A stretch of 37,174 nucleotides of DNA, from positions 1 through 37,174 of IMG/VR virus record IMGVR_UViG_3300028895_000051; one strand, written 5' to 3'. Below, piece after piece: positions 1-37,174 of the stretch. The notes under the pieces are model-generated. The model made no database searches. It had not been told where the DNA came from and was given only the letters and a program-made list of their open reading frames with translations. A program made the translations under genes and the position numbers. How positions within the stretch are numbered: position 1 is the first letter of the stretch; every line of letters starts with the position of its first letter. This DNA is from a virus.

Positions 1-152
1 GCAATTGCAACATCGTTACGATCATGTATCCAACCATTTTTCATTGCGCGAGTGATTGCGGCTTTTGCAGCGGCTACACTTTTGAAACGCTCTTTATCAC
101 CAACGTTTGCGTAAATTGTGGTATCTACATTGTAAACAACAAAATATGGCAT
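1..152 (-). CDS. Small hypothetical protein, 3' end outside window
   Basis: The first 50 residues are visible, starting MPYFVVYNVDTTIYANVG and running off the left edge. The start is set by GGAG a few bases upstream of the ATG and by a near-consensus sigma70 promoter (TTGACC, 17 bp, TATAAT) about 30 bp before it. The stretch around residues 25-45 is Ala/Lys-rich and probably helical (SVAAAKAAITRAMKNG). I do not recognise the family. The promoter suggests early expression, and the gene lies in a run of small minus-strand genes that each have their own promoter. Confidence 0.75.
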   Translation of the reverse strand, partial: MPYFVVYNVDTTIYANVGDKERFKSVAAAKAAITRAMKNGWIHDRNDVAI

Positions 153-182
153 GTCTTGCTCCTATTTCCTAACTATGTGTAT

Positions 183-211
183 ATTATAGGAGATCTACCC
201 AAAAAGGTCAA
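183..211 (-). promoter_or_regulatory. Sigma70-type promoter with palindromic -35 region
   Basis: On the minus strand TTGACC (206-211) is followed after 17 bp by TATAAT (183-188). The -35 box sits inside a near-perfect inverted repeat, AAAAGGT-TG-ACCTTTT. The same sequence recurs at the promoter at 642-670. It drives the truncated gene at 1-152. The remaining bases of this gap, 212-281, show only A/T runs. Confidence 0.8.
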
Positions 212-281
212 CCTTTTTTTGAAAAAAGAGTTCTAATAGAATCAATGACTTAGCAGATTTTTAGTAAATAAAGTACTGAAA

Positions 282-614
282 TTAAAGGATTTCAGCGTCT
301 TTGAGCCATTCTTTTAGCTCATTTTCGCGGTGTTTTTGCCGGACAATCATTTCTAAATCATCTGCTTCAAGATCGCCATCATAGCGCACCATACAGATCT
401 TAGGGTACATATCGCTATTGAACCGCAAACGCAATCCCATACCATGCAGGGTCTGTGAGTCTTTGTGCATTTCTTTTGTTGCGAAATCTGGATTCAACGT
501 GTTCCACACTCGTAATTGGCTGAAATCCATATCTGGCACAGTCAACTTGTAAAAACTGTCAACTATCGGTTCTTCGCCAAACTGCTGTCTTAGAGTGAAT
601 GCATATCTGTTCAT
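282..614 (-). CDS. Hypothetical protein, 110 aa
   Basis: The chosen start is MNRYAFTLRQ, which has AAGGA seven bases upstream. A start 69 bases further out (683) would overlap the upstream gene and sit upstream of the promoter at 642-670, so it is unlikely. The protein is mixed alpha/beta and ends in a charged helix (VRQKHRENELKEWLKDAEIL). No signal peptide, membrane segment or known motif is visible, and I do not recognise the family. Its own sigma70-like promoter implies early, host-polymerase expression. Confidence 0.75.
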   Translation of the reverse strand: MNRYAFTLRQQFGEEPIVDSFYKLTVPDMDFSQLRVWNTLNPDFATKEMHKDSQTLHGMGLRLRFNSDMYPKICMVRYDGDLEADDLEMIVRQKHRENELKEWLKDAEIL

Positions 615-641
615 ATCAAATCCTTTCTTTACTTTATAATA

Positions 642-670
642 AGTATAAACGGATTTAATTAAAAGGTCAA
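642..670 (-). promoter_or_regulatory. Sigma70-type promoter with palindromic -35 region
   Basis: TTGACC (665-670), a 17 bp spacer, then TATACT (642-647), reading leftwards. The -35 element is embedded in AAAAGGT-TG-ACCTTTT, identical over 16 bp to the promoter at 183-211. The TGA within TTGACC is also the stop codon of the upstream gene (667-669). Confidence 0.75.
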
Positions 671-1086
671 CCTTTTTGATCAACTGGGCTAATAATCATA
701 ACTTCTTGCGGGTCTATTGGATTTTCGACATACGCAATCATATCTGGGTAATTTTCCAAGAAATGCGTAACAAATTCTTCCATGCTTCTACCTTTGCACA
801 TAAATTGGCTATTTTCTTTCTTGTACCCGTATATCACACCATCATCTTCTTCGGTGTACATTTTTACAGATGGAAGATCGGGTAGTATAATTGATTCCAC
901 AGTATCTTCGTTGACTAGCTCAACTGTTGATATTTCAAGAGAGTCTACCCATTCCTTGTTTTTTGGCTTGAACTCGCCGGTTTGAATTATTTCTTTGATA
1001 TATTCTTTAAAGATATAATTGTAAAATACCGAAGTTACAACACAACCGACCCCAAAACCACCGAGAAATAATAATAAATTATCCAT
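667..1086 (-). CDS. Small membrane-anchored hypothetical protein, 139 aa
   Basis: The N-terminus (about residues 3-23, LLLFLGGFGVGCVVTSVFYN) is a single hydrophobic segment without a lipobox or obvious cleavage site, so it is probably a membrane anchor. A soluble acidic domain of about 110 residues follows. No catalytic motif is seen and the family is not recognised. The start has AGGA about five bases upstream. An extended -10 element lies just before it, next to the terminator of the preceding gene. A small membrane protein with its own promoter could act on the host envelope, but that is a guess. Confidence 0.7.
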   Translation of the reverse strand: MDNLLLFLGGFGVGCVVTSVFYNYIFKEYIKEIIQTGEFKPKNKEWVDSLEISTVELVNEDTVESIILPDLPSVKMYTEEDDGVIYGYKKENSQFMCKGRSMEEFVTHFLENYPDMIAYVENPIDPQEVMIISPVDQKG

Positions 1087-1115
1087 AATATTCCTTTTGC
1101 GTTAATATTACTTAT

Positions 1116-1124
1116 AATATAGCA
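1116..1124 (-). promoter_or_regulatory. Possible extended -10 promoter
   Basis: TGCTATATT (TG-N-TATATT) reads leftwards about 30 bp before the ATG at 1086. No good -35 box is present because that region is the T-run of the upstream terminator. This is a weak call based on one motif. Confidence 0.35.
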
Positions 1125-1153
1125 CAAAAAAAAGGCCCTGTAAATAGGGCCTT
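1125..1153 (-). terminator. Rho-independent terminator
   Basis: On the minus strand an 8-bp perfect stem, AAGGCCCT / AGGGCCTT (1132-1139 with 1146-1153), with a 6-nt loop is followed by a run of about eight T. It ends the transcript of the HTH gene at 1181-1426. Confidence 0.9.
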
Positions 1154-1180
1154 GTTAATTAATCATTTTTGCAATGATTA

Positions 1181-1426
1181 TTAAAATTCTACTCTAGCAC
1201 GTGAGCCAGTTACATCACGAGCTGATACAGAGTAGACAGTTTTACCACTTTTGTTTTTATCTGTAGTTACTCGCAAACCTGCAGAACGCAGTTCAGAGAT
1301 ACGAGCTGAAAGATTTTTAATACCGTAATTTGCAGATGCTTGTGCTTCTGAAATAGTCTTACCGGTGCCACGAAGATAGTCATGCAAGAATTGCGTCTGA
1401 CCTTTTACTTTTACTAAATTTGCCAT
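1181..1426 (-). CDS. Small helix-turn-helix protein (HTH_39-like)
   Basis: This 81-aa basic protein has a winged-helix pattern: a first helix (FLHDYLRGTG), 'TISEAQASANYGIKNLSARI' as the turn and recognition helix (about residues 24-43), then 'SELRSAGLRVTTD' and a short wing (KTVYSVSA). This arrangement resembles the small phage HTH_39 family. It probably binds DNA as a transcriptional regulator or nucleoid-type protein. GAGG lies nine bases before the ATG, a sigma70 promoter lies upstream and a strong terminator downstream, so it is a monocistronic and probably early, strongly expressed gene. Its target is unknown. Confidence 0.8.
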   Translation of the reverse strand: MANLVKVKGQTQFLHDYLRGTGKTISEAQASANYGIKNLSARISELRSAGLRVTTDKNKSGKTVYSVSARDVTGSRARVEF

Positions 1427-1475
1427 AATTTTTTCCTCTAAAATTTAATCTAAAATTTGCTAATTTGCAAATATA

Positions 1476-1503
1476 AGTATATACTCTTTAACAAAAATGT
1501 CAA
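1476..1503 (-). promoter_or_regulatory. Sigma70-type promoter of the HTH gene
   Basis: Consensus TTGACA (1498-1503), a 16 bp spacer, then TATACT (1476-1481) on the minus strand, 50 bp before the ATG at 1426. The TGA in TTGACA is the stop codon of the upstream gene. Confidence 0.8.
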
Positions 1504-2660
1504 CATATTTCAGCTAATTTGGACAAATTAGTTATATTTTTATGGTCCGAAATATACGGTAATAATGTCTTATCAAATCTGCGAATTAATTCAAAGTTAA
1601 TATCACCCGAAAGCATTTGTCTAAATATATCATTTGGTGCCATTGATAAAATTATCTTAGTTATTTCCAAATCTTTGAATGGGGTCCAAGTTAACGTATT
1701 ACCCAAATGCCACCATTGATGATCATTTACGTTGACGTTTAAGATTTGCTTGTACAATTCTTCTCTTGTGGGATATTCTTTTTGTATTTTAGAAGAAATA
1801 TCTTTTACAAATAACTCAACATTCTTATTCTTTAAGAAATACTCGTAGTGATAGTCGTTGGGCGATATTTCTTCTAATACACTACGCCCGTGCCAGGCTG
1901 CCCACTGTGCTATTAATGCTGGTCCACGTAAAAAATACTCATCACCACACGATCCTGTCATGAATAATGTATCATCTACCCAATGATGCATTTGATTATA
2001 TCCCCAGAAACGTTGTTTTATATACTTAATATTTCCATAGGTAAATTTATCATATTCAAAGTGTTCATAATCTATAAACTCATGATCTATATTCTGATTT
2101 CGAAGTAGCGAATACAATAACATTGTATCTACACCACCTGTTACAAATACCTTAATCTTTTTATCTCTAAGGTATTCTACTTTCTTTAATAAAAGTTCTT
2201 CTATGGCATCAACTGCTTCTGTGAATGTACGTTGTTTAGTATGTAAGCTACCTAACACATCAAATTTTGTTGTTCGAAAACCATTTTCGATTGTTAAGTA
2301 TTCATCTGCATATACTGATTCTTGTGCTTTGAATTCAATATTATCAAAGTTAGTAGCTAATACTAATTCTTTATCCATCCATAGATTAAAACTTCTATAT
2401 AAATCGTGTGTAATTGTTACACCATTGGCATTGCTGATAATCATGCAGAAGTTGCCATGATATCGCGGCGTTGGATCTTTTAAAAATTCGGCCATTAAGT
2501 CAACGGTAGATAACTCGTCGCAATAACCCTTAAAGAAAAACCTATGATTATCTATTTTAAAGTCATGCCAACCATCATCGCACGAAAAACACAAAGCACC
2601 AGTTAGTTCATGATGATTCGGTAATCGTAAATCCTTATTATGTGATATAGAAAAGAACAT
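1500..2660 (-). CDS. Asparagine-synthase-like ATP-pyrophosphatase protein
   Basis: This 386-aa protein resembles class B asparagine synthetases. The C-terminal half carries a PP-loop, VFVTGGVDTMLLYSL (about 171-185), in place of the usual SGGxDS, and GSCGDEYFLRG (236-246) in place of G(D/E)xxDExFxGY. The N-terminal half looks like a remnant of the glutaminase domain. It starts MFFSIS, so the nucleophilic Cys2 is missing and glutamine hydrolysis is unlikely. It may use ammonia or act as another amide- or adenylate-forming enzyme on a metabolite or surface component. Its ATG overlaps the clpP stop (TAATG), so translation is probably coupled to clpP. Substrate unknown. Confidence 0.75.
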   Translation of the reverse strand: MFFSISHNKDLRLPNHHELTGALCFSCDDGWHDFKIDNHRFFFKGYCDELSTVDLMAEFLKDPTPRYHGNFCMIISNANGVTITHDLYRSFNLWMDKELVLATNFDNIEFKAQESVYADEYLTIENGFRTTKFDVLGSLHTKQRTFTEAVDAIEELLLKKVEYLRDKKIKVFVTGGVDTMLLYSLLRNQNIDHEFIDYEHFEYDKFTYGNIKYIKQRFWGYNQMHHWVDDTLFMTGSCGDEYFLRGPALIAQWAAWHGRSVLEEISPNDYHYEYFLKNKNVELFVKDISSKIQKEYPTREELYKQILNVNVNDHQWWHLGNTLTWTPFKDLEITKIILSMAPNDIFRQMLSGDINFELIRRFDKTLLPYISDHKNITNLSKLAEIC

Positions 2661-3280
2661 TAACGGCTAGTAACAACCTCATCAGCTAAACCAAACTCAA
2701 CAGCTTCTTCTGCACTCAAGAAAGTATCATGTTTCATAACTGATGCTAACTCGTCAAATGTTTTACCTTTTGTATTGTGCTGAACATACAATTCTGTTAG
2801 GCGATTGTTTAACCGTTTGGCTTCATCGAAATGTCTTTTGGCATCTTCAAACTCAAGCTCTTGTACATGAATAGATCCTTCTGTGCCAGGTGTACCTGAA
2901 CTTACTCTGTGGATCATTGTACGTGACTGCGGTAATACAAGACGTTTACCAGGTGTGCCTGCTTGCGCCAAGAATGAACCCATACTTGCTGCTTGACCGA
3001 TTACAATGGTACGAACATCACATTTAATAAACTGCATTGTATCGTAAATAGATAGTCCTGATGTTACAGATCCGCCCGGGCTATTAATGTAAAAAAGAAT
3101 TTCCTTGTCTGGATCTTCTGCTTCTAGGAATAGCATTTGTGCTACAATAAGACTAGCACTGTGTTGATCTACTCCTGAGTCAAGCATTACAATTCTGTCT
3201 TTAAGCAAACGTGAATAGATATCATAACTACGTTCGCCTTTGCTAGTGTTTTCGATTACCATTGGTACCAAATTTGGCAT
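2660..3280 (-). CDS. clpP: ATP-dependent Clp protease proteolytic subunit
   Basis: This 206-aa serine peptidase is close to bacterial ClpP in length and sequence. The catalytic triad is visible: Ser99 in GQAASMGS, His124 in MIHR and Asp185 in [11 protein letters not shown]. The N-terminus ([23 protein letters not shown]) matches the mature bacterial ClpP start, so there is essentially no propeptide. The product should form the tetradecameric chamber and dock to host ClpX or ClpA. No Clp ATPase is encoded in the window, but a ClpS adaptor is (13114-13413). A sigma70-like promoter lies upstream, so expression is probably early. Confidence 0.97.
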
Positions 3281-3316
3281 ATTATTTTTATCCTCTAAAT
3301 GATTATATTATAATGT

Positions 3317-3345
3317 ATTTTATGCTAAATAGTACAAACAGTCAA
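3317..3345 (-). promoter_or_regulatory. Sigma70-type promoter of clpP
   Basis: TTGACT (3340-3345), a 17 bp spacer, then TAAAAT (3317-3322), reading leftwards, 37 bp before the clpP ATG. Further TATAAT-like hexamers lie at 3304-3315. Confidence 0.65.
3325..3331 (+). promoter_or_regulatory. Possible late promoter, CTAAATA
   Basis: CTAAATA is a variant of the T4-type late box and lies 36 bp before the ATG at 3368, in the divergent gap with clpP. The call rests on similarity to the other late boxes in the window and on the virion-type product it would express. Confidence 0.45.
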
Positions 3346-3367
3346 ACTTTTAGGTAGAATAATAACC

Positions 3368-4609
3368 ATGCGAGCAAGAGAATTTTTAGCAGAGGACGAT
3401 TTATCAGTCCCTCAACTTAAGAAAGAAATTAGATCACAAATCACAGTAGTAAATGATTTTGATCTTTTAGATCGAATTTATCAAGTTTTATCACAGAAAA
3501 CAGTACGTGGTAAAATCGAAAAAGCATTCGAAAAGACAACAGATAATGCCAACGTTGGTGCCAATACTGATGCAATCATCAATGATATGATTCAGCAAAT
3601 TGCAAACCTTTCTGGTACAACACACCAAAAGCGTGAATTTGTCGAAGCATTAGAAAAAGGTACTGCTGTTAACGAAAAGAAACTATTAGACAAAACTGCA
3701 ACGTTTGATGAAATTTTCTCATCACAATTTGCACAAGACTTCTTCATATCTATTGCTAACTACGGACGTGGTTCTGCAATGAAAGGACCGGGCGAGTTTG
3801 CTCTTGCTATTATGTCACCAAAGATTTCACTAGCAACAAAAGGTGATATCCAAATCGGTAATAGAAATATCGAAGTTAAAGCTGCAATGAATAAGTCAGG
3901 TGGACGCATGGGCGAAACAACAGATGCAGCGAGCATTGACCAAATTCGTAATGCTATTTTATCAATGGGTATGAAACAAGCTAAAACTCCAGAAGAACAA
4001 CAAGGCATCAAAGACTTCTCAGAAATGAATAGTTGTGCATTAAGAAAAGCTGTTCAAACATTACATACTATCTTTGATGGTAGAAAGCCTGCTGTTAAAG
4101 CTGTTATTAAAGAAGTTGTTAAACAAACATTTGGTGCTCAAATGGGTGAAGCTGTTGGTAAAGCTGGCGCAAATGATCCATCGGGTGTAATGGCAGAACA
4201 AGAGTTCATGGCACAAAACTTTGATTGGTATCGTAAGAAAGGTCCAGGTTGGTCAGAAATCTTAGCAATATGGATGGGCGGTCGTAAAACATTCTCATTC
4301 TCAAGTGGTAAAGAATTAGTACAATTAAGAGCGTCAGGTTTCTTTAGTGGTGCTAGTGTTTCATTTATTCCAACTAAATCAAATGAAGTATTTGCTCAAA
4401 TTAACTTTGGTGCAGGCGGTGACGCTGCTGCATTAGGTGGTGGTGCTCCGGTATCAACTGCCGCTGCTAAGAAAGCAACTGCATCTAGAGCTGCACAAAA
4501 AGCAAAAGCAAAACCAGCTATAGCCAAAAAGAAAAACATGAAAGCTAGTAATCCTACCGGAGCTGGTGGCCGTGCTGCTAAAGGTGCAACAGGCCGAGCT
4601 AAACGTTAA
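3368..4609 (+). CDS. Putative internal head protein with PD-(D/E)XK nuclease signature
   Basis: The 413-aa product starts MRAREFLAEDD. This resembles the capsid-targeting peptide of T4 internal proteins (MKTYQEFIAEA), which the gp21 protease cuts after (I/L)xE. A PD-(D/E)XK-like arrangement follows: GPGEF with Glu143, KGDIQI with Asp160, then IEVKAA with Glu169 and Lys171, and GGR. The last 65 residues are Ala/Lys/Gly-rich and strongly basic, like a histone H1 tail. Together these suggest a DNA-binding nuclease packaged in the head and injected with the genome, but that role is inferred. Start context is weak (AGG 13 bases upstream). The 3' end overlaps the convergent gene by 4 bp. Confidence 0.7.
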   Translation: MRAREFLAEDDLSVPQLKKEIRSQITVVNDFDLLDRIYQVLSQKTVRGKIEKAFEKTTDNANVGANTDAIINDMIQQIANLSGTTHQKREFVEALEKGTAVNEKKLLDKTATFDEIFSSQFAQDFFISIANYGRGSAMKGPGEFALAIMSPKISLATKGDIQIGNRNIEVKAAMNKSGGRMGETTDAASIDQIRNAILSMGMKQAKTPEEQQGIKDFSEMNSCALRKAVQTLHTIFDGRKPAVKAVIKEVVKQTFGAQMGEAVGKAGANDPSGVMAEQEFMAQNFDWYRKKGPGWSEILAIWMGGRKTFSFSSGKELVQLRASGFFSGASVSFIPTKSNEVFAQINFGAGGDAAALGGGAPVSTAAAKKATASRAAQKAKAKPAIAKKKNMKASNPTGAGGRAAKGATGRAKR

Positions 4610-5043
4610 ACGTAATGAGGAATATACGTTCCAAAATTAATACCATAATTTTCGAACTTTGATTTCCAACTATAAAATGCCTTGCCGTGATCCGCAAGAT
4701 ATTTTTTTAACTTGCGTTTAGGCTCTACAATGTCCCATTGCCATTGATGTACCATTTCGTGTGCTAATACTGCTACCATAAATTGTTCACATGGTAACTT
4801 ATCAAGTACTTCGATATATGTCTTGTGTACACCATTACGCTTTAACGGATATGCACAACCCCAGGCCTGCCTAATGCCGCGCACATTTAAATGACACTTT
4901 TCTAATTCATTATCAAATAAAACATGATTAAGAATATCATATGTTTTATTAAGTTTATGAATTGTGGGCCTATAGTTTAGTTGCCGATATTCGATTTTGG
5001 ATGGAATCGGCTGCTCCATCATTGAAATTAATTTGGACTCCAT
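4606..5043 (-). CDS. SprT-like zinc metalloprotease
   Basis: The 145-aa protein has the zincin motif VLAHEMVHQWQ, with His95, Glu96 and His99 as metal ligands and catalytic base. A third likely ligand, His119, lies in ADHGKAFYSWK. This order and spacing fit the SprT / SprT-like family, whose eukaryotic member Spartan cleaves DNA-protein crosslinks. The zinc ribbon often found at the C-terminus of SprT proteins is absent. It may clear proteins from DNA or cleave a host protein. The start has GAGG upstream and a consensus promoter, so expression is probably early. Confidence 0.85.
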   Translation of the reverse strand: MESKLISMMEQPIPSKIEYRQLNYRPTIHKLNKTYDILNHVLFDNELEKCHLNVRGIRQAWGCAYPLKRNGVHKTYIEVLDKLPCEQFMVAVLAHEMVHQWQWDIVEPKRKLKKYLADHGKAFYSWKSKFENYGINFGTYIPHYV

Positions 5044-5063
5044 TGTTACCTCGCGAATATAAT

Positions 5064-5092
5064 AGTATATAACTCAAAACTTATATTGTCAA
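5064..5092 (-). promoter_or_regulatory. Sigma70-type promoter of the SprT-like gene
   Basis: TTGACA (5087-5092), a 17 bp spacer, then TATACT (5064-5069) on the minus strand, about 20 bp before the ATG at 5043. The -35 box sits in a small palindrome, ATATTG-A-CAATAT. Confidence 0.85.
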
Positions 5093-5101
5093 TATTTTTT
5101 G

Positions 5102-5108
5102 ATAAATA
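5102..5108 (+). promoter_or_regulatory. T4-type late promoter
   Basis: ATAAATA, preceded by TTTTTTTG, lies 26 bp before the ATG at 5134. This spacing would give a leader of about 20 nt that contains the GGAG ribosome binding site. Confidence 0.7.
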
Positions 5109-5133
5109 TGTAGATAATTATGGAGAAATTACA

Positions 5134-5457
5134 ATGTTTAAAAAATTATTAAGAGCTTTTGGTTTTGGCAAAGATGAACCAGCAGTTTTAGAATTAAAAG
5201 AAGAACAGGTTAAAGAAGAACCTAAAACAGAAGCACCAATGAAGAAAGCAAGTAAAAAGAAAACTTCTAAAAAGAAAGTTAGTAAGAAGAAATCTTCTTC
5301 TCGCGGTAGACATCCTGTTAGCGCAGCATCCGAATTATCATTTGACAAAATGACTAAAAAGCAATTAGATGAATACGCCGAATCAAAAGGTATTAAACTT
5401 GATAGACGTAAAAAGAAAGCTGATATGATTGCTGACTTAAAAGCAGGTTTAAAATAA
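5134..5457 (+). CDS. Lys-rich SAP/HeH-like DNA-binding protein, 107 aa
   Basis: The start MFKKLLRAFGFGK is chosen because GGAG lies eight bases upstream and a late promoter box lies 26 bp upstream. A start at 5086 would precede that box. Three parts are visible: an acidic/polar linker (residues 12-36), a lysine block (KKASKKKTSKKKVSKKKS, about 37-54), and a C-terminal helix-extended-helix region (MTKKQLDEYAESKGIKLDRR followed by KADMIADL). The last part resembles SAP/HeH or Rho-N domains that bind nucleic acid. It is probably a late DNA-condensing or virion-associated protein. It ends at a strong terminator. Confidence 0.8.
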   Translation: MFKKLLRAFGFGKDEPAVLELKEEQVKEEPKTEAPMKKASKKKTSKKKVSKKKSSSRGRHPVSAASELSFDKMTKKQLDEYAESKGIKLDRRKKKADMIADLKAGLK

Positions 5458-5459
5458 TA

Positions 5460-5484
5460 AAAAAGGGCGTAAAGCCCTTTTTTT
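5460..5484. terminator. Bidirectional rho-independent terminator
   Basis: A stem AAAAAGGGC / GCCCTTTTT (5460-5468 with 5474-5482) has a GTAAA loop and T-runs on both strands. It separates the convergent genes ending at 5457 and 5483. Confidence 0.9.
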
Positions 5485-6037
5485 ATAATAACAATTCTTT
5501 AACACTAGACATTGTGTCTTGTGATAAATTCTCCAAATCTTTAAAATCCTTTGCTAACTTTCCATTATAGTCAACTAATACATATTGAATATTTGGATTA
5601 GATTTAATAATAGTGGCAATATTATTTCTATACGTTTTAGCTTTATGCTGTACAATCTTATCTTCGTTTTCATCTACAGGAGATAGATCCCATCCATACA
5701 TTAATACAACCTCATAATTTTGAGATGTTAAATTTAATGTAACGATATCTTCTTTTAAATCAATTAACGGATCCTTAAAATCGCCTTCGTATAACTTAAC
5801 ACCCTGTGGTCTACCTAATTCAATATAACTAGACTTCGGAAGATATAAATTAAAAATAGCATGAAACGCTCTAGATATTAATTCTTTTGCTTTTTTATTA
5901 TCGTGACAAATAACATTATCTGTGCGATAATCATTCCATGTAGAATATGGACCCCATATCGGAGCAATGTTTTTTAATTGGTTTGAATCTATTTGTCCAC
6001 TCTTTAAGTTTTCACTTAATGCCCATGCAACTTGCAT
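5483..6037 (-). CDS. Conserved phage hypothetical protein, 184 aa
   Basis: Last gene of the minus-strand biosynthetic operon, separated from the amidinotransferase gene by one base (TAAAATG). It is soluble, with a conserved-looking block NIAPIWGPYSTW followed by a region rich in Asn, Asp, His and Cys (DNVICHDNKKA) around residues 24-47. The rest is alternating alpha/beta. I recall similar proteins in other marine T4-like phages but no function. The Trp/Pro-rich block and its position suggest an enzyme or partner acting with the upstream enzymes, which is inference. No signal peptide or membrane segment. Confidence 0.85.
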   Translation of the reverse strand: MQVAWALSENLKSGQIDSNQLKNIAPIWGPYSTWNDYRTDNVICHDNKKAKELISRAFHAIFNLYLPKSSYIELGRPQGVKLYEGDFKDPLIDLKEDIVTLNLTSQNYEVVLMYGWDLSPVDENEDKIVQHKAKTYRNNIATIIKSNPNIQYVLVDYNGKLAKDFKDLENLSQDTMSSVKELLL

Positions 6038-6038
6038 T

Positions 6039-6953
6039 TTATGCCTCTCTATGTAAATCTAATGTAACACAATGGAACCCACCACCTAATGTTCTACTAT
6101 GTCTTAACCTATGAGGAATAACTGTAATTCCTTTTTTCTCTAAGATTTTAATTAATTCTTTTTGAGCAGCATCAACTATTATTGTGGTAGGATTAATACT
6201 TAATGTATTTATCGCAATCCACTTACTTGCATAAGGATAATCAACGAAATCTTGTGGTACAACATCATCAACCCAAATGATTTCTCTATCTTGTAATGTC
6301 TTTGGTAAATTATCTTCTGTAACCCTATTACCGTTAACAAGTATAAGATCTTCGTTAACAGGACTAATTGTACTATCAATATGTACGCCTGCATAAAAGT
6401 TTACAAGTTCAATATCAATCTGCGAAAAGTTATCACATAACCATTCATATGCTTCTTTATTACCTGACGCACTTTCTAACATAATCCATTGATCATCAAA
6501 TCTAGAAATATTTGCAGCATCTAATACCATGCCGGCATCACGCGGCATTGTTATTGTGGGGGCAGATTCCGGTATTCTATTTAATGCTTGTATTTCTAAA
6601 TCTCTACAAGGATACATCATTGCAGGGTCAACAACTACTTCTCCTGCTATTAACAATCTATCACGTGGGCAATAGTTATACATTCCTTTAATAGCAGGAA
6701 AGTCAATATCTGCCGGACGATATACTGTAACACCTTCTTTAATTAGTATTTCAGATAAACCCCATAAATCTTCGTTTGCCTCATCTATTACCTGTTGCGA
6801 TACTGGTCCTGATGGCGGAGGAGTTTCTTTCCACGGAGCATCCTTCATTTCTTGTGCAAAGACAGGATCATCACTTGGCCAATTTGCGTTTGTAGCTGTA
6901 CCAACTACAACAGATCTAAGTTGATCCCATTCGTTATGTGAATTTACTATCAT
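6039..6953 (-). CDS. Amidinotransferase-family protein (GATM-like)
   Basis: The 304-aa product has the pentein-fold amidinotransferase layout. It begins with NEWDQLRSVVVGTATN, then has MYNYCPRD (91-98), HIDSTISPVNEDLILVN (His191, Asp193) and GGGFHCVTLDL with nucleophile Cys295. The family moves an amidino group from arginine to an amine (glycine or inosamine amidinotransferase) or hydrolyses guanidines. The acceptor here is unknown. Arginine as donor, via a covalent Cys-amidino intermediate, is family knowledge. The start overlaps the stop of the radical SAM gene by 4 bp (ATGA), so they are probably co-translated. Confidence 0.85.
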   Translation of the reverse strand: MIVNSHNEWDQLRSVVVGTATNANWPSDDPVFAQEMKDAPWKETPPPSGPVSQQVIDEANEDLWGLSEILIKEGVTVYRPADIDFPAIKGMYNYCPRDRLLIAGEVVVDPAMMYPCRDLEIQALNRIPESAPTITMPRDAGMVLDAANISRFDDQWIMLESASGNKEAYEWLCDNFSQIDIELVNFYAGVHIDSTISPVNEDLILVNGNRVTEDNLPKTLQDREIIWVDDVVPQDFVDYPYASKWIAINTLSINPTTIIVDAAQKELIKILEKKGITVIPHRLRHSRTLGGGFHCVTLDLHREA

Positions 6954-8980
6954 AGTTGTTCTAATAATTTTTCCATTTCCCTGACATAATAATCATTATC
7001 GATTTCTTTTCTATGCACAGGTGTATGATATGTTAAGTTTAATACCGGAAATTCTTGATTCTCATTTGAGTTTAGAGAATACCATATTTCAAATGGATTT
7101 GGTATTTCAAATACCAGCTCGCTTTCGTTTATCCAAAAGCCATTGTAAAACTCTTCTTTTGTGTCGTTAACAAAAAACTGTCCTAATCCATTTGCAAGTA
7201 AATTCCAACCATTTAATGTTAACTTATTAACTCGAATATATGCATCTTTCAATATCTCACCAGACTCAGATACTTCTGTATGAGCTGATGTTTTACCAAT
7301 CATTTTAAATGATAGCTTATTTAAATCAGCAGGATTAACTTTAGCTGGTAATGTTATTTCTTTGTTGTTAAACATAACTATTAACTTTAAATTACTATTG
7401 TTATCAATGACAGTTGTATCTATATCTAACTCCCATTCATCCTGTTTTATTTCTTGTTTTAATATTTCTAAAAACTCATCAAAATTATTATAGTAGTATT
7501 CTGCTTTGCTATCTTGTACTGGCAATGTTTTATAAAACTCTTTTGCTTTTTCAAATTCGCTTTTTATTTTCTTGTGTTCATGTTCATAAGCGTCATGGAA
7601 TGTAGGTGGAATGTTTAACATCGACGAAAGTTTTAACATCAATAATGTTCTATAAAAACGTTCTTTACCTGTTAGCTCTGGATTTAATTCTGTCCACCAA
7701 TGTGATGGTGCCACCATTTGGATTTTATTTTTATCAAATTGTTTTGATACTGGTGCTAACTTTTTAACTGTGAATGTATTTGACGTAAATGACCCTAGTA
7801 ATCCTTCTCTAGTATATGGTCCAAGACGAGCAAATAATTTAGCGGTCTCGATTAAATCTTCCCATCTCTCACTCCAATGCCCATGCACAAACGTTAATAC
7901 AAAATGAATGCCAGCTCTTTTCATTTGTTCTAATTCGTAATATATGCTTTCTGAATCAATCTGTTTATTCATTGCTTTTAATACATGATCGCTTCCAGAC
8001 TCAATACCAATGTTTAAACTTTGACAACCAGATGCGGTAATCTTATCAAAAAATTCAGGTGTGTTTAATCCGCCCGGACGTCTACATACCCAACCGCTGG
8101 CAGCCCATCTAACTGGGGTTTCGGCTGTTTTATTATATTCTGCAATTTCATTGACCCAACTCTTTACTTCTTTCATATTGCCATTGACAGTATAATCCAA
8201 CATCAATATTTCTTTCTTATATTTTTCTGTCAGCGATATAAGTTGTTTAGCAACATCTTGCCATCCTCTGTAACTATAGTCCAGCGAGGAATACACGCAA
8301 AAGTCACATTTTTTAATACAACCTTTACTAGTTTTGACAGGAATTTGAACTGGTTGTCCTTTAACTTGTCCGGTATAATAATCTAAGTCTAAATCATCGT
8401 AATCAACCAAAACTTGATTTTCGTAAGATGCAATTTGATATTCACTATCTATTTTTTTATCATTTAGGAAGTTTAAAATAGAAAATTCTTCATCGCCGAT
8501 TACATAATCATCAGCTATATTTAAATTAATAGCTAAGTTGCCAACATTAGTAGCAAGTGGATGATTATAATGTTTTCTAATAACGTTAGGCATTCTATAA
8601 CGTATGCCTTCTCCACCTATTAGGATTTTCATCTCTGGTTTATATTTTTTTACAGCTTCTGCTAACATTAAAGCAGTTAGTGTAGAGTGATCGTAATACA
8701 TATTAATATGCAAATAATCTGTTAATTTAACTACTCGTTGTGCTTCGTCGTTGATGAACTTTTTAATATGGTCCATTGGATATTCATCAACACATGATAG
8801 CATCATATCATCAATGGATAAGCTATGTTGGTCTGAATACTTGCATAGCTCCACACTTCCGTCGATGATAAACGAACTTACATTTTGCATATTTAGAAAG
8901 CCTTTAATGTTTCCTAAATGCCAAGGCAATCGTTCCAATGGAGTATATGGTGTTGAATATACTACAATGTCATACTTCAT
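6950..8980 (-). CDS. Radical SAM protein, B12-binding-like N-terminus
   Basis: The 676-aa protein has the [4Fe-4S]-binding CxxxCxxC motif in KGCIKKCDFCVY (Cys221, Cys225, Cys228). A Rossmann-like domain precedes it (residues 1-200, with PPS-like segments such as LIGGEGIRY), as in B12-binding radical SAM enzymes, although no DxHxxG cobalamin motif is seen. Downstream, GCQSLNIGIESGSD (about 320-333) matches the usual SAM-binding GIES element. The C-terminal 200 residues are an unrecognised extension. Neighbours are a 2OG oxygenase (4-bp overlap) and an amidinotransferase (4-bp overlap), pointing to a shared modification pathway. Substrate unknown. Confidence 0.9.
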   Translation of the reverse strand: MKYDIVVYSTPYTPLERLPWHLGNIKGFLNMQNVSSFIIDGSVELCKYSDQHSLSIDDMMLSCVDEYPMDHIKKFINDEAQRVVKLTDYLHINMYYDHSTLTALMLAEAVKKYKPEMKILIGGEGIRYRMPNVIRKHYNHPLATNVGNLAINLNIADDYVIGDEEFSILNFLNDKKIDSEYQIASYENQVLVDYDDLDLDYYTGQVKGQPVQIPVKTSKGCIKKCDFCVYSSLDYSYRGWQDVAKQLISLTEKYKKEILMLDYTVNGNMKEVKSWVNEIAEYNKTAETPVRWAASGWVCRRPGGLNTPEFFDKITASGCQSLNIGIESGSDHVLKAMNKQIDSESIYYELEQMKRAGIHFVLTFVHGHWSERWEDLIETAKLFARLGPYTREGLLGSFTSNTFTVKKLAPVSKQFDKNKIQMVAPSHWWTELNPELTGKERFYRTLLMLKLSSMLNIPPTFHDAYEHEHKKIKSEFEKAKEFYKTLPVQDSKAEYYYNNFDEFLEILKQEIKQDEWELDIDTTVIDNNSNLKLIVMFNNKEITLPAKVNPADLNKLSFKMIGKTSAHTEVSESGEILKDAYIRVNKLTLNGWNLLANGLGQFFVNDTKEEFYNGFWINESELVFEIPNPFEIWYSLNSNENQEFPVLNLTYHTPVHRKEIDNDYYVREMEKLLEQL

Positions 8981-9516
8981 AAATCTAATAGACCTGTTAT
9001 TTGAAGTGTATAACGATCATCAAATCCTATGTTTGCTGCTGTATGAGGTACATCACTTGTCCATATAGCATAGTCGCCTGCTTTCCAATCTACAATAGCT
9101 TTGTCATCCATATCTAAATAGTGGCCATGTTTCCAATCTTCTAACATGATAAGAGCACGAACAACTGTTTTTTCTTTACAGTCATACATTTCTTTAAACT
9201 TAACGAAACGATCAACATGCCTAGGAAGAATGACACCTGATGTCATTTTATAAAAAGACCAACTAAAGTGTTCAAACGGAAATACTTGTTTAAGTTGATC
9301 AATTCCCATCCAAGGTAGCTCAGGGTTTTTCATATCATACATTTCACCTGTGAAATGCTCATGAGTAAAACCTAAGTCTCTCCAATACTGTGCATCTCTA
9401 GGATCATTGTATGGTTCACGAACATAGTTTAACATTCTATGTTCATTATTCTTCCAAGGCAAATTAATATGCCCTGTTTTCCAAAAGTATTGATTATTCT
9501 GGTCTGGTGTTGCCAT
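8977..9516 (-). CDS. 2-oxoglutarate/Fe(II)-dependent oxygenase-like protein
   Basis: The 179-aa protein contains the double-stranded beta-helix metal triad: LPRHVDRF (His100, Asp102) and VPHTA (His158), with a likely 2OG-binding Arg168 in DDRYTLQITG. Between them, RALIMLEDWKHGHYL and WKAGDYAIW fit the family's core strands. Such enzymes hydroxylate or otherwise oxidise proteins, nucleic acids or small molecules and are common in marine T4-like phages. The start lies inside the 3' end of the dehydrogenase gene (23-bp overlap) without a clear Shine-Dalgarno sequence, so translation is probably coupled. Substrate not predictable. Confidence 0.82.
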   Translation of the reverse strand: MATPDQNNQYFWKTGHINLPWKNNEHRMLNYVREPYNDPRDAQYWRDLGFTHEHFTGEMYDMKNPELPWMGIDQLKQVFPFEHFSWSFYKMTSGVILPRHVDRFVKFKEMYDCKEKTVVRALIMLEDWKHGHYLDMDDKAIVDWKAGDYAIWTSDVPHTAANIGFDDRYTLQITGLLDL

Positions 9517-10753
9517 AATGTATTACTTTATAGTTTGGTGTTGACTTTGGCATCTTACGCCAAGGATCAACAATGACGCTAAATTCTGGAATATCAGCGT
9601 AAAAATGGTCTGTCAAGTCATCATTACTAAATTCTGTTACATAACCGTATGTAACCTTTTTGTTATGGGCTAATAACACAACAGATGGCTCATCTATAGT
9701 ATCAACAACATCGGTTGGATCATCACTGAGTGGATCTAAGTAAACAACATGGAATCCTTGTGCTTCGACATAATGTCCAACAAGTGTAGAATAAGAACCA
9801 ATGCAGTATTCTACGTCTGGCTTGTATGCCTTGCCATGAATAACAACCGTTTTCATATCATTATCTAATGCTTCTTTAACTAAGAACTTAGCTAGGTTTT
9901 CTGCTTGTATTTCTCGAGCTCGCATAATAGTATCAAACATATCATAACCGATTTCATATTCTTCTGCTAACCATCGTAAAGCAATATTATCACGTGGGTG
10001 ACATGCACCACTATCGCCCATGCCTGCTGTCATATACTTAGGAGATTGTAAACGTATTGTTGAGTTAGCAAGTGCGTCAGTTACATTGTCTACATTCATA
10101 TTACCAATTTTCATTGCAAAGTCCTGGATCATATTAACAATGCCTACCTTAGCTGAAATGTATGTGTTGTAGAAGATTTTAATTGCTTCTGCTTCTTCCC
10201 ATGTGCCACCTACATAGCGAGGATCATTATCCATTATGCCTTTATAAATTTCAATAAGTTCTTCGCGTCTTGGATCGTTGCCATCTTTACTACCAATGAT
10301 AACCATTTCTGGATTACGCATATCCCATTTGACTGAGCCCATAGCAATAAGATAAGGATTATAAATTAATGTATGATTATCAAGTAAGTTATCAAACTCA
10401 CGTCTTGTTGTACCCGGTAATACTGTGCTAATTAATACAATATTTTTTTCTGTTGTGGCATGTTTATTAATTTCACGCAAAGAGTCTTTAACAATATTAT
10501 AACCAAAATCTTTAGGAGTTAAATGGCAACTTGGTACCCCGCCACCGTATTCTTCTTCGTGTGGGGTAGGTACTGCGATAAAGATCCAATCACTATTATC
10601 AACGGTTTCTTTAACAGTGGGATATACTGTTACGGTTTCGGATTCTCTTGGGCTTACATCATAACCGCATGTTGGGTATTTCTCTGCAAATACTTCTGCA
10701 CAATCTAGTCCTAGTTTACCTAGTCCAATAAACCCAATTCTTAGGTCACTCAT
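9494..10753 (-). CDS. UDP-glucose/GDP-mannose dehydrogenase family protein
   Basis: The 419-aa protein starts with an NAD-binding GFIGLGKLG (7-15). It then has VPTPHEEE (61-68), STVLPGTT (109-116), the central-domain EAIKIFYNT (Lys192, Asn196) and the catalytic cysteine in GDSGACHPRD (Cys251). This is the layout of enzymes that oxidise the C6 hydroxyl of a nucleotide sugar to a uronate, using two NAD+. Which sugar cannot be read from sequence. AGGAG lies about 11 bases before the ATG. It is the first gene of a five-gene operon and diverges from a glycosyltransferase-like gene, which supports a role in building or altering a glycan. Confidence 0.88.
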   Translation of the reverse strand: MSDLRIGFIGLGKLGLDCAEVFAEKYPTCGYDVSPRESETVTVYPTVKETVDNSDWIFIAVPTPHEEEYGGGVPSCHLTPKDFGYNIVKDSLREINKHATTEKNIVLISTVLPGTTRREFDNLLDNHTLIYNPYLIAMGSVKWDMRNPEMVIIGSKDGNDPRREELIEIYKGIMDNDPRYVGGTWEEAEAIKIFYNTYISAKVGIVNMIQDFAMKIGNMNVDNVTDALANSTIRLQSPKYMTAGMGDSGACHPRDNIALRWLAEEYEIGYDMFDTIMRAREIQAENLAKFLVKEALDNDMKTVVIHGKAYKPDVEYCIGSYSTLVGHYVEAQGFHVVYLDPLSDDPTDVVDTIDEPSVVLLAHNKKVTYGYVTEFSNDDLTDHFYADIPEFSVIVDPWRKMPKSTPNYKVIHYGNTRPE

Positions 10754-10794
10754 TATAAATTTTTCTCCTATAATTTTTTTATTAAATATTGCTT

Positions 10795-11982
10795 ATGTTC
10801 TCAGTTAACAATTTCTATGATTATTTAAGGTACAAGTACAGCGACCCTGAAAAAAATATCATCTACAAATTTAGAGAAAACGGTAGTAGAGATTTATTTT
10901 CATTACATCCATTCAATGATAATCATAACCCGCTAACAGCAAAATTTTTAGGTGGCATATATCTATTTGATCAAGAACCCTTTTGTATTAACAATTACCA
11001 CTTTGATAAAAATGCTGAAACATTATATCCTATGATGTTTGCTGAACTAGAATATAATATAAACTTAGTTTCGGCATTTTTAAGTAAAGCACATACTCCA
11101 ATTATTTGTCATAGCGAAAAAAATAGTAACGATATAAACAAACTTAAAGAAATTGGATTCCTTGATGTACATTACTGGTATCACGGTTTAATAGCTCGTG
11201 ATTGGTTCCGACACTGGAAACATTATAACATAAACTATAACCCTGGTGCAAGTCGATTTGGCTTATATGTTAGAGATACGTCTGGTTCAAGAGAATACAG
11301 AAAAGACTTGCTAAAAGAATTACATGATGTTGATATTTATTGTCCATTTATCAACGGAGAATTATTTAACAGTACAGAAAGTGCCAGAATAACATGGGAT
11401 GATACTAATAAATTTGATATACATATTGTTGCTGAAACATTATTTAATACAGAAAAAGTTCACCTTACTGAAAAAATATTCAAACCTATTGTAATGAAGC
11501 AACCATTTATTTTATTTGCTGGGCCACATAGTTTACGTTATCTTAAAAAATATGGATTCAAAACGTTTGAACATATATGGAATGAAGAATACGATGATAT
11601 ATTAGACGCACAAGAACGTTTAAACCAAGCAACTAAAATGATTAAACGTATTAACAAATTACCTAAGGACAAATACAATAAAATATTAGAACAATGCAAG
11701 GAAATTGTTGAATATAATCATAACCACTTCTTTAGTCAAAAGTTTGAAGATATAATGTTAGGTGAATTACATTCAAACTTTGATATTGCATTACAACATC
11801 AAGAAGAAAACTTTTTACAAGATCCAGGCGGAATATGGTTTAGAATGATTGAACATTATACCAACTTAGGACATTCTGATTTATTTAGAAAGGATATTAT
11901 TGCACAAACTAAGTTATTAATTATCGACAATCATCCTGATCCTGTATCGTTTCTTAAGCAATATCCTTGGGATGGTTCTTAG
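10795..11982 (+). CDS. Putative glycosyltransferase, 395 aa
   Basis: The C-terminal half holds a block typical of fucosyltransferase- and exostosin-like glycosyltransferases: VAETLFN, then VHLTEKIFKPIVMKQPFIL (about 222-240) and AGPHSLRYLKKYGFKTF. The glutamate and lysine in TEK would contact the nucleotide sugar in that family. The N-terminal half is a less distinctive Rossmann-like domain. The ATG at 10795 is preferred over a TTG six bases earlier, although no Shine-Dalgarno sequence is visible for either. It lies head to head with the nucleotide-sugar dehydrogenase and overlaps the convergent gene by 29 bp. Donor and acceptor are unknown. Confidence 0.7.
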   Translation: MFSVNNFYDYLRYKYSDPEKNIIYKFRENGSRDLFSLHPFNDNHNPLTAKFLGGIYLFDQEPFCINNYHFDKNAETLYPMMFAELEYNINLVSAFLSKAHTPIICHSEKNSNDINKLKEIGFLDVHYWYHGLIARDWFRHWKHYNINYNPGASRFGLYVRDTSGSREYRKDLLKELHDVDIYCPFINGELFNSTESARITWDDTNKFDIHIVAETLFNTEKVHLTEKIFKPIVMKQPFILFAGPHSLRYLKKYGFKTFEHIWNEEYDDILDAQERLNQATKMIKRINKLPKDKYNKILEQCKEIVEYNHNHFFSQKFEDIMLGELHSNFDIALQHQEENFLQDPGGIWFRMIEHYTNLGHSDLFRKDIIAQTKLLIIDNHPDPVSFLKQYPWDGS

Positions 11983-12337
11983 CTACAATAACACCATCCC
12001 AGTCATCACCTGGCGGAAATTGTTTGAACACTTGGCAACGTTTTTCGATGTCTTCGTAGAATGTATCTAGTTCACCTTTGAATGTTCCATTTAAATGCTC
12101 AATGGCATTAATACAAAAATCCCAATTCTGTTTTCTATAATTTTCAATAAGTTTACTATGTAAGTTAATCCATTGATCCATACTTGTTATATCAACCAAT
12201 GGGATATGGTCTGAATCAATTACACAAAAACTTTTAATTGGATCTAGATCTTCCTGATATCTTATGGTGTCTAATTCTAGAACTAAATATTTAGAGTCAA
12301 GTTGCTTTGCAGCATCTTCGCCTAATATAATATACAT
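11954..12337 (-). CDS. Conserved phage hypothetical protein, 127 aa
   Basis: The middle and end (ENYRKQNWDFCINAIEHLNG and YEDIEKRCQVFKQFPPGDDW) resemble the C-terminal tail found after bacterial adenylate/guanylate cyclase domains (YRxxxW...R...PPxxWDGV). No cyclase domain is present. The N-terminus is a short beta-rich segment (KYLVLELDTIRY). GAGG lies ten bases upstream of the ATG. It is convergent with the glycosyltransferase gene and overlaps its last 29 bases. Function unknown; perhaps a small scaffold or assembly protein. Confidence 0.78.
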   Translation of the reverse strand: MYIILGEDAAKQLDSKYLVLELDTIRYQEDLDPIKSFCVIDSDHIPLVDITSMDQWINLHSKLIENYRKQNWDFCINAIEHLNGTFKGELDTFYEDIEKRCQVFKQFPPGDDWDGVIVAKNHPKDIA

Positions 12338-12352
12338 ATAATAATAACCTCT

Positions 12353-13117
12353 ATGAACTTTGATTTAATTAGTGATTTACATTTAGAACCAAACGAACCA
12401 TTTGATTGGTCTGGCAAAGCAACAAGCCTTTATTGCATTATTGCTGGTAATATTAGTTATGATCGTAACACATTATACAAAACTTTAGAACACTTGAGCA
12501 ACCATTACGAAATGATTTTATTTGTAGATGGTATGCTCGAACATAAAGAATGGCAACATTTATCAGTAGAAGATAGTTATTTAGATCTTCGTGCTAACTT
12601 AGATAAATTCGAAAACATTTTCTTTATGCATGATAATATCATTATAATCAATGGTATTGGATTCTTAGGTGCAAATGGTTGGTGTACTTACGATTTCGAT
12701 CCTAATCTACAAGCCGATACTATGGAGTTTCTATTACAAACAGAAAAAATGTCATCCATTGATATCGGAAATGTTTTAGCAATGGCAAATTCAGATACAC
12801 ACTATTTTAAAAACAGTATATCTGAATGTCAAACTATACCAGACATAAGTGAAATTATAATGATTACAAATAGTGTTCCGTTACCTGATCTTATTAGTCA
12901 CGACATTAATCTTTCCACTGAATATATGATTAATAGAATTGGTAACAATGGAATTACATCATGTTTAGACGAAGACCACGAAGGTAAAATTTCAACTTGG
13001 TGTTTTGGAAAGTATCCTGGTGATATGGATATGTTAATACATGGTGTTAGATATTTAAATAACACCGCATGTTCTAAACCAAAAGAAATTTACCACCCTA
13101 AAAGGATTACAATTTAA
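12353..13117 (+). CDS. Degenerate calcineurin-like metallophosphoesterase
   Basis: The 254-aa protein follows the metallophosphoesterase fold but has lost most metal ligands. Motif I is intact (SDLHLE, Asp8, His10). The GDxxD aspartate is Asn33 (AGNISYD), GNHE is replaced by DGMLEH, the expected His of motif IV is Asn (MITNSVP), and GHTH is replaced by FGKYPG. The family's C-terminal pattern is still recognisable (IHGVRYLNN...KPKE). It is therefore probably a pseudoenzyme or has a changed activity. No Shine-Dalgarno sequence is visible, and a TATAAT-like hexamer lies about 20 bp upstream. It overlaps clpS by 4 bp at its 3' end. Confidence 0.78.
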   Translation: MNFDLISDLHLEPNEPFDWSGKATSLYCIIAGNISYDRNTLYKTLEHLSNHYEMILFVDGMLEHKEWQHLSVEDSYLDLRANLDKFENIFFMHDNIIIINGIGFLGANGWCTYDFDPNLQADTMEFLLQTEKMSSIDIGNVLAMANSDTHYFKNSISECQTIPDISEIIMITNSVPLPDLISHDINLSTEYMINRIGNNGITSCLDEDHEGKISTWCFGKYPGDMDMLIHGVRYLNNTACSKPKEIYHPKRITI

Positions 13118-13413
13118 GATTCTGCTTCAATTCTAATCTGCAACGGATATCCATTTGATCTTGCAGATACTGTAACTTCAATACCTTTCTGTTCTGCCAT
13201 TTCGTATGGTAAAGTCGCTACTACAGCCGATCCTTTATGATGAATATCAGTTGTTATTTTTTCAGCCGTTGGTTGATTGTAATTAAAGATATCAACTAAA
13301 CTTTCAATAACGAACTGCATACTAGTAGTATCATCATTGACGTATATAACTTTATACATAGGCGGCTCTTGCACTTCTATTCTTGTTTTTGTTTGGACTG
13401 CTGTATCTGGCAT
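13114..13413 (-). CDS. clpS: ClpS adaptor protein
   Basis: The 99-aa protein is ClpS-like along its length: PPMYKVIYVNDDTTSMQFVI, then IFNYNQPTAEKI, DIHHKGSAVV and AEQKGIEV. The N-degron pocket residues match those of E. coli ClpS (Asn34, Asp35, His66) at Asn26, Asp27 and His58. ClpS delivers N-end-rule substrates to ClpA-ClpP and blocks ssrA-tagged substrates. GAGG lies seven bases upstream of the start. The gene lies immediately downstream of hsp20, and the phage also encodes ClpP, so phage control of host proteolysis is likely. Confidence 0.95.
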   Translation of the reverse strand: MPDTAVQTKTRIEVQEPPMYKVIYVNDDTTSMQFVIESLVDIFNYNQPTAEKITTDIHHKGSAVVATLPYEMAEQKGIEVTVSARSNGYPLQIRIEAES

Positions 13414-13440
13414 AACTATTCCTCTTGTAATATAGTATTT

Positions 13441-13472
13441 AACAAATAAGGAGCCGAAACCCCTTATTTGTT
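13441..13472 (-). terminator. Terminator-like hairpin after hsp20
   Basis: An 11-bp perfect inverted repeat AACAAATAAGG / CCTTATTTGTT with a 10-nt loop lies between hsp20 and clpS. On the minus strand the stem ends in TTTGTT rather than a pure T-run, so some readthrough into clpS is possible. Confidence 0.7.
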
Positions 13473-13491
13473 TGTTTCATAACCTATTATA

Positions 13492-13932
13492 CTATGATAC
13501 GTGGTTAATAGCAATAGTTTTAGGTTTCATTTCTTCTGGAACTTCACGCTGAAGACTCACAGTTAAAATGCCGTCTTTCATATCTGCTCCGGTAACTTTA
13601 ACGTGATCCGCTAAGTTAAATGAACGTGTGAAACGACGTGAACTGATACCTTGATGATGATACTTAGGTGTATCTTCATTTTCTTCAGTTACTTTTTCGC
13701 CCGAGATTTCTAATGCACCATCATGTTCAGTGATATTGATATCATCTTTCCCGAAGCCAGCTACTGCTACTTCGATTACATAGTTATCGTCATCAACTTG
13801 AATTAAGTTGAATGGAGGATAGTTCTGTGATGATCCTGAATCAATTTGGTTTAACATGCGATCCATTAAGCGATCGATACCGACTGTGTTGCGGTAGAAA
13901 GGGTTGAGGTCAAGGGATGTTAATCTAGTCAT
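13492..13932 (-). CDS. Small heat-shock protein, IbpA/Hsp20 family
   Basis: The 146-aa protein is colinear with E. coli IbpA: an N-terminal LDLNPFYRNTVGIDRLMDR, then an alpha-crystallin domain (about residues 38-135) with YVIEVAVAGFGKDDINI, ALEISGEK, the YHHQGISSRRFTRSFNLAD segment and GILTVSL, and a final KPKTIAIN tail carrying an IxI-like motif. It acts as an ATP-independent holdase that keeps unfolding proteins soluble. The start has AAGGAG ten bases upstream. Expression is through a sigma70 promoter and possibly a late box, with an unusually long structured leader. Confidence 0.96.
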   Translation of the reverse strand: MTRLTSLDLNPFYRNTVGIDRLMDRMLNQIDSGSSQNYPPFNLIQVDDDNYVIEVAVAGFGKDDINITEHDGALEISGEKVTEENEDTPKYHHQGISSRRFTRSFNLADHVKVTGADMKDGILTVSLQREVPEEMKPKTIAINHVS

Positions 13933-13941
13933 TTTAAGTTT

Positions 13942-14079
13942 CTCCTTATATTAAGCAAGATTTTATTTACGGACCCGACCTTCGGCATCCGTATTAACAG
14001 AAGTATGACATTTCAGCTCTAATTGCTTGGTGTGAGTGACTTCTGTTATAGTTATTTATCATAGATATATACTATCTAT
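13942..14079 (-). promoter_or_regulatory. Long structured 5' leader of hsp20
   Basis: About 145 nt separate the likely early transcription start from the hsp20 ATG. Two hairpins are visible: a 10-bp perfect stem (13995-14004 with 14039-14048) and a G+C-rich hairpin (13969-13992). The six bases at 14023-14028, in the large loop of the first hairpin, are complementary to 13953-13958, which lie just 5' of the Shine-Dalgarno sequence (13942-13947), so a pseudoknot is possible. This may be an RNA thermometer or other translational switch; function is inferred. Confidence 0.5.
14053..14059 (-). promoter_or_regulatory. Possible late promoter inside hsp20 leader
   Basis: ATAAATA reads leftwards. Transcription about 6 bp downstream would begin almost exactly at the outer edge of the 10-bp stem in the leader, so late mRNA would carry a 5'-terminal hairpin. 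Confidence 0.45.
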
Positions 14080-14085
14080 AATATA

Positions 14086-14113
14086 ATTATATAGAATAAT
14101 AACAGAATGTCAA
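14086..14113 (-). promoter_or_regulatory. Sigma70-type promoter of hsp20
   Basis: TTGACA (14108-14113), a 16 bp spacer, then TATAAT (14086-14091) on the minus strand. Both hexamers are consensus. Confidence 0.82.
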
Positions 14114-14123
14114 ATATTTTGGA

Positions 14124-14348
14124 TTAGTATAGTCTGCGAGGATCTTTTTGCTGAGCTTGTTCTTTTTTAGCTCTACGAACTGCTGCTTCTTTTGCTAGTT
14201 TCTTTTTAGCAGATGGCTTAATGAATTCTTGTCTATCGCGAACTTCTTGAATAGTGTTCTTTTTCTGAACCTTCTTTTTGAATTTGCGTAACGCTCTCTC
14301 AAAGTTTCCGTCTTTAACGAAAACAGTTGTACCTTTATATAACTTCAT
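14124..14348 (-). CDS. rpsU: Ribosomal protein bS21 homologue
   Basis: The 74-aa, very basic protein aligns with bacterial S21: VFVKDGNFERALRKFKKKVQ, then IQEVRDRQEFIKPSAKKK, and the RRLY C-terminus shared with E. coli S21 (TRLY). S21 binds the 30S platform near the anti-Shine-Dalgarno end of 16S rRNA and aids initiation. Phage copies are known from marine viruses and may replace host S21. AGAGG precedes the ATG closely. An exact TATAAATA late box lies 45 bp upstream, so expression is probably late. Confidence 0.93.
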   Translation of the reverse strand: MKLYKGTTVFVKDGNFERALRKFKKKVQKKNTIQEVRDRQEFIKPSAKKKLAKEAAVRRAKKEQAQQKDPRRLY

Positions 14349-14391
14349 GATCCTCTCGTTTAAATTAATAATTATTATTATATATGTAGTT

Positions 14392-14399
14392 TATTTATA
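14392..14399 (-). promoter_or_regulatory. T4-type late promoter of rpsU
   Basis: Exact TATAAATA on the minus strand. It contains the TAA stop codon of the upstream 647-aa gene (14395-14397). Confidence 0.78.
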
Positions 14400-16338
14400 C
14401 TTCTTGTGTTAAAAGCATTTCTATTTTAGTTTTCTCTGCGTCATTTAATAACTCTGGATTATAATCACCGTCAGCAATAGCATTTATTAAGTAATTAATA
14501 TAATCGTTTGAGTATCCAGATAATTCTAAAATGTTCTTATCTATTGTATCCCATGATACACCATTGAATCTCATTAACTTAGTTGGTTGTAAGCTAGTAT
14601 TAAAAAACAGTTTACCTTCTTCGGGATCAACCGGGTATATTTTTCCATGATCAACCGGTAAGTTTAAATCTAAGTTGAGTTCTGGATGACTTTTTAATAA
14701 TGCTTCTTGTTGGAATGTTTTACCATTATAACTAATGTATTCATGTCCAACTCTGTTTAGTACCACGGTTTGACCAGCACCATCACGTTTAGTTCTAATT
14801 GCCTTGGTTACTTCAGACTTTAGATATTGTTCTGCAATATTTACACTGTCGTCAACTTCAGCTTCCTCCACATTATCAACTTCTTCGCTTCCTTCAGTGC
14901 TTTCTCCACTCTCTCCTCCGTGTGTTTCTCCCATATCTTCGTCAATGGTTCTGTGTTCATCGGAAATTTCTTCATCTAATTCTTCCTTAACTTCATCTAT
15001 AATATCAGTTAACGTCACTGAATGAGTATCCATCGGCGTTATTTCATATTCATGTATGGTTACATTCTCTGGTGGAATAGGTTGTGGTGGAATGTGATTT
15101 GGTTTTGGTTCTGGGTCTGCTAAAACATCTGCAAACATGTGAACATCTTTGCCTTCTTCCCTTGCACGTTCAAAACTATATTGTGATGCAATTAATAACA
15201 ATACTGCAAGTGGGTCAAACACAAAGATAATAACAACAATAACCCAACGTACTGCTTCTTCTAAAAGGTTCTTATCTGCTTCGCCTGCGTATATAAACTC
15301 TGCAATATACTTAATAGGGCCGACTTCCGCTTCTAACTTACGAACTTCAGCTTCTAGTTTATACTTTTGTTCTATTAATGTATCAAGCTCTGTATTAGAT
15401 TCTTTAATCTTTGCTTGCTGTTCTGCTATTAATGTTTCTACATTATTTTCAGTATCTTGGCCGACGCGCTCTCTTAAACGTATAATAAGTTCGTTTGATT
15501 TGTCGATCTCTGCTTGTACTGTAGAACGTAACTTAGCAATAGCTTGTTCGGCATTAGTTTTAGAGGTTTGTGGTTTACTTCTAATTGCTTGTATATCTGC
15601 TAATAGCTGTTGTGAACGTTCGTTTTCTTTTATTCTAAAATCTTCAATTTTCTTAGCAGTAGCAGGACCATATCGCCCATCAGGTTTTGTACCAACAATA
15701 CCTTGTGCTAACTTAACATCATTTTCCTGTAATGCTTTATCTAATGTTGCTAACCGATCCTTAATAGCTAACCGTTCTTCTTCATACGGTTTAAGTTCGT
15801 TTTCTAATCTAGCTTCTGAATCTTTAATAATTGCTAACTGTTGATCAATTTGTGGTTGAATACGATCGTATGCTGTATTAATACGTTCTTGTTCTTTATC
15901 TATTTGCTGTTGTAAACTAGCGTCTACTGTAGAGCCACTTGTTTCAAAGCCTTTGATTTTTTGCTCAGCACGATTAATAACAGCTTCATGTCTTGCTATG
16001 TCTGATTCTATGCGTGATGTTTGTGCGCGAGATTCGCTATCTGCTGCGGCTTGTTCTACGTGGGATTTAGATAGATATCCAAAGATACCCATACTTGTAA
16101 TAAACATCAATACAAGTACAGCAACGGATAGATACCATTTAAGCCACCATACTGCTTCACGCCAGTTTTTGTGTAACCATACAGCAACAACTAACTTACC
16201 AACTTCTAATGCTGTACCCATTATAATAACAGGTATAACGGCAGCGGCAAATATCTGTGCTAAACCAGCAACAGAATAGTAGATTGCTACACTAGATATG
16301 AATAATGCAGATATTAATGTTAGATAATTAAAAAACAT
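14395..16338 (-). CDS. Late membrane/coiled-coil protein with PG-binding-like motif
   Basis: The 647-aa protein has three hydrophobic segments near the N-terminus (about 5-30, 31-55, 65-89), a long coiled coil (about 95-340), a fourth hydrophobic segment (363-386), and a Pro- and then Glu-rich hydrophilic tail. Inside the coiled coil, GTKPDGRYGPATAKKIEDF (216-234) resembles a peptidoglycan_binding_1 repeat. I recall similar proteins in many marine T4-like phages without a known function. A late box ends eight bases before the ATG and no Shine-Dalgarno sequence is visible, so its late mRNA may be nearly leaderless. Roles in the host envelope during lysis or in virion entry are possible. Confidence 0.85.
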   Translation of the reverse strand: MFFNYLTLISALFISSVAIYYSVAGLAQIFAAAVIPVIIMGTALEVGKLVVAVWLHKNWREAVWWLKWYLSVAVLVLMFITSMGIFGYLSKSHVEQAAADSESRAQTSRIESDIARHEAVINRAEQKIKGFETSGSTVDASLQQQIDKEQERINTAYDRIQPQIDQQLAIIKDSEARLENELKPYEEERLAIKDRLATLDKALQENDVKLAQGIVGTKPDGRYGPATAKKIEDFRIKENERSQQLLADIQAIRSKPQTSKTNAEQAIAKLRSTVQAEIDKSNELIIRLRERVGQDTENNVETLIAEQQAKIKESNTELDTLIEQKYKLEAEVRKLEAEVGPIKYIAEFIYAGEADKNLLEEAVRWVIVVIIFVFDPLAVLLLIASQYSFERAREEGKDVHMFADVLADPEPKPNHIPPQPIPPENVTIHEYEITPMDTHSVTLTDIIDEVKEELDEEISDEHRTIDEDMGETHGGESGESTEGSEEVDNVEEAEVDDSVNIAEQYLKSEVTKAIRTKRDGAGQTVVLNRVGHEYISYNGKTFQQEALLKSHPELNLDLNLPVDHGKIYPVDPEEGKLFFNTSLQPTKLMRFNGVSWDTIDKNILELSGYSNDYINYLINAIADGDYNPELLNDAEKTKIEMLLTQEV

Positions 16339-16345
16339 ATCTATA

Positions 16346-16352
16346 TATTTAT
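16346..16352 (-). promoter_or_regulatory. T4-type late promoter
   Basis: ATAAATA reads leftwards and ends eight bases before the ATG at 16338, leaving almost no room for a leader. Confidence 0.6.
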
Positions 16353-16370
16353 CTGCATTATATTAGTACT

Positions 16371-17699
16371 TTATAATTTTTCGCCATTCTCATCTGAGCG
16401 GAAACGTATAAAACGAGGGAATCGTAGACTATAAGTACCATCCTGGTTCTGTGTTACAGCATCTGCTTTCACTTCAACTATTTGACCAATGATCGATCCA
16501 CGGCTATTCCAAAACTCATTACGATTGGTATCAGTAAGACCAGACCCAACGTTAACTTTAATCCTCTTACCGGCGTCGACCCCTTCGCAGACCAACGCTC
16601 CAAGCCTTCCAACATTTCTTCCAGTACCTTCTTCAACATCTACAACCTCCAAATCTACTGTTATAACAGGCTTCCACTTTAACCATGCCGTGCTACGCTT
16701 ACACTGGTATGGTGCCGTGGCATCTTTAATCATAATACCTTCAAAACCGTTAGCAACTGCATCTTCTGCATATCTACGCATCTGGTCATGACCTTCAACT
16801 AAGTTAAGATTAACTCGCAAATAATCTTCAACGAATAGATTAGGCTGGCTCATTATTGTAGGCTTGATACTGTCTAATATTTGCTGTCTGATATGCTGCT
16901 CAACTTGGCTTTTACCTTTAACAAATGCACCATGATTTATCATATCAAAAATATGATATACACTGTCACTGGCATCTGCATCATATTTGCGTCGAGCCTG
17001 TTTCATAAGTGCTTGAAAATCCTCACTCATTATCTCACCATCTAATACTACTTTTTGTGCTTGTATCGAATGGCAGATTGGCCCAGCAATCTTGCTAATC
17101 TGTTCAGCAATATGTCCAAAGTTTTCAAACTTCTTACCATTGCGACTAAAGATTTCAACATTGCCGAACTTGTCAACAATTGTAATAACACGAACACCAT
17201 CTAACTTACATTGAATAAATTTATCCCCAACTAGTTTCTTTTGATGCTTTTCGCTATCTGTTGCAAGCTGACATTCAAAGATTGGAATCTTTAACTCCTT
17301 GGGCATAAACTTATTAAATGTTTTTAGTGTAGCACCTACACGCAAATCTTTTAAAATAACACGTCGGGCAAAATCATTCCAATGTTCCGAGTCAAACTGT
17401 TCTGACATTTCGTCAACTTTTTCAATTGCTGCATAACCAGTATAGGTACGCATTGATAAGTCTTTAACTAAGTCAAAGAAGTCATTCCACGGATTTGGTT
17501 TGTTTGTATATCCAAGTGTTTCCGGAATTTGCTTGATATTGTATGTCAGGAATGGGTTGTACGCATACCACGCACCAACTAAGAAATTGTTAGCTGTTAG
17601 ATCCCCTAGCTTTTTGCTGGAGCAGGCTTGCTCTATAACTTTCTCTTTGTGCTTCCGAGAATTGCTCTCGTTCATTTTCTGTATCCAATTCGCTGGCAT
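16371..17699 (-). CDS. ATP-dependent DNA ligase (T4 gp30-like)
   Basis: The 442-aa protein has all the nucleotidyltransferase motifs in order: motif I CKLDGVR with the AMP-accepting Lys165, motif Ia-like FSRNGKKF, motif III VVLDGEIM, motif IV FEGIMIK and motif V AWLKWKP. The C-terminal OB domain follows (VDVEEGTGRNVGRLGAL...). It seals nicks during replication and recombination. The length is close to T4 gp30. AAGGA lies six bases upstream of the start. Its first 110 bases overlap a small upstream gene in another frame. Confidence 0.95.
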   Translation of the reverse strand: MPANWIQKMNESNSRKHKEKVIEQACSSKKLGDLTANNFLVGAWYAYNPFLTYNIKQIPETLGYTNKPNPWNDFFDLVKDLSMRTYTGYAAIEKVDEMSEQFDSEHWNDFARRVILKDLRVGATLKTFNKFMPKELKIPIFECQLATDSEKHQKKLVGDKFIQCKLDGVRVITIVDKFGNVEIFSRNGKKFENFGHIAEQISKIAGPICHSIQAQKVVLDGEIMSEDFQALMKQARRKYDADASDSVYHIFDMINHGAFVKGKSQVEQHIRQQILDSIKPTIMSQPNLFVEDYLRVNLNLVEGHDQMRRYAEDAVANGFEGIMIKDATAPYQCKRSTAWLKWKPVITVDLEVVDVEEGTGRNVGRLGALVCEGVDAGKRIKVNVGSGLTDTNRNEFWNSRGSIIGQIVEVKADAVTQNQDGTYSLRFPRFIRFRSDENGEKL

Positions 17700-17787
17700 T
17701 TTTGTTCCTTGATTGATTAATTAATGTTACAGGATAGGTATCATCTATAATGTCATTATAGTTGGAACTTTCATCTTTGTCAACCAT
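17590..17787 (-). CDS. Possible small hydrophilic protein overlapping ligase start
   Basis: This 65-aa frame begins nine bases after the preceding gene, with GAGG about six bases before its ATG, so it is well placed for translation. The product is Asn/Ser/Glu/Arg-rich, without hydrophobic segments, and no family is recognised. Its last 110 bases overlap the ligase coding sequence in another frame, which is long for this compact genome. Either it is real and the ligase is translationally coupled to it, or the good ribosome site is a coincidence. Confidence 0.45.
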   Translation of the reverse strand: MVDKDESSNYNDIIDDTYPVTLINQSRNKNASELDTENEREQFSEAQRESYRASLLQQKARGSNS

Positions 17788-17796
17788 GTTAACCTC

Positions 17797-19428
17797 TTAT
17801 TTTATAACGGGTTTTGGAATATTATTCATTCCGAACGGCTTTTTACCGCCGATATTTTTATTGTTTTCGCCTTCGCGTAATACGCCAATGACTGCTTGAC
17901 CTGCTTGATCGTTAGTAGCACATTTTTCTAAAATTTCTCGGATGCCACCTGCACTAGTATCTAATCCAAGTCCTGGCATTGAATCTACAAATGTTATTAT
18001 ACTTAATTGATTGCCGGTTTGTATACCAATGGCAATCCCTGCTTTCTGAAATAAATCAATTTCACGTGCAACATGATTAGAAATAGCAGTAGCATCACCA
18101 TAATAATTCATTAAGTAGTCGGCTGCTGATCCAATACCATCACTAACACGGTATCTACCATCAGTACCAGTGCCGTTTGCAAAACTACCAGCAAGACTAG
18201 TTTTTACACTTGCAGGAACAGGTTCTGTTAAATTAGCAATCTCACTTAAATCATCCATTGAATTAACGCTCGATACCATTTCCTTAAAGTCACTCATTGA
18301 CAAATATTCAAGTCCGGATATTCCCTGAAAACTTGCAACTAACGCTCGTGCCGCATCTATATGTTCCGGTGGCATCATACTATAATACTCTGTACCTAAC
18401 TTATTAAATGAATCATTTAAGCCACCGGCGCCAGTGAATATATTTTCTAATCCGTTTACTGTAGGTGATGTTAATGTCGAGTAACTATTCTTAAATACTT
18501 TTTTAATGTTAAGTAAATCTGAACCATTGTCTAAATCAACATTAACTCGTAACACTTGTTTTAATAATTCTAAACGAGTACCTGTAATTGTTTTTAATGT
18601 ATCATAGAACTTTTTTTCTATTACTTTAGCAATAGGTTCGGTTAACGCAATCTTTTCCATTATTCCTGCTGCTGACAATCCATTGGCTTCTAATTCATCT
18701 TTGAATATTATTAAAGAACCATTATTAGCTAATACCGTAAGTAATCCAATCGGTGTGCCAAAATTAGCTATATTACCCAAGTCGATTAATCTACCTGCAT
18801 TATCTAAGTCTGTTCTAAACGTATCAAATGATTTTGTTATATTTGTTATACCACCTGATGTTAATGCATCCATGTCTGTAAATGTGGCTTCCATTTCCTC
18901 TTCAACGCCTTGTGTTGAGTTAATAAAATCATTGAGAATCTCAACCAATCCTTTGGCCATACTAGGATATTGTGTAAAAATTGATAAATCCGGTGTACCC
19001 AAACATGGCGGAGTAGAATATGTATATCCTGACAGTGTATAAACTGGATTTAATGGATCTGTGTTATCTATTGTATATTGACAAACAACACTAAACTGTC
19101 CTTTTACTACATTACCTGAGTCAAACGTTGTTGATCCTTGTATTGTACGATGTCCCCAAAATGATGCAATGTGCGCTGCCAGTAATGATTCTAAGTCATT
19201 TGTTGTCGAATCTGGCAACGAAGCACCCGAAGAGTCTTTACGGCCAATTAACGGAATACTACCACTTAATCCAACTGGCGTTACTAAATTAATTTGAGAA
19301 TCACTAAATCCATAATAATCCCAAAGCATACGATTGTTAATAGCATTTTTTAAATCAGCAGGAATGTCAAGGCCTTGGTTACTTAATAGGCCATCACTTG
19401 CGATTAATTGCAATGGTGACTTTGCCAT
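17797..19428 (-). CDS. Putative baseplate/tail-associated protein, 543 aa
   Basis: The product is Ser/Thr/Gly/Asn-rich with no Cys-rich, membrane or catalytic motifs, the usual look of a virion protein. It starts MAKSPLQLIASDGLLSNQGL and is mostly helical in the middle (for example residues 150-400). The C-terminus (DQAGQAVIGVLREGENNKN) contains a small G/N-rich turn. It follows the PAAR spike-tip gene after a 3-bp gap, so a role at the baseplate hub or as spike cargo is likely. I do not recognise a family with a named function. Confidence 0.72.
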   Translation of the reverse strand: MAKSPLQLIASDGLLSNQGLDIPADLKNAINNRMLWDYYGFSDSQINLVTPVGLSGSIPLIGRKDSSGASLPDSTTNDLESLLAAHIASFWGHRTIQGSTTFDSGNVVKGQFSVVCQYTIDNTDPLNPVYTLSGYTYSTPPCLGTPDLSIFTQYPSMAKGLVEILNDFINSTQGVEEEMEATFTDMDALTSGGITNITKSFDTFRTDLDNAGRLIDLGNIANFGTPIGLLTVLANNGSLIIFKDELEANGLSAAGIMEKIALTEPIAKVIEKKFYDTLKTITGTRLELLKQVLRVNVDLDNGSDLLNIKKVFKNSYSTLTSPTVNGLENIFTGAGGLNDSFNKLGTEYYSMMPPEHIDAARALVASFQGISGLEYLSMSDFKEMVSSVNSMDDLSEIANLTEPVPASVKTSLAGSFANGTGTDGRYRVSDGIGSAADYLMNYYGDATAISNHVAREIDLFQKAGIAIGIQTGNQLSIITFVDSMPGLGLDTSAGGIREILEKCATNDQAGQAVIGVLREGENNKNIGGKKPFGMNNIPKPVIK

Positions 19429-19431
19429 ATA

Positions 19432-19722
19432 TTATTCCACAAATACGTCTGGACTAAAACTGCCACCACGTCCATGGCCGCATGTATCTGTATCTGATAT
19501 TCTTATCACCGGTTGTCCATTGGCAAATACTGTAGGACTACCGCCGGTTGTTTTTGCACTACAGTGAGCTCCGCACCCGTCACTTCCGCAACATGGATGA
19601 GGTGTTACACTATCGTTGGGTAAACTAACGTTTAACCCATTAATAAAAACATTAGGCGAACATGGTCCTGTTATAGAACCACCTGCTGTATTTCTATCAG
19701 TTCTTCTAGATACGTTTGGCAT
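19432..19722 (-). CDS. PAAR-domain spike-tip protein
   Basis: This 96-aa protein contains two PAAR-like repeats, GPCSPNVFINGLNVSLPNDSV and GGSPTVFANGQPVIRISDTD. It also has Cys and His residues for metal binding (His42, Cys44, Cys45, Cys50, His53, Cys54, Cys81, His83). PAAR proteins cap the central baseplate spike (as T4 gp5.4 does), sharpening it with a bound metal ion. It is followed closely by a putative baseplate protein. A TAAATA lies five bases before the start but is too close to act as its promoter. Confidence 0.9.
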   Translation of the reverse strand: MPNVSRRTDRNTAGGSITGPCSPNVFINGLNVSLPNDSVTPHPCCGSDGCGAHCSAKTTGGSPTVFANGQPVIRISDTDTCGHGRGGSFSPDVFVE

Positions 19723-19729
19723 GTAGTAT

Positions 19730-20041
19730 TTAGCCTGTAATAATTTGCTTAGGTGGGGTTTTGATGCCTGTTACTACTTGTCTATAAACATCTTCCATGT
19801 CTGACGCTGCCACAGCAACGACAGCAACGGTATCCATATTAATCCATACTTCTTCTTGTGGATTGCCGGTGAATAACGCTGGTACTAATTGCGGGCCTTC
19901 TTGTGTCATGCCTATGGCAAACCCACGTTCTAAGCTAAATGTATTTGCATCAACATCTACCTTGGTTACTTTACCAACAAGCTCTTCACCATTAGCCATT
20001 TTAAAACTATATAAATTATCTTCTTTTATGTGTTTAATCAT
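19730..20041 (-). CDS. Small Sm/SH3-like phage protein, 103 aa
   Basis: The N-terminal segment LYSFKMANGEELVGKVTKVD followed by NTFSLERGF resembles the strand pattern of Sm/LSm barrels (xxLxxGxEVxGKV...). The C-terminal half is predicted helical (DMEDVYRQVVTGIKTP). I recall similar small proteins in marine T4-like phages with no proven function. It overlaps the glutaredoxin gene by 4 bp and precedes the PAAR gene by 7 bp. RNA binding or a virion role are both possible. Confidence 0.75.
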   Translation of the reverse strand: MIKHIKEDNLYSFKMANGEELVGKVTKVDVDANTFSLERGFAIGMTQEGPQLVPALFTGNPQEEVWINMDTVAVVAVAASDMEDVYRQVVTGIKTPPKQIITG

Positions 20042-20289
20042 TCTTGATCCTCGTATGCTTCTTCTAACATTCCTGCAATTACTTCTTTATTAATATTTGA
20101 TGGTCCACCCAATAATAAACCATTGACATAAATCTGTGGAACTGATCTATGGCCTTCATCTAATAAAAATGTTCGCGCAGAACTATCGTGTTCTATGTTT
20201 ATTTCTGTATATTCAAACCCGTACATTGTTAATATGTTTTTTGCTTTAACACACTCCGGGCATGTTGTTTTTGTAAATACTTTTATCAT
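20038..20289 (-). CDS. Glutaredoxin
   Basis: The 83-aa thioredoxin-fold protein has the active site TTCPECVKAK (Cys10, Cys13), the cis-proline segment SVPQIYVNG and the GG element LLGGPSNI that binds glutathione. The CPEC active site differs from the usual CPYC. Its position 16 bp downstream of nrdB points to a role as electron donor to the phage ribonucleotide reductase, like T4 NrdC. It overlaps the next gene by 4 bp. Confidence 0.93.
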   Translation of the reverse strand: MIKVFTKTTCPECVKAKNILTMYGFEYTEINIEHDSSARTFLLDEGHRSVPQIYVNGLLLGGPSNINKEVIAGMLEEAYEDQE

Positions 20290-20305
20290 TTTTATATTTT
20301 TTTCC

Positions 20306-21436
20306 TTATAACTTAAAATTCTTAAATGTTTCTTTAGTTACATCTTGTTTGGTGCCACCAATGATGTAACTACTAATTTCTGTTTCTTGCGGTGCAACTT
20401 GTACATCGCCGCCTGCAATCCATTTCTGAGTCCATGGTAAAGGATCACTGCCGCCTTTGTAAGGACTATCTAATCCTAAGCTGTTCATGCGCTTATGGGC
20501 AATCCATTCTACATAATCGCCTAATAGTTGCTCATTTAGACCGATGATCGACCCGTCTTTGAACAAGTATTGTGCCCAGGCTTTTTCTTGATCTACCACA
20601 TCAATGAACATTTGACGCACTTCTTCAGTGCATTCTTCTTTAATTTTAACGAAGTCTGGATCATCCTTTGGTAGGATTTTAAGCATTGTTTGTGTGCTTG
20701 CTAAGTGTAGGTTTTCGTCGCGGCAAATAAGTTTAATAATCTTAGCATTACCTTCCATTAACTTTAACTCAGCAAATGCCCAGCTACATGCAAACGATAC
20801 ATAGAAACGAATGCCTTCTAATGCGTTAACGCTATTAATTGCTAACCATAGTTTCTTTTTAATATCATACAAGTCAACTTTAATTTTTTTACCGTTAACT
20901 GTATGTGTACCTTCACCAAGTAATTGATACCAGCTTGTTGCTTCAATTAAATCATCATAATATTTTGATACATCATTTGCACAATCTACAATTTCGTCGA
21001 TATCCAAAAGTTCATCAAATACTTCAGAGGGATTCGAATATACATTACGAATAATATGAGTATAGCTGCGACTGTGTATGGTTTCATTAAATGACCAAGT
21101 TTCAATCCAGGTTTCTAACTCGGGAATACTTACAATAGGAAGTAATGCTAAGTTAGGACTGCGACCGTTAACACTATCTAATAATGTTTGACGCTTTAAG
21201 TTTGCAGTAAAAATATGTTGACCATGTTCAGTCAACGATTTAAAATCTTTTGCATCACGTAAAATATCTACTTCATGTGGTAACCAAAAGAAACCTAACT
21301 GTTTATCAATGAACTTATCAAACTGTTTATACTTTACAGTTTCATAACGTTGAATACCAACACCACCATTTGGATCTAAAAATGCTAGGGACTTTGTATG
21401 ATCCCTGTTTGTCATTGGAAATACTTTTTTACTCAT
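20306..21436 (-). CDS. nrdB: Class Ia ribonucleotide reductase, beta subunit
   Basis: The 376-aa protein is close to E. coli NrdB. Diiron ligands and neighbours are visible: Asp87 in NLKRQTLLDSVNGR, then Glu118 and His121 in SFNETIHSRSYTH, with the radical tyrosine Tyr125. Later ligands lie in the LLGEGTH to NLHLASTQ region. It generates the tyrosyl radical passed to NrdA for deoxynucleotide synthesis. The C-terminus ends FKNFKL rather than the E. coli NDFQL, which suggests co-adaptation with the phage NrdA. The start overlaps the preceding 71-aa gene by 4 bp. Confidence 0.97.
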   Translation of the reverse strand: MSKKVFPMTNRDHTKSLAFLDPNGGVGIQRYETVKYKQFDKFIDKQLGFFWLPHEVDILRDAKDFKSLTEHGQHIFTANLKRQTLLDSVNGRSPNLALLPIVSIPELETWIETWSFNETIHSRSYTHIIRNVYSNPSEVFDELLDIDEIVDCANDVSKYYDDLIEATSWYQLLGEGTHTVNGKKIKVDLYDIKKKLWLAINSVNALEGIRFYVSFACSWAFAELKLMEGNAKIIKLICRDENLHLASTQTMLKILPKDDPDFVKIKEECTEEVRQMFIDVVDQEKAWAQYLFKDGSIIGLNEQLLGDYVEWIAHKRMNSLGLDSPYKGGSDPLPWTQKWIAGGDVQVAPQETEISSYIIGGTKQDVTKETFKNFKL

Positions 21437-21648
21437 TCTACATCCTCGTGAATTTCGGCATATTTTTCTTTTTTAGCAAGTTGAATCATTCTTTCAATGT
21501 TAGCCAACAGTTTTTTATTATTCTCACGTAAACTAACATACCCATCTTGACCAGTGGCTTCCATAAACAATTCAGTTACTAACATCCGACCATATATGCT
21601 TCCGGCGGCAATCGCTTCATCAAACATTGTACTTTTTATATCTTGCAT
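21433..21648 (-). CDS. Small hypothetical protein between nrdA and nrdB
   Basis: The 71-aa, mostly helical protein (DIKSTMFDEAIAAGSIYGRM..., RENNKKLLANIERMIQLAKK) overlaps nrdA by 13 bp and nrdB by 4 bp. No motif is recognised. The tight packing inside the ribonucleotide reductase genes suggests co-translation and perhaps a role with the enzyme, which is inference. It is too short and too soluble to be NrdI, and it lacks the CxxC of a glutaredoxin. Confidence 0.75.
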   Translation of the reverse strand: MQDIKSTMFDEAIAAGSIYGRMLVTELFMEATGQDGYVSLRENNKKLLANIERMIQLAKKEKYAEIHEDVE

Positions 21649-23903
21649 GATTCACACTCCTCTTCATCCTCGTCAGTAACTTCTACTTCGCCCTGACCAT
21701 CATATGTGTTGAAATAATAGAGCTGTTTTCCGCCCCATTTGTAAAATAATAGAATATGCTCCATCATCTCTGACATTGGGATTTCTTCATCGGGATAAAA
21801 CTCTGGATTATAACTGGTATTAACACTGATTCCTTGGTCAATGTATTTCTGTAATATCGCCATAATCTTTAGATAACCAACCGGCGAACGTTGAGTCCAC
21901 AATAGCTCGTATTTGTTTTTAAGTCTGCGATACTCTGGTACAACTTGAGTTAATGATCCATCTTTACTAGTTTTAACAGAAACATAACTACGTGGTGGTT
22001 CTACACCATTTGTTGCATTAGCAATCTGCGAGCTTGTTTCACTTGGCATAAGTGCCATTAACGTACTGTTGCGAATACCAGTTTCTTTTAATTGTTTACG
22101 CAATCCTTTCCAATCTACTTTATCTTTATGTTTGATTAACTCATTAACATCTTTCTTATAAGTATCTACCGGAAGAATACCTTTGCTGTATTTTGTTTCA
22201 TTGTTTTTAGGACATGCACCTTTTTCTACTGCAATATCAGCCGATGCTTTAATAAGATAGTATGACCAATGCTGGGCCCAGGTATCAATTAAATCTAAAT
22301 CCGGATCACTATAGTTTGTATCATGTTTTGCTAACCAGTATGCTAAATTAATAATACCAATGCCAATTGGACGTCTTGCTACTGTTGCTAACTGTGCTGC
22401 TAAGATAGGATAGTGTTGGTAGGATAATAGGTTATCTAAACCACGTACTGCTAAGTCGCATGCCTTTTCCATATCTTCTGGATTTTTAAATGCACCCCAG
22501 TTAATAGCAGATAACGTGCATAATGCAATCTCACCATCTTCATCATAAATGTCATCTAGTGGCAATGTTGGTAAGTTAATTTCACAACACAAGTTGGACA
22601 TATGAATAGATGCTTGTTCGGGATCAAACGAGCTATGTGTATTAGCATGGTCAATGTTCATTAAATAGATACGACCAGTACCTTTACGTTCTGCCATGAA
22701 CTGATGGAACAACTCTTTAGCATCTACACGCTTTCTTCTAATGTGATTATTACGTTCTGCTTTCTCGTATAACTCTTTAAATTCTTCATAGTTGCCTTCG
22801 TAAAAAGCATCCATTACGCAAGGAATATCGCTCGGACTAAACAATGTAATATGTCCACTTTCGATATAACGTTCGTACATTAAACGATTAAACTGTACAC
22901 CATAATCCATAAAACGTACACGGTTGTCGTCAGTACCTTTGTTGTTTTTAAGAACAAGTAAATCTTCTACTTCGTAATGGAAGATAGGATAATAAACGGT
23001 AGCAGAACCTTTGCGAACTCCACCTTGCGAACAAGAGCCTACTGCACTTTGGAAGTGTTTAAAGAACGGTGTTACACCTGTATGGTATGCTTCGCCGCCG
23101 CGTATAGGACTACCTAATGCTCTTAAACGCCCGGCACCAATACCGATACCAGCACGTTGCGAAACATACTTAACAATAGAACTAGTAGAAGCATTAATAC
23201 TGTCTAAGCTATCGTCTGTTTCGATAAGGACACAAGAACTAAATTGTTTTTGATTTGTTCTAACCCCTGCCATTACAGGAGTTGGCAATGATATTTGATG
23301 TGTACTAATTGCATCATAATAGTCTTTAATCCAACGCATACGATTATGAGCAGGATACTCAGCAAATAATGTCGCAGCGATTAATGCGTATGTCATTTGT
23401 GGTGTTTCAAATATCTCGCCAGTTACACGATTCTGTACTAGGTACTTTCCTCGAAGCTGTTCCATAGCAACATAAGTCAGAGACTCGTCACGATCATGTT
23501 TAATAAATGAATTAATAAAATCCCATTCAGCATCATCAAACATATCAATTAGATTAGGATCATAAAAGCCACGTTTAATATTTTGTTCTACTAATTTTTT
23601 AACATGGTGTGGTTCAAATTGACCATATACTTCTTTGCGTAAATGGTAACAAATAAGTCTACCTGCTACGTTTTGATAATTTGGTGTTTCTTCTGTAATT
23701 AGATCTGCTGCGGCCTTAATTAATGTTTCTTGTATGTCTGCTGTAGTAATACCATTATAAAATTGTAGGTGTGATTTTAATTCTACTTCTGATGCACTAA
23801 CGCCTGTGATGCCTTCGGTTGCCCAATATACAACCTTATGGAACTTATCGAGATTTAGCGGTTCCTTGCGACCATCTCGTTTAGTTACTGTAATTTGTGT
23901 CAT
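21636..23903 (-). CDS. nrdA: Class Ia ribonucleotide reductase, alpha subunit
   Basis: The 755-aa protein is very similar to E. coli NrdA (761 aa). It has an N-terminal ATP-cone-like region (VTKRDGRKEPLNLDKFHKV), Cys224 in FSSCVLIE, the catalytic NLCCEINLP and CTLSAINWG cysteines, a NATNGVEPPR segment and a C-terminal redox pair (CESCKI). It reduces ribonucleoside diphosphates. The resemblance to proteobacterial rather than cyanobacterial enzymes is informative about the host range. AGAGG lies six bases before the start. It sits downstream of the tail-fibre gene in one long minus-strand run. Confidence 0.98.
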   Translation of the reverse strand: MTQITVTKRDGRKEPLNLDKFHKVVYWATEGITGVSASEVELKSHLQFYNGITTADIQETLIKAAADLITEETPNYQNVAGRLICYHLRKEVYGQFEPHHVKKLVEQNIKRGFYDPNLIDMFDDAEWDFINSFIKHDRDESLTYVAMEQLRGKYLVQNRVTGEIFETPQMTYALIAATLFAEYPAHNRMRWIKDYYDAISTHQISLPTPVMAGVRTNQKQFSSCVLIETDDSLDSINASTSSIVKYVSQRAGIGIGAGRLRALGSPIRGGEAYHTGVTPFFKHFQSAVGSCSQGGVRKGSATVYYPIFHYEVEDLLVLKNNKGTDDNRVRFMDYGVQFNRLMYERYIESGHITLFSPSDIPCVMDAFYEGNYEEFKELYEKAERNNHIRRKRVDAKELFHQFMAERKGTGRIYLMNIDHANTHSSFDPEQASIHMSNLCCEINLPTLPLDDIYDEDGEIALCTLSAINWGAFKNPEDMEKACDLAVRGLDNLLSYQHYPILAAQLATVARRPIGIGIINLAYWLAKHDTNYSDPDLDLIDTWAQHWSYYLIKASADIAVEKGACPKNNETKYSKGILPVDTYKKDVNELIKHKDKVDWKGLRKQLKETGIRNSTLMALMPSETSSQIANATNGVEPPRSYVSVKTSKDGSLTQVVPEYRRLKNKYELLWTQRSPVGYLKIMAILQKYIDQGISVNTSYNPEFYPDEEIPMSEMMEHILLFYKWGGKQLYYFNTYDGQGEVEVTDEDEEECESCKI

Positions 23904-23912
23904 TTATACCTC

Positions 23913-24329
23913 TTAATTTATGTTTAAATAGTGACTGTCTAAACTTCGAACAATTTTGAGTTCTAAATCTTTTTTGTTTACTATCTCGTTTGGATAGTAA
24001 TTTAGAATGTGTTCGTTATTTATTTCAACTACGAAGAAGTCTGGTGTTTCTATAATAGTTATCTTTTCTAGATCATCTCTACTTAAAAGAACAATAGTAT
24101 AAACGATTCCTAAACATTTTGCAAGGTCACAAAAGGTATTGTCTGCCAAAAGGTCCCACGGATCTGGCCAATTTTCATATTCGTCCATATGAAGATAATG
24201 AGAGGTTAACGGAGCTTGTTGCCACCATTTATCAATGGCAATTAACGCTTCTTTGAGATCTAGGTTTTTAGCTTGTTCTCTAAGGTCTCGCCATTCTAAC
24301 AAGCGAGCATCAAATGTGTTTGCCCACAT
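23913..24329 (-). CDS. Conserved phage hypothetical protein, 138 aa
   Basis: The product is rich in Trp and acidic residues near the N-terminus (FDARLLEWRDLREQAKNL, IDKWWQQAPLTSHYLHMDE, NWPDPWDLLADNTFCDLA). The rest is alpha/beta. I recall close relatives in marine T4-like phages downstream of fibre genes, but not their function. The gap to the fibre gene is 3 bp and to nrdA 9 bp, so it is probably co-expressed with the late fibre. It may be a fibre chaperone or attachment protein, which is inference. Confidence 0.82.
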   Translation of the reverse strand: MWANTFDARLLEWRDLREQAKNLDLKEALIAIDKWWQQAPLTSHYLHMDEYENWPDPWDLLADNTFCDLAKCLGIVYTIVLLSRDDLEKITIIETPDFFVVEINNEHILNYYPNEIVNKKDLELKIVRSLDSHYLNIN

Positions 24330-24332
24330 TTA

Positions 24333-26384
24333 TTATCCTGGCAGGCCGCCGGCTGGTTCAAATGTCCAAACTGCTGTATCTGACTCTGTATTCGAATCTG
24401 AATCAGTTACAGTAATCGTTATAGTAACATATGACTCAAATTCAAAATCATCAAATGCAGTTATAGTAATACCTGAAATATCTGCAACGTCAATCGAATC
24501 ACCTACGGCTAAATCATTACCATCAATAACAACAACTTCACCCAAGATAGGATCACCCGGATCATCAGATGCAGCATCTATTGAAATATTGTAATTTGTA
24601 TAAGGTAATAAACCATCAGACACTGTTAAGTAATCTGTAATTAATTTTGTTGCATATTCACCCGGAGGTGGGGAATCATAGTATTCCACTAATTCAGGAT
24701 CAAACGTCACTGATAATGGATCATATGCAGGTGGTGGCGGAGGAGGTGGAACTAATGCAGGACTAGCAACAAACTTATCAATAGTATATGTAACTAATAC
24801 ATCATGTCCATTTGGTGTTGTTAAGCATTTACATTCAATTGTTCCATCAACTGCCTGAGTCACAGTCATTACCATTCCGATATCATTCGACTCAGTATAT
24901 TCATCGCTGTAAGTTAAAGGAATAGCACCATAACCTGCTGTTGAAATTAATTTGCCTGTTCTAACATCATCATTTCGGCGCATACTATAATGAACTTCGA
25001 AACCTTTGTAATCTTGGTTTGATAATTCAAAGATGGTTTCTGGAACTGCTGTTGCATCCGAAACAATAGTATCAAAGCCAATTGTTTTGTGGAACTGTCC
25101 AAACTTTAATTGGTATGTGCCGTCAAATGCAATAGAACTTGTATGGTTTAAAGTTACACGTGGTACGATAGCATCACGCAAATCATCACGTGCAAATACG
25201 TCACCATATGACATATTATTAGAATTCTTAAAATTAATATTTGAAGCTATTGGATTCTCAAGTCCATTGAACCCATTACCAACTTCTAAGAAAATATTAA
25301 ATCCAGATACATTAAATTGCGACTCTGAAATTTCAATACCTTCTGCTGCAATAAGATCAAATAAGTTTTGTACTACACGAACACCTTGTGGGCCACCATT
25401 TACAGTTTCATTATCTTCACCAATGATTACACCTTTATAATGTGTATTAAACGAGCAATTTGAAATTGTAATGCCACGAGAATTATATTTAGAAAAGAAA
25501 CCATATGTTGTTTTACTAAACTTACATTTATCAAATGTAATATGTTGTGTTTCGTAGTTAGCAGAACTTTCAATGTTTATTGCTGATGTATTATGAATCG
25601 ATGACGTTAAATCAGCAACTTCTAAATCTCCTTCGAAGTTAACGCTGTCAAAGTAACTTTGTGATGTTCTATCAACTTTTAATAAACTATTAATTGCTGT
25701 TGTTTTAATTGTTAAACTTGATACTTCAATCCCTTGTGGTGTTACTGCTCCATTCTCTCCAATATTGGCATTAATTTGTTGTAAGCTATCTGCTGTTTGT
25801 ACTACAAATTCATCTGGAGTTACATCTTCTGTTTCGTATAAAATAACAGTTGACTCAATACCTTCACCTACTAGTTTAGCAAATGGTGGGATTTTAATAG
25901 TACCTGTTACTTTATAAACACCTGCAGGAAATAATAAACTACGTCTTGTTTCTTCGTTAACACCTACACAAAATAATTCATGTAATGCTCTATTAATAGC
26001 ATCTGTATCATCCGTTACACCATCACCTACTGCGCCAAAGTCTTTAACGATAGCAATATCATCTAAACGTGCTTGTAAGCTACGAGCAACAGGGCTATTT
26101 ACTGTAACGCCTGTTTGTGCTGGAGACAATGCACGAAAATCACTGTTGTTTGGATTTTCGACTTCGCCTTTGAATGTGTAACTTGCTGCTAATCCTAAAA
26201 TATCACTATGCTGAGTTAATATTTCAGTATTACCGATAATAGGAGCACCATCTGCTAATGTGCCGTTGCCTATAAAAAGACGTTGTTCATCTAATGCCCA
26301 ACCAAACTCGCCTCCAGCAAGTTGTGGTAAGTTTTCCATTAAACCTTTACGGTGCGTGATTCGTGAGATTTGTACTATTGCCAT
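24333..26384 (-). CDS. Tail fibre/appendage protein with beta-helix fold
   Basis: The 683-aa protein begins with the attachment segment common to phage fibres (ISRITHRKGL...LAGGEFGWALDEQRLFIGNG). The motif VKDFGAVGDGVTDDTDAINRAL (about 114-135) marks a pectate_lyase_3-type right-handed beta-helix, which runs to about residue 400. A poly-proline hinge (PPPPPPPAYDP, about 565-575) leads to a Ser/Thr/Asp-rich, Ig-like C-terminal domain (VTITITVTDSDSNTESDTAVW). It probably binds or degrades a surface polysaccharide. A late promoter lies just upstream. Confidence 0.9.
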   Translation of the reverse strand: MAIVQISRITHRKGLMENLPQLAGGEFGWALDEQRLFIGNGTLADGAPIIGNTEILTQHSDILGLAASYTFKGEVENPNNSDFRALSPAQTGVTVNSPVARSLQARLDDIAIVKDFGAVGDGVTDDTDAINRALHELFCVGVNEETRRSLLFPAGVYKVTGTIKIPPFAKLVGEGIESTVILYETEDVTPDEFVVQTADSLQQINANIGENGAVTPQGIEVSSLTIKTTAINSLLKVDRTSQSYFDSVNFEGDLEVADLTSSIHNTSAINIESSANYETQHITFDKCKFSKTTYGFFSKYNSRGITISNCSFNTHYKGVIIGEDNETVNGGPQGVRVVQNLFDLIAAEGIEISESQFNVSGFNIFLEVGNGFNGLENPIASNINFKNSNNMSYGDVFARDDLRDAIVPRVTLNHTSSIAFDGTYQLKFGQFHKTIGFDTIVSDATAVPETIFELSNQDYKGFEVHYSMRRNDDVRTGKLISTAGYGAIPLTYSDEYTESNDIGMVMTVTQAVDGTIECKCLTTPNGHDVLVTYTIDKFVASPALVPPPPPPPAYDPLSVTFDPELVEYYDSPPPGEYATKLITDYLTVSDGLLPYTNYNISIDAASDDPGDPILGEVVVIDGNDLAVGDSIDVADISGITITAFDDFEFESYVTITITVTDSDSNTESDTAVWTFEPAGGLPG

Positions 26385-26411
26385 GCTAACCCTTTTTGAT
26401 TATTAATACTG

Positions 26412-26419
26412 TATTTATA
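26412..26419 (-). promoter_or_regulatory. T4-type late promoter of the tail fibre gene
   Basis: Exact TATAAATA on the minus strand, 28 bp before the ATG at 26384. It includes the TAA stop codon of the upstream gene. Confidence 0.8.
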
Positions 26420-26651
26420 CTAAGCCGGTGAGCTTTTCAACAATAGCAATAAAGTTAGCAATCTTAGTTTTGGTTTCGAGTGAGTCCATTTCAGATTTTG
26501 TTTTAGCTAATTCTAAGCAATCTGTAAGTAACTCATTTCTCATTTCTTCGTCGATAGCACCAGTTTCGAAATCATACATAATGCCTTCAACTTCGTGTGC
26601 TACTTCTGAAACGTAATGATCTTCGTCGTGTAAAAATTCTTTAATATCCAT
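26415..26651 (-). CDS. Small acidic helical protein, 78 aa
   Basis: The protein starts MDIKEFLHDEDHYVSEVAHE and is acidic and helical throughout. No motif is recognised. Its ATG overlaps the stop of the lipoprotein gene (TAATG), and its own TAA stop lies in the fibre gene's late promoter. The N-terminus resembles a T4 capsid-targeting peptide superficially, but it lacks the (I/L)xE cleavage motif at the right spacing. Confidence 0.75.
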   Translation of the reverse strand: MDIKEFLHDEDHYVSEVAHEVEGIMYDFETGAIDEEMRNELLTDCLELAKTKSEMDSLETKTKIANFIAIVEKLTGLV

Positions 26652-27046
26652 TATCTTAATTTCTTAGGTACTGTTTTAATTACTTCATCTACTTTCTTGT
26701 AAATTATATCTGCTTTGCGTTTACAATAGATTCGACTATGTCCAGTTTTTGTGCGGGCCAAAGCTGCTTTGAATTGTTTAATGTCGTCTGCTAAAATCTT
26801 AGTAACTGTTGCTACTTCAGCATTTGCTGGTGTGTGCTCTGCATATAAATCAATAACACGAGATTCATAAGTTAAGTCAGAAAGTAATAATTGAACTTGC
26901 TCTGGATTGTCACAGCTTTCTTTTAACATTTCTGTTTTAACTGCAAAACGAACAAGCATTTCGTACTCATTGTTATCGTACTTTTGAGGTAAGGCGCCGC
27001 AACCTACTAGGAATACTGCTAACACGGCTGACATAAATAGTTTCAT
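26651..27046 (-). CDS. Phage lipoprotein, 131 aa
   Basis: The start is placed at MKLFMSAVLAVFLVGCGALPQ, a classical signal peptide with lipobox LVGC (Cys16). A longer version starting at 27124 would bury this signal and lies inside the exonuclease gene. The mature part is mostly helical with two further cysteines (ESCDNPEQ, YCKRKADI). Phage lipoproteins often block superinfection or serve as outer-membrane spanins. This one is long for an o-spanin and is not proline-rich, so exclusion is more likely, but that is inference. A late-like box ends eight bases before the ATG. Confidence 0.82.
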   Translation of the reverse strand: MKLFMSAVLAVFLVGCGALPQKYDNNEYEMLVRFAVKTEMLKESCDNPEQVQLLLSDLTYESRVIDLYAEHTPANAEVATVTKILADDIKQFKAALARTKTGHSRIYCKRKADIIYKKVDEVIKTVPKKLR

Positions 27047-27053
27047 ATTAAAA

Positions 27054-27770
27054 CTATTTATCGAGCAGATAGAACTCCTCCACTCTTTCCCACCATTTTT
27101 TGCGCCAGCGTTCCCAGTCATCACCTTCTAATATCCACTCCATATACTTCGGTGGTTCACTGTAAACACCTGGGGCTTTTTCTGTAGGACGTACACACAT
27201 CATAACAACACCTTTCTTAATGTTAGTGCCATATATCTCGTTATGTGCTTCGCCATATGCTGTTAACTGTATAAAATAATCTTCAATCCATTCTATCTTC
27301 TTTGGTTTGTTTGCTTGCTTAAAATCCATTATAGCTTCATCACCATCATGTACACCAACTAAGTCTGTGGTACCTGCATACACTTTTGGAAAGTATAATG
27401 GAACTTCTGTACCCCAATATTCATCTACTTTGTTTAACCCTTCTTGAACTACGACCTGTGCCATATCATGTGACGGCCAACTAAATGGATTTGTGCCACG
27501 AGGTGGAAATTCATCATTTATAATATACTTTTCCAAATAGGTATGCATTCGTGTGCCGCGGTTCGCAGCTTCTGTTGTGATTTGTTGTGCTTTAGCAGGA
27601 CCTACACGTTTTCGCCATTCTTGCAGAGCTTTTTTAGCTTCTTCTGGTTTGGTTTTATCTAGAATGGTAGTAACTGATGCTACTTTATCACCTAACGGTG
27701 TTGCATATAATCTTTTGCCGTTTACTTGTTCTCGGGGAATTGGTTTGTAATTGAATTTATTTGTAAGCAT
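27054..27770 (-). CDS. PD-(D/E)XK exonuclease family protein
   Basis: The 238-aa protein fits the RecB/MGME1-type exonuclease pattern: RGTRMHTYLE (His76), AGTTDLVG (Asp136), AIMDFKQANK (Asp149, Lys151) and YFIQLTAYG (Gln168, Tyr172). Such enzymes process DNA ends in phage recombination and repair. No Shine-Dalgarno sequence is visible, and a hairpin (27776-27799) lies immediately before the start. The gene ends in TAG within the late-like box of the lipoprotein gene. Confidence 0.88.
   Translation of the reverse strand: MLTNKFNYKPIPREQVNGKRLYATPLGDKVASVTTILDKTKPEEAKKALQEWRKRVGPAKAQQITTEAANRGTRMHTYLEKYIINDEFPPRGTNPFSWPSHDMAQVVVQEGLNKVDEYWGTEVPLYFPKVYAGTTDLVGVHDGDEAIMDFKQANKPKKIEWIEDYFIQLTAYGEAHNEIYGTNIKKGVVMMCVRPTEKAPGVYSEPPKYMEWILEGDDWERWRKKWWERVEEFYLLDK
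27055..27061 (-). promoter_or_regulatory. Possible late promoter of the lipoprotein gene
   Basis: ATAAATA reads leftwards and ends eight bases before the ATG at 27046. It overlaps the final codons and TAG stop of the exonuclease gene (Asp-Lys-stop), so a chance match is possible. Confidence 0.4.
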
Positions 27771-27775
27771 TTAGT

Positions 27776-27799
27776 AACTATAGCAAAAAATCTATAGTT
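27776..27799 (-). promoter_or_regulatory. Hairpin before the exonuclease start
   Basis: An 8-bp perfect stem, AACTATAG / CTATAGTT, with an 8-nt U-rich loop on the minus strand ends about five bases before the exonuclease ATG at 27770. It occupies the place where a ribosome binding site would lie. It may restrict translation or mark an RNA processing site. Confidence 0.4.
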
Positions 27800-27802
27800 T
27801 GT

Positions 27803-28138
27803 CTACTTTTTACGTTTTGCGGCTGCTCGTTTTGCTGCTTGCTGAACAACTACTTCAGCTTTATCTCTGCCCATCATTTCTGGACCAATTTTTTCGTCTG
27901 AATCAAATTTAACTTCGTCATTGTTAACATCTGCTATATTATCAATTTGGCCTTGTTGGACCATTTGTTGAAGTTTTTCTGCGTCGACACTTAAACCTAA
28001 TTTGTTTGCTATGTTAGCAAAAGCATCTGTTGATAAGGTACCTGCTATACCTTCGTCATCCGCGCGACCTTTGAAGAACTGACTGATTGCAGCCAATTCT
28101 TCTTCTTCGGTCTCATGTATGATGTCTTGTAATCTCAT
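27803..28138 (-). CDS. Small virion-like protein with possible capsid-targeting N-terminus
   Basis: The 111-aa protein starts MRLQDIIHETEEEE, a pattern similar to the T4 prohead-targeting peptide with a possible cut after IHE. An acidic helical middle follows (LSTDAFANIANKLGLSVDAEKL), then a basic C-terminus (QQAAKRAAAKRKK). It could be a small internal head protein, which is inference. It is translationally linked to the upstream gene by TAATG. Confidence 0.75.
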   Translation of the reverse strand: MRLQDIIHETEEEELAAISQFFKGRADDEGIAGTLSTDAFANIANKLGLSVDAEKLQQMVQQGQIDNIADVNNDEVKFDSDEKIGPEMMGRDKAEVVVQQAAKRAAAKRKK

Positions 28139-28506
28139 TACCCTTGTGGGCCGTAACGCTCATCTGCGTTCTTATCTGTAACCCAGTCACCGTTACTATG
28201 ATCAGCATCATACGGATCTTCATCGGATGCATCACTTAATTCTTGTAATGAGTCAGCCATGCTATGCATTGTGGCTTGACCATCAATACAACCTTTCATT
28301 GTGTTGTACCAATAGCTTTCTGCTCTACGTTGTTCAATACCACCACGCGGTAATAAACCATATGCTTGATCTATTAATTGTCTAATTTCGCCCATTAATT
28401 CTTCGAATTCTTCGATTTCGTCGATGCCCGCTTCTTTTAATGGTTCTGTTGGTGCTACTGCGTCAATAGCATCTAAACTTTCTAAGAGTTTTTTAATCTC
28501 AGACAT
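28138..28506 (-). CDS. Conserved acidic hypothetical protein, 122 aa
   Basis: The product is acidic (MSEIKKLLESLDAIDA..., DEIEEFEELMGEI) with a central segment AYGLLPRGGIEQRRAESYWY and an Asp/Asn-rich C-terminus (DADHSNGDWVTDKNADERYG) that could bind metal ions. No family is recognised. Both ends join neighbours by TAATG overlaps, so three genes (28506-29411, this one and 27803-28138) probably form one translational unit of virion-related proteins. Confidence 0.75.
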   Translation of the reverse strand: MSEIKKLLESLDAIDAVAPTEPLKEAGIDEIEEFEELMGEIRQLIDQAYGLLPRGGIEQRRAESYWYNTMKGCIDGQATMHSMADSLQELSDASDEDPYDADHSNGDWVTDKNADERYGPQG

Positions 28507-29411
28507 TAGATACGGTCTCTACCTAAGTCACCTTCTGGAGCATCCAAGGCATCCATTTCTGCATCTAAGCCTGCATCCATAGCCATGTCATCAGTAGGAG
28601 CTGCATCTAACTCAGCGTCCATACCCATATCCATACCCATGTCATCCATGCCTTCTTCGCCCGGAACTGATAGTTCTTCACCAGTTAAAATACCTGTTGC
28701 AGAATTGAGCTCTTCTTTTGCTGTACTTAATGCAGCAACTAAGCTATCTAATGCTGAGCCTGCTGCTGTTTGGAATTGAGTTGATTGGTCTGTACCCATT
28801 TGACCACGGATACCATCAGCTAACGCTGGTAATTCTTTTACTTTAAGGTCTGACATGTTTTCGATCATTTTTTGTACTTGGTCTACCATGTCTTGTGCTG
28901 CCAATACAACCTGTGCTTGGTCAACTTCGCCTTCTTGTAAACGTGTTTTGTTTTCGTTGCATTTCTTTTTCTCAACTAAGCCTTTCATGAAAGCTACTGC
29001 CGAGTCTTGTGATTCTACAATACTTAATAATGATTCTGTTACGCCCATTGAACGTAAAGATGCTGTGTCAACTGTTTTGCCTTTTGCTGCCTCTTTCACA
29101 GCATTAACAAAAGCAGATTTTTTATTTTGTGTGATGTTTTTAATGTTCATAGTGTTCTCTTCTGTTTCATTAACACGGGCAGCCAATGCCTGTTCCATCA
29201 TCATTAACTTTAAGAAAACTGGATTGTTTTCTCTTGTGTGCGCTTTTGATGATTGTTTAAATTCAACTATCTTACCACGTGTCTGTGATAACATACGTTG
29301 AGCTTCGTCGATCGATAATGTTGATGCATCAATCGAGTTTCCAAATTGCTTTGAGTATGATTCTGATAATGTTTTTGAATTCATACTAGGTGATAATTCT
29401 GTTAGATTCAT
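28506..29411 (-). CDS. Virion-like protein with Met/Asp-rich tail, 301 aa
   Basis: The N-terminal 150 residues are basic and helical. The middle has a conserved-looking block EGEVDQAQVVLAAQDMVDQV (about 160-179) that I recall from marine T4-like phage proteins of unknown function. The last 50 residues are an unusual Met/Asp/Ala repeat (GMDDMGMDMGMDAELDA, then DDMAMDAGLDAEMDALDA). RLQEGE at 157-162 would fit a prohead protease site. A role in the head core or as an assembly scaffold is possible but unproven. The 5' end overlaps the upstream gene by 26 bp. Confidence 0.75.
   Translation of the reverse strand: MNLTELSPSMNSKTLSESYSKQFGNSIDASTLSIDEAQRMLSQTRGKIVEFKQSSKAHTRENNPVFLKLMMMEQALAARVNETEENTMNIKNITQNKKSAFVNAVKEAAKGKTVDTASLRSMGVTESLLSIVESQDSAVAFMKGLVEKKKCNENKTRLQEGEVDQAQVVLAAQDMVDQVQKMIENMSDLKVKELPALADGIRGQMGTDQSTQFQTAAGSALDSLVAALSTAKEELNSATGILTGEELSVPGEEGMDDMGMDMGMDAELDAAPTDDMAMDAGLDAEMDALDAPEGDLGRDRI
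28542..28652 (-). repeat. Degenerate Met/Asp codon repeat
   Basis: This segment encodes irregular DM / GMD / AxLDA units within residues 254-290 of the 301-aa protein. It could vary in length by slippage and could bind divalent metal ions; both ideas are inference. Confidence 0.55.
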
Positions 29412-29856
29412 TCTGAAAATCCTTAATTTTATTATATTTAGCCAAATTTACAGATTTCTGAAGATTCCTCTCAAACTGCTTTAGCCTATTCAATGATTCT
29501 ACATATAGGTCATAATGTAGGTTTCTATCATCGTCATTGTCTACTTTTTTTGCCATTTGTTTATGAATATCCATATCAAATTTTTTCGATTCGATTTGGT
29601 TATCATAATAAATTAGATCATGTGCTAATTGCCAATTTTGCGATTTATTAGCCAAGCACCACGACATTGCTGTACTACTCTTATTGACATAATTAACAAA
29701 GGTCTCGCTGCGATATAATGCAAAACGACCTTGTTCTTTAACTATTTTATATTTGTCAAAAACATAATATACATTATCCTCTTTAAGGACCGGAGGTAAC
29801 TTCTCATTTGAAAATAAGTTTTTAACTTTTATTTTAAATTGGCTCAAATTAATCAT
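29386..29856 (-). CDS. Hypothetical protein, 156 aa
   Basis: The N-terminal half carries a short beta-rich motif with aromatic residues (NVYYVFDKYKIVKEQGRFALYRS). The second half is a charged helical region (LHYDLYVESLNRLKQFERNL). No catalytic motif or membrane segment is seen. I recall the 'KYKIVKE' type sequence from small marine phage proteins but no function. It overlaps its upstream neighbour by 8 bp and its downstream neighbour by 26 bp, so it belongs to the same translational block. Confidence 0.75.
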   Translation of the reverse strand: MINLSQFKIKVKNLFSNEKLPPVLKEDNVYYVFDKYKIVKEQGRFALYRSETFVNYVNKSSTAMSWCLANKSQNWQLAHDLIYYDNQIESKKFDMDIHKQMAKKVDNDDDRNLHYDLYVESLNRLKQFERNLQKSVNLAKYNKIKDFQNESNRIIT

Positions 29857-30274
29857 CTAGTAACTCGAAAAATATATTTGTATTTACTTGTAAATATGGT
29901 TCTAACTGTTCCGACGCTTCTAACTCTGGAATCATTGGAACACCTTCGGTATCCTGTTTTAAGATATATAACGGATCTGCTGATGCTGGATCAACGTATG
30001 TCGATTCTAATTCATTCTTAAAAACAAAACTCCAAACTTTTTTACCATCAACTTCTTTCATCTTGGGTTCTGTTATTGTTTCTGGCTGAATTCTCATCAT
30101 TACAATTTGAAATATAGTTTCCCAATTAGCTTGTTGTCTACGTCTATGGTACCACTCAATATCATTTGTTATTGTAAAGCCTTTACGTTTTATTGGTAAT
30201 GCAGCTGGTCTAAATGTATGTACTATTCCTGTTGGAGTAATGTCAAAATATGTGCTGACTTTTATTTTTTGCAT
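29849..30274 (-). CDS. Hypothetical protein, 141 aa
   Basis: The product is beta-rich and looks like a virion or assembly protein: MQKIKVSTYFDITPTGIVHTFR, a basic segment FTITNDIEWYHRRRQQANWETI, and an acidic C-terminus (PMIPELEASEQLEPYLQVNT). No family is recognised. It overlaps the neighbour on each side (13 bp upstream, 8 bp downstream). Confidence 0.75.
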   Translation of the reverse strand: MQKIKVSTYFDITPTGIVHTFRPAALPIKRKGFTITNDIEWYHRRRQQANWETIFQIVMMRIQPETITEPKMKEVDGKKVWSFVFKNELESTYVDPASADPLYILKQDTEGVPMIPELEASEQLEPYLQVNTNIFFELLDD

Positions 30275-30483
30275 AGTTCTACTATTACCTTTAATTCTTC
30301 TAATTTTTCTTTTATTGCAGGAAATTCTTCTGCCATGGTATCCCAGTTCTTACCATGTAAAAACTCACTCCAACCGTCGCCAAAATCAAATTGGATTTGA
30401 ACTCGTTGTTTAATTGATTGTCCTGGCCAGCGTTTATAAACTGTTAATCCACCATCTGGTGATTCATATATATGCTTTTCCAT
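30262..30483 (-). CDS. Small hypothetical protein, 73 aa
   Basis: The protein is aromatic-rich (IYESPDGGLTVYKRWPGQS, then FDFGDGWSEFLHGKNWD) and ends in a helix. No motif is recognised. No clear Shine-Dalgarno sequence or promoter is seen before the start, and the terminator of the upstream gene lies 23 bp away. Expression probably depends on readthrough or an undetected promoter. Confidence 0.7.
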   Translation of the reverse strand: MEKHIYESPDGGLTVYKRWPGQSIKQRVQIQFDFGDGWSEFLHGKNWDTMAEEFPAIKEKLEELKVIVELCKK

Positions 30484-30505
30484 AATGTATGTACTTATCG
30501 GTCAT

Positions 30506-30535
30506 AAAAAAGCCCCGTATAAAACGAGGCTTTTT
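30506..30535 (-). terminator. Rho-independent terminator
   Basis: On the minus strand a 12-bp stem, AAAAAGCCTCGT / ACGGGGCTTTTT with one T-G wobble, has a 5-nt loop and is followed by T residues. It ends the transcript of the gene at 30558-30878. Confidence 0.88.
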
Positions 30536-30557
30536 CTTTTATAGTCTTAAGTAAAAA

Positions 30558-30878
30558 TTAAGCTACTGCTAAAGTACCAACTGTTACTGTAGCTGCTGAG
30601 AAGTCAACTGCATCGACTGTGCCGATAGCTTGTACTGCTGCTTCTAATTCAGCTTGACCAATTTCGCCTTCAACGCCGAATGCCATGTTAGCACCTGGAA
30701 CGCCTGCTGCGATAATTGTTGAAATTGATTGGATACCTGAGTATAATGCTTGTAATGCACCTTCTGGACCTGTTGAGCCTGAAGCATCTACAGATACTGT
30801 GAAGAAAGTGATATCTTTACCTACTTGTTCAAAGTCACCGTATACGGTAACTGGATTGACTTTTGTTACGCCAGCCAT
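30558..30878 (-). CDS. Small Ala/Gly/Val-rich late virion protein, 106 aa
   Basis: The product (MAGVTKVNPVTVYGDFEQVG...) is rich in Ala, Gly, Val, Ser and Thr and lacks Cys, His, Trp and Arg, the composition of an abundant structural protein. A region around residues 35-60 (GPEGALQALYSGIQSISTII) may be helical and the rest beta-rich. It has its own exact TATAAATA late promoter, an AGGAG ribosome site and a strong terminator, so it is a monocistronic, probably highly expressed gene. I recall similar proteins in marine T4-like phages; a head or tail decoration role is inferred. Confidence 0.85.
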   Translation of the reverse strand: MAGVTKVNPVTVYGDFEQVGKDITFFTVSVDASGSTGPEGALQALYSGIQSISTIIAAGVPGANMAFGVEGEIGQAELEAAVQAIGTVDAVDFSAATVTVGTLAVA

Positions 30879-30932
30879 GATTAAAATCTCCTAAAATTAA
30901 TTAAACAGAACATTATGTTCTTGTCTTACTTT

Positions 30933-30940
30933 TATTTATA
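30933..30940 (-). promoter_or_regulatory. T4-type late promoter
   Basis: Exact TATAAATA on the minus strand, 55 bp before the ATG at 30878. The leader of about 45 nt contains AGGAG seven to eight bases before the start. Confidence 0.85.
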
Positions 30941-30963
30941 CAAAAGAGAAAATTTTCGAAGTT

Positions 30964-31665
30964 TTATAAACCAAGTTTTTGGTTTAATCTATTAGCTGGT
31001 ACTTGATTAGATTTAGAATCAAACGTTGATTTCCACCAACTTATATCTTTCCATGTTAAGTCATTCCAGTGTTCTTCTGATACGTCATCAATCTTTGTAA
31101 AGGTTCTTGATATATTATCATATAAAATATTATCATTATGATAATATCTTAATATCCATCCTCTCCAAGTATCAGCATCTTTAATTTTATTATACAATTC
31201 TTTTTGTAATGTAGACGATTCATTGATATCTACATCAAAATCTGTGTTCAATGATAGCTTATAATATTCAAATATCTTATTTAAGTATTTTATACTGTTT
31301 TTATCAAACGGAATCCAATCAATGTCAGGAGTTAATTCTAAAGGAATATCATTGACCGTTACAGCTTCGCAGTGGTCTGATATTATCAGTGAGTCTTTAT
31401 GTGTTAAAACCCTTATAACTTCTTTAGGATATTCTTCATACATTGTTTGAAAATCTTCAGCCAATGCTTTATAATATCTCCTTTTTGGATCCATTATAAA
31501 AGCAACCATATGATAATTACTGACTTCCACTGAGCCTTCTCTGAAATATTCAAACCCGTTATACTGTAACAAGTTTTCATAATAAGTTGAACCTGTTTTT
31601 TGTATTGTTTTAAATAACAGATTGGCTTCGTGATGGATTAGATAATTCTCTAGATGAACTAGCAT
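30964..31665 (-). CDS. Sulfotransferase-like protein
   Basis: The 233-aa protein has a PAPS-binding-like loop near the N-terminus, FKTIQKTGSTYYENLL (Lys23, Thr24, Ser26, Thr27). A second element, MDPKRRYYKALAEDF (about 58-72), resembles the 3'-phosphate-binding RxxxxRxxSA segment of sulfotransferases. It is short but complete in layout. Members transfer sulfate from PAPS to sugars, lipids or proteins. The acceptor is unknown and a surface glycan is an attractive possibility. It joins the nucleotidyltransferase-ligase gene by TAATG. Confidence 0.65.
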   Translation of the reverse strand: MLVHLENYLIHHEANLLFKTIQKTGSTYYENLLQYNGFEYFREGSVEVSNYHMVAFIMDPKRRYYKALAEDFQTMYEEYPKEVIRVLTHKDSLIISDHCEAVTVNDIPLELTPDIDWIPFDKNSIKYLNKIFEYYKLSLNTDFDVDINESSTLQKELYNKIKDADTWRGWILRYYHNDNILYDNISRTFTKIDDVSEEHWNDLTWKDISWWKSTFDSKSNQVPANRLNQKLGL

Positions 31666-33575
31666 TATCTTTGTTTATTAAAATTAGCTTGACTAAAGCG
31701 CATTCTGTCAACAAATTTAATAGGACCGTGTTCTGTATCTGCTACATATCCTTCATGGCCGTGTGCGCCATTAATGTGAGCTCTAACTGATCCTGTTTGT
31801 TGATCTAACTGGTTAATGATGTTTGTTTTAACTTCACCTAAATTAATAAATGCATCTAATACAGCCCAGAAGCCTTTCTTATTGGCCATTATATAATCTG
31901 TAATACGTTGTATCTTGGGTGCTGATTCTTTGCTTGTTTGTAACCATTCGATAAAGTCATTACCTAAGTTATCGAAGCTACCAGCAGTAACTTTGGCATT
32001 AATATACTTTTTAATTAATGCAGGTAAATTAGACATTTTCAATCGTTTAAATTCAGCAGGATTAATAAAACTATCAACATCTGCTGCTAACGCAGAAATA
32101 CCTTGTAACTTTTTCTTATCTTCTGGCGATATATTAAGTTTAGGTGACTCGTCAAAATACGGATCTAAGAACAATACACCTGGACTATGTTGTAATACTT
32201 CTGGTGCATGTTTCAGTGGCGTTTTTCCACCTTCTTGGTCTACATAGGTATGTATAGCAACTGCGGCTTCTGACTTGCCTATTGCTTTACCTATATCTGA
32301 AGTAGCATCTACTTCGTAAGTAACAGTATTAGGGGTAAAAATATAACTACCATTACTAATATCGGGGCGACTAGCATATAACAAGTCACCCATAATGTAT
32401 CCGTTGAATCCTGGCGGCACTGACGCCTCAAGCAACGGCCATAAAGTTTGATAAATCTTAATAAGTTCTTCACGCCCACCACCTTTTCTATTATTCATTA
32501 TTTGTGCAAGCATTTCCGGACTTGTGGCTTTGCCATCATAGCCCTTTGCTAAAAATCCAGATTTATCAGTAAGAACGAATTCACCACTAGGTTTACGACC
32601 AAATATAATAGCAGGTATACCATCCCACTTAATAGTAATATGATCGCTAGACTTAGCAATATTCGATAAACTATTAATTGCTTGCTTGAGACCTTGTGAT
32701 CCCATTTCGATAGGTAAGTCTTCTGGATGTTCAATTCTCACCCCCTCTATAATCATTTGCATGCCTTGATTAACAATACGATCTCTTAACTTAGCTAAGA
32801 AGTTGATGTCATCAATTGCATTTTCATTTACATCTTGATCTTGATGTAATAACGGAATAGACTTGCTATGATATGCTTGTAATGTAGCGTCTGCTTCGCC
32901 AAATAACTGTTGTAATGTTTCTGGATTGTTTCCGTACTTTTGTTCTGCCCAACGAAAAATATCATCAATGTGCCAATCCATCGGATCACCACTGTAACCC
33001 GGTGTAAGTGTTTGAACAATTTCTTGTGGATCTTGTGTTCCTTTATTAGGATCATTACGATCTGTTAATCCACCTTTATAACTCCATTTAAGGCCTTGTG
33101 CTTTTGCTATGCTTGCACTAATAATATGTCTATGCACACCTTTCCATTCGCCTGGCTCTCCACGCATACTCCATTGTTGGAATACTGGATTGCCAAACAT
33201 TAAATCTAACTGTGCAAATTCATTGGTGCCTGCAATAGGTAATTTAAAGTGTACATTATCTCCACTTAACTTAACCCATTCGCCTGGCTTATAACCGTTA
33301 TCCTTTGCCCATTGCTTTAACCGTGTAGCAATTTCTTTTTTATCGTGCTGGTTAGCATCTACACTAACATCAATATCACCCGAGGTATCTTTTTTGCCAG
33401 TGGTACCTAGCCATTGATCTAGTTTAAAACCTAAGATCTTTTCAACAAATGCTAAACTAGGAGCAATTTTGTCTTTAGGAATTCTTGTTGTTACAGGTTG
33501 CTTGTTTGCATCCTTAAAAACATTGCCGCCTTCTTTTAATACAGGAGCATTTAATTTATCTAATAAGTCTCTCAT
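31665..33575 (-). CDS. Nucleotidyltransferase-ligase fusion protein
   Basis: The 636-aa product has two enzyme-like halves. The N-terminal domain has a pol-beta-type nucleotidyltransferase signature: TSGDIDVSVD (Asp67, Asp69) with a third carboxylate in AQLDLMFG (Asp124). The C-terminal half has covalent nucleotidyltransferase (ligase) motifs: IKWDGIPA (Lys316-x-Asp-Gly), GYIMGDLLY (motif III-like, Asp397), HEGYVAD (motif IV-like, Glu608) and IKFVDR (motif V-like, Lys620). The distance from motif I to motif IV is much longer than in simple ligases. It may be a nucleic-acid repair enzyme. It resembles a widespread marine phage family of unknown function, possibly DUF6267. Confidence 0.72.
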   Translation of the reverse strand: MRDLLDKLNAPVLKEGGNVFKDANKQPVTTRIPKDKIAPSLAFVEKILGFKLDQWLGTTGKKDTSGDIDVSVDANQHDKKEIATRLKQWAKDNGYKPGEWVKLSGDNVHFKLPIAGTNEFAQLDLMFGNPVFQQWSMRGEPGEWKGVHRHIISASIAKAQGLKWSYKGGLTDRNDPNKGTQDPQEIVQTLTPGYSGDPMDWHIDDIFRWAEQKYGNNPETLQQLFGEADATLQAYHSKSIPLLHQDQDVNENAIDDINFLAKLRDRIVNQGMQMIIEGVRIEHPEDLPIEMGSQGLKQAINSLSNIAKSSDHITIKWDGIPAIIFGRKPSGEFVLTDKSGFLAKGYDGKATSPEMLAQIMNNRKGGGREELIKIYQTLWPLLEASVPPGFNGYIMGDLLYASRPDISNGSYIFTPNTVTYEVDATSDIGKAIGKSEAAVAIHTYVDQEGGKTPLKHAPEVLQHSPGVLFLDPYFDESPKLNISPEDKKKLQGISALAADVDSFINPAEFKRLKMSNLPALIKKYINAKVTAGSFDNLGNDFIEWLQTSKESAPKIQRITDYIMANKKGFWAVLDAFINLGEVKTNIINQLDQQTGSVRAHINGAHGHEGYVADTEHGPIKFVDRMRFSQANFNKQR

Positions 33576-33817
33576 CGGTCGTCCGTTCTTTTAAGGCTGC
33601 GTTGGAATTTACGCGGATCTCTTGTACGCATTGCATTGAGTAACTTTCTGTTTAGATTTTCTGCTTCTTCGTTTGTGTAATTCCTTTCAATGTATTCCAT
33701 TAATCGAATTGCACTGTCAATGATGTTACTGGCACGACTTTCTATTAGGTATCTTGTATCACGTTCAACGTGCATACTTTCAAGTTCTTCTAATATACTA
33801 CGGGTCTTTTTCTGCAT
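33572..33817 (-). CDS. Small basic helical protein, 81 aa
   Basis: This highly charged helical protein (SILEELESMHVERDTRYLIE, then NRKLLNAMRTRDPRKFQRSL) is of a type I recall from marine T4-like phages, with no known function. It overlaps the next gene by 4 bp (ATGA) and follows a late-like box. A DNA-binding or virion role is possible. Confidence 0.78.
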   Translation of the reverse strand: MQKKTRSILEELESMHVERDTRYLIESRASNIIDSAIRLMEYIERNYTNEEAENLNRKLLNAMRTRDPRKFQRSLKRTDDR

Positions 33818-33840
33818 GGTTAGAAATCTCTTTAATACTG

Positions 33841-33848
33841 TATTTATT
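33841..33848 (-). promoter_or_regulatory. Possible late promoter, AATAAATA
   Basis: AATAAATA on the minus strand lies 24 bp before the ATG at 33817 and abuts the TAA stop of the helicase gene. Confidence 0.5.
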
Positions 33849-35254
33849 TAACTAGTCTTAATTTTATTAAGCAAACTATTTAACTTTGAACCTTGTACGT
33901 CTGCAACAATTTTACCACTGTCTGCAGGCTCCGACATTGTGTCACTTACACTACTTTCGCCGACTGTAGAAGTTGTTTTAATGTTATTCATTATACTACT
34001 ACCTCCTGGCATATTACTGTCTGGTACTTCATCGCAGTTAGTAATTCTTAATGTTTCGCGATCAAACTCTAAATCTACTTTACTACCTACACCAGAACTA
34101 GAACGTGTTTTCATTAACTGTATTTGATAACGTCCACGTTCACGCATTGCTCTACTAGTAAAGATACCAAATACGTTATCCGCTGTATTAATCTTAGAGA
34201 TACCACCTGATATATGACTATGATCGAATTCAATTTCTTCTACAGCCGAACGGTTAAGCTGCGAAGCTGTTACCATAATAACATTTAATTCTTTCGCTAG
34301 GTTACGAATCTCTTCTGATACATATTTGTCTTTAATGAATACATCACTTGGATTAACTTTAACACTTACTGGCATTAACAAGTCAAGGTAGTCAATGCAT
34401 ATAAAGTCTACATTCATGCCTGTTTGTATTTGTAACTCTTTAACATACGAACGAATGTCATTTACTGTAGACTGTGCTGGCATATACTTAATGCGGAACT
34501 TACCTGACTTCTTCTGCATTAGCTTGACTTTCATCTCAACATCATCTAACTGCTTAAACACTTCTTTAGATGATGTGTTTGTCATCATACTATCTAAACG
34601 CATACTACATAGATCTTCACTAAGTTCTAATGTAACAAAGACTCCATTGAGACCTTGTTGTATCCAGTTAACAGATAGGTTCTGCATGAATAATGATTTA
34701 CCCGAGCCTGAACCACCAGCAAAAATTTGTAGTTCACCTCTATTGAAGCCACCGTATAATGCTCTATCTAAATTTGCCCATCCTGTGCTTAACTGTCCAT
34801 TATTAGATTTAATTGCTTCCAATCTCGATCGTGGATCGTCGAAGTAATCAGTACCCATATCTTTATGTAATGATATTTGTACTGCATCCTTAACTAATTT
34901 TTCAACTGGATCGTAATCGCCCTTTTCTAATAAGTCATAAGATTGTACAATAGCACGTTCTAATTCCTTGCGTCTTGTAAAGCCTTCAAATTCTTCTAAA
35001 AACCAATCTTGATGATCTGCTGTTAAATCTGGAACTTCTCTTAAAGACAACCCTAATGCAGCATTAACTTGATCACGTTCTGGCATGGTGTTATACTTGT
35101 CACTGTACTCGCCAATGAACGCTGCGGCTTCTTTAAGGGTTGCATCAAAATTATCCGGATTAAAAATATTTTGAACACGCACAAAACTCTGAGCATCTTC
35201 TAACATCATTTCTAAAAATAGTTTTTGTATATCTATTGAATATTCACTTAACAA
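33848..35254 (-). CDS. Replicative DNA helicase, DnaB/T4 gp41 family
   Basis: The 468-aa protein has a small N-terminal DnaB-like domain and a RecA-like ATPase core with Walker A GGSGSGKS (180-187) and Walker B DFICIDYLD (283-291). Further core segments are visible: FVTLELSEDL, VTASQLNRSA and SGGISKINTADN. The C-terminal 60 residues are Ser/Pro-rich and low-complexity. It unwinds DNA ahead of the fork as a hexamer with the primase. The gene overlaps the primase gene by 11 bp, as expected for a co-translated primosome. Confidence 0.95.
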   Translation of the reverse strand: MLSEYSIDIQKLFLEMMLEDAQSFVRVQNIFNPDNFDATLKEAAAFIGEYSDKYNTMPERDQVNAALGLSLREVPDLTADHQDWFLEEFEGFTRRKELERAIVQSYDLLEKGDYDPVEKLVKDAVQISLHKDMGTDYFDDPRSRLEAIKSNNGQLSTGWANLDRALYGGFNRGELQIFAGGSGSGKSLFMQNLSVNWIQQGLNGVFVTLELSEDLCSMRLDSMMTNTSSKEVFKQLDDVEMKVKLMQKKSGKFRIKYMPAQSTVNDIRSYVKELQIQTGMNVDFICIDYLDLLMPVSVKVNPSDVFIKDKYVSEEIRNLAKELNVIMVTASQLNRSAVEEIEFDHSHISGGISKINTADNVFGIFTSRAMRERGRYQIQLMKTRSSSGVGSKVDLEFDRETLRITNCDEVPDSNMPGGSSIMNNIKTTSTVGESSVSDTMSEPADSGKIVADVQGSKLNSLLNKIKTS

Positions 35255-36218
35255 TTTCTTTATGCCTTTTCTTAATCTTATCGCGAGCCATTCTAATTTT
35301 TATTTTGTTTGTTGTTTTGCTCTTGATAATACTTACTATTGTAGCAAGTTTACCATACTTTTGTACAGCATCATTTATATCTTTTACGTCATCATCCCAA
35401 TTTGGAATACTAACACTAAACCCTAACTTAACTGCTTTATCTATTAATGTTATTCCGGCCTTATCCATATCCGGAACTACTATAACTTCTTTATGCAAAG
35501 ATCGTATTAATGCAGCTTGTTTATCATTTATATCATTGTGCAACACTGCAAGTCCGTTAATACTAATAGCATCAAATACACCTTCGCACACAATAGCAAT
35601 CTGCCAATCTTCTTGCTGTAAGTCTACACCAAATACATAACCTTGTGGTTGTTCATTTAAGTATTTTGGTTTGCGATCATCTAAAAATCTAGTAGTGCGC
35701 CCAACAATTTTATCTTGATAGGTATATGGAATTACAATACCTTTCCGTTTCTGATCTTCATCTACCATAAAAGGATAACTTTTAGGATTAATACCACGCG
35801 ACCAAAGATATGTTTCTAATAAACTATCGCGAGGATCCATTGGGCGTATATGACCTGGTATACCAACATCTGCAAAGTCTACTTTCGTTTCTACTTTGCG
35901 TTCATCTAAAATTACGTCAATACTTTTATTTTTAAGACTTTCGATGTTTAACCGTTGTATTTCGATTTCAGGAACACCCATCCATTTCATTAAGTTCTTA
36001 GCCTTAATGCCTACAGGATATCCTAATTTAAAACCAGCGGTATAGCCACAGTTAAAACAATGGTAACTCCAGTCAGTGTCAGAACTATACTTCAACCCAC
36101 CACGTTGACGCCTATCTTGGGTTTCGCCACGATGTATGCAACACGGAGCATTGAAACTTATCCAGCCGGATGATGTTTTCTTTCGTTTGCCTTGTATATA
36201 ATTCTGTATGTCAATCAC
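35244..36218 (-). CDS. DNA primase, T4 gp61-like
   Basis: The 324-aa protein starts with GTG (36218), which overlaps the stop of the SGNH gene (GTGA). A zinc-binding module is formed by Cys26/Cys27, His29 and the pair CFNC (Cys54, Cys57). The catalytic TOPRIM domain shows CEGVFDA (211-217) and PDMDKAG (249-255), the acidic residues that bind Mg2+. It makes RNA primers for lagging-strand synthesis together with the gp41-like helicase just downstream. Confidence 0.93.
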   Translation of the reverse strand: MIDIQNYIQGKRKKTSSGWISFNAPCCIHRGETQDRRQRGGLKYSSDTDWSYHCFNCGYTAGFKLGYPVGIKAKNLMKWMGVPEIEIQRLNIESLKNKSIDVILDERKVETKVDFADVGIPGHIRPMDPRDSLLETYLWSRGINPKSYPFMVDEDQKRKGIVIPYTYQDKIVGRTTRFLDDRKPKYLNEQPQGYVFGVDLQQEDWQIAIVCEGVFDAISINGLAVLHNDINDKQAALIRSLHKEVIVVPDMDKAGITLIDKAVKLGFSVSIPNWDDDVKDINDAVQKYGKLATIVSIIKSKTTNKIKIRMARDKIKKRHKEIVK

Positions 36219-36889
36219 TTAGTAAGTATAGCAGAATCTATATAAGAAATCAACTTGTTAGCTATAATTTGGTGACCTAATTCGTTAGGGTGTCCGCCCG
36301 GTTTCCATACATCTTGTTTGGTATCGTCTAATAGTTCGCCAAAATTATATCCTGGCATATACAGTGATTCTGGTGCGACACCTTCTAATACTTCGTCAAA
36401 CATATTAACTTGAATAATAGGAACATTATATATTTTAGAAATACCGTCGATTAATAATACAGTTTCATTGAAATTATTAACAACCCAATTTCTACATTGT
36501 TGATCAATGATAAATGATTTTAATGCACTTTGCCAAAGTTCCGAATATTCTTTTTCGTTATCAATCATCCAAATCGAATGTATATGTTGCATCCATGGTG
36601 GATCATCGTCGGCACATTCGTGATTATTATTAAACCAACTTTGTCTTTCTGGTGATGTTAACCCAACAACAAATAGCGTGTCTGAAACATCGTTGTTTGT
36701 AACATACCAAATGATACTATCTCTAATAGATTTTAAACTGGCACCAGGAAACCCATGATTTTCAAATTCCCAACCATTATGGTTAGCAATTAGATTACCC
36801 CATACATGCTTATTACGATACTCATCATTGCCTAATTCGTCGCCGTACGTCCACGAGCAACCAAAAGTTACTATTTTATGTATTTCCAT
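36215..36889 (-). CDS. SGNH/GDSL-like hydrolase
   Basis: The 224-aa protein has block I FGCSWTYGDEL (Ser12), a block II-like NHGFPGAS with the conserved Gly, and a C-terminal GGHPNELGH that resembles block V (DxxH) with the catalytic His; the preceding Asp is not at its usual place. Block III normally has an Asn, and here LTSPERQ may take its place. The family removes acyl groups from sugars, lipids or peptidoglycan. Together with the sulfotransferase- and glycosyltransferase-like genes it may act on a surface glycan. It overlaps the primase gene by 4 bp. Confidence 0.75.
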   Translation of the reverse strand: MEIHKIVTFGCSWTYGDELGNDEYRNKHVWGNLIANHNGWEFENHGFPGASLKSIRDSIIWYVTNNDVSDTLFVVGLTSPERQSWFNNNHECADDDPPWMQHIHSIWMIDNEKEYSELWQSALKSFIIDQQCRNWVVNNFNETVLLIDGISKIYNVPIIQVNMFDEVLEGVAPESLYMPGYNFGELLDDTKQDVWKPGGHPNELGHQIIANKLISYIDSAILTK

Positions 36890-36900
36890 ACAATTAATTA

Positions 36901-37174
36901 TTAATCTGACAATGTGATAGAATTTATTGTGCCGGCTGTCCAGTGAGTTAATTTAACTCGCATCCAAACAAAGTTGCCGGTATAAGTGAAAGTATCGTTG
37001 TTGGTAATAATAGATATACCATCATATAAGAAATCAACTTCTACCCAATCATCATCATTGGGATCAGTCGAAATAGTTGCTTCTACTGAAATAGTTCCTA
37101 CAAAGCCGTCTGTCGAAATGTATAACGTATGTCGACCGTGATTTTGATTATAATAATCATTTGCTTTAACCGCA
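36901..37174 (-). CDS. Beta-rich virion protein, 5' end outside window
   Basis: The last 90 residues are visible, ending VKLTHWTAGTINSITLSD before TAA at 36901-36903. Segments such as HGRHTLYISTDGFVGTISVE and DDDWVEVDFLYDGIS, with alternating beta strands, Thr/Asp-rich loops and no Cys, suggest a structural protein such as a decoration or fibre-domain protein. It probably continues upstream of the window. No terminator is seen between it and the SGNH gene 12 bp downstream. Confidence 0.75.
   Translation of the reverse strand, partial: AVKANDYYNQNHGRHTLYISTDGFVGTISVEATISTDPNDDDWVEVDFLYDGISIITNNDTFTYTGNFVWMRVKLTHWTAGTINSITLSD

Follow-up and report, generated by a model that had tools for sequence, protein, structure and literature searches.

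The five genes that lie head to tail on the minus strand between positions 5,483 and 10,753 belong to a large freshwater phage and form an operon that is real and functionally coherent. We hold, with moderate confidence, that it contributes to a pathway by which the phage produces the nucleotide form of a guanidino-amino sugar and passes that sugar on to a glycan, most probably one carried by proteins of the virion tail-fibre region. Other phages have the same set of enzymes in another gene arrangement, and for this reason the pathway seems genuine, though as yet undescribed; in the literature searched, we found no description of the cassette, of its two architectures or of its altered dehydrogenase. 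Antibiotics, streptomycin among them, contain guanidino sugars, but to our knowledge neither phage virions nor phage-made glycans have been found to do so. Confirmation of the pathway would mean that uncultured freshwater phages in their hundreds have in common a means of adding positive charge to a surface, which would bear on receptor binding, superinfection or the evasion of host defences.

The operon and its enzymes

The window, by which we mean the whole stretch of DNA analysed, is a single viral record of 37,174 bases with T4-like gene content (a class I ribonucleotide reductase, a DNA ligase, a DnaB-like helicase, a primase and a tail spike), in which no tRNA genes were found. The earlier note had described five minus-strand reading frames joined by overlaps of 23, 4 and 4 bp and then a 1-bp gap, with a glycosyltransferase diverging from them, and all of this agrees with what we find. 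Namely, each of the five starts with ATG, and the divergent frame has a GT-B fold, its assignment coming from structure only. The features, with position and strand, are:

10789..11982, plus strand: divergent GT-B fold glycosyltransferase, 397 aa, with an invariant TEK motif (AlphaFold2 model)
10765..10769, minus strand: AGGAG ribosome-binding site of the first gene (dehydrogenase), read from the sequence
9494..10753, minus strand: NDP-sugar dehydrogenase (UGD) of the 'CHPRDN' subfamily, 419 aa, operon gene 1 (PF00984/PF03721, TIGR03026)
10340..10360, minus strand: NPYLIAM motif, aa 132-138 of the dehydrogenase (NPEFLxE in textbook enzymes; both Glu replaced)
9989..10003, minus strand: CHPRD motif, aa 251-255 of the dehydrogenase (nucleophilic Cys, invariant His, Asp)
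8977..9516, minus strand: 2OG-Fe(II) oxygenase-like protein, 179 aa (invariant H100xD102, H158, R168)
6950..8980, minus strand: radical SAM enzyme, 676 aa, with B12-radical-SAM-like architecture (PF04055, 5.7e-14)
8297..8320, minus strand: CxxxCxxC iron-sulfur motif of the radical SAM enzyme, aa 221-228, CIKKCDFC, read from the sequence
6039..6953, minus strand: predicted L-arginine:amine amidinotransferase (AMT), 304 aa (PDB 1bwd, E 1.7e-53)
5483..6037, minus strand: U184, 184 aa, Maf/MptE-like (DUF115) fold, putative glycosyltransferase domain (AlphaFold2 model)

The amidinotransferase has no Pfam match, and it aligns over its full length with the inosamine-phosphate amidinotransferase StrB1, its closest solved relative. 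In particular, D98, D145, H191, D193 and C295 align with the catalytic residues of StrB1 and are invariant in relatives, and the protein carries both the Asp/His/Asp/Cys set and the GGGFHC motif of the pentein amidinotransferases. Its predicted activity is amidino transfer, with arginine as the donor and an amine as the acceptor. Second, divergent AMT paralogues lie a few kilobases from the first in three related loci (L009, 14164-15168; L028, 13742-14737; L034, 9974-11107), and are 22-26% identical to the AMT of the window.

The 179-residue protein is assigned as a 2OG oxygenase because H100-x-D102, H158 and R168, that is, the HxD...H iron triad and the downstream Arg, are invariant across its relatives and because its homologue in Synechococcus phage S-SCSM2R is annotated as 2OG-Fe(II). 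It has no Pfam match; its match to AtsK is weak (E 0.39), as is that of a fused homologue to PF05118 (E 0.0072). The next protein belongs to the radical SAM superfamily by its PF04055 match and its CIKKCDFC motif. Its best NCBIfam match is the PhpK-like P-methyltransferase model TIGR04479 (2.2e-19), which at 69 bits stays below the cut-off of 600, and the DxHxxG B12 motif is absent, so that it does not class as a PhpK-type cobalamin-dependent radical SAM methyltransferase. A related phage radical SAM protein has PF02310.

The last gene product had been labelled an unknown protein, a label that the AlphaFold2 model of U184 (alignment of 13 relatives, mean pLDDT 93) now makes hard to keep, since the model has a recognisable Maf/MptE-like fold. 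Its top VIA-align match is the Magnetospirillum Maf glycosyltransferase 5mu5 (Z 10.9, 168 of 184 residues, rmsd 4.1), and further matches are SteA (9.2), the M. jannaschii MptE-type kinase 8sd5 (8.4) and the sialyltransferase ST6GALNAC2 (6.5). The Maf match came from VIA-align, Foldseek returning no significant PDB match for U184; there was no Pfam match, and PF01973 was not over cut-off in 14 phages. Going by the modelled fold, U184 may thus act as a glycosyltransferase. The divergent glycosyltransferase was modelled at pLDDT 79, and its GT-B fold is clear, with the families GT10 and GT63 tied at Z 10-11. It has no Pfam match, and PF00852 was not over cut-off in the phage genomes. TEK (227-229), R171 and the Glu of DQEP (63) are invariant in its family, and we take them to resemble GT10. 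Profile searches of the PDB with the 2OG protein, the glycosyltransferase and U184 gave nothing significant.

As for the surroundings, a scan of the window for the late-promoter motif TATAAATA found 3 sites (26412-26419, 30933-30940 and 14392-14399) against 7.5 expected, that is, fewer than by chance, with none at the operon. Two of the sites are placed like T4 late promoters, one some 27 bp ahead of the tail spike gene and the other some 54 bp ahead of the ORF at 30558-30878. Around the cassette there are also four likely proteostasis genes, ClpP-like, SprT-like, ClpS-like and Hsp20-like (2660-3280, 4606-5043, 13114-13413 and 13492-13932), of which SprT has a profile match and the others are named from sequence; ClpS and Hsp20 are kept beside the cassette in many relatives.

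Two gene orders of the cassette

The relatives of AMT and of the dehydrogenase are encoded on viral contigs, which in many cases are large. For AMT, 148 were found and 80 kept, with 56-63% identity, and removal of near-duplicates (AMT 90% identity) left a set of 83 distinct viral loci. The possibility that the genes occur separately in related phages, with no conserved order, does not hold for the core: dehydrogenase and AMT share a strand in 83/83 loci, and the order UGD-2OG-AMT is found in 81/83. The divergent glycosyltransferase is present in 64/83, and the modal overlaps are those of the window (-23 bp in 33 loci and -4 bp in 47). The complete set of five genes was found only in the window and in L002, a 5.7-kb contig whose sequence is identical, and the radical SAM family of the window is represented in 0/83 loci. 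At the window's joint, L062 has a radical SAM gene of another kind; L140 has one at the other joint, which in L030 holds a glycosyltransferase. The closest relative, a 213-kb contig (L200/L276; AMT 70%, 2OG 65% identity), reads GT / UGD - 2OG - AMT - fibre-like - U184. Because this relative has no radical SAM gene at its 2OG/AMT joint, the gene most likely entered the window's lineage there, at the ATGA junction; the window, for its part, is without the fibre-like gene. The earlier idea of one functional unit with a conserved gene order is supported. The radical SAM gene falls outside the conserved core of this lineage, although in other loci it is again found among these partners.

Since the 83 loci belong to related phages, their order partly reflects common descent. 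What is more, distances between cassette genes correlate no better with one another than with those of neighbouring phage genes, so that co-inheritance of the cassette as a unit is not proven. The strongest evidence that these enzymes act together is their recurrence in different gene orders. Namely, a search with the 2OG profile retrieved 13 distinct loci in which 2OG and then a glycosyltransferase come after AMT, so that 2OG and AMT have changed places relative to the window, the whole reading radical SAM - DegT sugar aminotransferase - AMT - 2OG - glycosyltransferase. DegT (PF01041, 194-212 aa) lies shortly or directly upstream of AMT in 11/13, the glycosyltransferase comes after 2OG in 12/13, the two are fused in one ORF in 3/13 (e.g. 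L236, 5947-7767), and the dehydrogenase is at most 5.2 kb away in 9/13. A radical SAM protein related to that of the window occurs in 7/13 (25-29% identity over about 180-316 residues, E to 9e-20). It was only through these loci that this family became visible, a search of viral contigs with the single radical SAM protein having returned the identical fragment L002 only. A chance cluster of genes was considered and set aside on account of the conserved order together with the second architecture. Single-ORF fusions of 2OG and glycosyltransferase were also seen in L242 (5989-7764), L245 (5989-7773) and L251 (5974-7815).

By including a DegT aminotransferase, the second architecture supplies the amination step missing from the window, where no such gene was found. 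A compact DegT is encoded elsewhere in 9/15 records bearing the first architecture, the closest relative included, and a PF01041 enzyme is present elsewhere in 10/10 cassette-bearing records of at least 200 kb. Among 50,697 INPHARED phage records, a comparison unmatched for phage type, the compact DegT appears in 7, two of which are S-SCSM2R and the 642-kb LR756502, the latter having a CHPRDN dehydrogenase as well. These proteins match PF01041 (to 5e-18) and keep the PLP-binding catalytic Lys in 33/33 cases. In 4 loci the DegT encoded in trans adjoins an epimerase that is GalE-like by its sequence. Flavobacterium phage immuto has its compact DegT in an annotated glycosylation cluster with glycosyltransferases, an epimerase and a pilin-glycosylation protein. 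That said, the DegT outside the window could serve another sugar. We note in passing the small size of these proteins, about 196 aa in L267 (4438-5028) and its relatives, far short of the 360 residues usual in the family.

The proposed pathway and its first step

Of the roles that had been suggested for the operon, one in sugar or glycan modification fits best. In such a pathway, the dehydrogenase would oxidise the 6-position of an NDP-hexose sugar, an amine would be installed by a DegT aminotransferase from another part of these genomes, and AMT would load this amine with the amidino group of arginine. Tailoring of the sugar would fall to the 2OG oxygenase and the radical SAM enzyme, and the GT-B glycosyltransferase, perhaps with the Maf-like U184, would attach it. 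This order of steps, like the product and the target, is what we infer.

The chemistry of the first step deserves particular care. The dehydrogenase matches PF00984 and PF03721 in Pfam and TIGR03026 in TIGRFAM, and it retains the catalytic residues C251, K192, N196 and D255, whose equivalents (Cys260, Lys204, Asn208 and Asp264 in S. pyogenes numbering) are kept in 156-158 of 158 relatives aligned with E. coli Ugd. CHPRD is invariant in 156/156 readable members of the subfamily, the His always following the Cys. At other positions, the subfamily departs from the rule. The equivalent of Glu141 is Tyr in 145 of the 158 relatives, Phe in 7, Gln in 4 and otherwise Ala or Leu, and is Glu in none; that of Glu145 is Met, Gln or Leu (Glu 0/158), and that of Tyr10 is Lys or His (Tyr 0/158). 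The window's own enzyme has Tyr134 at the Glu141 site and Lys13 at the Tyr10 site. In a survey of 229 nucleotide-sugar dehydrogenases, Glu141 was invariant and Tyr10, the residue catalysing thioester hydrolysis, was 98% conserved (PMC4794789), and the human E161Q mutant, at the Glu141 position, crystallised with a thiohemiacetal intermediate (PMC3184952). Because the equivalents of Glu141 and Tyr10 are replaced throughout this subfamily, the uronate formation that had been taken from family knowledge is not to be assumed and is better regarded as doubtful. More generally, the chemistry of this subfamily, in phages and bacteria alike, cannot be taken from its annotation. A C6 aldehyde that is then transaminated would tie UGD, DegT and AMT into a single line of chemistry, and a dehydrogenase that really halted there would lead to a 6-guanidino-6-deoxy sugar.

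One can go a step further and propose, speculatively and as something we consider unlikely, that the CHPRDN subfamily represents a novel type of nucleotide-sugar dehydrogenase without thioester hydrolysis. Its members would release a C6 aldehyde (or pass the acyl group to an amine), and phages would combine them with a compact DegT of 200 aa and AMT to place 6-guanidino sugars on tail fibres. We know of no virus with a positively charged glycan decoration of 6-guanidino sugars.

A more conservative alternative differs from our best explanation only in this first step, and holds that the dehydrogenase makes an ordinary uronate while the AMT product is attached separately, the operon thus serving two sugar modifications. 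Full oxidation to the uronate is possible, as the dehydrogenase keeps its Cys, and the other three catalytic residues are likewise intact. In addition, the same subfamily adjoins a NadE-like gene in other phages, outside the cassette. The NadE family acts on carboxylates, and such a neighbour would suit a carboxylate and therefore counts against the C6 aldehyde. Set against this is the replacement of Glu141, Glu145 and Tyr10 in 158/158 relatives, and we judge an ordinary uronate to have perhaps a minor but real chance of being correct.

Several other members of the subfamily may be recorded here. A second class of CHPRDN loci (L135-L191, e.g. L147, 6121-8230) has the NadE-like gene immediately before the dehydrogenase, with QueE-like and exonuclease genes close by and no AMT or 2OG; the 344-kb contig 3300019776_000324 holds both locus classes. 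Actinobacterial members (L113-L116, about 8000-9180) have CPQF, in which the change made in the human E161Q trap mutant occurs naturally, and three of them adjoin NRPS-like genes.

The probable target of the sugar and known systems

Among the 60 loci with enough flank, a fibre-like gene comes after AMT in 35, directly or past one 245-aa gene, and U184 follows in 17. The protein is fibre-like by sequence pattern only, with a C-terminal GVNTxxPxxALxVWDEE... motif and no library match. This coupling and the Maf-like fold of U184 point to glycosylation of a virion protein, and both weigh against the main rival on the target, in which the same sugar pathway serves the host envelope (LPS or capsule), infected cells being re-decorated to block superinfection. 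Pelagimyophage glycosyltransferases and UDP-glucose dehydrogenase have been interpreted in just this way (PMC7029224). Related dehydrogenases also occur in clusters of several glycosyltransferases with carbamoyl- and methyltransferases, and the TATAAATA scan showed no late promoter directly upstream of the operon, a point that also counts against our own reading, as does the absence of the fibre-like gene from the window. On the whole, we think an envelope target unlikely.

Modification of DNA bases, which the earlier note had also entertained, would mean that hydroxymethylated bases in the phage genome receive a modified sugar from the divergent glycosyltransferase. Its top structural match is indeed T4 beta-glucosyltransferase (Z 11.0), but the H. 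pylori alpha1,3-fucosyltransferase is tied with it (Z 10.3), and such matches show the common GT-B fold only. Moreover, a PF00303 gene (thymidylate synthase/dCMP hydroxymethylase) is present in only 3 of 14 cassette-bearing records, and its absence from the other 11, some of which may be incomplete, disfavours this option, to which we give very little credence. Equally improbable, in our opinion, is a role in auxiliary metabolism, with AMT making guanidinoacetate or freeing ornithine from arginine for polyamines and its neighbours being unrelated. It is true that AMT is homologous to arginine:glycine amidinotransferase and that phage AMTs are often so annotated, but that match (E 2e-24) is far weaker than the one to StrB1 (E 1.7e-53), and AMT is tightly and recurrently linked to UGD, 2OG, DegT and glycosyltransferase genes in two gene orders.

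Several known systems come close to the cassette or to its parts. StrB1 has whole-length homology and all catalytic residues in common with AMT, which is found here in a phage operon with no inosamine pathway in sight. UDP-glucose 6-dehydrogenase and other NDP-sugar dehydrogenases share the fold, the NAD motif and the Cys/Lys/Asn/Asp active site, whereas here Glu141 has become Tyr, Phe or Gln, Glu145 Met and Tyr10 Lys, with a His next to the Cys. The model of U184 aligns with the Maf flagellin glycosyltransferases and MptE (DUF115), yet U184 amounts to a 184-aa core. Maf enzymes O-glycosylate flagellin (PMC11339370). An amidinotransferase in radical SAM clusters has already been reported for Campylobacter phages: in CP220 and CPt10, AMT lies within a swappable cluster with five radical SAM genes and with sugar-transfer genes nearby (PMC2853527). 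That AMT is only 23-26% identical, however, and neither a CHPRDN dehydrogenase nor a cassette-type 2OG was detected beside it. Finally, the marine Synechococcus phage S-SCSM2R has its dehydrogenase (27% identical) elsewhere in the genome and a radical SAM protein annotated to the SkfB/NifB/PqqE family, but it carries DegT, radical SAM, glycosyltransferase, 2OG, AMT and glycosyltransferase genes in one run, in which 2OG is directly followed by AMT.
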